A stretch of DNA of 53,803 nt from Bacteroidia bacterium (GTDB lineage Bacteria; Bacteroidota; Bacteroidia; UKL13-3), in contig JALONP010000019.1 of the NCBI GenBank assembly GCA_025454875.1, positions 1 through 53,803 on the forward strand, read 5' to 3'. Under the pieces are notes generated by a model. That model did not search any database and was not told the DNA's origin. It saw nothing but the letters and a program-made list of their open reading frames with translations. Below are positions 1 through 53,803 of the stretch, piece by piece (position 1 is the first letter of the stretch; every line of letters begins with the position of its first letter). Both the position numbers and the translations under genes were made by a program.

Positions 1-99
1 ACATGCAGCTTTAAGTTTTAAAACTCCAATTCAATTATTGGAAAATATGTATGTTTGAAATTATACTTTTAACTGGCCCAGAAAACGGGGAAGCTTACA
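1..99 (+). mobile_element. Right end of an IS3-family insertion sequence (partial)
   Basis: The window opens inside an insertion sequence. It contains the last 18 codons of an integrase-like transposase and then a terminal inverted repeat that ends at base 99 with ...CGGGGAAGCTTACA. The reverse complement of that 14-mer starts the insertion sequence at 53707, and the TTAAAAGT tract further inward is also shared. The family call rests on the transposase fragments at both ends and on the TG...CA termini. The rest of this copy lies outside the window. No target-site duplication can be tested for this copy because its left flank is not present. Confidence 0.75.
2..58 (+). CDS. Transposase OrfB/integrase C-terminus (5' partial)
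   Basis: The frame is open from the window edge and ends at a TGA. The 18 residues HAALSFKTPIQLLENMYV resemble the end of DDE integrases of the IS3 type, where an (R)PHxxLxYxTPxE-like motif lies just before the C-terminus; here HAALSFKTPIQ plays that part. The catalytic DDE residues would lie upstream, outside the window. The match is short and rests on one motif, but the terminal inverted repeat a few bases downstream supports it. Confidence 0.6.
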   Translation, partial: HAALSFKTPIQLLENMYV

Positions 100-247
100 G
101 GATTATCCATTGAGAAAAAAGTGAATTCAGATTTGTTACTGTAATTCTCAACCTTACCTAAAAAGAAATCAAGAAATAAAAGCATATTAAACATTTATGA
201 CAGAACGCACAATAAGTCATTTGAAATTGAGAGGTTATATACGCTTC

Positions 248-1288
248 TTAGTACTTCAAGATTACATCCACCTTTTTAATAAAACCTATACTAGAAGTAT
301 ATTCATATGGACAATAGTCAAAATAAATTGCATAAAAGTCGGAGAACTCGTCTTTTATTTTAATAAGGTCATTGGGGTTAAGTATCGAAATTACTTCAGA
401 AGACTTATATGGTTCCGAATAAACTATAGTGATACCTCTACATTGACTAAATGGAATTCCCTCATATTCTTTTATTTCGTTATAAGGAAACATAGCAGCT
501 TCCATTGCAGCAAGCGAGTCGGCTTTTCTTTCTGCTGCCGCAATAGAATCTTTATATTCTTTTTGAATAATAGTATTACGCTGTGCCTCGGGTAGGTTGT
601 CAAAATCACCATATAGCCTTTGTCTTCTTAATCTTTTGTTATCAATCAGCCCAGAATAATATTCTGCATTAAGTGAATCAATTAAACTCTTGAACTGCTT
701 ATTTCTGTTTGCCCTCTTTTCTTTGTTTTTCTTACATTGATCCATAATTTTCTGCTCTGCTATAAGAATACTATCGATAATGACTTGTTCCCTTTTGAGT
801 TCAGCTTGAGTCTTAGCTTTCAAGATTTCAATCGTATAAGAATCACATTCATCTCCTTTTATTTCAGCAGAATATGTAATACTTATTTCATAAACTTTAT
901 TAGAATAATTTGTTGTTATGGTTTGCTCAAAAGACTCTGAATTTATTTTTACGTAGCCTGCTGCTAATAACTCATTTTTCAGCTTTGTTATGCCAGTAAT
1001 GTTACAAAAAACATATCGTATAAATAAACGCTTATCCCAATTTTTACCTTTTGCTAACCATGCATTTGCACCATTAAGACTCCTACTAAATGTCCATTTA
1101 TTGACTTCATATTCATTTCCATAAAACTGCCATCCTTTACTAACCAAAATATCATTAAGATCATCAACACTCATTGTTCTGAATTTAATGAGTTCAGCGA
1201 TAGTTAAGTCTTGGGCTTCAAGAGAGTTAAATCTAGCACTAACAATAAACAATAAAAATAAAATGGGGTAAACAATGTGTTGTTTCAT
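248..1288 (-). CDS. Secreted protein of unknown function with a possible C-terminal SH3-like segment
   Basis: The protein has 346 residues. It starts with a hydrophobic signal peptide (residues about 1-25, ending SLEAQ) and so is probably exported. The middle (about 165-260) is highly charged, rich in Lys, Arg, Glu and Gln, and likely helical. The last 70 residues are beta-rich and read like a bacterial SH3-type domain (short segment ITIVYSEPYKSSEVISIL, then a glycine-containing end), but this is weak. The next gene upstream (1296-1733) ends 7 bases before this start, so the two probably share a transcript. I do not recognise the family. The gene lies just inside the left IS end, in the accessory part of the window. 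Confidence 0.6.
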   Translation of the reverse strand: MKQHIVYPILFLLFIVSARFNSLEAQDLTIAELIKFRTMSVDDLNDILVSKGWQFYGNEYEVNKWTFSRSLNGANAWLAKGKNWDKRLFIRYVFCNITGITKLKNELLAAGYVKINSESFEQTITTNYSNKVYEISITYSAEIKGDECDSYTIEILKAKTQAELKREQVIIDSILIAEQKIMDQCKKNKEKRANRNKQFKSLIDSLNAEYYSGLIDNKRLRRQRLYGDFDNLPEAQRNTIIQKEYKDSIAAAERKADSLAAMEAAMFPYNEIKEYEGIPFSQCRGITIVYSEPYKSSEVISILNPNDLIKIKDEFSDFYAIYFDYCPYEYTSSIGFIKKVDVILKY

Positions 1289-1295
1289 ATTATTT

Positions 1296-1733
1296 TCAAT
1301 TATTAAAATACGGCATTCTCAATCCATATCTTTTTAACATTTCGAAATTCTGCTCTGTTATTTCAGCCATATCGCCAAAAGAATAAACTTCAAGAGGATA
1401 GGATAGGTTATTAATCTTTCCAATACAACGTTTTGGAACCATTGCAATTGTTGTAAGTAAGTACTGAGTATTGTTAGATTGAATCAAAAAGGCTTCCAGA
1501 TAAGTTCCATCATAAAGACTGTCTATATTGATGTTAGGCTTTAAATTTGTAAGATACTTTATAAATTCATCAAAAATTAAACTTTCATTTTCTGCCAATG
1601 ATTTAAAGGGAAAAGGAATAACAACAAAATTTACATCTTCAGCATTTGCTGAGTTGTTGTTGAATGCTTTTGCAGATCTTACAATCGATTGCAAATGGAT
1701 TTTGCTTGTTTTATATAAGCGGTTGTTTTCCAT
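1296..1733 (-). CDS. Hypothetical cytoplasmic protein
   Basis: The protein has 145 residues, no signal peptide and no membrane segment. It mixes helix and strand, with a central acidic stretch (NINIDSLYDGTYLEAFLI). It is probably the first gene of a two-gene unit with the secreted protein downstream, 7 bases away. No motif I know is present. It could be an immunity or chaperone-like partner of the secreted neighbour, but nothing in the sequence shows this. Confidence 0.5.
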   Translation of the reverse strand: MENNRLYKTSKIHLQSIVRSAKAFNNNSANAEDVNFVVIPFPFKSLAENESLIFDEFIKYLTNLKPNINIDSLYDGTYLEAFLIQSNNTQYLLTTIAMVPKRCIGKINNLSYPLEVYSFGDMAEITEQNFEMLKRYGLRMPYFNN

Positions 1734-1891
1734 ATTTTTAATTTTATAGATAAATATTATCCCCTTGCTGCCGTGCGATTCTATCGCGTGGTAGCCAAAG
1801 TTATTCCTCAGGTGCTACCTCCCAAATTACTTAGAACAATGCGTTAAAAAATTAAATCTACTCGGTTATCAATAGTGTATTCATTTAACCA

Positions 1892-2260
1892 TTACTGCAC
1901 AGTGTCTGTTCCTTTGGATTTGCGTTTACCTCTAAAAAACAAATACACATTTAAAAACAACATTACTCCAAGGTAAATAGAAAAGCCTCCAATCTTTAAG
2001 CTTGTGATTTCAAACAACCTTGTTGAGCTATAAACATCATAAGAGGTTTTAAGCATTAACAACGAAAAACCTAGGTTTAAAAGGTAAAAACCAACCTGAA
2101 ATAGATGGTTTGTTGCATAAGCAATATCCTCTTTGCCATGAAAAATCTCGAGCATAAATACCTTTGCATTTTTAAAGAGTGTTTTGGCAACATAATACGT
2201 TAGTGCCACCGTAACAGGTAAGTAAATCGAATACAAAATAAGAACATAGTTTGTTTCCAT
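1892..2260 (-). CDS. Small membrane protein, paralogue of the adjacent upstream gene
   Basis: The protein has 122 residues with about three or four hydrophobic spans (roughly residues 5-25, 50-72 and 88-108) and a basic tail (RGKRKSKG). It aligns along its whole length with the 118-residue product encoded 11 bases upstream: both share LxxYLLN/FYLLNLG, a (Y)L/IPxT start and a K-x-LF loop. The two genes run on the same strand with almost no gap and look like a tandem duplication. The function is unknown. Confidence 0.6.
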   Translation of the reverse strand: METNYVLILYSIYLPVTVALTYYVAKTLFKNAKVFMLEIFHGKEDIAYATNHLFQVGFYLLNLGFSLLMLKTSYDVYSSTRLFEITSLKIGGFSIYLGVMLFLNVYLFFRGKRKSKGTDTVQ

Positions 2261-2271
2261 GAGTTGTTTTA

Positions 2272-2628
2272 TTAAGAGTATAAAGCTTTAATTTTTGAAC
2301 TGAAGTTTAAAAATACGAACATGTTAAAATAGTGAATCAATGCTAATCCCAAAATAATCAAACCAAGTCTTAAACTTAGTTCGTGAATCAAATCATACAA
2401 ACTATTAATCGAAGCCCAAGTGATTACTGAAACGGAGGCATACCCAAGATTAAGCAAATAATAGCCGGTAATGAGCAACCTATTGCAAACTGCTGCAATA
2501 TTGTTTTGCGTACCCAATACTTCGATTAGGAATACATCTCCGAAGTTGAATAATTTTTTCCCTACGATAACAGTAATGTAAAAGGTTATTGGGATATAGA
2601 GTAAGTATCCGATGAGGTTAAGATTCAA
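2272..2628 (-). CDS. Small membrane protein, paralogue of the adjacent downstream gene
   Basis: The protein has 118 residues and the same span pattern as its neighbour, including GYYLLNLGYASVS against the neighbour's GFYLLNLGFSLLM. The start used is TTG (MNLNLIGYLL...). No ATG lies between it and the upstream in-frame stop at 2641-2643, and the alignment with the paralogue begins here, so TTG is the best choice. It is first in the pair and presumably cotranscribed. The family is not known to me. Confidence 0.55.
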   Translation of the reverse strand: MNLNLIGYLLYIPITFYITVIVGKKLFNFGDVFLIEVLGTQNNIAAVCNRLLITGYYLLNLGYASVSVITWASINSLYDLIHELSLRLGLIILGLALIHYFNMFVFLNFSSKIKALYS

Positions 2629-2883
2629 AATTTTCCGAGGTTAATAATCAAATCGAATGTAACCAATAATTTTAATATTAGCCAATCAGTTTTATACATA
2701 ACTCATCGTTTACACGAGCACTCGTGCCACTTTAGCTGTATGCCATCAATATAAAGATGATAGCACAAAAACGCTGTCAACAATCCCCAATTGGGTTAAT
2801 AGCATGATGCTCATTCAATACCTGAACTACACATTTGCTACACTTTTACAAGAATAAAAGGGTTGTGAAAACGCTATTCTACG

Positions 2884-3810
2884 TTATTGAGAAAGCCATT
2901 GCTCCATTTCGGCTTGGTTCATTTCTGCTTGTCCGTAACGCCTGTATCTTAAAGTATCGTTTTCTAAAAAATAAAAAACAGGAAACTCCCCTCCCGTTAT
3001 TTTCACAAAAGGATCATCCATCACTTGTATAATCGGAATGGTGGTTAACATGGACTCGCGCAAAAATGCTTCCTTCTTAGCAACAGTACCTGCCATAACA
3101 AACGTGATAGGCAATTGCGGGTTATTAGACTTTATTACTTGAGCTTTGGCAGCTGCAATGCGACAATACTTACAACCAAATGTTAAAAAACCTACAATTT
3201 GTTTCCCTCTCTTAAGCGCTTGTATCTCTTTCATATTCGAAGAGTCGGCAATAGAGAGAAGGTTTATTGGAAAGTTTTTAGAATCTTTATCTCTGAGTTG
3301 AAGGCTTGCATCGGTAACTTGGTTCACTGCAAAAATGGAACCCATGCCAACCAACATACCCAGTATATACAACACAACATGTATATTTAACCGTTGCCAT
3401 TCATTGTATTTAATTACCCATAATGTAATTGCAATCAGGAGTACGTTTTTTAAAATTGCTTGAATTGGCGACATGATAAGCCAAGTTCCAAAACAGCCAC
3501 AGTTTTCGGAATTGCCATCAACAAGGTAAAGCTTGGTTAGGTAAAAAGTGAATACAACGAGCAGTGCAAGCGCAGTGTATAAGGTCCATTTTAACCTGAT
3601 ACCAGCAATTAAAAAAATGCCCAACACAAGCTCTAATCCAATAAAGAGCCTGGAAGCAAATGGTGATAAAGACCAGTTAACAATATGTTGTTTAACCAGA
3701 AGCAACTCAAAATACTCAATAGGAAACAACTTGGAAACACTTGAAAAAATAAAAAGTATGCCTAAGCAAATGCGAACAGCCAATATAATATGGGTACGGT
3801 ATCTTTTCAT
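2884..3810 (-). CDS. DoxX/MauE-like membrane protein with C-terminal thioredoxin-like domain
   Basis: The protein has 308 residues from the chosen start. The N-terminal half holds four hydrophobic helices of the DoxX/MauE type, with the Cys pair NCGCFG (Cys104 and Cys106) in the loop before the last helices. A further membrane span follows near residue 150. The C-terminal part is a thioredoxin-like domain with a CKYC motif (Cys213 and Cys216). Such fusions are thought to carry electrons across the membrane for thiol chemistry in the periplasm. An ATG 11 codons upstream lies inside the terminator of the preceding gene, so the start at 3810 (MKRYRTH) is preferred. The upstream neighbour is a Cys-rich lipoprotein, a plausible substrate. 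Confidence 0.75.
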   Translation of the reverse strand: MKRYRTHIILAVRICLGILFIFSSVSKLFPIEYFELLLVKQHIVNWSLSPFASRLFIGLELVLGIFLIAGIRLKWTLYTALALLVVFTFYLTKLYLVDGNSENCGCFGTWLIMSPIQAILKNVLLIAITLWVIKYNEWQRLNIHVVLYILGMLVGMGSIFAVNQVTDASLQLRDKDSKNFPINLLSIADSSNMKEIQALKRGKQIVGFLTFGCKYCRIAAAKAQVIKSNNPQLPITFVMAGTVAKKEAFLRESMLTTIPIIQVMDDPFVKITGGEFPVFYFLENDTLRYRRYGQAEMNQAEMEQWLSQ

Positions 3811-3828
3811 TGGAAGAAGTAATGGCAT

Positions 3829-3860
3829 AAAAAAAGTCGCCAAAAATGACGACTCTTTTT
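3829..3860 (-). terminator. Rho-independent terminator after the Cys-rich lipoprotein gene
   Basis: Read on the minus strand, AGTCG and CGACT form a stem around a T-rich 10-nt loop, with A's before and a run of seven T's after. It lies 18 bases past the lipoprotein stop. It overlaps the longest possible reading frame of the next gene, which argues for a later start there. Confidence 0.6.
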
Positions 3861-3878
3861 GAATTCAAATAATTCTGA

Positions 3879-4094
3879 TTAATCTAAAGTACATTTAGCT
3901 GCTGGGTCAACCAATTTACCGGTTGTTTCCAAAGCTTTACATGCATCTTCAGCATCACCTTTTTTCGCGTCTTTCAATTCACTTTTTGATTCAGCACCAC
4001 TAATTTTACAAGTGCAAGTGTAGTCTTTTTTGCAAGACGTGAAAGTGATAGCAGCAGCAAATACAACTGCCAAGGCTAGGTTCATTTTTTTCAT
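3879..4094 (-). CDS. Small Cys-rich lipoprotein
   Basis: The product has 71 residues from the start at 4094 (MKKMNLALAV). An in-frame start further upstream would put 26 polar residues before the signal peptide and is rejected. The signal peptide ends in a lipobox (ITFTS-C, Cys21), typical of Bacteroidota lipoproteins. The mature part is short, rich in Lys, Asp and Ala, and has more cysteines (KDYTCTCK, DACKAL, AKCTLD), so disulfides are likely. The function is unknown. The DoxX-thioredoxin gene lies directly downstream, after a terminator. Confidence 0.65.
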   Translation of the reverse strand: MKKMNLALAVVFAAAITFTSCKKDYTCTCKISGAESKSELKDAKKGDAEDACKALETTGKLVDPAAKCTLD

Positions 4095-4225
4095 ATGGTT
4101 ATTTTTAAAATTACAATTACGAATCAAAACATAAAATATGTAAATAGCAAACTGAATTTTCAAAGAATTCACATTTTTACTTTTTACAGCTCAATTCTGT
4201 TTAGAATATATTACGTAACATTCAC

Positions 4226-5260
4226 TTAATGTTTAACTACACGAAGTGATTTACCTACTCCATTTTTATTTTGGATTAGGACATTGTATACACCGTTTGC
4301 CATTGATGACATGTCAAATGCCAATTGATGTTTACCTGAGTGGTATACAAATGAAGGGATTAAAACAGTTGACTTTCCTGTGATATCGATTATCGAAATC
4401 TGCAAATTACTTCCGTTAACCAAATCAAAATCTAAATACAATGTATTGTTTTGGATAGGATTTGGATAAGCTAGCGCTTGTTCAATATTTGTAAACGGCT
4501 GATTGTTGACACTGGTTGTAACGTCAACCAAATAACTTGCAAATTCTGTTGAGCCAAAAGTGGATATAACTGTTGAATAACTAAATAAAGGAGCAACCAT
4601 ATTAACCCCAAAATAGTTATAGGTACGTGTAAATGTTTCTCCTCTTTGAAACAATTCGCCTTCAATAAAAAATGAATCAACAATTTCTTGCGTGGTATTT
4701 AAGCGCAAATAAGGTTCAGTTCCTCTTGGTGTTGTAATATCACCCCAAGCATCTGCTGCGCTAGTTACAGTGCCACTTCTTTTAACCAATGCTCCATTTA
4801 CTTCATAACTCGCATTAAACGCATCCAAAATGCTATCTCCATAGGCAATTGGAAACTTTAAGAGCAATTGTGGATTCGAAAAATTCATGATATAACTTGG
4901 TGAGCCAACACCAATCAAGTTTACTTCTGTGTTGGTTTTAGTGTAGTAAGAATAACCTGAAACTCCTTGCAATGAGACAGCAGGTACTACTACGGTAGCG
5001 TTATTAAAAAGAGTTGCATATGGCGTTCCTACTGGAGATATGTAAACCAAAGGAGTTAAGCCTCCGGTTGGTGTTACGTTGCTATAATTAGCGGGCACAT
5101 TGGCTCCACTGCTTGTGGGGAAAATAGGCACAGGATCGATATCTTGTGTGTTAGCAGAATCGCCTACATTGTAAGCAGAATTGGCGGTGAGTTGAATTTG
5201 CGCTGACGCAATACAGAATACACCAGTGAGTGTAAAAAGGGTAAGGTAAATTTTTTTCAT
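4226..5260 (-). CDS. Secreted protein with T9SS type A sorting domain
   Basis: The product has 344 residues. It has a signal peptide (about residues 1-20, ending ASAQ) and a beta-rich middle of unknown family. The last 80 residues form a type A C-terminal sorting domain: AYPNPIQNNTLYLDF, then ISIIDITGK, then MANGVYNVLIQ and a final basic segment. Proteins of this kind leave the cell through the type IX system and are attached to or shed from the surface. The gene stands alone between two intergenic regions. Confidence 0.75.
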   Translation of the reverse strand: MKKIYLTLFTLTGVFCIASAQIQLTANSAYNVGDSANTQDIDPVPIFPTSSGANVPANYSNVTPTGGLTPLVYISPVGTPYATLFNNATVVVPAVSLQGVSGYSYYTKTNTEVNLIGVGSPSYIMNFSNPQLLLKFPIAYGDSILDAFNASYEVNGALVKRSGTVTSAADAWGDITTPRGTEPYLRLNTTQEIVDSFFIEGELFQRGETFTRTYNYFGVNMVAPLFSYSTVISTFGSTEFASYLVDVTTSVNNQPFTNIEQALAYPNPIQNNTLYLDFDLVNGSNLQISIIDITGKSTVLIPSFVYHSGKHQLAFDMSSMANGVYNVLIQNKNGVGKSLRVVKH

Positions 5261-5736
5261 GGGATGTTAATTTAAAGTCCAATAATATTGTTTTGGCCTT
5301 CAAAATACAATGAGTATATAATCTGTAGGTAAATGAATACGTAATTGGCAATTGAAAATAAGCAAGCCCTCTTTCTTCAAGCGCCCCTAGTACTCGGGAT
5401 GCTGTCCGTGTGCCACACCTTCATAAATCAACTTCTCTTTCTTCACCAATACCAAAGTTCGATAAACTCAGTTTGCCATTTCCATATAACATGCGATATC
5501 CCTTTTTAATCAAGAGTTCACCAAATCATTTCAGTTTACACATGCACCGTCACGGCTTTTATTTTATTGGGATATTGTTGGCTTCTTACAATGAATAACA
5601 CAGTTTTACTATGCCTTTCAACGTTTTACAATTGCTAACCCTTGTTAAATAACAATTTCTTAAAATATGACAATTGGGTTTGAAACAATGGAAAACATGC
5701 TATGTTGAACTTTCATAACTAAAACTTAAACAAACT
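5261..5736. other. Intergenic region upstream of the rhodopsin gene
   Basis: I find no convincing gene in these 476 bases. The short open frames have no start context or coding bias. The region carries one copy of a degenerate sequence that recurs near 8872 (see the repeat entries). Near the 3' end, TTG at 5677-5679 and a TATGTTGA box around 5701 (4 of 6 matches to TAnnTTTG) could be the rhodopsin promoter. An A-rich leader without a Shine-Dalgarno sequence precedes the ATG. Confidence 0.4.
5364..5415. repeat. Degenerate intergenic repeat, copy 1
   Basis: This stretch aligns with 8872-8918. Both share the pattern GCCCTnTTTCTT, GCGCnCC, TACTCG, GC and GTGTGC in the same order with small gaps. 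Each copy lies in a gene-free region. I cannot tell whether it is a decayed gene, a mobile-element relic or an RNA element. Confidence 0.35.
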
Positions 5737-6477
5737 ATGAAAACAACATTATTAAACATCGTAAACATTCCGGTTGATGACCCAATCGCATTTACCTTTT
5801 TTACAGGCTACATGGCCATGTTGGCTGCTTCAGTTTTCTTTTTTGTGGAGCGAGGAAGTGTAGACGGCAAATGGAAATTATCACTTTTGGTTTCGGCTTT
5901 AATCACTGGAATTGCAGCTGTGCATTACTACTACATGCGCGATTACTATTTAAGTACCGGTCAAACCCCAACAGCGCTTCGTTACATTGACTGGACACTT
6001 ACTGTTCCATTAATGTGTGTTGAGTTTTATCTACTCACAAAAGCTGCCGGTGCTAAAATTGATTTAATGTGGAAACTCATCATTGCTTCAGTATGGATGT
6101 TGGTTACTGGTTATATTGGAGAAGCGTTCACTGATGGTTCAACCAGCCATTCTTTCACTTGGGGTGCACTTTCAACCATCGGTTATGTGTATGTATTGTA
6201 TACAGCTTGGTTAGGTGAGGTTGCCAAATTAGCTGAAAAATCAGGCGATCCAGTTGTAATCAAAGGTATTCGTTCATTGGCATGGTTTGTATTGGTTGGC
6301 TGGGCTATTTACCCAATTGGCTACATGTGTATGCCTGGTGGCTGGTTAAATACAGGTTTAGGATGGAGCTCATCAAACATCGACCTCTTTTACAATATTG
6401 CCGATGCAATTAACAAAATTGGCTTTGGTTTGGTAGTGTATGGAATTGCCATTGGCAGCAAAGCAAAAGCAGCATAA
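5737..6477 (+). CDS. Light-driven proton-pumping rhodopsin (proteorhodopsin/xanthorhodopsin type)
   Basis: The protein is a 246-residue type-1 rhodopsin with seven membrane helices. Retinal binds Lys227 in helix G (ADAINKIGFG), with the counter-ion partner Asp223. Helix C has RYIDWTLTVPLMCVEF: Asp85 (proton acceptor), Thr89 and Glu96 (donor), the DTE pattern of outward proton pumps rather than the NDQ or NTQ patterns of Na+ or Cl- pumps. His63 matches the His that pairs with the acceptor in proteorhodopsins. Met93 occupies the spectral-tuning site, and non-Gln there predicts green absorption. Helix E reads FTWGALST, which puts Gly143 where bacteriorhodopsin has Trp138. This glycine opens the window used by antenna carotenoids in xanthorhodopsin. 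The downstream gene overlaps the stop by one base. No retinal or carotenoid synthesis genes lie in the window. Confidence 0.96.
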   Translation: MKTTLLNIVNIPVDDPIAFTFFTGYMAMLAASVFFFVERGSVDGKWKLSLLVSALITGIAAVHYYYMRDYYLSTGQTPTALRYIDWTLTVPLMCVEFYLLTKAAGAKIDLMWKLIIASVWMLVTGYIGEAFTDGSTSHSFTWGALSTIGYVYVLYTAWLGEVAKLAEKSGDPVVIKGIRSLAWFVLVGWAIYPIGYMCMPGGWLNTGLGWSSSNIDLFYNIADAINKIGFGLVVYGIAIGSKAKAA

Positions 6478-6920
6478 TGACAAACGCATCGGTGGTAACT
6501 GATGAAATGCGCAGCAAGCCGTTTTATCAATTAACAGAAGAAATGTTTCAATGCGTAAGCAAACACAACTTCGATAGACTTGCACAAATATGTGATGATG
6601 ATTTTGGAATAATTGACATCAACACTACTGGTGGATCAGAAATTATACGCGACCGAAAAGGTTGGGAAAACTGGTTCTCAGGTTTGTTTGTTAAACTATC
6701 CGAAATGAAAGCCGAAACCTGGTCGGAGATTACGCATTATGAAGCCGTAGAAACTGAAAACATGGGATATGGCGTAGTAGATTTTGACCAAATTTTTATT
6801 GCAGGTGACCAAAAATTGCGATTCAGTGTAATTGCAACCATCATCTGGAAAAAGGTAGATAATATTTGGAAAGAATCACGGTACCATAGTTCACTCATTA
6901 AAGTTGTACCTTTTGAATAG
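6477..6920 (+). CDS. NTF2/SnoaL-like protein translationally coupled to the rhodopsin
   Basis: The protein has 147 residues and no signal peptide or membrane span. The order is an N-terminal helix (PFYQLTEEMFQCVSKHNFDRL), a turn with an acidic patch (CDDDFGIIDI), helices around residues 58-75 (GWENWFSGLF), then four or five beta strands ending IIWKKVDNIWKESRYHSS. That is the cone-shaped NTF2/SnoaL/DUF4440 fold, whose pocket binds small hydrophobic ligands or catalyses simple reactions. The start ATG shares its A with the rhodopsin TAA (TAATG), so its translation should depend on the rhodopsin. A terminator follows 2 bases after the stop, making a two-gene unit. The ligand is unknown; retinal or a carotenoid is only a guess. 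Confidence 0.75.
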   Translation: MTNASVVTDEMRSKPFYQLTEEMFQCVSKHNFDRLAQICDDDFGIIDINTTGGSEIIRDRKGWENWFSGLFVKLSEMKAETWSEITHYEAVETENMGYGVVDFDQIFIAGDQKLRFSVIATIIWKKVDNIWKESRYHSSLIKVVPFE

Positions 6921-6922
6921 CT

Positions 6923-6952
6923 AAACGCCTCCAAACTTTGGAGGCGTTTTTT
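6923..6952 (+). terminator. Strong intrinsic terminator of the rhodopsin operon
   Basis: AAACGCCTCCAAA and TTTGGAGGCGTTT are perfect reverse complements separated by one C. In RNA they would form about 11 pairs with a small loop, and a U-run follows. The stem starts 3 bases after the stop codon. Confidence 0.9.
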
Positions 6953-7250
6953 ATTACAAATGGTGAGCAATTTTTAGTAAAAACACAAGGTTCAAACACG
7001 TTATTAGTATTTAATCACTATACTGATTAATCTGTCTTCTTCTTGAACATCAACCCGCTGTTTCATCTTAAATGAAGTTTGCGTTTGTCATATTGAGTTA
7101 ACCTAAGTATAACAAACCTCGACAATCAGAATGGAAATGAAAAATTACAGACGCTAATGAGAAAATTAGTAGAGGAATATTGGCAATGTCTATATTTGCT
7201 TGTTCGCACACTAAAAGAAATAATTAGCTTACCCATACAACTCAAGTTGA
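6953..7250. other. Intergenic region without a recognisable gene
   Basis: Frames on both strands are broken by stops. A short open stretch ending around 7227 resembles a lipoprotein start (ILAMSIFACS) but lacks a start codon in a sensible place, so I do not call it. Confidence 0.3.
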
Positions 7251-7691
7251 ATGAAATACCTAATCTTGGCAATTGCTTTTAGCTCCACCCTATTGTTACA
7301 GAGCTTTAAATCTCCTAAATACACTGTTGAGCTAACCATATCTAATCTCCGTAATTTTGATGGTGAAATTGGGATTGGGATTTATCAGAATGATGATGGA
7401 TTCCAAAATGAACAATCATATATAAACAAGAAGTTTTCGAAAGCACAAACCAAAAATGGAAGGTTAACTGTGACTTTTACTATTGAAGCAGGCACTTATG
7501 GAATTGCATTGTTGGATGACGAAAACAAAAACAACAAAATGGACTACTCATTTATTGGTATTCCTAAAGAGGGCTTTGGGTTTTCCAACTATTACCATAC
7601 TGGACTTACAAAACCTCATTTTAATCAATTTAAGTTTGAGGTAAAGCCGAACACAAAAAATACCGTTGAAGTTAAGGTAAGGTATATTTAG
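7251..7691 (+). CDS. DUF2141 family secreted protein
   Basis: The protein has 146 residues with a signal peptide (about 1-19). The mature part matches the DUF2141 pattern: an N-terminal strand pair (VELTISNLRNFDGEIGIGIY), then GTYGIALLDDENKNNKMDY followed by IGIPKEGFGFSN, the conserved D-x-N-x-N-x-x-D loop and GxPxEGxxFSN signature. The family is common in Bacteroidota and has an Ig-like fold with no known role. The gene stands alone. Confidence 0.85.
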   Translation: MKYLILAIAFSSTLLLQSFKSPKYTVELTISNLRNFDGEIGIGIYQNDDGFQNEQSYINKKFSKAQTKNGRLTVTFTIEAGTYGIALLDDENKNNKMDYSFIGIPKEGFGFSNYYHTGLTKPHFNQFKFEVKPNTKNTVEVKVRYI

Positions 7692-7789
7692 GACATTAGC
7701 TTCGTTTCACGCAAACAACCTGTTGCATAAGATACAACAACTCACACCATACTCTTTGTTCATTCAAGGCTTTTCAGTATCTTACACTC

Positions 7790-8785
7790 ATGAAGAATCT
7801 ATTGGTAATATGGACACTATTGTTTTGGCAATGGAGTTGGTCGCAACAATATCAACCCGATATTTTAAACGGATTTGAACAAACTTCACTTATTCAGCCA
7901 GGTGATTATGACGGCAAAGTTATAACCACCATTGTGCGTAAAACGCAAATTGGAAACACCAAAGCGGTGCTGTATGTGCATGGATTTAGCGATTACTTCT
8001 TTCAAGAGGAAATGGCTAACCAATTTATTCAAAACGGATTTGACTTTTATGCTATTGACCTACGAAAATATGGTCGTTCCCACTTACCTCACCAGCGCTT
8101 ATTTGACGTTAGAAACATACATGAATATGATGCGGATGTAGATACTGCCTTAAAGTTAATAGCGCAAAAAGACTACAATAGAGTATTGTTAAGCGGCCAT
8201 TCTACAGGTGGATTAATTGTAACATGTTATGCCAATACCCACCAAAACAGTTCGTTATTTGATGCCGTTTACCTCAACAGCCCTTTCCTCGATATGAACT
8301 TAAGTGGTTTTACCGAATCTGTGGTGGTTCCGTTCGGCTCATTTTTGGGAAAGATAATGCCACGAGCCAAAGCATCGGGAGGGTTAAGTCCTTATTATGG
8401 CTGGGCTATTCACAAGGCTTATTATGGCGAATGGACCTTTGATACCACATGGAAACCTATTACAGTACCTGCGGTTAATTTTGGCTGGACACGAGCCATT
8501 CATAAAGGGCATAAAGAAGTGCAAAAGGGAAACTGCGTTGATAAACCGACCTTAATACTGCGTTCAGACCATTCAACTTATGGCAAAAAGTGGAGTAATG
8601 ACTTTAAAAGAGGTGATGCTGTTTTAGATGTACAAGATATTAAAACGTATGGAATGCGCTTAGGAAAGAATGTAACTGTATTAACCATAAATGATGCAAT
8701 GCATGATATGGCGCTGTCAACACAACCAGCACGGGAACAATCTTATAAGGCTTTGTTTAATTGGTTGAACGAACAGTTTCGGTAA
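7790..8785 (+). CDS. Secreted alpha/beta hydrolase (S33 / monoacylglycerol-lipase-like)
   Basis: The protein has 331 residues. The first 18 (MKNLLVIWTLLFWQWSWS) are a signal peptide, so it should act in the periplasm. The alpha/beta-hydrolase core shows the oxyanion region YVHGFSDY, the FYAIDLRKYGRS strand-loop and the nucleophile elbow LSGHSTGG. A late acidic residue (near LRSDHSTYGKKWS) and His in INDAMHDMAL complete a Ser-Asp-His triad. The arrangement resembles serine aminopeptidase/monoglyceride lipase families. The substrate is unknown and no operon partner is visible. Confidence 0.85.
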   Translation: MKNLLVIWTLLFWQWSWSQQYQPDILNGFEQTSLIQPGDYDGKVITTIVRKTQIGNTKAVLYVHGFSDYFFQEEMANQFIQNGFDFYAIDLRKYGRSHLPHQRLFDVRNIHEYDADVDTALKLIAQKDYNRVLLSGHSTGGLIVTCYANTHQNSSLFDAVYLNSPFLDMNLSGFTESVVVPFGSFLGKIMPRAKASGGLSPYYGWAIHKAYYGEWTFDTTWKPITVPAVNFGWTRAIHKGHKEVQKGNCVDKPTLILRSDHSTYGKKWSNDFKRGDAVLDVQDIKTYGMRLGKNVTVLTINDAMHDMALSTQPAREQSYKALFNWLNEQFR

Positions 8786-9373
8786 TCAATCGATGTTTCG
8801 AACTTAAAAACATATTGGTACGTACAAACCCGTGAGTATTATAAACTTCTCTTATACCATTCAATTCAAATCGCCCTGTTTCTTGCGCACCCAATACTCG
8901 AAGCAATTTGTGTGCAGTTAAAATACAATATTAGTTTCAAGAGTGTATTCCTTTATCCACTATTTTAAGGTGCCTACCCCCTAAGATATATGTTTGCCGA
9001 TAGCTGCTGTGCGAAACAAGTTTGAGTGCACGAAAGCAATCGCGAGGCTTTTATAACCTAAACCGCATTAACAAACCTAATGCTTGGGCGAGGTGCGTGT
9101 TAACCGCAATAGATAAAAACATTATCAAAACAAGGATAGGTTCGATTCTAACTGAGTTGGTGAGGTTGTGTATTGTTGTATCATAACAAACGTACACCCA
9201 GGATTTGGTTAAATAAATTAATGATATTCGATTAAAAAGAAGCAGAACCAATCAATAAATTCAGATTAAAACCGTTTGTAACTGCGTAAATCCTATTTAG
9301 AAAATCCATTCATTTTAGGAAAGTAAAATCTAATTTAGCCTCCAATTCCATAAAATTAAATATTGACAGTTGA
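8786..9373. other. Long intergenic region
   Basis: No gene can be supported in these 588 bases. A hydrophobic 66-codon frame on the minus strand (9051-9251) has no start signal and low-complexity composition. The region carries the second copy of the degenerate repeat at 8872-8918. On the minus strand, a stretch around 8770-8915 stays open for about 49 codons with fairly normal residue composition, so a decayed gene is possible. Confidence 0.35.
8872..8918. repeat. Degenerate intergenic repeat, copy 2
   Basis: This stretch matches the copy at 5364-5415 in order and spacing (GCCCT, TTTCTT, GCGC, CC, TACTCG, GC, GTGTGC), with one 3-nt gap in each half. Neither copy lies inside a recognised gene. 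Confidence 0.35.
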
Positions 9374-10873
9374 ATGGGCAAAAACAACTTTTTATTTTTC
9401 ATTGCTTTTTTCTCAATAGTATGCATTACTTTCGGCTTTATCGAAAAGCTAAGCACACGTCCGCAATGCATGCACCAATGGGCTCAAGCAGATAGAGCAA
9501 GTATTGCAAGAAACTATGCAGACGAAGACATGAATTTTTTTCTTCCAAGGGTGCATAACTGTATGAATGAATCTGGTATTACTGGTGTAGAGTTTCCTAT
9601 TATTCAGTATACAGTAGCAATCTTCTACAAATTGTTTGGATTTAATGAACTATGGTATCGGTTAACTATGCTTTTGTTGGTTGGAATGGGTGTATTGTTT
9701 GCTTTTAAAATTGCACTGTGCCTTTTGGGCGAGAACAAGTGGTTATCGCTCAGCATTGCATTGATATGGTATAGTTCTCCGGCACTCGTATTTTATACTC
9801 CTAATTTCATCCCTGATGCAGGAAGTCTAGGTTTATCACTCACAGCATGGTACTTCTTCTTTAGTTATCTTAAAACAGCCAAGCGTGCCAATATTGTACT
9901 TTTCTTCATCACACTTTCACTTTCTTCGTTAATCAAAATTACATCTTTCATAGGATCGATTACCATCATTACGATTTGTATTATTTCACTTTTTAAACCC
10001 AAGCTATTTAATTTAAAAAAGAATACGGCCATTAATATCGCTGTAACTACAATCGTAAGCATGATTGTTACCTGTATATGGTACATGTATGCGTCTTGGT
10101 TAAAAACAAAATACGGTTCAGAAGTATTTATGCTTAATCTTAATCCAATAGACAATTTAAGTCAATTACCTACCGACTTGTATTGGTTAATTTATTTATG
10201 GGGAAGCGATTATTACTCATATCCTACACTGCTTATTGGTATGTTAATGCTTTTGTTTTGTTTGAGCCAATATAAAAGCACCAATAAACTTTTGCTAACC
10301 ATTACGCTTTTGTATGCAGTTGGAAGTTTCTTATTCATAATCTTAATGATGAAACAATTCGTAGTCCACGATTATTACGTCATCACACTCCTTCCCACGG
10401 CCTTTTTTTTGTTACTAACGTTTGTTGATGTTTTTTACAAAACACAAAACAACTTTGTAAAAAGATACCAAAAAGTATTAGCCATGGCACTGGTCATCAT
10501 TACATTATCTAGTTTACTTTTTGCAAAAATTATTGTAAATAAAAGGTATGCTCACCAATTTGGCACCCTCTTTAAACCTGAGCAAATGGAAGGCATGGAA
10601 GCATATTTGAGAAGTATTGGTATAACAAGAAACGATAAAGTTGTATCAATGTACGATGTAAGTCCTAATGTTTCATTGTATTTGATGAATGTCAAAGGAA
10701 TCACTTTTTCGCCTAAGATAATGAGCGATTCATTGATTGTGGCGAATCAATCAAAAAAAATGAACTATCTGATTACAACAGGTGATACTGTAAATGTTAA
10801 TTACATCAGAAGTTCAACAAAGATTGGTGAGAAAAATGGGTTCATTATTTACAAGTTCAATAGTCCCTATTAA
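9374..10873 (+). CDS. GT39-type membrane glycosyltransferase (PMT/ArnT-like)
   Basis: The protein has 499 residues and about ten to twelve hydrophobic helices. After the first helix comes a periplasmic loop with RPQCMHQWAQADRAS (Asp40 at the place of the catalytic acidic residue of PMT/ArnT-like GT-C enzymes), then VEFPIIQY (Glu73), the second family signature. The last 80 residues form a small soluble domain. Such enzymes move a sugar from a polyprenyl-phosphate donor to an acceptor outside the membrane. The acceptor here is unknown. No lipid-sugar synthase is adjacent, although a DPM1-like GT2 lies at 47.8 kb. Confidence 0.8.
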   Translation: MGKNNFLFFIAFFSIVCITFGFIEKLSTRPQCMHQWAQADRASIARNYADEDMNFFLPRVHNCMNESGITGVEFPIIQYTVAIFYKLFGFNELWYRLTMLLLVGMGVLFAFKIALCLLGENKWLSLSIALIWYSSPALVFYTPNFIPDAGSLGLSLTAWYFFFSYLKTAKRANIVLFFITLSLSSLIKITSFIGSITIITICIISLFKPKLFNLKKNTAINIAVTTIVSMIVTCIWYMYASWLKTKYGSEVFMLNLNPIDNLSQLPTDLYWLIYLWGSDYYSYPTLLIGMLMLLFCLSQYKSTNKLLLTITLLYAVGSFLFIILMMKQFVVHDYYVITLLPTAFFLLLTFVDVFYKTQNNFVKRYQKVLAMALVIITLSSLLFAKIIVNKRYAHQFGTLFKPEQMEGMEAYLRSIGITRNDKVVSMYDVSPNVSLYLMNVKGITFSPKIMSDSLIVANQSKKMNYLITTGDTVNVNYIRSSTKIGEKNGFIIYKFNSPY

Positions 10874-10935
10874 GATTCTAATACAGGAACCTACATGCAA
10901 ATAGATTTTAAAAGCAAGTTATGCTAGGTAAACAG

Positions 10936-11739
10936 CTATTGGTCTTCAACCAAAAAGTATAATACGTTCATGGTGTAAACTCCAGGTTGCGCGTAAGCAC
11001 CATTTCCATTTGTTGCTTCCAAATTTTGAGGTGTTACACCATTGGCATCAAATGCCATCGGGAAAACCGCAGGCAAGCCAGGAACAATGCGGTAATCAAT
11101 TACGTAATAATAATCGCTAGAAATCCCTCCTGCAGATAGATAACTTCCTCCAAACACCCCATCATTTCCTGAACCAGTTGCACCTGCGTGACCAGCAATG
11201 TATTTATGTGATGTGGTGGGTGGCGCATTTGTATTTCCCGGATCTACATAAATACTGTTGGAACCTGAAGGACTTTGCACCGGTGGAAAAGCGGAGCTGT
11301 AATCGGCATATACGCCTGCGGCTGCCGTTGCATGATTATTAGGAGTTGATTGCCTTAATTCCAACGCACTTAAAGGAATACGATTGATTGCATTGGTTCC
11401 CGTATTTCCATACCCAAATTGCAAATCCCAAAACCCTGGACCAACGTTGCCAGTAGAAGTTCCTATTGCATATAAATCCCAATTAACAGTTGCGTTTACT
11501 TTAAGCACTGTTGCTCCGTACAAGGTTACGCCTGCGTAATAATCATTCACTTGATCAAACGCAAAGGTAATTTGGTTACTTGAGGTGGTATTCAGTTGCA
11601 AAACAGGCTGCATATCCATCGTGATGGTTACAGGCGACTCACCTTTTTGTTGTGCAAAGGTTACACATACTGTTAAAAATAATACAGAAAATAAGTAGCC
11701 TTTTTTGCTTCGGAAGAATTGTACAGTAGAGGTAATCAT
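10936..11739 (-). CDS. Secreted beta-rich protein of unknown function
   Basis: The protein has 267 residues with a signal peptide (about 1-30, ending VTFAQQ). The mature part is rich in Gly, Asn, Thr, Ser and Tyr and reads as beta structure (VTITMDMQPVLQL, then WDLYAIGTS). It has no T9SS tail, lipobox or catalytic motif that I can see. The composition suits an outer-surface or envelope protein. The gene follows the icd unit but is separated from it by a perfect palindrome that probably stops transcription. Confidence 0.55.
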   Translation of the reverse strand: MITSTVQFFRSKKGYLFSVLFLTVCVTFAQQKGESPVTITMDMQPVLQLNTTSSNQITFAFDQVNDYYAGVTLYGATVLKVNATVNWDLYAIGTSTGNVGPGFWDLQFGYGNTGTNAINRIPLSALELRQSTPNNHATAAAGVYADYSSAFPPVQSPSGSNSIYVDPGNTNAPPTTSHKYIAGHAGATGSGNDGVFGGSYLSAGGISSDYYYVIDYRIVPGLPAVFPMAFDANGVTPQNLEATNGNGAYAQPGVYTMNVLYFLVEDQ

Positions 11740-11842
11740 TCGTCTAAAGTATATTCACCAAAGCATATTTGCTGATAAATTATACAACTTGAAAATGATT
11801 TGGATAAATGAAAAGATAAGCGGATAAGAAGATGTCGCATTC

Positions 11843-11880
11843 GTTTCCGCGCGAAGGGCTATAGCCCTTCGCGCGGAAAC
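11843..11880. repeat. Perfect 38-bp GC-rich palindrome
   Basis: The half-site GTTTCCGCGCGAAGGGCTA is followed at once by its exact reverse complement. It begins 2 bases after the stop codon of the small coiled-coil gene and is much richer in G and C than its surroundings. No T-run follows on either side. It may act as a transcription stop or RNA-stabilising hairpin at the 3' end of the icd unit. Confidence 0.8.
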
Positions 11881-11882
11881 TG

Positions 11883-12131
11883 CTACCCAATTTCAATAAC
11901 CGAACTTAAGGTTACCATGTGCTGATTTAAAGCGGCAATCGATTTGCGGGCTTCTTGCAAATCGTCTTGCAATTGCTTAATCCGCTGCTCCCTCATTTTG
12001 ATATCCTCTTCGTTTGAATCGCTCCCAATTTTTTGCTCATGGTAAGCAATCTTCACACGCAGTAATGCTTCAATTAAATCCAAAGCGTCAGCTTTCGAAA
12101 ACGATCCCTGTAACAATTTGATAGGTTTCAT
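11883..12131 (-). CDS. Small coiled-coil protein downstream of icd
   Basis: The protein has 82 residues, mostly charged and helical. Residues 35-75 form a heptad-rich coiled coil (NEEDIKMREQRIKQLQDDLQ). It starts 10 bases after the icd stop and is almost certainly cotranscribed with it. It has no signal peptide or known domain. A role as a partner of isocitrate dehydrogenase or as a regulator is possible only from context. Confidence 0.6.
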   Translation of the reverse strand: MKPIKLLQGSFSKADALDLIEALLRVKIAYHEQKIGSDSNEEDIKMREQRIKQLQDDLQEARKSIAALNQHMVTLSSVIEIG

Positions 12132-12141
12132 AATATATGGT

Positions 12142-13578
12142 TTATTGCCCTTGCCCTAATGAATAAGCCGACTTTCCATTAAACGCATATAAATTCTCTG
12201 TTTTAACCACATCTATCTCTAACGCTTCCGAACTTTCTAATAATTTTACAATATGCGACTTGGTAATCGTTGAGCCAGCAGTTGGTTTAAACCTGCAACG
12301 CCAATGATCAGTGCAAAAGGTCTCTTCAAATCCATCAGGCCAAACCTTAATCCCTCTATTTGTAATCATGCTCAATGCCACACCGTTGCCGTCCAATTTT
12401 TTTACTTTAGCCGCCAATGCATTTGCGTCAGTTCCCGACCAATGCACAAATAAGTCAACACCCTCAAGTGTTTTAGCGGCTGGTGCTTTACGTTGGTATT
12501 TAGGCAATTGAAGTGCTTTGCCTTTAGCATATTGCACTGGTTTTAATTGGGTTGGCACTTGTCCCAAATGACTAATAACTGCCTCAGCAAATTCTTTTGT
12601 ACCAACTTTTTGGGTACTCACCCCTTCTTTGTAAATATCATAAGTATGAATGCCTGATTCGATGGTTTTAAGCCAAGCGTTTTGAACTTTTTCTGCCACT
12701 GCCGTTTGCCCAATATGGTTGAGCATCATAATTGCACCTTGCAATAAACCAGACGGGTTGGCCATGTTTTGCCCCGCCCTGCGCGGAGCTGACCCATGAA
12801 TGGCCTCAAACATTGCACACGTTTCACCAATATTGGCTGAGCCAGCTAAACCAACTGAACCTGCAATTTGCGCAGCAATATCCGACAGCACATCACCGTA
12901 TAAGTTTGGCATCACAATTACATCAAATGCTTCTGGCGTATCAGCAAGTTTTGCTGCTCCAATATCAATAATCCAATGCTCATTTTCAATCTCTGGGTAT
13001 TCAACAGCAATTTCGTCAAATACCTGGTGAAACAACCCATCTGTTTGTTTCATGATATTGTCTTTGGTAAAACAAGTCACTTTTTTACGTCCGTATTGCT
13101 TGGCATACTCAAATGCGTATCTAACAATTTTTTCGCAACCTGGTCTGCTAATTAACTTCAAGCATTGAATAACTTCATCCGTTTGCTGATGCTCAATACC
13201 TGCATACAAGTCTTCCTCATTCTCACGCACAATCACAACATCCATTACCGGATGCTTGGTGCTTACAAATGGGTGCAAGCTCATACAAGGGCGAACGTTT
13301 GAGTACAACCCCAAAAACTTACGGGTGGTTACGTTTAAACTTTTATAACCTCCTCCTTGTGGTGTGGTAATGGGCGCTTTTAAAAACACCTTGTTTTTAC
13401 GAATCACATCCCACGACTCTTTGGCAATACCAGAAGTGTTTCCAGCTAAATAAACTTTTTCACCAACTTCTATTTCATCAATCTCTATCTCCGCTCCTGC
13501 AGCTTTTAAAATTGCAAGTGTGGCATCCATAATTTCGGGACCAATTCCGTCCCCTTTTGCTACCGTAATTCGTGTCAT
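12142..13578 (-). CDS. icd: NADP-dependent isocitrate dehydrogenase, long form
   Basis: The enzyme (478 residues) oxidises isocitrate to 2-oxoglutarate and CO2 in the TCA cycle. The isopropylmalate/isocitrate dehydrogenase fold fills residues 1-335: GDGIGPEIM at the start, the substrate-phosphate region SLNVTTRKFLGLYSNVRP, the catalytic YAGIEHQQTDE stretch, the metal-binding Asp motif NLYGDVLSDIAAQ and the cofactor loop HGSAPRRAGQNMANP. Two arginines where NAD enzymes carry Asp favour NADP. A C-terminal extension (about 350-478) is typical of the Thermus/Bacteroidota long form. A small coiled-coil gene follows directly. Confidence 0.93.
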   Translation of the reverse strand: MTRITVAKGDGIGPEIMDATLAILKAAGAEIEIDEIEVGEKVYLAGNTSGIAKESWDVIRKNKVFLKAPITTPQGGGYKSLNVTTRKFLGLYSNVRPCMSLHPFVSTKHPVMDVVIVRENEEDLYAGIEHQQTDEVIQCLKLISRPGCEKIVRYAFEYAKQYGRKKVTCFTKDNIMKQTDGLFHQVFDEIAVEYPEIENEHWIIDIGAAKLADTPEAFDVIVMPNLYGDVLSDIAAQIAGSVGLAGSANIGETCAMFEAIHGSAPRRAGQNMANPSGLLQGAIMMLNHIGQTAVAEKVQNAWLKTIESGIHTYDIYKEGVSTQKVGTKEFAEAVISHLGQVPTQLKPVQYAKGKALQLPKYQRKAPAAKTLEGVDLFVHWSGTDANALAAKVKKLDGNGVALSMITNRGIKVWPDGFEETFCTDHWRCRFKPTAGSTITKSHIVKLLESSEALEIDVVKTENLYAFNGKSAYSLGQGQ

Positions 13579-13719
13579 TGTTTTTAAGATTTAGGTTTTA
13601 CAAATGAATAGAATAGAATCAATTTCCAGTATTGATATTTTCGATAGTGCGCTTTTTTTGCAACCTATATGATACATTCGCAACACTTAATCAATTAACA
13701 ATTTAATAACCACGTTATC

Positions 13720-14955
13720 ATGAAAAACCTAATCCTACTTTTAGTTGGAGTTTCTTTATGCGTAAATGCATTGGCCCAACGTCCTCAAACAACCCATTTT
13801 GCGAAAGCGAAAGCAAAAGCAAAAACCAAACAGTTCCAAAAATCTGGCGTACTGGTACCACAACTATACGTAAGTTGGAATTGGGACAGCCCAGTCGATA
13901 ATTGGGAAACAGATGGTGACTCTACATTTAAAACCTACGATGCACTAGGTAATGCCCTCACCGAAATCTGGGTATCAAGCTCTCCATTTGGTTCTTTTAG
14001 ATCCAAAACAGAATACACTTATGATAATAGAGGCCTTGAAACCCTATCGATAAGGTACAATTGGAATCAAGGAACAAGCACATGGCAAGAAGGTTCCAAA
14101 ACAGAAACATACACAAGCCCTAACCAGGATAGCGTAGAATCAGTAAGTTATTTTAAGCAAAATGACAATTGGATAAGAAGTGGTGCTTACTTAACAGTTT
14201 ACGAATACAACCAACAAAAGCTTTTATCAGAAAGGTCATTAGATTGGGTAGAACATTTAAACGCCTACAGAAACGTGTCACAAACCTTGTACACCTATGA
14301 AAACGATACATTAAAAACTGCCACCTACCAAAGCTGGGATACATTAGAAAATGTTTTTATAAACGAAGAAAAATACTTTGATTTTGAATGGTATTTATGG
14401 AATGGCGACCTTCAAACATCTTTAATCAGTGAACTTAAAGGCAGTGAATGGGATGGTGATACATGGGTGCTTTCTTTAAGAAACATAAGCTCATACGACA
14501 CAAAAGGAGAACTTATTGAAGACGTATATGAAGCTTACTTGGATTCAGCTTGGGTTATCGAAGACGCAAGCAAATACCTTATTACCTACAACCAAGACGA
14601 TGTAAAAATTGAAGACATCGAACAAGTATACAATGAAGGTGTGTACGAAAACAATTACAAAACAGCATACAGTAATTTCACTCTGGTTAACAGCTTAAAA
14701 CAAGCATCGTCTAATTCAATGATTGATGTAGCCGTTTTTCCAAACCCTGCGTCATCGTCAATAGAATTGACTCATTCAACAGTTGGTGCATTTGATTTTA
14801 ACCTGTATTCTATAATGGGTAAACTTGTATTCTCGAGTCATTCAGAAAACAAACAAATTCAACTCGATAGATCAGCATTATCAGCCGGAATGTACACTTA
14901 CCAAATAAGGTATGCCAATGGCCAGATTGGATACGGCAAACTCCATTTAGAATAA
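13720..14955 (+). CDS. Secreted repeat protein with T9SS type A sorting domain
   Basis: The product has 411 residues: a signal peptide (about 1-19, ending NALAQ), then a linker rich in Lys and Ala (FAKAKAKAKTKQ). Several degenerate strand repeats of the type 'TYDxxGxL..E...W....W' follow (residues 50-320). The C-terminal sorting domain reads VAVFPNPASSSIEL, FNLYSIMGK and LSAGMYTYQIRY. A TACATTCG box (5 of 6 to TAnnTTTG) lies 39 bases upstream. Function is unknown beyond secretion by the type IX system. A strong hairpin follows the gene. Confidence 0.75.
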   Translation: MKNLILLLVGVSLCVNALAQRPQTTHFAKAKAKAKTKQFQKSGVLVPQLYVSWNWDSPVDNWETDGDSTFKTYDALGNALTEIWVSSSPFGSFRSKTEYTYDNRGLETLSIRYNWNQGTSTWQEGSKTETYTSPNQDSVESVSYFKQNDNWIRSGAYLTVYEYNQQKLLSERSLDWVEHLNAYRNVSQTLYTYENDTLKTATYQSWDTLENVFINEEKYFDFEWYLWNGDLQTSLISELKGSEWDGDTWVLSLRNISSYDTKGELIEDVYEAYLDSAWVIEDASKYLITYNQDDVKIEDIEQVYNEGVYENNYKTAYSNFTLVNSLKQASSNSMIDVAVFPNPASSSIELTHSTVGAFDFNLYSIMGKLVFSSHSENKQIQLDRSALSAGMYTYQIRYANGQIGYGKLHLE

Positions 14956-15010
14956 GTGTTGGTTAACCGATTGGATATTAACCTTTACCTTAAACTTCGT
15001 TCAATAGCCT

Positions 15011-15046
15011 ACATATGCCAATGATAAAAACATCATTGGCATATGT
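15011..15046 (+). terminator. Hairpin terminator after the T9SS gene
   Basis: ACATATGCCAATGAT and its exact reverse complement flank a 6-nt loop (AAAAAC). It lies 56 bases past the stop and is followed by a weak T/G run. The right arm contains an ATG that would otherwise be taken as the start of the next gene. Confidence 0.6.
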
Positions 15047-15054
15047 TTGTAAAC

Positions 15055-16170
15055 ATGAACCAATCACTCCCAGGATTACCTGTTTATTCGCTGCTTATTG
15101 TTTTTTTCGCGCTTATTGCAACCTATTATTTTTTAAACCAACCTGTTTTTGGTAAAAATCCAACGGGTGAAAGACTTGAACGAATTAAAAAATCGCCAAA
15201 CTACCACGATGGCAAATTTCACAACCAGAGTCCTACAGAAGTAATGCGCCCTGATGTTTCATATTGGGAACTCACTAAAGCCTATTTTAATAAACCAACC
15301 GATATTGAACCTGCAGCAGCACTGCCTCATATCGAAACCAATTTGAATCAACTGCATGATTCTTTGCCCACACTAGTTTGGTTTGGCCATTCTTCTTATT
15401 TGATTAAACACCAAGGTAAAACCATTTTAGTCGACCCTGTTTTTAGTGGATATGCTGCTCCTTTTTCATTTATGGTAAATGCCTTTAAAGGAAGTAATAC
15501 TTATGGTGTTGACCAAATGCCTGCCATTGATGTTTGCATTATTACCCACAACCATTACGATCACCTTGATAAAAATACCATTCAAAAACTTAAGCACAAA
15601 GTGCACACTTTTGTAACTCCGCTTGGTGTTGGTGCTGACTTGGAATCATGGGGCGTTAATTCAGCTTCCATTATCGAATTGGATTGGTGGGAAACAACAA
15701 CATTGCCTTTTGCGTTATCCGTTACAGCTGCACCTGCTCGTCATTTTTCTGGACGTGGATTTGTAAGGGCCAAAACACTTTGGGCATCATATGTTTTACA
15801 ATGGCAAGGGCTAACAATATATGCTGGTGGAGACAGTGGTTATGATTCCCATTTTAAAGAAATAGGAAAACGATTTGGGCAATTTGATTTAGCAATTTTA
15901 GAGTGCGGACAATACGGCAAAGATTGGCCACTAATTCACATGACACCTGAACAAGTGTACACTGCAGCAACTGACTTAAACGCGCGCGTACTGCTTCCCG
16001 TTCATTGGGCGAAATTTGCCTTATCTATGCATTCGTGGAAAGAACCCATTACACGGCTTATGGCAGTCGCTGACCCCAAAACACTATCTGTTACAACTCC
16101 CTTAATTGGGGAAGAGGTTCATATAAACGGCAATTGGCCAAAACAACGTTGGTGGGAAGATGCCCGTTAA
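15055..16170 (+). CDS. MBL-fold metallo-hydrolase (UlaG / NAPE-PLD-like)
   Basis: The protein has 371 residues from the chosen ATG. The ATG four codons upstream lies inside the preceding hairpin and is not used. An N-terminal hydrophobic segment (residues about 8-25) should anchor the protein in the membrane. The metal site reads ITHNHYDHLD (His165, His167, Asp169, His170), with AARHFSGRG-type and YAGGDSGYD motifs and a final LPVHWAKFAL. That order fits the beta-lactamase-fold family that includes UlaG and N-acyl-phosphatidylethanolamine phospholipase D. The substrate is unknown. Its stop overlaps the convergent lytic transglycosylase stop by 4 bases. Confidence 0.85.
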   Translation: MNQSLPGLPVYSLLIVFFALIATYYFLNQPVFGKNPTGERLERIKKSPNYHDGKFHNQSPTEVMRPDVSYWELTKAYFNKPTDIEPAAALPHIETNLNQLHDSLPTLVWFGHSSYLIKHQGKTILVDPVFSGYAAPFSFMVNAFKGSNTYGVDQMPAIDVCIITHNHYDHLDKNTIQKLKHKVHTFVTPLGVGADLESWGVNSASIIELDWWETTTLPFALSVTAAPARHFSGRGFVRAKTLWASYVLQWQGLTIYAGGDSGYDSHFKEIGKRFGQFDLAILECGQYGKDWPLIHMTPEQVYTAATDLNARVLLPVHWAKFALSMHSWKEPITRLMAVADPKTLSVTTPLIGEEVHINGNWPKQRWWEDAR

Positions 16171-17450
16171 GCCTTGGTTGAAACCTTCAATTTTTGTCCG
16201 GTCTGGATACGGTTCGACCTTAAGCGATTCCATTTTTTTAGCTCCGCTACAGATACGCCATGTTTATTCGCAATAGCCCCCAAATGATCTCCTTTCCGCA
16301 CGGTATAGGTTAGTTGTGAAGGTGAAGAGGGTTTCGGATTTAGCGTGGGAAGTGGCGCTGGGGCAACGGCTAAATAGGCTGTTTCTGACTGACTATTATT
16401 GCCTTTATTCGCCAATTGTTGGGTAAATTGCATCGAATGGTTGTAAGGAACTGTAAGCACAATAGGCTGGTTGGTAAATGGAATAACACCGTGGCGCAAT
16501 GAGGGATTGAGTTGTTTGAGCGTTTCAATATCAACACCACTTAGGTTTGCAACCTGTGTCAATGATAATGAATTATCTACCAAAATTGTATCTGTTAAAC
16601 CATATACTGTTACCTCTTCAGATGGGTACAGATTGTGTTCTGACGCATAATTCATCATGTAAGTGGCTGCAATAAATGCGGGCACATAACCTCTGGTTTC
16701 GCGTGGCAAATATTGTTGGATAGCCCAAAAATTCTTAACACCTCCAGCCTTACGTATTGCTTTATTTACATTACCTGGCCCACAATTGTACGAGGCAATC
16801 ACCAATAACCAATCACCATAAATCCGATACGAATTGCGAAGGTATTTGATGGCCGCATCAGTTGATTTTTGAACATCTCTCCGTTCGTCATAAGCAGCGG
16901 TTGTTTTTAACCCGTACATTCTGCCCGTTGGAGCCATAAACTGCCACATACCGGCTGCCCCAACAGGAGAAGTGGCCGCTGGGTTTAAAGCTGATTCAAT
17001 TACGGCTAGGTACTTTAGCTCCATTGGCATTTTTTCGCGATCGAGCGCTTGTTCAAATTGAGGGAAATAATATGCAGACCAGGCCAGTATTTTAGAAGAC
17101 AGCTTGCGTCTACGAATGGTATACAAATCAATATAAGGCCTCACATATTCATTGTACTCAAGCGGGATCTCCGATTCGAGTAGCGACAACCTGTATGCGT
17201 ACACCGAGTCTGCATAAATAGGAATATCTTCTAAATCAAATCCATAAATATTCAAATCACCTTGTGGTATTTGTGGACTTACCTTTGCAGCAAGCCTAAC
17301 CGTATGGCTATCGATTGCCGACATTACCTCTAAATCAGCTGGGATTAATACCCTTTGCCCAAATGCCGGGTGTGCAGATACACACAACAAACAGCACATA
17401 GTTGCAATGGTTAATAGTTTTAAATAGCGTTTATGGTTATACAATCGCAT
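16167..17450 (-). CDS. MltD-like lytic transglycosylase with LysM domains
   Basis: The protein has 427 residues and a signal peptide (about 1-32). It cuts the glycan strands of peptidoglycan in the periplasm. The SLT domain (about 140-260) has the catalytic Glu152 in IESALNPAATSPVGAAG followed by MWQFMAPTGRMYGL and IASYNCGPGNVNKAI. A divergent LysM repeat lies near 290-340. A clear one (TYTVRKGDHLGAIANKHGVS) ends the protein and should bind the wall. Domain order matches MltD. The gene is convergent with the metallo-hydrolase, and no operon partner is obvious. Confidence 0.9.
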   Translation of the reverse strand: MRLYNHKRYLKLLTIATMCCLLCVSAHPAFGQRVLIPADLEVMSAIDSHTVRLAAKVSPQIPQGDLNIYGFDLEDIPIYADSVYAYRLSLLESEIPLEYNEYVRPYIDLYTIRRRKLSSKILAWSAYYFPQFEQALDREKMPMELKYLAVIESALNPAATSPVGAAGMWQFMAPTGRMYGLKTTAAYDERRDVQKSTDAAIKYLRNSYRIYGDWLLVIASYNCGPGNVNKAIRKAGGVKNFWAIQQYLPRETRGYVPAFIAATYMMNYASEHNLYPSEEVTVYGLTDTILVDNSLSLTQVANLSGVDIETLKQLNPSLRHGVIPFTNQPIVLTVPYNHSMQFTQQLANKGNNSQSETAYLAVAPAPLPTLNPKPSSPSQLTYTVRKGDHLGAIANKHGVSVAELKKWNRLRSNRIQTGQKLKVSTKA

Positions 17451-17586
17451 ATTGGATAAGGGACAAAAGTATAAGAATTTTACCTATTAATCCAAATGGG
17501 CTATTCAAAATCAAGACGTTTGTTGTAAATAGTGGTTAGTTATTTAGCCATAAAACCATTTACACAAATCAAATGTTAATAATAAC

Positions 17587-18588
17587 CTAATTACGGGCAT
17601 ACGGAGCCAAATCAGGCTGGGCAACCATCCCTGCTTGCCATTTCAACAAGCCAGCTTGCGCAATCATGGCTGCGTTATCGGTGCAATAAGCGAAGTCTGG
17701 AACAAAAACCTCCCAACCGCGTTGCTTACCATTTTCATGTAACGCGGCCCTTAAAGCAGAGTTAGCAGATACTCCTCCCGCAAGAGCAACCCGTTGAATT
17801 CCTGTTTGTTCCACAGCTTTCGTAAGTTTATCCATTAAATGCGCAACAATGGTATGCTGAATTGATGCACAAATATGAACAAGCTCGCGCTCTATAAAAG
17901 CTGAGTCTTGGCGTTGTTGTTTTTCTAAAAAATACAGTATAGATGTTTTAATCCCGCTGAAACTATAGTCGAGCTCAGGAATGGTTGGCTTGGGAAATGC
18001 AAACGCCTTTGGATTGCCTGATTGAGCATATTTATCTACCAAAGGCCCACCAGGATAAGGCAAGTTTAACAATTTTGCAGCCTTATCAAAGGCTTCTCCT
18101 GCAGCATCATCAATGGTTTGTCCGATTACTTCCGATTTGAAGTAATCATGCATCACTGTGATTAGGGTATGGCCGCCTGAAACGGTAAGGCAAATGAATG
18201 GAAAGGCCGGCTTTGGTTCGTCAATAAAATGTGCCAATATATGCGCTTGCATATGGTTTACCTCAATAACTGGAATACCCAATGCCATTGCAAATGATTT
18301 TGCAAAAGACACACCTACCATCAAGGAACCAATTAAACCAGGTCCTGCGGTTGTGGCAATGGCATTGAGTTGTTGGGCATTGATACCAGCCTCTTTTAAA
18401 GCGCGGTCTACTACAGGTACGATGTGTTGCTGATGAGCCCTTGAGGCCAACTCTGGAACCACTCCACCGTACAACTCATGCACATTCTGACCCGCAACAA
18501 TATTACTCTTGATTTGGCCATCAATCATCACTGCTGCTGCAGTATCATCGCACGATGATTCAATTGCTAAAAGATGAACAGCTCCCAT
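17587..18588 (-). CDS. tsaD: tRNA N6-adenosine threonylcarbamoyltransferase
   Basis: The protein (333 residues) carries out the last step of t6A37 synthesis on ANN-decoding tRNAs, with TsaB and TsaE. The start at 18588 gives MGAVHLLAIESSCDDTAAAV, the usual TsaD N-terminus, and a normal family length. A start 28 codons further upstream would add an unlikely leader. Metal-binding HMQAHILAHF, the nucleotide-binding TVSGGHTLI and ALAGGVSANSALR and the final YCTDNAAMIAQAG are all present. It is divergent from the TamB-like gene. Confidence 0.95.
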   Translation of the reverse strand: MGAVHLLAIESSCDDTAAAVMIDGQIKSNIVAGQNVHELYGGVVPELASRAHQQHIVPVVDRALKEAGINAQQLNAIATTAGPGLIGSLMVGVSFAKSFAMALGIPVIEVNHMQAHILAHFIDEPKPAFPFICLTVSGGHTLITVMHDYFKSEVIGQTIDDAAGEAFDKAAKLLNLPYPGGPLVDKYAQSGNPKAFAFPKPTIPELDYSFSGIKTSILYFLEKQQRQDSAFIERELVHICASIQHTIVAHLMDKLTKAVEQTGIQRVALAGGVSANSALRAALHENGKQRGWEVFVPDFAYCTDNAAMIAQAGLLKWQAGMVAQPDLAPYARN

Positions 18589-18638
18589 ATTGATTGGCAC
18601 ACTCCTTGTAATTCGAGGCAAATGTCGCGAATACAGTT

Positions 18639-18646
18639 TATATTTG
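18639..18646 (+). promoter_or_regulatory. Candidate -7 box of the TamB-like gene
   Basis: TATATTTG matches the Bacteroidota sigma-ABfr -7 consensus TAnnTTTG at every fixed position. It lies 10 bases before the GTG start, so the leader would be only a few bases. I see no good -33 element. Confidence 0.45.
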
Positions 18647-18656
18647 AAATCTGCCT

Positions 18657-21600
18657 GTGCTAAAAAAATCAATTAAATACACATTTTATGGTTTACTGGG
18701 GCTCCTTGTGTCCTCTGTATTGCTTGTATTTATTTTGTTTAACAGCACACCTTTTCAACGTTGGCTTACTGGTTACGTGACCAATTACTTAAGCACCGCT
18801 TTTAAAACGGAAATTCGCATTGGCAGTATTCAATATTACCCATTTACTGGCTTTGAACTAAACAAAATTTATTGGGGCGACCAAAAAAAGGATACCCTCT
18901 TTTATGTAGAACAGTTGAAGTTTAATTTTGGAGGGTTTAACCAGCGCCAACAAAAGCTCACTTTAAACGATGTGAAAGTTGAAGGTGGTTATTGTAAAAT
19001 GATTACATACCCGGACAGTACCTTTAATATTGATGTTTTATTTAATATTCTAGATCCAGCAGATACACTTCCTTCAACAGACACAAACCATTTTAAATTG
19101 TATTTTAACAGGATTGCTTGCAACAATTCTCGCTTTAGGCTAATTGATTCAACTGAGGTTTTTGAACCTGAAGGTTTTGATGGTTTTAATGAAGACTTTT
19201 TTAATGTCAACTTACTCGCTAAGCATTTCTGGATTATCAACGATTCGTTGCATTTTGAACTCAAACGACTTTCTGCAAAAGAACGCAGTGGATTTACCAT
19301 AAACGATATTAAAAGCACGGCATCCATCAGTTCTACAGGTATGTTGTTTGATAGCTTATTGGTTTTAACACCCTACAGCCAACTTAAAAACAGCTTTTAC
19401 ATAAGTTATCCCACATGGGATGATTTGGCTGACTATATAAGCAAAGCACATATGTATGCTGATTTGAAAGAAGCGAAATTGGGCATGCAAGACATCGTAT
19501 ATTTTGCACCCTTTTTAAAAGGAGCAACCCAACAATTTACCATCACAGGAAAAGGAAACGGAACAACAGATAATATTCGCTTTAAAGACATTGCAGTTCA
19601 ATTTGGATCGAGTTTATTCAAAGGATCTGGCTCTATTAAAGGACTTCCGGAAACAGCTGAAACGTTTTTAGACATTAGGGCCAATAAAGTTGTAACCAAC
19701 CGCGTTGACCTTGAACGTATTTTACTACTCGATTTACCAGTTGAAATGAATACCCTTGGTGATATGCAGTTTGCGGGTGCCCTAACAGGATTTTACAACG
19801 ACTTTGTTGCCTACGGTGCATTTGAAACTGCTCTCGGAAAGGTAAAGTCGGATATCAACATGAAACTGGGCGACTCAACTACTTTACCCTCCTACTCTGG
19901 CAATATCAACTTAATTGATTTTTGGATGGGAGGATTGGTGAACAGCAAAACGATTGGCCGCACATCACTAACAGCCTCAATTAATGGAAAAGGGTTTTCA
20001 TTAAACGATTTGGAAAGTGCCGTTGATGGTAAAATTAACTATTGGGTGATTAATAATTACCCGTATCACAATATTGAACTTAAAGGAAACATCATTCACA
20101 AAATGTTTACAGGAAACTTGGATATGCTGGACCCTAATGCAGAATTGCATTTTGCCGGAACAGTTGATCTTAACCAACAAATTCCCCTTTATAAATTCAA
20201 AGCCAATCTCGCTTATGCTGATTTAAAAGCATTGCAACTCGACACTGCTCATTTGGTTCTAAGCACGCAAGTGGATATTGATTTTGCCATTAAAGATCTG
20301 GATGAAAACAAAGGGCAAATTAAACTTGACAATACGTTATGCATACGCAATGGCGTAGATTATCCAATAAACGCTGTGGTGCTTAAATCTTCGCAACAAG
20401 GAAACCAAAGAACCTTAAACCTTGCCTCTGACTTTGGGAACGCAAATGTAAATGGCACTTTCTCAATCGCTCAGTTACCCTCAGCCTTTACCCAATTAGC
20501 GCATACTTTGTTTCCCAACTTTGTGGCTGCGCCCAAAAGCAATATCCCAACGCAAGTATTAACACTATCATTTATCATTGAGGATAGCAAACTTTTGTAT
20601 GATATTGGTTTTTTACCTTTTTATGCCCAAGGATCCAATGGTAAAATCTCTTTTAACACTGGCGACTCAGGCATTTCAGTAAGTGCCAACTTGGAACAAT
20701 TTGTGTATGAAAAATATGGGTTTCAAGAAGTAGCAATCAAACAACAACTCGAAAAATCAAATGGCGGTGCTGTGGTTACTTGCGAAACTTTTTTGGTAAA
20801 TGATACCGCAAAACTCAAAACAATTGAACTCATTCAAGCATACCAACAAAACAATATCCAAACCCAATTCTCAATTAAAGACACCAATAGCTTGGCTTGG
20901 GGCTATATTTCATTAAACAGTTTGTTTGAATCTAACCGGATTGCAAATGACTTCGACTCTACAAGTATCCATTATAAACAGAAAGCATTTAGCATACAAC
21001 CACATGCTTTAATTGAGTATGTACAAACAACAAAAAAATGGGAAATTGAGAATGTGACGTTGTATCACTTAAAAGAAAAGTTAACAATAAATGGTTTTTA
21101 CAGTGTAACAGATGGAGTAAATATAAAGGCTGAAGCAAGCCAATTTCAACTTTCAATTGTAAATACGGTTTTAAGCGATTTAAAAACAAAAATAGATGGC
21201 AATGTAAATGGATCAATCACTATTAAAACCAGCGGAAAAAACACATACCTAAACTCCTATTTAACCTTAGGTACGTTAACTATCGATAATGACACCATTG
21301 GTAACTTTAGTTTCACCTCCAATTATGATGAAACACAACAGCGAATTTTAGTATACGCAAAATCTACGCTGGGCAAACTCAAGGAACTTGAATGTGGAGG
21401 TTATATAGATTTAAGCTCAAGTCCTTACCCAGTTAACCTTTCGGTATACTTTGCCGAGTCTGATTTAAAAAGTTTTCAGGCATTTGTAAAAGATGAACTC
21501 ACTATTTATTACGGTAAAGTATCGGCTAAATGCAAGATTACGGGTAACGTGAACGACTTAGAGGTAAACGGAAATTTGAATTTAATGCAAGTTTTGGCTC

Positions 21601-23066
21601 GAGTAGAGTATTTAAAAACCACCTACGGGTTCAATAGCAAAATCACCTTCGATCAGAATACAGCAACGTTGCAACCATTTAAACTAACAGATGTAAATGG
21701 CAAACAGGCCTTGGTACAAGGTAATATTACACACCAATCTTTATCAGATATTAAACTTAATATTCAACTTACGGAATTAAATGGTTTCCAAGTTTTAAAC
21801 ACAACTTCACGTGATAACTCATTGTACTACGGTACCGCTTATGCTTCGGGGCAACTGGCTATTAAAGGCTCCACAAGCAACCTTGTACTCGATGCTGTTC
21901 TAAAGAGTGCAAAAGGCACCAAATTTAGTATCCCATTATCGGATAGTGATGATCCTGATGGTGATCAATTGTTAAACTTTGTAAACAAAGATACCCTCGA
22001 AAAATCGATTGATATAAAAGGTAAATCATCTTTAATTGGGTTCAGCATGAACATGCTGGTTACCATTACACCCGATGCCGATATAGAACTTGTTTTTAGT
22101 GAAGCCAAGGACGATAAAATTAAAGGAAATGGACGCGGTACATTAAAAATGGAACTAAATAAAAATGGGACTTTTAGCATGTTTGGGGATCTCAATATTG
22201 ATGATGGAGAATACCGATTTACAGCAGTAGATATTTTTACACGCAAATTTATATTACGCAAAGGCAGCACCATTTCATGGACAGGTGACCCACTGCAAGC
22301 CCGCATGAACATTCAAGGTGTATACCGAGTGCGAAACACCTCGGTAGCAGATATTCTAACCTCAGTTACGCCAGCTGAGTTGGAACAAGCGAGGTTACAA
22401 CGCACGCCAGTTGATTGTATTTTGAACCTAACTGGTAACTTGTTAAATCCGACAATTGATTTTGACTTAAACTTTCCAGATGCAAGCAGCAATATAGGGT
22501 CTAACAATTTTAGGGCACTCGAAAACAGCGTTCGTAGACTCAGAAGCGAGCCCGAATTAATGCAAGAACAAGTGGTAAGCTTATTGCTTTTTGGCAAATT
22601 TTCGCCTCAAAATATTGCTCAATCTGCCAATGCCCAAGGATTTAACAATAGCCTTAATAACAGTTTAAGTGAACTTATTTCTGCCCAAGCCGGAAATATT
22701 ATTTCGCGAATCATACCCGGTTTTGATGTAAGTGCCGATTTTCAAACGGGAAGTGCAAGCAGCAGATCGCAAGCGGTAATCACAGCTTCTAAACGATTTT
22801 TCAATGAGCGACTCGAAATAAAAGGAAGTTTTGATGCCATGGATGCCGCCAGCAATAATAATATCATGGGGCAGTATTCGCTCACCAACGATGGTAGTAT
22901 CAAAATTAGAGGCTATAACAGAACGTCCAATACCAATCCTATTTACAATAAAAACATTACAACGCAAGGAGTTGGTTTGTACTACCGTAAGGAGTTTGAT
23001 CGATTTGTTGATATTTTTCAAAAAACCAAAACAGAAATTCCATTACCGGCTAATAATTCGAATTGA
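18657..23066 (+). CDS. tamB: TamB-like translocation and assembly module protein (DUF490)
   Basis: The product has 1469 residues from a GTG start (MLKKSIKYTFYGLLG). One N-terminal helix (about 8-30) anchors it in the inner membrane. The rest is repetitive beta structure, the groove-like shape of AsmA/TamB proteins that bridge the periplasm and move lipids or help insert outer-membrane proteins. The DUF490 domain at the C-terminus (about 1000-1430) has the typical DDGEYRF, LTGNLLNPTIDFDL and SEPELMQEQVVSLLLFGKFS segments. Bacteroidota copies are longer than the E. coli one, as here. No TamA-like gene is adjacent. Confidence 0.88.
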   Translation: MLKKSIKYTFYGLLGLLVSSVLLVFILFNSTPFQRWLTGYVTNYLSTAFKTEIRIGSIQYYPFTGFELNKIYWGDQKKDTLFYVEQLKFNFGGFNQRQQKLTLNDVKVEGGYCKMITYPDSTFNIDVLFNILDPADTLPSTDTNHFKLYFNRIACNNSRFRLIDSTEVFEPEGFDGFNEDFFNVNLLAKHFWIINDSLHFELKRLSAKERSGFTINDIKSTASISSTGMLFDSLLVLTPYSQLKNSFYISYPTWDDLADYISKAHMYADLKEAKLGMQDIVYFAPFLKGATQQFTITGKGNGTTDNIRFKDIAVQFGSSLFKGSGSIKGLPETAETFLDIRANKVVTNRVDLERILLLDLPVEMNTLGDMQFAGALTGFYNDFVAYGAFETALGKVKSDINMKLGDSTTLPSYSGNINLIDFWMGGLVNSKTIGRTSLTASINGKGFSLNDLESAVDGKINYWVINNYPYHNIELKGNIIHKMFTGNLDMLDPNAELHFAGTVDLNQQIPLYKFKANLAYADLKALQLDTAHLVLSTQVDIDFAIKDLDENKGQIKLDNTLCIRNGVDYPINAVVLKSSQQGNQRTLNLASDFGNANVNGTFSIAQLPSAFTQLAHTLFPNFVAAPKSNIPTQVLTLSFIIEDSKLLYDIGFLPFYAQGSNGKISFNTGDSGISVSANLEQFVYEKYGFQEVAIKQQLEKSNGGAVVTCETFLVNDTAKLKTIELIQAYQQNNIQTQFSIKDTNSLAWGYISLNSLFESNRIANDFDSTSIHYKQKAFSIQPHALIEYVQTTKKWEIENVTLYHLKEKLTINGFYSVTDGVNIKAEASQFQLSIVNTVLSDLKTKIDGNVNGSITIKTSGKNTYLNSYLTLGTLTIDNDTIGNFSFTSNYDETQQRILVYAKSTLGKLKELECGGYIDLSSSPYPVNLSVYFAESDLKSFQAFVKDELTIYYGKVSAKCKITGNVNDLEVNGNLNLMQVLARVEYLKTTYGFNSKITFDQNTATLQPFKLTDVNGKQALVQGNITHQSLSDIKLNIQLTELNGFQVLNTTSRDNSLYYGTAYASGQLAIKGSTSNLVLDAVLKSAKGTKFSIPLSDSDDPDGDQLLNFVNKDTLEKSIDIKGKSSLIGFSMNMLVTITPDADIELVFSEAKDDKIKGNGRGTLKMELNKNGTFSMFGDLNIDDGEYRFTAVDIFTRKFILRKGSTISWTGDPLQARMNIQGVYRVRNTSVADILTSVTPAELEQARLQRTPVDCILNLTGNLLNPTIDFDLNFPDASSNIGSNNFRALENSVRRLRSEPELMQEQVVSLLLFGKFSPQNIAQSANAQGFNNSLNNSLSELISAQAGNIISRIIPGFDVSADFQTGSASSRSQAVITASKRFFNERLEIKGSFDAMDAASNNNIMGQYSLTNDGSIKIRGYNRTSNTNPIYNKNITTQGVGLYYRKEFDRFVDIFQKTKTEIPLPANNSN

Positions 23067-23101
23067 TTTTGTACTTTCGATTTTTAAACAAACACCTAAA
23101 A

Positions 23102-24058
23102 ATGACGAACCAGATAGGGATCCCATCAGTAGACTTAGCTGATTTTTTATCGGGAGATTCAATCCGCAAACAACAATTTGTTACACAATTAGGCAACGCG
23201 TACGAGGAAGTAGGGTTTGTTGCAGTAAAAAACCACACCTTAACCGATGACCTTTCCACTCAATTATACGAACAAGTGCAGGCCTTTTTTACGCTGCCAG
23301 AAGAAGTAAAGAAAAAATATGAAATACCTGGCCTTGCTGGGCAACGCGGATATACTTCATTTGGGAAAGAGCATGCCAAAGGAAGAAGCGAAGGCGATTT
23401 GAAAGAGTTTTGGCATTTCGGCCAATATGTGTCGGCCGATGACCCTATTGCAAAAGAGTATCCTGCTAATATTGATGTAACCGAGCTACCTCATTTTGCA
23501 GGTGTTGGCAAGCAAGTATACCAAACATTGGAACAAACAGGAAAATATATGCTCAGGGCAATTGCCTTGTATTTAGAATTAGATGAATTGTACTTTGATG
23601 CCAACATACACCACGGAAACAGCATTTTACGCCCAATCCATTATCCTCCCATCACACATGAACCTAAAAGTGCAGTAAGAGCTGCTGAACATGAAGACAT
23701 TAACTTGATTACCCTCTTAATGGGTGCTTCAGCTGATGGTCTTCAGGTGCTAAACAAGCAAGGCGAATGGATTTCGGTAACTGCCCTACCCGACCAATTG
23801 GTTGTAAATGTTGGCGACATGCTGCAACGCCTAACCAATAATAAACTAAAATCCACCACGCATCGGGTTGTAAATCCTCCCAAGGAAAAATGGGGAACAT
23901 CGCGTTATTCAATTCCTTTTTTCCTTCATCCACGTAGTGAAATGCGCCTCGATTGTTTGCCTAATTGCATCACAACTAGCAATCCAATAAAGTATGCTCC
24001 AATTAGTGCTGGCGAATACCTAAATGAACGATTAGCCGAGATTGGTTTGAAAAAATAA
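23102..24058 (+). CDS. 2-oxoglutarate/Fe(II) oxygenase, isopenicillin-N-synthase-like
   Basis: The protein has 318 residues from ATG 23102. An earlier in-frame ATG at 23063 overlaps the previous gene and adds 13 odd residues. The N-terminal DIOX_N part (about 1-120) precedes the double-stranded beta-helix oxygenase core. Iron ligands are His197 and Asp199 (AEHEDINLITLL) and His254 (STTHRVVNPP), and Arg268 in RYSIPFFLHP binds 2-oxoglutarate. This class acts on small molecules in many ways, so the substrate is open. It follows the TamB-like gene by 35 bases and may share its transcript, though a TACTTTCG box lies 22 bases upstream of the start. Confidence 0.9.
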   Translation: MTNQIGIPSVDLADFLSGDSIRKQQFVTQLGNAYEEVGFVAVKNHTLTDDLSTQLYEQVQAFFTLPEEVKKKYEIPGLAGQRGYTSFGKEHAKGRSEGDLKEFWHFGQYVSADDPIAKEYPANIDVTELPHFAGVGKQVYQTLEQTGKYMLRAIALYLELDELYFDANIHHGNSILRPIHYPPITHEPKSAVRAAEHEDINLITLLMGASADGLQVLNKQGEWISVTALPDQLVVNVGDMLQRLTNNKLKSTTHRVVNPPKEKWGTSRYSIPFFLHPRSEMRLDCLPNCITTSNPIKYAPISAGEYLNERLAEIGLKK

Positions 24059-24083
24059 TCCATTTCTTTACCGCCCATCACAA

Positions 24084-24118
24084 TTTGAAGCAACCTTTTA
24101 CCCAACCTACTATCTTTA
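24084..24118 (+). promoter_or_regulatory. Candidate promoter of the secreted deiminase gene
   Basis: TTTG (24084-24087) and TATCTTTA (24111-24118, 5 of 6 to TAnnTTTG) are separated by 23 bases, at the long end of the spacing known for Bacteroidota promoters. The ATG follows 4 bases later. Confidence 0.35.
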
Positions 24119-24122
24119 TTAT

Positions 24123-25958
24123 ATGAAAAAAACGCGTTCAATTTTAGTTGCCATTTTAGCAATGCAAACTGTTGTTGCTTTGGCCCAACGTTTACCTGCC
24201 GCTCGCACAGCTACAGAGTGGGAACAAACACTCCGCAATGGTAGACAGCAACAATCGCAATTTGGAAAAACAACCAACCCAATTCCTGGGCCAATTAGAT
24301 ATCCGGGTGAGTTTGAAGAATCGCAAGCGGTATGTATTTCTTGGTCGGGCGATTATGACAACTTTGGTAATATGGTTGGTGTAGACACCACTAGTGAATT
24401 TGGTTGGGTTTCGGCTCAACTCACAAAATACATTTCGGATGAGTTACCCGTTTGGATACGCATTCCGAAAGCGGCCGATAGCATCGCCATTCTCGCCAAA
24501 ATGAATTCGCTGGGATGGCCACTTACGCAAAACTACCGTTTTTTCGTTACATCAGGTGACGATTGGTGGATGCGTGATTACGGTCCAAATGGTGTGTATT
24601 GGGGAACGCAAGATAGCCTCGCATTTATTGATTTTAAATACTATGATGGCCGTGATTTGGACAACTTGTTCCCGCAAACAGTTGCCAATTTCTTAAACAT
24701 CCGAAACTTTCCAACCCAGCTCAATGCCGAAGGTGGTAATTTTATGAGCGATGGTTTTGGTAAAGTATTTTTTAGTGATGTGCTAACAGACGCAAATGAA
24801 CAAATACTTGGATGGGATAGCACTGCCACCATGGATACCGTAACAGCGCTTTTTGGCGGTACACAAAACATCATTTTAAAAGCCTTAGAGTGTGATGGCG
24901 GAACTGGGCATATTGATTTATATACGAAACTTGCCGATGAACAAACATTGTTTGTAATGGAGTATCCAAATGTAGTAACTGCCCAAGACAGGCGGATTAT
25001 TGAAGACAATTACCAATACATGACCACTTTGCGAACTACTTATAACAGACCATTTAGAATTATCCGTTTCCCAATGCCAACCAGCGATAATGGAACGTAT
25101 ACCCGTAGATCTTGTTTCCAGATTAACAATGATGCACGCACTTTTTTAAATGGGATAACATTGAATAAAACGTTTATCTACCCCTCTTACTCTGATTCAA
25201 TTGATGGAAACAAGAACCAAACAATTGAGGCCACCCAACGTTTCGAAAAATACATGTCGGGTTATAAAGTAATTCCAATTGACGCAAGAGCAGTATCGCC
25301 CGGTGGAGGTTCTATTCATTGCATTACAATGCAAATTCCAGCGTCAAACCCAGTATTAATTTGGCATCCGTCTATTGATGGTTACCAAGCCATTCAACCT
25401 TCTTACCGCATAGAAGCACGCATCACCAATGCAAGTGGCATTGCGGTTGCACAATGTAAATGGAAATTGAGAGGCTCAACCATGTGGAATACGGTTAATT
25501 TAACTGCAGGTGCAAACAATCTTTTCACAGCTGATATTGTCCCTGGCAATTTAACTGAAACCGATACCATTGACTACTACATTACTGCTACCACACAAAA
25601 TGGCAAAACAGTAACAAAACCTATTACAGCTCCACAAGGATATTATACCATGCAGTTCAAAGGTTATCCAACCAATGTGAATGAACTGGTACAAGCCAAA
25701 AATCACCTATTTGGAGCATATCCAAATCCAGCTAACCAAAGCATTACCATTCCAGTACAAGTACTCAATGCGAGCCAAATTACCTGGGTCATATCAGATA
25801 TCACCGGAAAAGAAATCATGCGCAAATCAGCATCGGTTTCTGCAGGCTTACACCACGAAACATTTTCGGTACAAGGCCTTAATGCTGGCGTTTACTTATA
25901 CACGGTTATGGTAAATGGAGCGCTACTCGATACCCGTAAATGCATTGTTCAACCATAA
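24123..25958 (+). CDS. Secreted agmatine/peptidylarginine deiminase-like enzyme with T9SS tail
   Basis: The protein has 611 residues. A signal peptide (1-22) precedes a guanidine-group-modifying (PAD_porph) domain at about 50-410. The domain has WWMRDYGP (Arg151, Asp152), GTGHIDLYTK (His263, Asp265) and the nucleophile region VSPGGGSIHCITM with Cys400. A beta-sandwich linker (430-530) and a type A sorting domain (AYPNPANQSITIP, WVISDITGK, LNAGVYLYTVMV) follow. The enzyme should therefore be exported by the type IX system, like Porphyromonas PPAD. It would hydrolyse agmatine or arginine side chains to the carbamoyl/citrulline product; the substrate cannot be told from sequence. The gene is followed by prc after 17 bases. 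Confidence 0.88.
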   Translation: MKKTRSILVAILAMQTVVALAQRLPAARTATEWEQTLRNGRQQQSQFGKTTNPIPGPIRYPGEFEESQAVCISWSGDYDNFGNMVGVDTTSEFGWVSAQLTKYISDELPVWIRIPKAADSIAILAKMNSLGWPLTQNYRFFVTSGDDWWMRDYGPNGVYWGTQDSLAFIDFKYYDGRDLDNLFPQTVANFLNIRNFPTQLNAEGGNFMSDGFGKVFFSDVLTDANEQILGWDSTATMDTVTALFGGTQNIILKALECDGGTGHIDLYTKLADEQTLFVMEYPNVVTAQDRRIIEDNYQYMTTLRTTYNRPFRIIRFPMPTSDNGTYTRRSCFQINNDARTFLNGITLNKTFIYPSYSDSIDGNKNQTIEATQRFEKYMSGYKVIPIDARAVSPGGGSIHCITMQIPASNPVLIWHPSIDGYQAIQPSYRIEARITNASGIAVAQCKWKLRGSTMWNTVNLTAGANNLFTADIVPGNLTETDTIDYYITATTQNGKTVTKPITAPQGYYTMQFKGYPTNVNELVQAKNHLFGAYPNPANQSITIPVQVLNASQITWVISDITGKEIMRKSASVSAGLHHETFSVQGLNAGVYLYTVMVNGALLDTRKCIVQP

Positions 25959-25975
25959 CATACGATTTCTTATTC

Positions 25976-27964
25976 ATGCATAAACTGTATTTATCTACTG
26001 CTATTGCCATTGTTAGTTTCACAACAGCATGCGCCAGCGACACAACGCAGGTAAAACTTAAGCCATTACAGCCCGAAGAACATCATCAAATTGCTTTTCA
26101 AACAAGCCTACAATTTGTAGCCAGCTACCATTACGCCAAACCCACAATTAATGATAGTTTTTCAACCAGGGCTTTTGATGAATACATCCAAAACCTTGAC
26201 CCTTCAAGGGTGTATTTTTTAGACAGTGATTTGCGCAATTTTGAACAATACCGTTACCAAATCGATGATTATGTTTTTAATGGAAATGTGGAACCTGCAT
26301 TTACCATTTTTAATACGTACCAACAACGGTTGAATGACCGTATCCAATACAGTTTAGCATACTTAAACAAAGGAATCGCGTTTAACCGAACCGACTCCTT
26401 TCAAGTAGACCGAGAGCGTGCTCAATGGTGTAGAAACGTAAATGAATTAAATGCACTTTGGGAGCAAAAGCTAACCTACGAATGCCTTTTGTTAAAGGTA
26501 AATGGTAAAGATACCAATAGCACTGAAACCATTAAAAAGCGCTACCTCAACTTGCTAAAATTTGCTGGTAAAACCAAAAGCGAAGATGTGTTTCAACTAT
26601 ACATGAATGCCATTTTAGAAACAACAGATCCTCATACCAACTATTTTTCACCACGCACAGCCGAAGACTTTAACCAAAGCATGAGCCTTTCATTAGAAGG
26701 AATTGGTGCTCAATTGCAAACAGAAAATGAATACACAAAAATTAGGGAAATAATCAAAGGTGGACCTGCTGATAAAAGTAAAAAATTGTTTGCAGGTGAT
26801 AAAATTATTGGGGTTGCGCAAGGTAAAGACAGCGATGTAGTGAATGTAGTAGACTGGCGCATTGATGATGTAGTGAGTTTAATCAGAGGTAAAAAAGGCA
26901 CTTCGGTGCGGCTGCAAATTATTCCGGCAAGCGAACCCAACACCACTAAGTATATTGATTTGGTGAGAGATAAAATTATGCTCGAAGACCAGTCGGCAAA
27001 AAGTGCTGTTAAAACAATTGATGTTGATGGTAAAAAAGTAACCTTGGGCGTCATTACACTTCCTACGTTTTACATCGACTTTGCAGCGCAACAAAGAGGG
27101 GACCGAAACTACAAAAGCACTACACGTGATGTAAAAAAACTGATTGAAGAACTTAAATCAAGCAAAGTGGATGGGATTGTAATCGATTTACGAAACAATG
27201 GTGGCGGATCATTGCAAGAAGCAATTGAACTAACAGGATTGTTTATGTCAACGGGACCTGTTGTACAAGTTCGCAATGCCGATGGAACTGTGAGTGTAAA
27301 AAATGATTATGATAAAGATATATTTTACAATGGTCCTTTAACCGTATTGGTCAATCGCTTTAGCGCTTCTGCATCCGAGATATTCGCTGCGGCCATTCAA
27401 GATTATGGGCGTGGTGTGGTTCTTGGAGAGCGTACATTTGGAAAAGGAACTGTTCAAAACATGGTTGACTTGAATGAATTTATCCAATACAACGGCAAAA
27501 AATTGGGCCAGGTAAAACTAACCATTGCTAAGTTCTACCGCATAACAGGAGGCAGTACACAACACAAAGGAGTAACTCCTGATATTGAATTCCCAAGCAT
27601 TTATGCTGCAGATAAATTTGGTGAAGATGCGAGTAAATATGCCCTCCCTTGGGATTCTATTCCATCGGCTACCTATGCAACCAGCCTTAATGTTTCGAGC
27701 AATTTACTAAACCAACTTAAAGTGAAACACAAGCAACGTATGCAAGCTAGCGCAGAGTATGGCTATTTGCTTGAAGATATTGCTTTGTTTGAAAAAGCAG
27801 ATAACGAACAGTATGTTACGTTAAATGAAGGCAAACTGCAAACAGAAACCAACCAAGAAGCGGATGCGAAAAAAGCTCGTGAACAGCAACGGAAAAAAAA
27901 CAACAAAGAAGGTGTTGACTTAATTTTGGAAGAGAGCGCTTGGGTTATCAGGCAACTCAATTAA
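25976..27964 (+). CDS. prc: Tail-specific carboxy-terminal processing protease (S41)
   Basis: The protein has 662 residues from ATG 25976; the longer frame overlaps the previous gene. A signal peptide (about 1-20) sends it to the periplasm. It degrades proteins marked at the C-terminus. The order is an N-terminal helical domain, a PDZ domain (about 225-325, LEGIGAQLQTE to IIPASE) and the S41 core. Catalytic Ser465 sits in FSASASE, with Asp476 in IQDYGRG and Lys490 in FGKGTVQ. The 11 and 25 residue spacings equal those of E. coli Tsp/Prc. A basic C-terminal domain closes the protein. Confidence 0.94.
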   Translation: MHKLYLSTAIAIVSFTTACASDTTQVKLKPLQPEEHHQIAFQTSLQFVASYHYAKPTINDSFSTRAFDEYIQNLDPSRVYFLDSDLRNFEQYRYQIDDYVFNGNVEPAFTIFNTYQQRLNDRIQYSLAYLNKGIAFNRTDSFQVDRERAQWCRNVNELNALWEQKLTYECLLLKVNGKDTNSTETIKKRYLNLLKFAGKTKSEDVFQLYMNAILETTDPHTNYFSPRTAEDFNQSMSLSLEGIGAQLQTENEYTKIREIIKGGPADKSKKLFAGDKIIGVAQGKDSDVVNVVDWRIDDVVSLIRGKKGTSVRLQIIPASEPNTTKYIDLVRDKIMLEDQSAKSAVKTIDVDGKKVTLGVITLPTFYIDFAAQQRGDRNYKSTTRDVKKLIEELKSSKVDGIVIDLRNNGGGSLQEAIELTGLFMSTGPVVQVRNADGTVSVKNDYDKDIFYNGPLTVLVNRFSASASEIFAAAIQDYGRGVVLGERTFGKGTVQNMVDLNEFIQYNGKKLGQVKLTIAKFYRITGGSTQHKGVTPDIEFPSIYAADKFGEDASKYALPWDSIPSATYATSLNVSSNLLNQLKVKHKQRMQASAEYGYLLEDIALFEKADNEQYVTLNEGKLQTETNQEADAKKAREQQRKKNNKEGVDLILEESAWVIRQLN

Positions 27965-27980
27965 TAGAACGTGTAAACAA

Positions 27981-28631
27981 TTAACCTGGCATACGGCCAA
28001 TATACTTGTCCATTTCCTTTATTTGTTTCACCACTTGTTCGGTTTTAGGCTTAAGGGCTTTTGCTTTCGAAAAGTACATTTTAGCTGCTTTGTTTTCCCT
28101 GCGGTTTAAGTAAATCTGAACCATGGCTAAGTATGCCATTGCTTCACTTTCTTTATCAGGTAAACCTGAACGTATTGCCGCTTTTACTAACTTCTCCCCT
28201 TCTTTAAAATCGCTGCGTTGGAGCGCCATCATGCCTAACTGCAAACGGGTAGCTCCTTCTGTATCATTTAAACTACTCGATAATGAGGCACTTTTTTTTA
28301 GGTTCGCTTCAGCCGAAGTAAAATCCTGACGCGCCATGTCCATATTTCCCTTTAGGGTATAATAACTGCTTCTTATTGGCTTAATTAATAATCCCGGAAA
28401 CCAAATTGAATCAATTATTTTTTGCACCTCTTCAATATTACCTTCTTCCATGGGCTTTTGCACCAAGCGCAAAGGGCCAATGATAAAGTGAGAAAGCAAG
28501 GCAATAAAGGCTACAGTGTAGCAAATTACTGCCGTCCAAATATCAACAGTATACTGGGCAACAACTCCCAACACAATTAAAGCCAATCCTAACCAAAAGC
28601 GGTACTTGATAAGCAGGTTGTAAAACTTCAT
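27981..28631 (-). CDS. Membrane-anchored TPR protein
   Basis: The protein has 216 residues. Two hydrophobic helices (about 10-30 and 32-50) lie at the N-terminus. The rest consists of helical pairs that read as about three TPR units (SYYTLKGNMDMARQDFTSAE, then RLQLGMMALQRSDFKEGEKL and AMVQIYLNRRENKAAKMYFS), likely facing the cytoplasm. TPRs bind other proteins, and the partner is unknown. A terminator separates it from the upstream decarboxylase unit. Confidence 0.7.
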   Translation of the reverse strand: MKFYNLLIKYRFWLGLALIVLGVVAQYTVDIWTAVICYTVAFIALLSHFIIGPLRLVQKPMEEGNIEEVQKIIDSIWFPGLLIKPIRSSYYTLKGNMDMARQDFTSAEANLKKSASLSSSLNDTEGATRLQLGMMALQRSDFKEGEKLVKAAIRSGLPDKESEAMAYLAMVQIYLNRRENKAAKMYFSKAKALKPKTEQVVKQIKEMDKYIGRMPG

Positions 28632-28660
28632 GAATTTACATTTAAAATTACCAACAAAAC

Positions 28661-28688
28661 AGCCCGGCTTTAAGCATAAAGTCGGGCT
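28661..28688 (-). terminator. Terminator of the arginine decarboxylase unit
   Basis: AGCCCG-G-CTTTA pairs with TAAAG-T-CGGGCT across a 4-nt loop, with one G-U type mismatch. On the minus strand it is followed by TTTTGTT. It lies 24 bases past the stop of the 46-residue gene. Confidence 0.7.
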
Positions 28689-28712
28689 GCGGTTATATCA
28701 ATACTATTCGAA

Positions 28713-28853
28713 TTAATCTTCGATGATTACAATTTTGTCTACGTTTGGCGACTTAACGTTCACCAACTTGGTATTGAGCTTAATGGCTTGTTTGCGATCC
28801 ATTGAAGCATTTTTATTTCTTCTGTCTTTTCTTTTTAAACGTGTAAATGCCAT
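28713..28853 (-). CDS. 46-residue basic protein downstream of arginine decarboxylase
   Basis: The frame runs from ATG to TAA and encodes 46 residues that begin MAFTRLKRKDRRNKNASMD and end KIVIIED. The N-terminal half is strongly basic (TRLKRKDRRNK), and the tail is hydrophobic and then acidic. The strand and spacing (63 bases after the decarboxylase stop) and the terminator just after it indicate a real cotranscribed gene. I recall similar short LKRKDRRNK proteins in other Bacteroidota, but no function is known to me. The basic patch suggests nucleic acid or ribosome binding. Confidence 0.65.
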   Translation of the reverse strand: MAFTRLKRKDRRNKNASMDRKQAIKLNTKLVNVKSPNVDKIVIIED

Positions 28854-28916
28854 GACTTATCAATTTTTAAGGGCAGCGAAAATAGGTATTATATTGATTT
28901 ATGCAAAACATTTTGA

Positions 28917-30320
28917 TTAATAACCCAAAATTTTCATCATGGATTCAGCATTTTGTTCTTCTGCAAAAACCTGGTAATCAAAACTTCCATCAGCATTTTG
29001 GTCAATTACAATATGCTTTGGAGCAGGTACCAAACAATGTTGAATTCCGCCATAACCACCCAATGACTCTTGGTAAGCACCAGTATGGAAAAAGCCCATG
29101 TACAATGGTTCTGTGTCTTGCAGTTTTGGCATAAATACTTGGTTGGTATGGGTATCAGAATTATAAAAATCTTGGCTATCGCAGGTTAATCCTCCTAAAT
29201 TAATGCGCTGAAATTCTTTGTCCCATTGATTAATGGCCAATAAAATAAATTTCTGACCTATTCCCCACGTATCTGGCAATGTGGTGATAAAAGAACTGTC
29301 AATCATGTACCAAAACTCCTTATCATTTTGCTGTTTTTGACCAATGATTGAATACAAACTGCCTCCGCTCTCACCTACAGTAAATGAACCAAACTCCGTA
29401 AAAATATTAGGCTCTGGAACACCTCTCGAATCACAAATGGTTTTAATATAATACACAATTTGATCAATCATGTACGGGTAATCATGCTCAACTCCCAACG
29501 AAGTATAAATTGGCATTCCCCCTCCTATATCCAAGGTATCAAGATCAGGACATACCTCTTTCAAATCGCAATACACATTCACCAATCGGGTAAGTTCACT
29601 CCAATAATAGGTTGTGTCCTTAATCCCTGAATTCACAAAAAAGTGAACCATTTTTAGTTTAAACAACGGGTTGTTTTGAATTTGCTGAAGGTAAAAGTCC
29701 TTCACCGTTTTGCTGCTCATTCCCAGCCTTGAAGTGTAAACTAAAAAACCTGGCTCCTCTTCGGTGGCAATACGGATTCCTAGTTTAATTGGCTGTGAAG
29801 CATGGCGCTTGATTACATCCAATTCTTCTGGATTATCGAGTACACAAAACAAGTTTTCAAATCCATCAGCAACCATCTGATTCATGTTCCGTGCATAAGC
29901 ATCGGTTTTGTACCCATTGCAAATAATGTACTTAGATTTTGGAAACTTTCCCTTTTGGTGCATGCGCTGCAGCAAATCCAAATCAAAAGCAGATGAAGTT
30001 TCGATGTCGGCATCCTCTTTCAGCACTGCATCCAACACGAATGAGAAATGCGAACTTTTGGTGCAATAGCAATAGTAATAACTTCCTTTATAACCATAAC
30101 GCTCAATGGCCTGGTTAAACAATGTGCGTGATTTGTTTATTTGCGAACCGATTTTAGGAAGATAGGTGAATTTTAAAGGCGTCCCAAATTGCTTAATCAG
30201 GGCCATTAAATCAACATCATGAAAATACAATTGATTGTTTCGAACTTCAAAACCATGCCTTGGAAAATAAAAGGTTTGGTTAATTAAATCGATGTACTTG
30301 TTTTTAACCGGTAACGACAC
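28917..30320 (-). CDS. speA: Biosynthetic arginine decarboxylase, PLP-dependent
   Basis: The protein has 467 residues and starts with GTG (MSLPVKNKYI). It decarboxylates arginine to agmatine, the first step of polyamine synthesis. It has the alanine-racemase-type (fold III) PLP barrel. Lys88 in YYCYCTKSSHF should bind PLP, LDIGGGMPIY is the phosphate-binding glycine loop and FHTGAYQESLGGYGG lies in the C-terminal beta domain. The length suits the short Bacteroidota form, not the 630-residue E. coli SpeA. The ligand preference over diaminopimelate or ornithine is inferred. A 46-residue gene follows. Confidence 0.85.
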   Translation of the reverse strand: MSLPVKNKYIDLINQTFYFPRHGFEVRNNQLYFHDVDLMALIKQFGTPLKFTYLPKIGSQINKSRTLFNQAIERYGYKGSYYYCYCTKSSHFSFVLDAVLKEDADIETSSAFDLDLLQRMHQKGKFPKSKYIICNGYKTDAYARNMNQMVADGFENLFCVLDNPEELDVIKRHASQPIKLGIRIATEEEPGFLVYTSRLGMSSKTVKDFYLQQIQNNPLFKLKMVHFFVNSGIKDTTYYWSELTRLVNVYCDLKEVCPDLDTLDIGGGMPIYTSLGVEHDYPYMIDQIVYYIKTICDSRGVPEPNIFTEFGSFTVGESGGSLYSIIGQKQQNDKEFWYMIDSSFITTLPDTWGIGQKFILLAINQWDKEFQRINLGGLTCDSQDFYNSDTHTNQVFMPKLQDTEPLYMGFFHTGAYQESLGGYGGIQHCLVPAPKHIVIDQNADGSFDYQVFAEEQNAESMMKILGY

Positions 30321-30480
30321 GTATTGCTTGAGCTAAATGATGAAAACTAAAAAAGTAAAAAGAGTTGCAATGTTAGGAAAACTCTGTTAAGTAATCATCA
30401 ATTTTTTTTAAGCCTCCCAAATCGCCAAAGTGATATGCAAATGCATAAAAGTTGTGTTATGGCAAATATTTACAAACAGC

Positions 30481-30488
30481 TATATTTG
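30481..30488 (+). promoter_or_regulatory. Candidate -7 box of the TerC-family gene
   Basis: TATATTTG fully matches TAnnTTTG and lies 19 bases before ATG 30508. A start any earlier would fall upstream of this box, which supports the shorter protein. Confidence 0.45.
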
Positions 30489-30507
30489 CGGCTCATATCT
30501 GCGTTCA

Positions 30508-31254
30508 ATGCTCGAATTATTTTTAAAACCTGAAGCCTGGCTATCACTTATCACCCTAACTGTAATGGAAATTGTTCTGGGAATTGATAATGTGATTTTT
30601 ATTTCACTCGTAACCAATAAACTTCCCAAATCTGACCAACAGAAAGCACGCAGACTTGGAATTTTCCTTGCCTTGTTCATTCGCGTGGTATTGCTTGGGT
30701 TCATTAGTTATATTGTAAATGAACTAACCTTCCCGCTTTTTACCATATTAGAACACCCAGTTAGTTGGCGCGATATCATTTTAATGGCGGGTGGTTTATT
30801 TTTATTATACAAAAGTACACTTGAGATTTTTGAACTGTTAGAAGCAGACACACACGAAAAAAGTTCTAAATTGAAAGCTACGTTTTGGAACGTGGTAATG
30901 CAGGTTATTATCATTGATATTGTATTTTCATTCGACTCGATTATTACAGCAGTTGGACTAGCCAAAGATTTACCGATCATGGTTTTGGCCGTTGTCATAT
31001 CGATGCTAATCATGCTTTTTTTCGCTCAAGCTATTTCTTCATTTATCGACAAACACCCAAGTATTAAACTACTTGCCTTGGCATTTTTGTTAATGATTGG
31101 GATGTTGCTTGGTGCCGAAGCCATTGGATACCACGTACCTAAAGGTTACGTATATTTTGCAATGGCATTTTCAGTTGGTGTAGAAGTGCTGAACATGAAA
31201 ATGAAGAAAAAATCGAGCGATAAACCTGTTGAACTTAAGGATATTTACAAATAG
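30508..31254 (+). CDS. TerC-family integral membrane protein
   Basis: The protein has 248 residues and about seven helices. It shows the TerC signatures EIVLGIDNVIFISL near the start and DIVFSFDSIITAVGLA in the middle, with membrane-embedded acidic residues thought to bind metal ions. Relatives are linked to tellurium resistance and to manganese export or metal loading of exported proteins. ATG 30508 (MLELFLKPEAWLSL) is the family's usual start; the longer frame upstream adds 26 unlikely residues. No other ter genes lie nearby, so metal homeostasis is more likely than tellurite resistance. Confidence 0.9.
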   Translation: MLELFLKPEAWLSLITLTVMEIVLGIDNVIFISLVTNKLPKSDQQKARRLGIFLALFIRVVLLGFISYIVNELTFPLFTILEHPVSWRDIILMAGGLFLLYKSTLEIFELLEADTHEKSSKLKATFWNVVMQVIIIDIVFSFDSIITAVGLAKDLPIMVLAVVISMLIMLFFAQAISSFIDKHPSIKLLALAFLLMIGMLLGAEAIGYHVPKGYVYFAMAFSVGVEVLNMKMKKKSSDKPVELKDIYK

Positions 31255-31291
31255 TTCAAATACTTCATTTTACTATAGCGCAAAAGAATCC

Positions 31292-31987
31292 TTAAAAACT
31301 TGGCGCATAAGCAACCTGAATTTGTTCCGAAGTTACAGGGTGCTTAAACGAAAGGTACGTTGCACACAACAAAATAGCCTGATTGGCTAAAACAACCGTT
31401 GATTTGTATTTAACATCACCCACAATTGGATGCCCAATTGCCGAGAGTTGCGCCCTTATTTGGTGTTTTCTTCCCGTTAATAATTTTATTTCGAGTTTGG
31501 TATTTGCCCCTTGCTTTTCCAAAATGGTATACTCCAATTCAGCCTTTTGACTATGTGGCACTTCCTTTACATAAGCTTTCGAAATGCGTTTAGAGTCATC
31601 ACGTACCAAGTAATGCGTAAGTTTTGCATTTTTTTGTTGGGGGGTACCATGCACCAAAGCAGTGTATCGTTTGTCGACTCCTCTTTCTTGAAACAACTTG
31701 TTCATGCGAACCAATGCCTTGCTCGTTTTGGCAAAAAGTACAACTCCAGTAACCGGCATATCCAATCGGTGAATCACACCTAAAAAAACAGCTCCAGGTT
31801 TTTGTTTCGATTCTTTGATATACGCCTTCACCAAGTCTTCTAGTGCTGTTGGCTTACCCTCTTCGGGCTGCACGGGTTGTCCAGCCTTCTTCGCAACAGC
31901 AATTAAATGATTGTCTTCAAATAGGATTGTTACCAAAAGCGTATTTTTTATTGCGTGCGAATGACTTACTTTACCTAAAGACCCCAA
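31292..31987 (-). CDS. RluA-family RNA pseudouridine synthase
   Basis: The protein has up to 231 residues. The catalytic Asp76 lies in IHRLDMPVTGVVLFAKT. The ends of the fold show ILFEDNHLIAVAKKAG and TGRKHQIRAQLSAIGHPIVGD, the usual RluA core without an S4 domain. It isomerises uridine in rRNA or tRNA. No ATG is in frame. TTG 31987 is the longest start, and TTG 31936 (MVTILFEDNH) would give the family's usual N-terminus. It follows panB by 20 bases on the same strand. Confidence 0.88.
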   Translation of the reverse strand: MGSLGKVSHSHAIKNTLLVTILFEDNHLIAVAKKAGQPVQPEEGKPTALEDLVKAYIKESKQKPGAVFLGVIHRLDMPVTGVVLFAKTSKALVRMNKLFQERGVDKRYTALVHGTPQQKNAKLTHYLVRDDSKRISKAYVKEVPHSQKAELEYTILEKQGANTKLEIKLLTGRKHQIRAQLSAIGHPIVGDVKYKSTVVLANQAILLCATYLSFKHPVTSEQIQVAYAPSF

Positions 31988-32007
31988 TTGGGTATTTTAC
32001 AATGCTG

Positions 32008-32823
32008 TTAATATTGTTCTTTTTCGTTCGGAAAATCGACCGACTTTACATCCGAAACATAGCGCTCAACTGCATCTTTAATTTCATCATATAAGCTCAA
32101 GTACCTGCGTAAAAATTTAGGAGAAAATTCTTTGTTAATACCAAGCATATCGTGGCTTACAAGCACTTGCCCATCTACACCAGAGCCAGCACCAATGCCA
32201 ATAATTGGTATTTTAACTGATTGAGCAACACGTGTTGCTAATGATGATGGAATTTTTTCGAGCACAATAGCAAAGCACCCTGCCTCTTCAAGCAACCTAG
32301 CATCGTGCATCAATTTGGTTGCTTCTTCCTCCTCTTTTGCACGCACTTCATATGTTCCAAATTTGTAAATACTTTGGGGAGTTAAACCCAAATGTCCCAT
32401 TACCGGAATTCCTGCAGTTAAAATACGCTTAATTGATTCAACCACCTCTTCACCACCTTCTAACTTGATGGCATGAGCTTCAGCTTCTTTCATTATTCGA
32501 ATGGCCGAGTTCAGAGCTTCTTTCGAATTGCCTTGGTAAGAACCAAATGGCAAATCAACTACAACCAACGCTCGTTTTACCGCCCTGATTACAGAAGCAG
32601 CATGTGCAATCATATGGTCGAGCGTTATCGGCAGGGTGGTTTCGTAACCATGCATTACATTACTGGCCGAATCCCCAACCAATAAAATATCAATTTTAGC
32701 GTCATCAAAAATACGGGCCATCGAATAATCGTAGGCGGTAAGCATCGATATCTTTTCGCCCCTTAATTTCATTTCTTGAACAATATGGGTGGTGATTTTT
32801 TTCACCTCTTTGTAGGTACTCAT
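32008..32823 (-). CDS. panB: 3-methyl-2-oxobutanoate hydroxymethyltransferase
   Basis: The protein (271 residues) makes ketopantoate from 2-oxoisovalerate and methylenetetrahydrofolate, the first committed step of pantothenate and CoA synthesis. It is a TIM barrel with [16 protein letters not shown], the metal site [37 protein letters not shown] and GHLGLTPQS. The final [15 protein letters not shown] binds substrate. Length and motifs are normal. The pseudouridine synthase gene is cotranscribed downstream. No panC or panD is in the window. Confidence 0.95.
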
Positions 32824-32949
32824 ATGGTAAAATTGGTATCACAAAAGTAGCCAAAGCAAACGCTTAACCAAATGCAACCCTTTTGCCGCAAATACGAACT
32901 TGCATAAGGATACACAAACTGCTAATTATTCTTCTATATTCGCAACCGC

Positions 32950-33939
32950 ATGAAAAACAATCTCTTTTTATACCTATACATTCTTTCAGCAACCCTCTTG
33001 TTTTCGTCATGTGATAATGAGGTTGATATCAATGCCAAATGGGACGAAATTCCAGTGGTTTATGCATTAATGGATGCCTCATTAGATACCCAATATTTTA
33101 GAATTCAGAAAGTGTATCAAAACGATGTAAACACCAGCGTATCAGAAGCCGCACAACAATTTGACTCTATTTATTTTGATACCAATATGGTGGTTGAAGT
33201 ACTATCAAGTGCTAACGAAAGGTTTAGATGCGATACCGTTTCAGCAGCAAAGTCAATTGGTTTTTTTGCATCAAAAGGACATTTCTTGTACCGGTGTATC
33301 TTTAAACCCAATGCTGCATTTACCTACCGACTTGTATTAACCAGCCGTAAAACCGGTAAAGTATATGGATCCGAGCCACAAAGGCCAATATTGGGTTCGT
33401 CTAATGTTGAAGCTAGTCCTATTCTGGTTCGTCCTTACAATATCCAAAACCTTATCAGACATAGGTTTCAACCTAATACTGCAGTTACAGCATATGATAT
33501 TTTGCTCCGTTTCTATTATAAAGAGTACCCAACATCAAACCCTGCAGATGTAAAACAAAAATATGTAGACTACCCTTATGAATACGCTTGGTTAGTGAAT
33601 ACGAATCAAGCCAAAACAAGCACGGTAACGTCTAATGCTTGGATTGGGTACTTAAAAACACAACTCACATTTGCTCCAAATACCACTCGTGAATTTGATA
33701 CATTGGCCTATGTGGTTGTAGGTGCATCTCGCGAATTGTATAATGCTTACCAAACCAGCATCCCCAGTACTTCGATTGTACAAAAACGAACTGATTACAG
33801 CAATATCAGTGGTGCCCTTGGCATTTTTAGCAGCAAATTTGAACAAATTCGCTTTGCCGAATTGCGCAATACCACACCCGGCATGCGTGACTCGAGCGTT
33901 ATTTACCTCGTACAAGACCTGCCTAACTTTATTTATTAA
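32950..33939 (+). CDS. Lipoprotein, possibly DUF4249-like
   Basis: The protein has 329 residues with a lipobox (LLFSS-C, Cys21), so it is likely attached to the outer membrane. The mature protein is beta-rich, with an N-terminal strand run (INAKWDEIPVVYALMD) like that of DUF4249 lipoproteins linked to TonB receptors, but no receptor gene is adjacent. A TATATTCG box (5 of 6 to TAnnTTTG) lies 7 bases before the start. The function is unknown. Confidence 0.6.
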   Translation: MKNNLFLYLYILSATLLFSSCDNEVDINAKWDEIPVVYALMDASLDTQYFRIQKVYQNDVNTSVSEAAQQFDSIYFDTNMVVEVLSSANERFRCDTVSAAKSIGFFASKGHFLYRCIFKPNAAFTYRLVLTSRKTGKVYGSEPQRPILGSSNVEASPILVRPYNIQNLIRHRFQPNTAVTAYDILLRFYYKEYPTSNPADVKQKYVDYPYEYAWLVNTNQAKTSTVTSNAWIGYLKTQLTFAPNTTREFDTLAYVVVGASRELYNAYQTSIPSTSIVQKRTDYSNISGALGIFSSKFEQIRFAELRNTTPGMRDSSVIYLVQDLPNFIY

Positions 33940-33949
33940 GCCCCAAAAC

Positions 33950-33997
33950 TGACATTTTTTCCCACCTTATACACTGCTGTGAGGTGAGTAAATGTCA
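33950..33997. repeat. Inverted repeat between the lipoprotein gene and dnaK
   Basis: TGACATTT (33950-33957) pairs with AAATGTCA (33990-33997), and an inner pair CACCT/AGGTG (33963-33967 and 33982-33986) extends the structure. No T-run follows. It may end lipoprotein transcripts or be a control site for dnaK, whose promoter region carries a further TGTCA. Confidence 0.45.
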
Positions 33998-34027
33998 TTG
34001 TTTCAAGCTAAACTGCCATAATAGTGC

Positions 34028-34043
34028 TTGGCACTGTCATTGA
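34028..34043 (+). promoter_or_regulatory. Sigma-54-like -24/-12 promoter of dnaK
   Basis: TTGGCAC, five bases, TTGA. GG (34030-34031) and GA (34042-34043) are separated by 10 bases, the spacing of sigma-54 promoters (consensus TGGCAC-N5-TTGC), with A instead of C at the last position. The start codon is 37 bases downstream. The same pattern lies upstream of lon. Confidence 0.5.
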
Positions 34044-34080
34044 TAAATAGAAGCCAATAACTAATTATCACAACAATACT

Positions 34081-35976
34081 ATGAGTAAAATAATCGGAAT
34101 TGACTTGGGAACAACCAACTCCTGCGTTGCCGTAATGGAAGGAAATGAGCCAGTTGTAATTGCAAACAGCGAAGGTCGCAGAACAACCCCTTCGATTGTA
34201 GCCTTTTTAAAAGATGGTGAACGTAAAATTGGTGATCCCGCCAAGCGTCAGGCCGTAACCAACCCTAAAAACACCATTTATTCGATTAAACGTTTTATGG
34301 GTCATACGTACAGTGAAGTAGCTTCTGAGCTTCAACGTGTTCCTTACGCAGTAGATAAAGGCGATAACAATACCCCACGTGTAAATATTGATGGCAGAAT
34401 GTACACACCTCAAGAAATATCAGCCATCATTTTACAAAAAATGAAAAAAACTGCCGAGGATTATTTAGGACAAGAAGTTAAAGAAGCTGTAATTACAGTA
34501 CCCGCGTACTTTAATGATGCACAACGACAAGCAACCAAGGAAGCTGGCGAAATTGCGGGCTTATCTGTAAAACGAATCATCAACGAGCCTACTGCAGCAG
34601 CACTTGCGTATGGTTTAGATAAAAAAGGCAAAGACCAAAAAATTGTGGTATTTGACTGCGGAGGAGGAACACATGACGTATCAGTACTTGAATTGGGCGA
34701 TGGCGTTTTTGAAGTTAAGTCAACCGATGGAGATACACACTTAGGTGGTGATGATTTTGACCAAGTAATCATCGACTGGTTAGCAGACGAATTTAAAAAT
34801 GATGAAGGCATCGACTTACGCAAAGACCCAATGGCTTTGCAACGTTTAAAAGAAGCTGCAGAAAAAGCCAAAATTGAACTTTCAAGTTCAACCCAAACAG
34901 AAATCAACTTGCCTTATATTATTCCTGTTGATGGAATTCCGAAACATTTGGTTAAAACCTTGAGCCGCGCAAAATTTGAACAGTTGGCCGATTCATTGAT
35001 TAAACGCACAATTGAACCTTGCAAAACCGCTCTAAAAAATGCAGGATTGCAAACAAGCGATATTGATGAAGTAATTTTAGTTGGAGGCTCTACCCGTATC
35101 CCAGCTATTCAAAGTGCAGTTGAGTCGTTTTTTGGTAAAACTCCATCAAAAGGGGTTAATCCCGATGAGGTTGTTGCCTTGGGAGCTGCTATACAAGGTG
35201 GTGTAATGACCGGTGAGGTAAAAGATGTATTGCTACTAGACGTAACTCCACTTTCATTGGGAATTGAAACCATGGGTGGTGTAATGACAAAACTAATTGA
35301 TGCCAACACAACAATTCCAACCAAACGCAGCGAAACATTTAGTACAGCAGCCGATAACCAGCCAAGTGTAGAAATTCACATTTTGCAAGGCGAACGCTCA
35401 ATGGCTCGCGATAACCGTACCTTAGGCCGTTTTCACTTAGATAGCATTCCTCCTGCACCAAGGGGTGTACCTCAAATTGAGGTGTCGTTCGATATTGATG
35501 CCAACGGTATTTTGCATGTGAGTGCAAAAGATAAAGGCACAGGTAAAGAACAAAAAATTCGCATTGAAGCAAGTAGTGGTTTGAGCGATGAAGAAATTAA
35601 ACGCATGAAAGCAGAAGCGGAAGCCAATGCAGAAGCGGATCGCAAAATCAAAGAAGAAGCCGATAAAATTAATGCTGCAGACAGCTTGGTTTTCCAAACT
35701 GAAAAACAACTTAAAGAATATGGTGATAAGTTGCCAGCAGATAAAAAAGAAGCCATTGAAAAAGCTGTTGCGGAGTTGAAAAAAGCACATGAGAGCAAAG
35801 ATATTGCTGCTATTGATGCTGCAATGGAAGTGTTAAATACAGCATGGACAGCAGCAAGCGAAGATTTGTATAAAGCTACCCAAGAGGCACAAACTGCTTC
35901 GGCTGGAGACAACAACTCAAGTAGCGCTGCTAATGAGCCAAAAGTGCAAGATGTAGATTTTGAAGAAGTAAAATAA
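34081..35976 (+). CDS. dnaK: Molecular chaperone DnaK (Hsp70)
   Basis: The protein has 631 residues with the full Hsp70 order: an ATPase domain (about 1-380) starting [19 protein letters not shown] and carrying [15 protein letters not shown] and [12 protein letters not shown], a substrate-binding beta domain with [16 protein letters not shown], and a helical lid ending in a Ser/Asn/Ala-rich tail and [10 protein letters not shown]. It folds and protects proteins with DnaJ and GrpE, which are not in the window. CGGGTHDVS differs from the common GGGTFDVS by His for Phe, a mild change. Confidence 0.98.
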
Positions 35977-35997
35977 ACAATCTCTTACAGGGTTGAT

Positions 35998-36030
35998 AAC
36001 CGCAACTGGGAAACTGGTTGCGGTTTTATT
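35998..36030. terminator. Bidirectional terminator between dnaK and the PBP1-fold gene
   Basis: AACCGCAAC pairs with GTTGCGGTT across a 10-nt loop, and a T-rich run follows on the plus strand. Both convergent genes stop within 25 bases of it, so it can serve both. Confidence 0.75.
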
Positions 36031-37144
36031 TTTTAAGTTGTTCCCATTTAAAATCTTTTAAACGCAATAAGTGTACATACTCGTTTTGATATCCACCCTT
36101 TTCATCAATTTGACGAATAGAAAAAACAGTATGCAAAGCTGGTACTTGCTCTGACTCTAGCTTCGGCAACATTTTTTTGGAGCCATACGCATTTAACTTA
36201 CTGATAAAGAATAAGGCTTGGTCGTAACCTTTAAATGCTGCTTCCGTTGGTTCGGTAAAAAAACGTTCGCGGTATGCGCTGATGAATGCTTTAACTGCCT
36301 CGTTCGCATAATCAACATAGTAACCTGTAACCAAATGAACATGGCACTGTTCCCAAAGCAAGTAACTACTGTTCTTAAAATCAAGCCATTGTGGAAAACC
36401 ATATACCGAAACATGGTGCAATAAACTGGTATCACTCAGTTGCTGAAGTATTTTATTAACTGTTTTTTCAGTTGCAGTCGGAATCACAATATGAACTGAA
36501 CCTTTGTGTTTTAAATATGGTACCAAGTCGGTGGGCTTATTTGCATCAACGAATTTAACTTTCACCAATTTGGAAATATTTTTTTGGATAGCTTCTGTTA
36601 TCGTTTTGTCCATTAACGATTGGTCGTTTACCACCACCAATAAACCAGAGTCTGCATGGTTCTGGTTAAAATATTGGGCCATGAAACTTCCATATCTGGC
36701 CAAACCCGGATTGGCCGAAACCCAATTGGGTTCATTAATTTTGGTTTTAGAAAACGTCATTAGAGGCGAAACTTGAACTACTTCCTTGCCCTTCAAAAAT
36801 GAACTCATCACCTTGTTGCCCCCTTGCAAAACAGGTCCAAGAATCAATTGGGCTTCTTTGGCAGCCGGCAATTTTAGCTGTCGTGTTAATGCAAGACTAT
36901 CGTTTTCGGTATCAAGTACGGTTAGTTTTACACGAATATTGATTTTATCTAATGTATCCAGCGCAAGCAACGCGCCTTGATAATACTCGCGGCACAATGT
37001 GCCTAACTGCTCATTTGGGTGGTTCGGGTTTTCTAAAAGTTGATTGCTGCAAAATGGCATTAACATAACCACTTTGTTAGGATCAGACTGAGCAATTGCA
37101 CCTATTGGCAATACCATCAAAAGCAATAAAATCAACCTTATCAT
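36026..37144 (-). CDS. Periplasmic binding protein (PBP1/LivK-like fold) encoded after guaA
   Basis: The protein has 372 residues. The signal peptide (1-18) precedes a two-lobed type 1 periplasmic-binding fold: VVMLMPFC at the start, YYQGALLALDTL, LILGPVLQGGNK, then GLLVVVNDQS and FKGYDQALFFISKL. Bacteroidota have such proteins, often with LysM domains, and their ligand is not known. They resemble both amino-acid ABC binding proteins and LpoA. There is no transporter gene nearby. It starts 16 bases after guaA and is probably cotranscribed with it. Confidence 0.75.
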   Translation of the reverse strand: MIRLILLLLMVLPIGAIAQSDPNKVVMLMPFCSNQLLENPNHPNEQLGTLCREYYQGALLALDTLDKINIRVKLTVLDTENDSLALTRQLKLPAAKEAQLILGPVLQGGNKVMSSFLKGKEVVQVSPLMTFSKTKINEPNWVSANPGLARYGSFMAQYFNQNHADSGLLVVVNDQSLMDKTITEAIQKNISKLVKVKFVDANKPTDLVPYLKHKGSVHIVIPTATEKTVNKILQQLSDTSLLHHVSVYGFPQWLDFKNSSYLLWEQCHVHLVTGYYVDYANEAVKAFISAYRERFFTEPTEAAFKGYDQALFFISKLNAYGSKKMLPKLESEQVPALHTVFSIRQIDEKGGYQNEYVHLLRLKDFKWEQLKK

Positions 37145-37160
37145 ATACCGAAGATACTAT

Positions 37161-38687
37161 TTATTCCCATTCGATGGTAGCTGGTGGCTTTGAACTGATA
37201 TCATATACCACACGGTTGATCCCTTTTACTTTATTGATGATTTTATTCGACACCTCTGCCAAAAAATTATATGGTAAATGGCACCAATCTGCTGTCATTC
37301 CATCAACTGAAGTCACTGCTCTTAAGCAAATAACATGCTGGTAAGTGCGTTCATCACCCATTACACCAACTGACTGTACAGGTAAGAATATGGCTCCAGC
37401 TTGCCATACTTGATTGTATAGGCTATGCTCTTTTAAACTATCAATAAAAATGGCATCGGCCTCTTGTAGTATCGAAACTTTTTCTTCGGTAATTTCTCCT
37501 AAAATACGAATAGCAAGACCTGGACCAGGAAATGGGTGGCGCCCCAAAATAAGCGGATCTATTCCAAGTGTAGTACCAACTGCCCTAACTTCATCTTTAA
37601 AAAGGGAGCGCAATGGTTCCACAATTTTGAGGTTCATTTTTTCGGGCAAACCACCAACATTGTGATGAGATTTAATGGTTGCCGAAGGACCTTTTACGCT
37701 CACCGACTCTATTACATCTGGGTAAATGGTTCCTTGTGCCAACCAAGTAGCGCCTTCAATTTTTTTTGCTTCTTCTTCAAAAACTTCAATAAATACCCGG
37801 CCAATTGTTTTACGTTTTTCTTCAGGGTCGGTTTTGCCTTTAAGTGCATCCCAAAAGCGGTGGCGTGCGTCCACGCCAATTACATTTAAGTTCATGTGTT
37901 TGTAAGCTTTCAATACACTTTCAAACTCGTTTTTGCGTAACAAACCGTTATCAATAAAGATTCCTGTTAAGTTTTTACCGATTGCCTTATCTAGCAATAC
38001 AGCAGCCACAGAAGAATCAACACCTCCAGATAAACCTAAGATTACTTTATCAGACCCTAACTTTGATTGCAGTTCAGCGGTTGTTACTTCAATAAAATGT
38101 TGTGGGTTCCAATTTTGGCTCAACCCTGCCACTTCCTTTACAAAATTTTCGAGCAACTTTTTTCCGTCAAGGCTATGAGTAACTTCAGGGTGAAACTGAA
38201 TTGCATATGTTGGCTCGTTTGCTATTTTAAAAGCAGCCACTTTTACATCAGCAGTACTTGCAATCACATCGAAGCCAGCAGGTATTTGCTGAATGGTGTC
38301 TCCATGGCTCATCCAAACTTGTGATTGAGCTTCAATTCCTTTTAACAACAAATCATCATTAACAGTTGTTAAAATGGCCCTTCCATATTCACGCGTTTTT
38401 GATGGAGCTACAATCCCTCCATTTTGTTTTGCCAACAATTGGGCTCCATAACATACACCTAGTAATGGCAATTTGCCTCTAATCCCTGATAAATCTATAT
38501 CAGGTAAAATACCATCATTTACCGAGTAAGGACTTCCTGATAAAATAACAGCCTTGGTATCACTGCCAATTTCAGGCAAATGGGTACAGGGGTGAATTTC
38601 AGAATAAACATTGAGTTCGCGGAGCCTGCGAGCAATTAATTGTGTGTATTGTGAACCAAAATCAACAATCAGAACTTTTTCTTCCAT
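37161..38687 (-). CDS. guaA: GMP synthase (glutamine-hydrolysing)
   Basis: The protein (508 residues) converts XMP to GMP with ATP and glutamine. The class I glutamine amidotransferase domain (about 1-190) has the nucleophile Cys79 in [11 protein letters not shown] and the His-Glu pair in [10 protein letters not shown]. The ATP-pyrophosphatase domain has the PP-loop [16 protein letters not shown]. The C-terminal dimerisation domain ends [10 protein letters not shown], the family's usual end. The PBP1-fold gene follows. Confidence 0.97.
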
Positions 38688-38836
38688 ATTTGGGCAGCGA
38701 ATTTCAATAAAAAGGTTTACAATTTTGCATGTATCCTCCGATATATTTTGCCTTTTAAATCACACTCTTATTTGCAGTTGATGGATATTTTATGAAATTT
38801 ATATAACTAACAATCAAACATTTAAACAAATAAAAC

Positions 38837-38877
38837 GAATAAATATTCAACTAAATATAGTAAATGAATAATTATTC
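38837..38877. promoter_or_regulatory. Two GAATA-N2-TATTC operator candidates upstream of the TetR gene
   Basis: GAATA-AA-TATTC (38837-38848) and GAATA-AT-TATTC (38866-38877) are 29 bases apart, close to three helix turns. The second lies just before the -7 box at 38882, where a bound repressor would block transcription. This is the usual arrangement for self-control by a TetR protein. Confidence 0.45.
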
Positions 38878-38881
38878 GACT

Positions 38882-38889
38882 TACATTTG
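38882..38889 (+). promoter_or_regulatory. Candidate -7 box of the TetR-SDR operon
   Basis: TACATTTG fully matches TAnnTTTG and lies 17 bases before the ATG at 38907. No clear -33 element is visible. Confidence 0.45.
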
Positions 38890-38906
38890 TACATTATTTT
38901 ACAACA

Positions 38907-39482
38907 ATGCCTAAACCAAAAGATGAACAAAAACTAGCTGCCATTCATTTACAAACGATGAGGCTAGTAAACACAACTGGTTTTGCTGCTTTAAAAATGG
39001 CCGATGTGGCGCAAGCAGCTGGAATTGCTACTGGAACCTTATACGTATACTACAAGAGCAAAGAGGCCCTTATCAATGCAGTTTACCTTAACACAAAACT
39101 TGAAATAATTGATGTACTGTTGGATAATGCGCACGCCAATCCCGATTATTTTCTTACGTTTAAAAACATGTGGACCGCTTACATGCAGTATTGCATGCAA
39201 TACCCTGAGAAAATGTTGTTTGTAGAACAGTTCATTTATAGCGGCCTAATAGCAGAAGAAGTGATCGCGCAAACTGAGGCAAAGCTAATCCCACTCAATC
39301 AGTTTTTAACATATGGGCAGCAAAAGGGATTGATTAAACGAATGGATATTGAATTGATCAAAGCCCAAATGCAAGGCGCCATTACTGAAACCATTAAATT
39401 TTTAACCAAACAACAACAAACGCTTACCGCAGTGCAACTCAACGATTGTTTTGCAATGACATGGGACGCATTAAGGAGATAA
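38907..39482 (+). CDS. TetR/AcrR-family transcriptional regulator
   Basis: The protein has 191 residues. The N-terminal helix-turn-helix (about 10-55) reads VNTTGFAALKMADVAQAAGIATGTLYVYYKSKEALI, matching the TetR pattern. The rest is the helical ligand and dimer domain. It probably represses itself and the SDR gene through the two palindromes upstream. The SDR start lies 4 bases after this stop with a good Shine-Dalgarno sequence, so the two form an operon. The inducer is unknown. Confidence 0.9.
   Translation: MPKPKDEQKLAAIHLQTMRLVNTTGFAALKMADVAQAAGIATGTLYVYYKSKEALINAVYLNTKLEIIDVLLDNAHANPDYFLTFKNMWTAYMQYCMQYPEKMLFVEQFIYSGLIAEEVIAQTEAKLIPLNQFLTYGQQKGLIKRMDIELIKAQMQGAITETIKFLTKQQQTLTAVQLNDCFAMTWDALRR
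39473..39478 (+). promoter_or_regulatory. Shine-Dalgarno sequence of the SDR gene
   Basis: AAGGAG lies 8 bases before the ATG and overlaps the last codons of the TetR gene. Clear ribosome-binding sites of this kind are unusual in this window. Confidence 0.6.
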
Positions 39483-39486
39483 CAAC

Positions 39487-40266
39487 ATGAACAAACCATT
39501 CGTATTAATTACAGGAGCCTCAAATGGAATTGGGCTCGAACTCGCATTTACTTTTGCACGCAACGGCCACTCAATGGTGCTTGTTGCCCGCAACGAGGCT
39601 AAACTTCAAGAGTTGCAAACCACTTTAACAAGTAAGTATGGCGTAGAGGTATATACATTAGCCCTTGATTTGGGCAAACCAGAGGCGGCAGAAACATTGT
39701 TTGCATTTACCCAACAAAACCAACTGCATATTGAATGGTTGGTAAACAATGCTGGCTTTGGCGATTTTGGGTTGTTTCATGAATTGGATTGGAACAAGCA
39801 AGAACAAATGATTGCGGTGAATATAACTACCCTAACCCATTTATGCAGGGTGTACAGTGCTCAAATGGTTCAACACAAATCAGGTAGGATATTAAACGTG
39901 GCGTCAACAGCGGCTTTTCAGCCCGGGCCTACCATGGCTGTGTATTATGCGACCAAAGCGTATGTGCTTCATTTTAGCGAAGCTATACAGAACGAGCTTG
40001 CTCCATTTGGCATTAGCGTAACCGCATTATGTCCAGGACCAACCGAAAGTGGCTTCCAAGCAGTAGCATCTATTGAAGAAACCAAATTGGTTAAAGGCAA
40101 AAAACTGCCAACATCAAAAGAGGTTGCCGAGTATGGCTATAAAGCTATGATGAAAGGAAAAGCGGTAGCCATTCATGGAATGCAAAATTACCTAATGGCC
40201 AATTCTGTTCGACTTACACCACGGAGTATAGTGGTAAAGCTCGTCAGGTGGATTCAAGGCGTGTAA
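39487..40266 (+). CDS. Short-chain dehydrogenase/reductase
   Basis: The protein has 259 residues and a classical SDR core. TGASNGIGLEL is the nucleotide-binding glycine motif, NNAG marks the central strand, ASTAAF carries the catalytic Ser and YYATKAYVLHFSEA holds the Tyr-x-x-x-Lys pair. An Arg (LVARNEAK) after the second strand favours NADP(H). It resembles the family of DltE/YqjQ-type reductases, and the substrate is unknown. It is controlled with the TetR gene. Confidence 0.9.
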   Translation: MNKPFVLITGASNGIGLELAFTFARNGHSMVLVARNEAKLQELQTTLTSKYGVEVYTLALDLGKPEAAETLFAFTQQNQLHIEWLVNNAGFGDFGLFHELDWNKQEQMIAVNITTLTHLCRVYSAQMVQHKSGRILNVASTAAFQPGPTMAVYYATKAYVLHFSEAIQNELAPFGISVTALCPGPTESGFQAVASIEETKLVKGKKLPTSKEVAEYGYKAMMKGKAVAIHGMQNYLMANSVRLTPRSIVVKLVRWIQGV

Positions 40267-40316
40267 AATCGAGTTAACTCCTTCTTTAAAGGTTTTCAGG
40301 TGCAGCAAAGAATTGA

Positions 40317-40332
40317 TTGGCATATGAATTGA
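40317..40332 (+). promoter_or_regulatory. Sigma-54-like -24/-12 promoter of lon
   Basis: TTGGCAT, five bases, TTGA. GG (40319-40320) and GA (40331-40332) are 10 bases apart, exactly as in the dnaK candidate, which also ends TTGA. The lon start is 40 bases downstream. Confidence 0.5.
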
Positions 40333-40372
40333 AAAGGTAAGTAGCTTAACCGCTTAACGAAAAAGATACAAG

Positions 40373-42844
40373 ATGATAAACGAGCACGACACCTTTGGAA
40401 TACAACGATTTATAAGTGACGAACAAGACGGACAAGATTTTATTTCCTTGTTATCGCAGGAAGAAGAAGATGAAATGAATAAGGAAATTTTGCCCGAAAG
40501 CCTGCCAATATTGCCGCTTCGCAATACAGTATTGTTTCCGGGTGTTGTCATTCCGATTACAGTTGGGCGCGATAAATCGATTACCTTAATCAAAGAGGCT
40601 TACAAAAACAAACAGTCGATTGGGGTAGTAACCCAGTTGAATGCGCAAGTAGAAGATCCAGAGTTTGGAGATTTGTACCAAACAGGAACGGTGGCACATA
40701 TCATGAAAATGCTTCGCATGCCTGATGGAAACACAACTGTTATTATTCAAGGTAAGCGAAGGTTTAAGCTAAACCAATGCTTAAGTACGGATCCATACAT
40801 TACTGCTACGATTACAGCTATGCCAGAAGCTAAGCTCGAAATGGACAAAGAGCTGACTGCGTTGGTTTCTTCAATCAAAGATTTAGCACTTCAAATTATA
40901 GAAGTATCTCCCTACATTCCTTCTGAAGCAAGTATTGCCATTCGAAATATTGAAAGTCCAAAATTTCTAATCAATTTCATTTCATCCAATATGAATTTGG
41001 ATGTAGCCGGCAAACAAGCCATTCTTGAAATCGAAGCCTTTAAAACAAGGGGCGAAAAAGTATTGGAAAACCTTACCAAAGAACTGCAACAACTCCAGTT
41101 AAAGAATGAAATTCAGAGCAAGGTTCGCGGAGATATGGATAAGCAGCAACGCGAGTTCTTTTTGCAACAACAAATAAGGGCACTTCAAGAAGAGCTTGGG
41201 CAAGACAGCCCAGAGCGTGAAATTGAAAACATGCTGAAAAGTGCTGAAGCCAAAAAGTGGAGCGAATCAGTGCACCAAGCCTTTAAAAAGGAGGTTGAAA
41301 AATTAAGGCGAATGAACCCTATGGCGCCAGATTACTCTATGCAAACAAGCTATCTCCAAACCTTATTGGATTTACCTTGGAACGATTTTACACAAGATGA
41401 TTTTGATTTAAAACGAGCTGAACGCATTTTAAATGAAGACCATTTTGGTCTGGAAAAAATCAAAGAACGTATTTTAGAGTATTTGGCCGTGTTAAAATTA
41501 AAGGGCAATATGAAAAGCCCTATTTTGTGCTTGGTTGGTCCTCCGGGTGTTGGTAAAACTTCGTTAGGTAAATCAATTGCTAAATCACTCAATCGTAAAT
41601 ATGCGCGCATTGCATTGGGAGGACTACATGACGAAAGTGAAATTCGTGGACACCGCAGAACTTATATTGGCGCAATGCCAGGAAGAATTATTCAAAACCT
41701 AAAAAAAGTGAACTCATCCAATCCTGTTTTTGTACTTGATGAAATTGACAAAATAGGAAACAGTTTTCGTGGCGACCCCTCTTCTGCCCTACTTGAGGTT
41801 TTAGATCCCGAACAAAACCATTCGTTTTATGACAACTATATTGAGATTGATTATGATTTATCGAATGTAATGTTCATTGCAACCGCTAATTCACTTGACA
41901 CCATACAACCAGCCTTGCTTGACCGAATGGAGATTATTGAGGTTAACGGATATACCCTTGAAGAAAAAATTCAAATTGCGAAAACCTATTTAATTCCAAA
42001 GCAACAAGAAAACCATGGACTCAAAAAAAATGACTTTGAGTTAACGGATACAGCACTCGAGAAAGTAATTGAAAGTTATACCCGTGAAAGTGGTGTTCGA
42101 AACTTAGAAAAACAAATTGCAGCCATCGCACGCAATGTGGCAAAGCAAAAAGTAATGTCAAAAAAAGTAAAGAAGAAAATGGATCCTGCAGCTGTTGTGG
42201 GTATTTTGGGTATAGAACGCGTAGAAAAAGAAAGCTACCAAAACAATGATACTGCAGGCGTGGTAACGGGTTTGGCTTGGACAAGTGTAGGGGGCGAGAT
42301 TTTATTTATCGAAAGCTCATTAACCAAAGGAACCGGTAAACTTACACTTACGGGTCATTTGGGTGATGTGATGAAGGAATCGGCAATTACTGCACTTACT
42401 TTTTTGAAAGCTCATTCAACCTATCTTGGAATTGAACCAACCATATTTGACAAATGGGATTTACATATACATGTGCCTGCGGGTGCTGTTCCTAAAGATG
42501 GACCTTCGGCTGGAATTACCATGCTCACCTCATTGGCATCGGTATTTACCCAACGAAAGGTAAGAGCCAAACTTGCCATGACTGGAGAGATTACCTTACG
42601 TGGCAAAGTATTGCCAATTGGAGGTGTAAAAGAGAAAATATTGGCTGCAAAACGTGCCGGTATTGAAGACATTATATTGTGCGAAGCAAACCGAAAAGAC
42701 GTGGCCGATATACATGCTGATTATATTAAAGATTTACGGTTTCATTTTGTAAACAATATGTTGGAAGTAATTGATATTGCTTTGCTTGAAGAGAAAGTGA
42801 GTGGAGCAATTGATTTGAATCCTGTAGCTGTAGACAAAAAATAA
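40373..42844 (+). CDS. lon: ATP-dependent protease Lon
   Basis: The protein has 823 residues and is a LonA protease. The N-terminal substrate domain (about 40-260) starts LPILPLRNTVLFPGVVIP. The AAA+ domain has Walker A GPPGVGKTS and Walker B VFVLDEIDKIG. The protease domain has Ser712 in PKDGPSAG and Lys755 in GGVKEK, with the 43-residue spacing of E. coli Lon. It degrades misfolded and regulatory proteins. The 35-residue N-terminal leader before the domain is acidic. The gene is transcribed alone. Confidence 0.97.
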   Translation: MINEHDTFGIQRFISDEQDGQDFISLLSQEEEDEMNKEILPESLPILPLRNTVLFPGVVIPITVGRDKSITLIKEAYKNKQSIGVVTQLNAQVEDPEFGDLYQTGTVAHIMKMLRMPDGNTTVIIQGKRRFKLNQCLSTDPYITATITAMPEAKLEMDKELTALVSSIKDLALQIIEVSPYIPSEASIAIRNIESPKFLINFISSNMNLDVAGKQAILEIEAFKTRGEKVLENLTKELQQLQLKNEIQSKVRGDMDKQQREFFLQQQIRALQEELGQDSPEREIENMLKSAEAKKWSESVHQAFKKEVEKLRRMNPMAPDYSMQTSYLQTLLDLPWNDFTQDDFDLKRAERILNEDHFGLEKIKERILEYLAVLKLKGNMKSPILCLVGPPGVGKTSLGKSIAKSLNRKYARIALGGLHDESEIRGHRRTYIGAMPGRIIQNLKKVNSSNPVFVLDEIDKIGNSFRGDPSSALLEVLDPEQNHSFYDNYIEIDYDLSNVMFIATANSLDTIQPALLDRMEIIEVNGYTLEEKIQIAKTYLIPKQQENHGLKKNDFELTDTALEKVIESYTRESGVRNLEKQIAAIARNVAKQKVMSKKVKKKMDPAAVVGILGIERVEKESYQNNDTAGVVTGLAWTSVGGEILFIESSLTKGTGKLTLTGHLGDVMKESAITALTFLKAHSTYLGIEPTIFDKWDLHIHVPAGAVPKDGPSAGITMLTSLASVFTQRKVRAKLAMTGEITLRGKVLPIGGVKEKILAAKRAGIEDIILCEANRKDVADIHADYIKDLRFHFVNNMLEVIDIALLEEKVSGAIDLNPVAVDKK

Positions 42845-43108
42845 ACTACTGTCATTCCTAGATGCACAATCACTAGTTGCGCACTACATATAACATTGCG
42901 GAACTATTGATGGCCTTCATCCTAACTCTTACTAGTTAATCAAGAGCTGTTGCTTTGGGCTCGGTCTGATTTTGTAAACTGCTAAGTGGTTTTAGTTTAG
43001 CGCTAGCACCCGTATTGATTTTTTTTGTTTAATTGTCAGCAAGTTGCATTTTATTCTGTATGTTCAAACAACTTTTGTGGCTTGAATGTAACAAACGAAT
43101 AACAAACA

Positions 43109-43651
43109 ATGGAGCAAAATCAAGATAGTGTACAAAAACAGCATGACTTTATGGTGCTTTATAAACCATTACACAATCGTTTGTGCAAGTTTGTACACAG
43201 TATGATTTGGGATAAAGAAGATGCAAAAGATATTGTGAATGAAACAGCGCTCCAAGCCTTTGAACGGTTTGATCAGATTAAAGACAAAGAGAAGTTCATG
43301 AGTTATGTTTTTTCCATAGCAGGAAACTTAGCTAAACGCAGGTACAAACTGCAAAAAGTAAAAGCGCTCTTCGACTGGGTAAAGGCCGATAACCAAGAAG
43401 CTTGGCAACACTCTGAACAAACACTTACACAATCAGAGCTTCGAAAAGCATTAGACCAGGTTCCATTTAAACAACGCAGGGCCTTGCTTTTGTTCGAAGT
43501 ATTTGGATTTAGCTACAATGAGATTTGTACAATTGAAAATTGCAGTTTATCGGCAGTTAAAACAAGAATATTCCAAGCCAAAACCAAACTTCGCCACTAC
43601 TTAGCAAATGATGAGGTACCGTTTGGCCAATTAAAATCAGTAATCGTATAA
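43109..43651 (+). CDS. ECF-type RNA polymerase sigma factor
   Basis: The protein has 180 residues. Region 2 lies at about 20-85 (LCKFVHSMIWDKEDAKDIVNET, FMSYVFSIAGNLAKRRY). Region 4 lies at about 115-165 (ALDQVPFKQRRALLLFEVFGFSYNEICTIENCSLSAVKTRIFQAKTKL). The stop TAA is followed at once by the ATG of a single-pass membrane protein, the usual place for an anti-sigma factor. The signal is unknown. Confidence 0.9.
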   Translation: MEQNQDSVQKQHDFMVLYKPLHNRLCKFVHSMIWDKEDAKDIVNETALQAFERFDQIKDKEKFMSYVFSIAGNLAKRRYKLQKVKALFDWVKADNQEAWQHSEQTLTQSELRKALDQVPFKQRRALLLFEVFGFSYNEICTIENCSLSAVKTRIFQAKTKLRHYLANDEVPFGQLKSVIV

Positions 43652-44116
43652 ATGATGAAAGTGGAAGAAGATTATCTAGATAGGTTAAAAAAACATGTGC
43701 ATCAAGATGAAGTTGGCATTGAAATGCAAGAGATTGAATCTTACATTTCAAGAAAGACTGCTCAAAGTTCGCGGGCTCGAAATGGCAAATATGCAATTGC
43801 ACTATTTGCATTGCTGTTACTTGGAGGTGGCGTTTTTCTAATGCAGTTGTTAAATAATCCGAAAACTAAACACAAACCCTCAACTGCGACAACCGCATTC
43901 GACCAAACACAACTCAAGCCGAGTATTAGCCAAAGTTCTGTTGCAAAATCTGCAATGATTAAAACAAATCACGAGCAGCCCCAATCAGTTGTACTTAAAA
44001 TGGATAATGCTTTAATAAAACCTGCAACTGAACTAATGGTTGACCTAGCAGATTATAATAATATTGCATCCCCTCTCATCGATATTGCAGACTATGAAAA
44101 TATAACTTCTCATTAA
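43652..44116 (+). CDS. Single-pass membrane protein, candidate anti-sigma factor
   Basis: The protein has 154 residues: an N-terminal helical cytoplasmic part (1-45), one membrane span (about 47-67, YAIALFALLLLGGGVFLMQLL) and an extracytoplasmic tail. The tail ends with two near copies of a DLADYNNI/DIADYENI unit. It starts on the base after the sigma-factor stop. The layout is that of anti-sigma factors, but there is no zinc-binding HxxxCxxC motif and no FecR domain, so this is by context only. Confidence 0.6.
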   Translation: MMKVEEDYLDRLKKHVHQDEVGIEMQEIESYISRKTAQSSRARNGKYAIALFALLLLGGGVFLMQLLNNPKTKHKPSTATTAFDQTQLKPSISQSSVAKSAMIKTNHEQPQSVVLKMDNALIKPATELMVDLADYNNIASPLIDIADYENITSH

Positions 44117-44128
44117 TAACTTAACGAT

Positions 44129-44677
44129 ATGAAACACTCAAAGACGCTCTTAATGGCAATATGCCTTACAACTTTATTTTCGTTTGATATTCCGGATGGC
44201 TGGTTTGTTGCCGGAAGCAAACCCAAAAGTTACGAAATGGGCTTGGCCAAAGGCGAAGGAAAAGATGGGAAAAACTGCGCGACCATTCAATCAATTGAGC
44301 CTAAAATTAAGGGATTTGGAACCTTGATGCAAAATGCCAATCCTGCACAATATTTGGGTAAAAGGGTAAAACTTTCAGGTTGGGTTAAAACCAAAGATGT
44401 AAAAAAAGGAGCTGCATTGTGGTTTAGAGTTGATCATAAAGATGAAACAGGTAAAATAAACATGCTAGGTTTTGATAATATGTGGAACAGGTTAATTAAA
44501 GGAACTACAGAATGGACTAAATATGAGCTTGTATTAGATGTTCCTAAGGAAGCAGATAATTTGGCTTATGGAGCACTGTTATCAGGTACAGGTCAAATAT
44601 GGTTTGATGAAATAACGTTAACTGAAGTTGATTCAACTGTTCAATCTACGAATCGATTGGTTCGGTCAAAAAAATGA
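44129..44677 (+). CDS. Secreted beta-sandwich protein, first of a tandem pair
   Basis: The protein has 182 residues with a signal peptide (about 1-19). The mature part begins IPDGWFVAGSKPKSYEMGLA and carries GKNCATIQS, GFGTLMQ, YLGKRVKLSGWVKTKDV, FDNMWNR and GTGQIWFDEITL. This looks like the galactose-binding-like fold found as an extra domain in some AraC-type regulators, but here it is alone and exported. The next gene encodes a close paralogue, and both lie behind the sigma and membrane protein genes with short gaps. Confidence 0.65.
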   Translation: MKHSKTLLMAICLTTLFSFDIPDGWFVAGSKPKSYEMGLAKGEGKDGKNCATIQSIEPKIKGFGTLMQNANPAQYLGKRVKLSGWVKTKDVKKGAALWFRVDHKDETGKINMLGFDNMWNRLIKGTTEWTKYELVLDVPKEADNLAYGALLSGTGQIWFDEITLTEVDSTVQSTNRLVRSKK

Positions 44678-44681
44678 AAAA

Positions 44682-45233
44682 ATGAAAAAACTAATCTTAA
44701 TTACATTGGTAAGCGTGTTGGTATGCGCATTTGAAGTCCCTAAAGGTTGGATTATTGCCGGAAGCAAGCCTACTAGTTACAACATGGGAACAGCTGTTGG
44801 TGAAGGAAGAGATGGGAAAAACTGTGCAACCATTCAATCAAAAGAAAAAATCATTGAAGGATTTGGTACCTTGATGCAGGTAATGTCGGCTGAAAAATAT
44901 TTGGGTAAACGGGTGCGCATGACAGGTTATGTTAAAACACAAAATGTGCAAAATTGGTGTGGTTTATGGATGCGTTGCGATGGCGAAAATAAAAAACAAA
45001 TGCTCGCATTTGATAACATGGAAAACAGGCGTATTACGGGAAATACAGATTGGAAAAACTATTTTATTGTGCTTGATGTTCCTGAAGCAACTTCATCAAT
45101 AGCATTTGGGGTATTGCTTGGTGGAACTGGGAAAGTTTGGTTTGATGAAATTCAATTTGAAATTGTACCCGATTCGGTTCCCACTACAGGCCGAAAATTT
45201 GGTGGCCCACAAAATTTAAGTTTTGATGAGTAA
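44682..45233 (+). CDS. Secreted beta-sandwich protein, second of a tandem pair
   Basis: The protein has 183 residues from ATG 44682, which lies 4 bases after the previous stop. An earlier in-frame ATG overlaps the previous gene by 50 bases and is not used. It has a signal peptide (about 1-15) and aligns end to end with its neighbour: GWIIAGSKPTSYNMG, GKNCATIQS, GFGTLMQ, YLGKRVRMTGYVKTQNV, LAFDNMENR and GTGKVWFDEIQF. The pair arose by tandem duplication. The ligand and role are unknown. Confidence 0.65.
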   Translation: MKKLILITLVSVLVCAFEVPKGWIIAGSKPTSYNMGTAVGEGRDGKNCATIQSKEKIIEGFGTLMQVMSAEKYLGKRVRMTGYVKTQNVQNWCGLWMRCDGENKKQMLAFDNMENRRITGNTDWKNYFIVLDVPEATSSIAFGVLLGGTGKVWFDEIQFEIVPDSVPTTGRKFGGPQNLSFDE

Positions 45234-45392
45234 TTTTTTCAAACTCAATATTGAATCCATTTAGTAGCTATTTGGGATGAATCAATTACTAATTTATTAA
45301 TACTATAACTGTTGGTTCGAGTTAAGGTTCAGTAAGATCTAAACAATTCTATCATAATGGCAGAGAACTTTTAAAGGAAACCAGTGGTTGGT

Positions 45393-47621
45393 TTATTCAA
45401 TATTGATTTCATAAATATCATGGTAGTCTGGAAACTCTTTATCAATATCAACATTCAAATCAATGAGTCTTCCATTGCTAATATCGTAAACCCAACCATG
45501 TACTTCTGGGAACCCATACTGTGTACGGTTACGTTGGATAAATGATGTTTTCATCAGATTCATCACTTGTTCTTTTACGTTCACTTCTACCAGCCTGCGG
45601 TGTCTTAGTTCCGGGTCAGCAATTGAATCAAGTTCGTCTTTATGCAACCGGTATACATCCTTAATATTGCGTAACCACTTATCAATAATGCCATTCGACT
45701 TGTGTTCAACTGCTGCCTTCACTCCTCCGCAACCATAATGACCACAAACAATAATATGTTTCACATTCAGCACTTCAACTGAGTACTGCACCACAGATAA
45801 CATATTGATATCCGTATTGACCACCATATTGGCAATATTGCGGTGCACAAACATTTCGCCCGGATCTGTTCCTGTAATTTCATTTGCAGGCACTCGGCTA
45901 TCACTGCATCCAATAAACAAATATTGCGGTGTTTGCCCTTTACTTAGTTTTTGAAAATAAGCTGGATCTTCCATCAATTTTGCGTTTACCCATTTTTCGT
46001 TGTTTGTAAATAAACGATCGTATGATTGACGCATCAATTCTTTTAAATCTTCGTTTTCCATTTGTTTGAGTCCTCCAATAATGAGTTCGATATTGCGTTT
46101 GCGAGCTGTAACCTTGTATTCTTGTATGATTTCTAAAATGTCTTTATCGATGTAATGGGTTCGTGAGCCGTCAATTTCCAATACAGCTCCTTCGGGAACA
46201 GATTCTAGCAAACTTACTATTTTTGATTTATGCAAAAAGGTAATGTCTTCCCCTAATACAATTCGTTTGCGAATACCCATATCATTTAACTTGAGTACCG
46301 TTCCTTTGTAATTTTCGTATACGATAAATAAAAGCGAAACAACCAAACCTATGGTAACCCCCGTTAACAAATCGGTGAGCACAATCGCAGCCAATGTGAT
46401 GGCAAAGGGAATAAACTGTAGCCAACCTTTTTTAAACTGCTGTATAATTATCTCGGGTGACAATAGCTTGTATCCAGTGTAAATGAGCACTGCAGCCAAA
46501 CTAGCTAATGGAATCAAATTGATAAAGCGGGTTAGAAACACAACTGCGATTACAATAAATACACCATGAAAAATAGTGGATAATTTTGTACGTGCACCTG
46601 CAGAAACATTCACTGAACCACGAACAATAACGGCTGTCATAGGTAACCCACCAAACAAACCAGCAAGCATATTGCCAATACCTTGTGCCAACAACTCTCG
46701 GTTGGCGGGTGTTTTCCGCTTTTCGGGATCCAATTTGTCGATAGCTTCCGTTGATAGCAATGTTTCGATTGATGCAACCACAGCAATAGTAAAAGCAGAA
46801 GTATACACCGCAAAATTGGACAACTGAGACCAATTGGGAAAACTGGTTTGGTACCTAAAATCGGTAATGCTTGCAATTTGTGGAATGGTTACCAAGTGAG
46901 TTGTATCCAATTGGGCAGTAGGAATAAAAAATTGGATGCAAGCATGCAATGCAACTCCTAAAACTACTACCAACAGTGCACCGGGTATTGTTTTATATTT
47001 GGGTTGAAAAAACTTATCCCATACAATTAAAAACACCAAACTTAACAAGCCAATCGTTAAGACCGAATTGTTCAAATTCAACAAGCCTTCTGCTAAAGTT
47101 GAGAATGTATTGGTTGATTTTTGCACACCATCATTCATATCTTGTGGAGTTGAGGTGAACTCCTCTACACCCATTACCTCAATATCGTATCCGATTAAAT
47201 GTGGAAATTGCTTAATTATGAGAATGAGTCCGATTGCAGATAACATGCCTTTAATTACCGTATTGGGAATATAGGTCGCAATACTACCTGCCTTGGCAGC
47301 AGCGAATACTATTTGCATCGCACCTGCAATAAATATTGCGAGTAAAAATGCTTCGAACGAACCCAACGTGGCAATGCTCGAAATGGCAATAGCTGTTAGC
47401 CCCGCTGCCGGACCACTTACACTCAAAGCCGATTTGCTAATAAAGCCTGTAATGACTCCGCCAATGACACCCGTAATTAAACCTGAGATAAGCGGTGCAC
47501 CCGAAGCATGTGCAATTCCTAAACACAAAGGAACCGCTACAAAAAATACAGCAATACCAGCGGGTAAATCATTATTGATAGTGGAGAAGGAAGTGGAGAA
47601 AGCGCGCTTTAAGTGTTTCAT
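45393..47621 (-). CDS. SulP-family anion transporter fused to beta-carbonic anhydrase
   Basis: The protein has 742 residues from ATG 47621. ATG 47642 overlaps the promoter box and is rejected. The SulP transporter (about 15-420) has ten or more helices, with the signature FFVAVPLCLGIAHASGAPL near the start. A STAS domain follows (about 440-525). The beta-carbonic anhydrase domain has zinc ligands Cys572 and Asp574 (FIGCSDSRVP) and His628 and Cys631 (VCGHYGCGG). The fusion suggests bicarbonate uptake or export linked to CO2 hydration. It stands next to the structured element in the gap upstream. Confidence 0.93.
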   Translation of the reverse strand: MKHLKRAFSTSFSTINNDLPAGIAVFFVAVPLCLGIAHASGAPLISGLITGVIGGVITGFISKSALSVSGPAAGLTAIAISSIATLGSFEAFLLAIFIAGAMQIVFAAAKAGSIATYIPNTVIKGMLSAIGLILIIKQFPHLIGYDIEVMGVEEFTSTPQDMNDGVQKSTNTFSTLAEGLLNLNNSVLTIGLLSLVFLIVWDKFFQPKYKTIPGALLVVVLGVALHACIQFFIPTAQLDTTHLVTIPQIASITDFRYQTSFPNWSQLSNFAVYTSAFTIAVVASIETLLSTEAIDKLDPEKRKTPANRELLAQGIGNMLAGLFGGLPMTAVIVRGSVNVSAGARTKLSTIFHGVFIVIAVVFLTRFINLIPLASLAAVLIYTGYKLLSPEIIIQQFKKGWLQFIPFAITLAAIVLTDLLTGVTIGLVVSLLFIVYENYKGTVLKLNDMGIRKRIVLGEDITFLHKSKIVSLLESVPEGAVLEIDGSRTHYIDKDILEIIQEYKVTARKRNIELIIGGLKQMENEDLKELMRQSYDRLFTNNEKWVNAKLMEDPAYFQKLSKGQTPQYLFIGCSDSRVPANEITGTDPGEMFVHRNIANMVVNTDINMLSVVQYSVEVLNVKHIIVCGHYGCGGVKAAVEHKSNGIIDKWLRNIKDVYRLHKDELDSIADPELRHRRLVEVNVKEQVMNLMKTSFIQRNRTQYGFPEVHGWVYDISNGRLIDLNVDIDKEFPDYHDIYEINIE

Positions 47622-47639
47622 GTACGAAGATGGCTCATA

Positions 47640-47647
47640 CAAGTATA
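47640..47647 (-). promoter_or_regulatory. Candidate -7 box of the SulP-carbonic anhydrase gene
   Basis: On the minus strand TATACTTG matches TAnnTTTG at 5 of 6 fixed positions. Transcription from it would begin about 10-15 bases before ATG 47621. Confidence 0.4.
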
Positions 47648-47674
47648 CTTATTTTTTTAGTAAAAGGTATTGAT

Positions 47675-47752
47675 GCGTTAGCGATGGAAGCGGCATCCCG
47701 CGAGCAAGCTCGCGGATACAGCGCACAGCGCGGCCTGCGCAGCAGGCAACGC
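47675..47752. repeat. GC-rich structured intergenic element
   Basis: A 78-nt block with several nested pairings. GCGTT (47675) and AACGC (47752) close it. CCGCGAGC-AA-GCTCGCGG makes a perfect inner hairpin framed by GAAGCGGCATCC and GGATACAGC. GCCTGC-GCA-GCAGGC makes a second hairpin. It starts directly after the GT2 stop codon. The frame 'AAGCGGCATCC...GATACAGCG' resembles an intergenic element I remember from other Bacteroidota, but I cannot name it. Confidence 0.65.
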
Positions 47753-47753
47753 C

Positions 47754-48494
47754 CTATTTAAAAATACGAAACGAACCCAAGCCCCATTTTTGCAAGCGAT
47801 ATGCAATGGATGTTTGCAGTACACCTAATCCATAAATGCTGCTGCGTTTGAAATTAATGGATGATGCTTCGGGGAAATATTTTGTTGGGCAAGTGACTTC
47901 AGCAATATCGAATCCGGCATAAAAAATTTGGGCAATCATTTGGTTGTCGAACACAAAATCGTCAGAGCATTGGTGGTACGGAACAGTGTCGAGCACCTTG
48001 CGGCTAAATGCTCGGTAACCTGTGTGGTACTCTGATAATTTTTGGTGCATGAGGATGTTTTGAAACAGGGTTAAGCAGCGGTTGAAAACAAATTTATACA
48101 ATGGCATTCCACCTTTGAGCGCGCCCATTCCCAAAATGCGTGAGCCAAATACAACCGGATACAAATCTTCGGCAATAATGCTTGCCATTGCAGTGATTAA
48201 CTTAGGTGTGTACTGATAATCGGGATGCAACATCACCACAATATCTGCTCCTATTTCTTTGGCTTTATCGTAACATGTCTTTTGATTTCCCCCGTAACCT
48301 TTATTGGTTTGGTGCCTGATAACATGTTGAATTCCGAGACGTTTGGCGACTTCAACAGTATTGTCTTTTCCGTGGTCATCAACCAAAATCACTTCGTCAA
48401 CAATGTTGAATGGAATTTCACGATAGGTTTTTTCGATGGTGAGGGCTGCATTGTAGGCAGGCATTACCACTACTACTTTTTTGTTGTGTAACAT
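47754..48494 (-). CDS. GT2-family glycosyltransferase (polyprenyl-phosphate sugar synthase-like)
   Basis: The protein has 246 residues and a GT-A fold: VVVVMPAYNAALTIEKTYRE at the start, the acidic pair in VILVDDHGKDNT, GYGGNQKTCYDKAKE, VVMLHPDYQYTPKLI with the metal-binding Asp, and EYHTGYRAFSRKVLD. This is the DPM1-like subgroup without membrane helices, which usually moves a sugar to polyprenyl phosphate. It could supply a donor for enzymes such as the GT39 at 9.4 kb. It starts 4 bases after the NhaD-type gene. Confidence 0.88.
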   Translation of the reverse strand: MLHNKKVVVVMPAYNAALTIEKTYREIPFNIVDEVILVDDHGKDNTVEVAKRLGIQHVIRHQTNKGYGGNQKTCYDKAKEIGADIVVMLHPDYQYTPKLITAMASIIAEDLYPVVFGSRILGMGALKGGMPLYKFVFNRCLTLFQNILMHQKLSEYHTGYRAFSRKVLDTVPYHQCSDDFVFDNQMIAQIFYAGFDIAEVTCPTKYFPEASSINFKRSSIYGLGVLQTSIAYRLQKWGLGSFRIFK

Positions 48495-48498
48495 CGTT

Positions 48499-49806
48499 TT
48501 ATAAATAAAAGACCAACCAAATAATAACTAAAATTGGCAACAAAATGGGAACACTATATTTAAAAATGTATTGGAAAAACCCAGGCATTTTAACTCCGTT
48601 TTGTTCTGCCAATGCTTTCACCATAAAGTTGGGCCCGTTTCCAATATAAGTCATTGCACCAAAAAAAACAGCGCCAGTTGAAATGGCCATGATGTAATGT
48701 GCATTTTCGGATGCAATAAAGTGCTGCACACTGCTAACCGATGCCGGATCAAAACCAAATACCGTTAACGTTAAGGTGAAAAAATTAACATAAGTAGGCG
48801 CATTGTCGAGTATACTTGAGAACGCTCCAGTAGCCCAATATAAAAAGCTCTGTGATAATTGTAAATCGCCAGAAGAACCCGCTGCTGTAAGCAATTGCAA
48901 TGCAGGTATCATGGTTAAAAAGATTCCTACAAACAAGTAACCTACTTCCTTAATAGGTTCAAAATTAAATGCATTTTTTTGTAATGCTTGTTTGCTTGCA
49001 AAACGATAGCAACCAAGTGCCAAAACAAGCTGAATACACTCACGTATGTATGAAACCTTCTTTCCATGAATTTCAATTGCTGGAAGTCCTTCAATTGTAT
49101 TGGGATCAATAAATACACTGCAAACAATTAATACAAGCCAAACAAAATTGCGTTTACCATCAATGATGATTTTATTGGTGTAATGGGTGCTAATATCCAC
49201 CTCATCAAATTGGGTGTTTTTACGTTCGAAATAATAAAATGCGAGTGCGAGTAAAACCATGGCCAAAATCCATTCGGTAAACAAATGATTAAAGGTCCAG
49301 AAAAATGGAATTCCCTTTAAAAAACCCATAAACAAAGGTGGATCGCCAATTGGTGTAAGCAAACCTCCCAAATTAGAAATAAAAAAAATGAAGAACACGA
49401 TATGGTATGGCTGTAACCTGTACCTGTTAATGCGCATAAACGGACGAATAAGCAATACAGATGCTCCTGTTGTACCAATGATATTGGTTAGTGCAGCTCC
49501 AATAAGCAAAAATGCAATATTGGTACTTGATTTCGACTCAAGATCGGCAAAAACGTAAATGCCACCAGATGCAATAAACAAAGCCAACAGCAAACTGATA
49601 AAGGATATATACTCTGCTAAGGTTTCTGCAACGAGCATAGTTTGGTGGTAAACTAAGATATAATACAAACCCACTGCTACGCCTAACGCAACCGCAATGG
49701 CTTTATAATAATGGTGCCAAAACGTTTCGAAAAACAGAGGCCCAGTGGCGATAAGCAATAACAACAATACAAAAGGCGTAACCAGCCAAAAAGGCGGTGC
49801 GCTCAT
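48499..49806 (-). CDS. NhaD-type sodium:proton antiporter
   Basis: The protein has 435 residues and about eleven to twelve helices of the ArsB/NhaD permease fold. SKSSTNIAFLLIGAALTNIIGTTGASVLL is the core motif, and LTPIGDPPLFMGFL and GPNFMVKALAEQNG are typical of NhaD. The longest frame starts at a TTG inside the promoter box, so ATG 49806 (MSAPPFWLVTPFV) is chosen. It would exchange Na+ for H+ across the inner membrane. The GT2 gene follows after 4 bases. Confidence 0.9.
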   Translation of the reverse strand: MSAPPFWLVTPFVLLLLLIATGPLFFETFWHHYYKAIAVALGVAVGLYYILVYHQTMLVAETLAEYISFISLLLALFIASGGIYVFADLESKSSTNIAFLLIGAALTNIIGTTGASVLLIRPFMRINRYRLQPYHIVFFIFFISNLGGLLTPIGDPPLFMGFLKGIPFFWTFNHLFTEWILAMVLLALAFYYFERKNTQFDEVDISTHYTNKIIIDGKRNFVWLVLIVCSVFIDPNTIEGLPAIEIHGKKVSYIRECIQLVLALGCYRFASKQALQKNAFNFEPIKEVGYLFVGIFLTMIPALQLLTAAGSSGDLQLSQSFLYWATGAFSSILDNAPTYVNFFTLTLTVFGFDPASVSSVQHFIASENAHYIMAISTGAVFFGAMTYIGNGPNFMVKALAEQNGVKMPGFFQYIFKYSVPILLPILVIIWLVFYL

Positions 49807-49830
49807 GATGGTGGCAATAATCATATTGGC

Positions 49831-49838
49831 CAAATATA
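49831..49838 (-). promoter_or_regulatory. Candidate -7 box of the NhaD-type gene
   Basis: On the minus strand TATATTTG fully matches TAnnTTTG. It lies 24 bases before ATG 49806 and covers the TTG that would otherwise be taken as the start. Confidence 0.45.
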
Positions 49839-49851
49839 AGGCCTGGTATTG

Positions 49852-50910
49852 TTAAAAAATAAAGAGTTTGTGCACTTCTTTAGATTCGGTAACCACATAA
49901 TATAATCCAGAAGGCCAATTAAGCGTTGAAACTTGGTATTGGCTTTGGGCAACTTGAACACCTCTTGCATTGTAAACTCCAAACATTGCATTGTTATCTA
50001 CAATTATTAACTGTTGTGTTGCATTGTATCGAATCTGAGTTACTGCATCAGTGTATTGTTTAACGGTAATGGTATTGCTAAATGAAGTACGCCCATCAAA
50101 ATCCGTTTGTTGAATTCGGTAGTGGGTAATTGGGAGTGGATTGTTGTGGGTAAATGAATATGATGATGTTGAAAGTACAGTTCCCCTACCTTGTACGGTT
50201 CCAATACTGGTCCATTTTTGAGCATCAATCGATTGTTGAATGGTGTAAAAATGATTGTTGGTTTCAGATGCTGTTCGCCAAGTTAATACGTTTTGGTTTG
50301 GCTGTGATTTTGCGCTAAACGAAAGCCATTTGACAGGCAATACAGTTGCCGAAAATGTTTTGGCAATGATTTCGTCACCGCTCGAAGAGCCATTGTTATT
50401 TGAAGCATTGACAACTGCATAAAATGTAACACCGCCAGTGTACACAGTAGGTGCGGTCCACTCAATATCCCAAGTTGTAGAACTTGAGGGTGCTGCCGTT
50501 CCGGTTGCAGAGTGACTTGCATACTCTCTATTACCTGATGTATTCACTTCTGTTTCGGCACCTATTGAAGTAAATGTACCAATACTCGCAGTGCTTGATA
50601 CTGCACCATTAGGTAACGCAACCAATTGAAAACCAAACTTAGTACTTGTAGGATGGGTAAAACTTAACGAAAGCGTACAGGTTTGGTTGGGGTTGATTTG
50701 ATTAATGGGTACACTTGAAGTAAGCGTGAGTGCATTTGTAAGTGTACCTGAAGTAACTAAACCACTGCCTCCATGGCACGAAGTACAATTGGCTTCACCA
50801 GGTGCATTGCTATAACCCGTGGGTGGGGCTGAGTTTGAAAATGTGATTGCATTGAAGGTAGTAGATGCAACAACAAAAACCAAGAGGCTTAGGTAAATAA
50901 ACTGTTTCAC
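49852..50910 (-). CDS. Choice-of-anchor-V protein with T9SS sorting tail
   Basis: The protein has 352 residues from a GTG start. After the signal peptide (about 1-22) comes PPTGYSNAPGEANCTSCHGG, the family's CxxCH motif (Cys42, Cys45, His46), which could bind haem c. A Reeler-like beta domain follows to about residue 190. The remainder is a T9SS linker (PVKWLSFSAK.., TASETNNHFYTIQQS) and a C-terminal sorting domain (FGVYNARGVQ, WPSGLYYVVTES). It should be displayed on the cell surface. It is upstream of the NhaD-type gene, 45 bases from the chosen start of that gene. Confidence 0.8.
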   Translation of the reverse strand: MKQFIYLSLLVFVVASTTFNAITFSNSAPPTGYSNAPGEANCTSCHGGSGLVTSGTLTNALTLTSSVPINQINPNQTCTLSLSFTHPTSTKFGFQLVALPNGAVSSTASIGTFTSIGAETEVNTSGNREYASHSATGTAAPSSSTTWDIEWTAPTVYTGGVTFYAVVNASNNNGSSSGDEIIAKTFSATVLPVKWLSFSAKSQPNQNVLTWRTASETNNHFYTIQQSIDAQKWTSIGTVQGRGTVLSTSSYSFTHNNPLPITHYRIQQTDFDGRTSFSNTITVKQYTDAVTQIRYNATQQLIIVDNNAMFGVYNARGVQVAQSQYQVSTLNWPSGLYYVVTESKEVHKLFIF

Positions 50911-51171
50911 TGTTTTTAAAATTTATTCGAATGTAATGGTTTATATCAGAATGATCATCAAATTTATAAGTAGTCGAATTGAGATTACTTCTAATTTGAA
51001 TAATTATATCAAATTCGTAAAAAATAAACCATTTTATAATCGAATACTTAAAATACTTACTATCCGTATCAAGAATAATGCATAATTCACACGTCTGCAC
51101 AGAGCATAAAGCAATTAAGTTTAATTCAGTTTTTCCGTAAGAACTGTATTGCATAGATTCGATGAACAACT

Positions 51172-51864
51172 ATGATAAAAGTAATATTGATAGATGATGA
51201 TATAGAGGTAAGCAAATACGTTCAAATTGCACTTGGTCAATTTGAAAATATTGAACTTACAAGTCGGAACTCTGTAGAACTTGGATTAGCACTTCTGAAA
51301 TCAGAGCCATATGATATCGTTATTTTGGATATTATGATGCCAGATATTAATGGGATTGAGGCATCTAAGGCAATCAGATTGTATGATGAAAAAATTGGAA
51401 TCCTTTTTATTAGTAATCAACATGAGTTAGAAGTCAAAAGTAGGGCATTTAATGCTGGTGGGGATGATTTTCTTGTTAAACCATTTCATCCCGAAGAATT
51501 AATTATGAGGCTATTTGCACTCTACAAAAGAGTGAACCCTTTTATTTCTAGTAGTAATGCAACGTATGAATTAGGAAAACTTGTGTTTAAGGCAGACAAG
51601 CAAAGAATAGTAAATGTAAATGGTATAGAAGTAAAATTAAGCAGTAAGGAATGTGAGGTATTAACCATGTTGGTAGAGAGACCAAATACAGTAACTAAAA
51701 GACGGGATTTATTAATCAATATTTGGGGCAGGACAGACCCTCACGCTTCTAATTTATTAGATGTATATGTTAATAGACTTCGGAAAATACTCAAAGATGA
51801 GCCAAGTGTATTGATTGAAAACGTGCATGGCACTGGTTTTAAGCTCACTACTCATAACTTTTAG
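51172..51864 (+). CDS. OmpR/PhoB-type response regulator
   Basis: The protein has 230 residues. The receiver domain (1-115) has the acidic pair at 8-10 (LIDDD), phospho-acceptor Asp53 (VILDIMMPDING), Ser81 and Lys103 (FLVKPFHPEEL). The C-terminal winged helix (about 135-228) has LSSKECEVLTMLVERPNTVTKRRDLL and VYVNRLRKIL..HGTGFKL. A TAGATTCG box (5 of 6) lies 10 bases upstream of the ATG. It is convergent with the histidine kinase and overlaps it by 17 bases, so they are probably partners made from separate transcripts. Confidence 0.93.
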   Translation: MIKVILIDDDIEVSKYVQIALGQFENIELTSRNSVELGLALLKSEPYDIVILDIMMPDINGIEASKAIRLYDEKIGILFISNQHELEVKSRAFNAGGDDFLVKPFHPEELIMRLFALYKRVNPFISSSNATYELGKLVFKADKQRIVNVNGIEVKLSSKECEVLTMLVERPNTVTKRRDLLINIWGRTDPHASNLLDVYVNRLRKILKDEPSVLIENVHGTGFKLTTHNF

Positions 51865-53689
51865 GAAGTGTTACTGAAAAAACTGAACCTTCAAACTTTT
51901 TACTAATAACGCGAATTTCACCTTTAATCATATTAACCAGTTTATGGGTTATAAATAAACCCAAACCTGTTGCTGATTCTCCCATTGTTGGTTTTACAGA
52001 TAAACGCGCAAATTTATTAAAAACTACACTTTGTTCACTTTCTGTCAAACCTATACCTGAATCGATAAATGAAAACTCAATTTGGTGATTATAGTCCATT
52101 ACCTTTATGGTAACTGTACCTTTAATTGGTGAGTATTTTATCGCATTTGACAACAAATTATCAAAAATTCGTTTCAATTTTAATCGATCCGTATTAATAA
52201 TAAGTTCTGTGCTATCTATTTCCAAATGAACTTCTACACCTTTGCGTGCCGCTATTCTAGAATACTCCAATTTCAATAGAAGTAGCTCGTCAATCAAATC
52301 AACTGGCTCTATTCGAAGATTATCAGCTGTAGTTTCAAGGGTAGATACATCTAATAAATTTTGTATTAAAACAGTTGCCTCTTTAATGATTTCGTTTATC
52401 CGATTAAATGTTTCTTGATGTGTTTTGAGTTCATTATCCTGAATGAGAATCGAATTCAATGCATGAATTTTAGTTAATGGAGATCTTAAATCATGTGATA
52501 ATATACCCATCATCTCTGTCTTTTCATGATTTATTCTCTTTAACTTGTTAGCTAAGTTATTCTTTTGAATGTAGATAAAACCAATAACAAAGATTGCAAT
52601 AAAAGAAATATATAGAACTATTATCAACGCATTTTTCTCCCTTTGCTCTGACTTTAGCTTAAAAGAATTTATTTGATTTAGCGTGTTGAGTTCTGTAATT
52701 TTAGCGTGGGCTTTGGTTGTTTCGAATAAAGCCTCTATCTCTATTACTTTTTTATCAACTTCAATTGAGTGCAATGAATCTACTAACCTATTAGCAATCT
52801 CACTATGAATAAATGCATTGTAATAATCTTTCTTGTCTTTATAGTATAAAGTCAAGAGATTCATAATGTCAATTTTTAGAGCTAAATCATTGAAACGTTT
52901 ATTGGTTTGAAAGGCTTTTGTTATAAATCGCAAACAATCTTTGTATTTTTTTTCTTTTAAAAAAATAGAAGCTAACCGTAAGTATACATACTGGTAAAAT
53001 GAAGAGTCAGTAGTAGCTTGGGTTAAAAACAATGCCTTATTTATATAATATTTTGCGGAATCAATTTGGGTCTTATCTAAAAACAAACTTGAAATAGAGT
53101 AGTAAATGAATTGAATGCCTTGGCTATCCTTGTCCTTAATAGCATAATCAAGTGATTTAAAATAATACTCTTTACCTAAATCGAGGTTATTTAGTTGTAA
53201 ATATGCCTCCCCTATTATTCTGTAACTATCAACATAATATAATGATCTACCTAGTTGGCTTTGATCTAAAAACTTAATGGTATTTTGAGCATATACAATC
53301 GATTTCTTGTAGTTTTTAGTATTAAAATAATTGTACGCTATAATGTTGTTCACCGAAACAGCCACATCAAATAGATGCAATTGCTCACACATGCGTAATG
53401 AGGAAAACAAATAAAAAAATGCCTTTTCATATTGATGATTTAAACTAAAGGCCATCCCATAACATAGGTACGCTTTCGCCTTAAGTATCTTATTATTCGT
53501 GGTATTGGCATACTCTTCTAGAATTGATCCTGACCTCTTTAAAAGCAGAATATCTTTGGTATTCCATCCAGACTTACCAAGCGTGTATATTTGTTTAAGT
53601 GTATTAGAATCCTCATGGTGCTTAATGAGATTAATTAAACTATCCAACTTTTTAGAGTCATTTGCCAAAATAATAGGAAGTGAATACAA
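51848..53689 (-). CDS. TPR-containing sensor histidine kinase, 5' end cut by an IS
   Basis: The protein has 613 residues from TTG 53689, the only start-like codon left. The frame stays open to 53706, where the insertion sequence begins, and codes there for FIFFYLYSLPIILAND. This reads as the core of a signal peptide whose start codon is lost. TPR-like helical repeats fill about 25-330, and a membrane helix follows (about 355-375). The kinase has the H-box MMGILSHDLRSPLTKIHALN, the N-box FDNLLSNAIKYSP, IDSGIGLTESE and SATGLGLFITHKL. Domains are otherwise whole. Without a promoter or true start it may be silent unless the IS supplies them. Confidence 0.85.
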   Translation of the reverse strand: MYSLPIILANDSKKLDSLINLIKHHEDSNTLKQIYTLGKSGWNTKDILLLKRSGSILEEYANTTNNKILKAKAYLCYGMAFSLNHQYEKAFFYLFSSLRMCEQLHLFDVAVSVNNIIAYNYFNTKNYKKSIVYAQNTIKFLDQSQLGRSLYYVDSYRIIGEAYLQLNNLDLGKEYYFKSLDYAIKDKDSQGIQFIYYSISSLFLDKTQIDSAKYYINKALFLTQATTDSSFYQYVYLRLASIFLKEKKYKDCLRFITKAFQTNKRFNDLALKIDIMNLLTLYYKDKKDYYNAFIHSEIANRLVDSLHSIEVDKKVIEIEALFETTKAHAKITELNTLNQINSFKLKSEQREKNALIIVLYISFIAIFVIGFIYIQKNNLANKLKRINHEKTEMMGILSHDLRSPLTKIHALNSILIQDNELKTHQETFNRINEIIKEATVLIQNLLDVSTLETTADNLRIEPVDLIDELLLLKLEYSRIAARKGVEVHLEIDSTELIINTDRLKLKRIFDNLLSNAIKYSPIKGTVTIKVMDYNHQIEFSFIDSGIGLTESEQSVVFNKFARLSVKPTMGESATGLGLFITHKLVNMIKGEIRVISKKFEGSVFSVTLPKSYE

Positions 53690-53706
53690 ATAAAAGAATA
53701 TGAATA

Positions 53707-53803
53707 TGTAAGCTTCCCCGAAAGTTAGCCATTTAAAAGTTGATTAAATAAATAATGATTAACTTTAAATGACAATTATGAAGCATTCAAAATTCACAGA
53801 AAC
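53707..53803 (+). mobile_element. Left end of an IS3-family insertion sequence (partial)
   Basis: It begins TGTAAGCTTCCCCG, the exact reverse complement of the right end that closes at base 99. Further inward, GCCA and TTAAAAGT are also shared. It continues 71 bases to the start of OrfA. It is inserted in the signal-peptide region of the histidine kinase gene. The flanking bases at the two window ends (AATA and GGAT) are not duplicates, so they are not the two sides of one simple insertion. Confidence 0.8.
53778..53803 (+). CDS. Transposase OrfA N-terminus (3' partial)
   Basis: Eight whole codons remain, MKHSKFTE, with a Thr codon probably next. Many IS3-family OrfA proteins begin M-K-(R/H)-S-K-F-T-E, before a helix-turn-helix. 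The frame is open to the window edge. It sits at the expected distance from the left terminal repeat. Confidence 0.65.

Follow-up and report, generated by a model that had tools for sequence, protein, structure and literature searches.

A small NTF2-fold protein paired with proton-pumping rhodopsins in Bacteroidota, a candidate for retinal supply where Blh is missing

Introduction

The window considered here, i.e., the whole stretch of 53,803 nucleotides of Bacteroidia DNA that was analysed, carries a rhodopsin gene followed by the gene of a small protein, and the locus raises the question of what such a partner does for the pump. The β-carotene dioxygenase Blh makes retinal, and around relatives of the window's rhodopsin the adjoining slot is usually filled by blh and sometimes by the lycopene cyclase gene crtY, which blh may or may not follow. 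An earlier note on the same DNA had proposed that the partner hands a pigment, either retinal or a carotenoid, to the rhodopsin; our literature search turned up no publication in which a rhodopsin is paired with a SnoaL or NTF2 protein.

Results

The rhodopsin gene (positions 5737 to 6477, forward strand) encodes 246 aa that match Bac_rhodopsin (E 8e-43), with the proteorhodopsins 9jov and 9jou as closest solved structures (E 6e-75). Judged from its residues, with D85 (counter-ion), T89 and E96 (proton donor) forming the D-T-E motif, K227 as the retinal lysine and a leucine of the green type at position 92, the protein is a proteorhodopsin-type proton pump. The glycine for an antenna carotenoid that the earlier note had claimed is present as Gly143, a putative counterpart of Gly156 in XR and Gly153 in Kin4B8 that was matched by our own reading of helix E, the HMMER alignment to GPR being gapped there, and with it the sequence would qualify as that of a carotenoid-binding rhodopsin.

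The partner gene (6477 to 6920, forward strand; 147 aa), recognised as a rhodopsin-associated SnoaL_3/NTF2-fold protein from its ORF, Pfam match, family neighbourhoods and structure model, has one base in common with the rhodopsin stop (string TAATG). An intrinsic terminator (6923 to 6949, forward strand), with a stem of 12 bp, 6 of them G-C, and a T-tail, lies 3 bases past the partner stop. As the downstream neighbour begins only at 7251 and the upstream neighbour is on the opposite strand, rhodopsin and partner constitute a two-gene unit; the overlap, the strong terminator and the extent of exactly two genes are all as previously described. The arrangement is not a matter of chance, orthologues of the partner adjoining rhodopsins in other Bacteroidota orders. 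Elsewhere in the window (44129 to 45233) a tandem duplication was observed after a sigma-factor-like gene, the neighbouring genes encoding similar proteins (FDIPDGWFVAGSKPKSYEMG and FEVPKGWIIAGSKPTSYNMG).

The window's partner matches the Pfam family SnoaL_3 (PF13474) with 26.9 bits (gathering score 22) over positions 3-118 of the 121 of the profile, and the AlphaFold model (pLDDT 89.2, pTM 0.82) displays a complete NTF2 fold with the expected helices and strands, both in agreement with the standalone NTF2-fold protein that had been supposed. Scores against NTF2-fold chains (Z 11.6-13.9) would place the modelled protein in the NTF2-like superfamily. SnoaL_3 was matched by 15/15 family members scanned (E ≤ 1), and the fold is that of SnoaL_3 proteins; within these, the partners form a discrete subfamily tied to rhodopsins, with motifs of their own, CDDD(F/Y)GIxD...R..WE.WF and TI(I/V)WK...WxE(S/A)R(W/Y)HxS, and NCBIfam contains no model for them. 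In the alignment of 15 sequences 31 columns are invariant, including C39-D40-D41-D42, D47, R60, W63, E64, W66, Q105, T121, W124, K125, W131, E133, R135, H137 and S139. The best fold matches are BaiE bile-acid 7alpha-dehydratase, the CaMKII hub, scytalone dehydratase, LinA and ketosteroid isomerase, and designed proteins that bind vitamin D3 or cortisol are also found among the matches. BaiE, scytalone dehydratase and ketosteroid isomerase (Z 12-14) are enzymes acting on hydrophobic molecules, but their identity to the partner is ~11-16% and the dehydratase Asp/His pair was not recognised in it; D47 seems, by hand alignment, to match the base Asp38 of ketosteroid isomerase, which is a lead. The Rossmann protein KtrA/YuaA, retrieved by phmmer (E 1e-7), was not reproduced with the family profile and was taken as a chance match.

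Every copy of the partner found here belongs to Bacteroidota. A rhodopsin of the window kind is present in 36/64 genomes of the window's own family, and the partner gene was absent from all the other rhodopsin loci read in that family, including that of the nearest rhodopsin (G066, 85% identical). A scan of named genomes recovered relatives of the partner in a Cytophagales MAG (L027, 75%), a Flammeovirgaceae MAG (L028, 68%) and a Bernardetiaceae MAG (L029, 50%), and the class survey added another (L030, 66%); all four directly follow a rhodopsin, with the one-base overlap also in L028 and L030. The order of L027 (Cytophagales) contains the family in 14/390 genomes, each with E ≤ 5e-42 and with no weaker match down to 1e-5, so that the family is a discrete one. 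Thirteen of these 14 carriers fall within the 108/390 genomes having a rhodopsin of the window kind (p 3.5e-7), which, together with the recurrent adjacency, bears out the view of a protein dedicated to the rhodopsin. Only the window's genome and G209 had the gene among 395 class and 395 phylum genomes, the partner being therefore rare outside Cytophagales-like lineages, and no relative was detected in viral contigs (single-sequence and profile search) or plasmids.

The gene lies downstream of the rhodopsin on the same strand in the window, L027, L028, L029, L030, G889, G1024, G914, G919 and G786, with a terminator or terminator-like stem between the two in G786 and G889; it is upstream on the same strand in G807 and G834, convergent in G1116, and on a different contig in G931, G783 and G803. 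At least 7 supported changes of the partner trait were counted on the rhodopsin tree. The gene trees of partner and rhodopsin agree only partly (Mantel r 0.40; G931 and G914 share 76% identity in the partner and 52% in the rhodopsin), from which it follows that the partner moved and was re-paired with different rhodopsin lineages, and its landing by different rhodopsins indicates a working bond and not shared ancestry alone. One carrier, G849, had no rhodopsin detected at E ≤ 1e-30, a finding that counts against a role in retinal supply. The copy of G849 (L159, 7665-8123) is the most divergent (37%), keeps all the invariant residues and occurs in a genome with an RPE65-type oxygenase. In G783 and G803 (L158, L160) a gene for a MerR-type regulator, similar to the regulator-like genes that other genomes have near crtB, lies ~3 kb from the partner; the G803 partner is truncated, with an internal stop.

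The partner occupies the place that blh has beside other Bacteroidota rhodopsins, and among the loci read none held blh and partner together. Blh (PF15461) was present in 4 of the 17 carriers and in 45 of the 47 rhodopsin genomes that lack the partner, many of the genomes being MAGs in which some absences may be gaps; the figures became 4/15 vs. 74/76 once the set had been enlarged by genomes with blh adjoining the rhodopsin (91 rhodopsins, Fisher p 2e-9). Phylogenetically independent pairs on the rhodopsin tree gave ~6 opposite and 0.3 same (median p 0.03), so the exclusion is marginal after phylogenetic correction. An intact partner coexists with Blh in three genomes (G778, G807 and G209), which counts against a stand-in; in G786 Blh is present and the partner is frameshifted. 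The two frameshifts of G786 are ~60 bases apart (L063, rhodopsin-side gene at 1226-1411 and around), as from decay or an assembly error.

The cleanest single comparison is offered by two genomes of one family. G066, without partner, has a 669-aa CrtY (PF05834)-Blh (PF15461) fusion (L034, 1489-3498), and the window's genome (99.97% complete) has neither Blh nor an RPE65-type carotenoid oxygenase that could be found. The latter encodes in one region the phytoene synthase CrtB, two phytoene-desaturase-like proteins (CrtI), a CrtYcd-type lycopene cyclase and a CrtZ-like hydroxylase, and should therefore make β-carotene and zeaxanthin. The absence of the pairing in relatives with the same rhodopsin, named beforehand as a result that would speak against the association, is thus encountered in G066, but in a relative that has Blh. 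In G794, G836, G838 and G865 the frames around Blh have a length of 655-709 aa, which suggests a CrtY-Blh fusion there too.

G779 resembles the window's genome, with genes for a lycopene cyclase and CrtZ beside crtB/crtI and neither Blh nor an RPE65-type oxygenase. An RPE65-family protein, full length in four and a weak match in three, is encoded by seven of the carriers without Blh, where it might be another source of retinal and so counts against a stand-in; as sole explanation of the exclusion these oxygenases were discarded, six of the 17 carriers being without both enzymes (vs. 1/47 rhodopsin genomes without partner). A protein of ~730-790 aa with a weak RPE65 match (E 1e-9 to 1e-29) was noticed in G783, G834, G914, G794, G801 and others.

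Discussion

The near-exclusion with Blh, the shared slot and the lack of a known retinal enzyme in carriers that have the β-carotene pathway lead us to regard the partner as a stand-in for Blh that supplies the pump with retinal, as an enzyme or as a retinal carrier, and we consider the chances of this explanation to be about even. The distribution is that of a stand-in, and it favours retinal supply over antenna loading, nonetheless the two proteins differ: Blh has ~300 aa and resides in the membrane, while the partner is predicted to be soluble, has 147 aa and an NTF2 fold and shows no sequence kinship. Pfam scans of the window protein and of 15 members gave no PF15461 match, so the partner is not a Blh and could only work like one. 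Opsin and partner would be made from one mRNA, the NTF2 pocket would bind what we infer to be the ligand, either retinal itself or a carotenoid from which retinal is made, and the partner would either form retinal in the pocket or pass it to the new opsin.

That the partner itself forms retinal is a tentative proposal, to which the fully invariant charged residues (D40-42, D47, R60, E64, E133, R135 and H137) lean slightly; that it would add a new, third kind to the enzymes that form retinal, with no relation to Blh or to the carotenoid cleavage oxygenases (CCO), and would convert β-carotene or an apocarotenoid, is doubtful. We know of no retinal-forming protein with an NTF2 fold, and the partner sequence shows nothing like the iron site of Blh or of a CCO. 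The carrier half of the same explanation, by which partner-bearing bacteria would be retinal auxotrophs and the partner would catch exogenous retinal in the cytoplasm and load it into the opsin, appears rather unlikely. The exclusion of Blh fits it as well, added retinal is required by other rhodopsin bacteria that lack Blh (Rhodoluna lacicola, as cited in PMC7734400), and the matches to designed vitamin D3 and cortisol binders point in the same direction; however, the lycopene cyclase is kept in carriers, so that the precursor seems available, the many invariant charged residues suggest chemistry, and no uptake gene is found in the cassette.

Other roles have to be weighed against retinal supply. 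Following the carotenoid half of the earlier note's proposal, the partner would load the rhodopsin's carotenoid site with a xanthophyll such as zeaxanthin, an idea in agreement with Gly143, with the CrtZ of the window's genome, with the binding of zeaxanthin by proteorhodopsins such as KR1, in which the glycine at the carotenoid site was already known (PMC12308411), and with the existence of standalone NTF2 carotenoid carriers in cyanobacteria (PMC7512017). The partner has in common with the C-terminal domain of OCP and its standalone homologues CCP/CTDH (PF02136) the NTF2 superfamily and the idea of a soluble pigment carrier, but the supposed kinship failed to appear, none of the 15 members scanned matching PF02136 at E ≤ 1. 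The Tyr/Trp pair bonding the keto ring (Y201/W288 in OCP, Y28/W111 in CCP2; PMC7512017) was not recognised at the level of sequence in the partner, where W124 and W131 are invariant; OCP was not among the 50 matches listed in either fold search, which excludes nothing. The partner had also been expected to track with the glycine, and this correlation was abandoned, since the glycine is invariant in the 114 rhodopsins checked (15/15 with partner, 99/99 without). Delivery of an antenna carotenoid, which does not predict the exclusion of Blh either, is in our opinion quite improbable: of the pigment-supply role first put forward, retinal remains plausible and the carotenoid antenna is not supported.

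The CaMKII association (hub) domain (PF08332) is the sole PDB relative of the partner by family profile search (E 2e-4) and one of its top folds (Z ~13), and 11/15 members match it at E ≤ 1, the window's partner with 16.3 bits, below the gathering threshold of 22.1. Together with the translational coupling, this would suit a hub-like oligomer that helps the pump to be inserted, assembled or controlled. The partner has, nevertheless, no kinase, and the pocket arginines of CaMKII, which we take to be R453 and R469 in CAMK2A numbering, align in the family profile with I122 and S138, so that the site is not kept; the exclusion of Blh is not predicted, and a structural or regulatory partner appears improbable. 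The patchy distribution and the marginal exclusion once phylogeny is corrected could also fit a small enzyme of unrelated function that was transferred along with rhodopsins, in which case the exclusion of Blh would derive from lineage or habitat, but the repeated changes on the rhodopsin tree, the three gene orders and the re-pairing with different rhodopsins make such a hitchhiker very improbable.

Some rhodopsin bacteria are without known retinal genes, and Aurantimicrobium minutum makes retinal by an unknown route (PMC7734400). Even if only a carrier, the protein would serve bacterial proton-pumping rhodopsins as a dedicated partner, of which we found no description in the literature; as a supplier of retinal in place of Blh, the family is a concrete candidate for the missing retinal step in Blh-less rhodopsin bacteria of the Bacteroidota.
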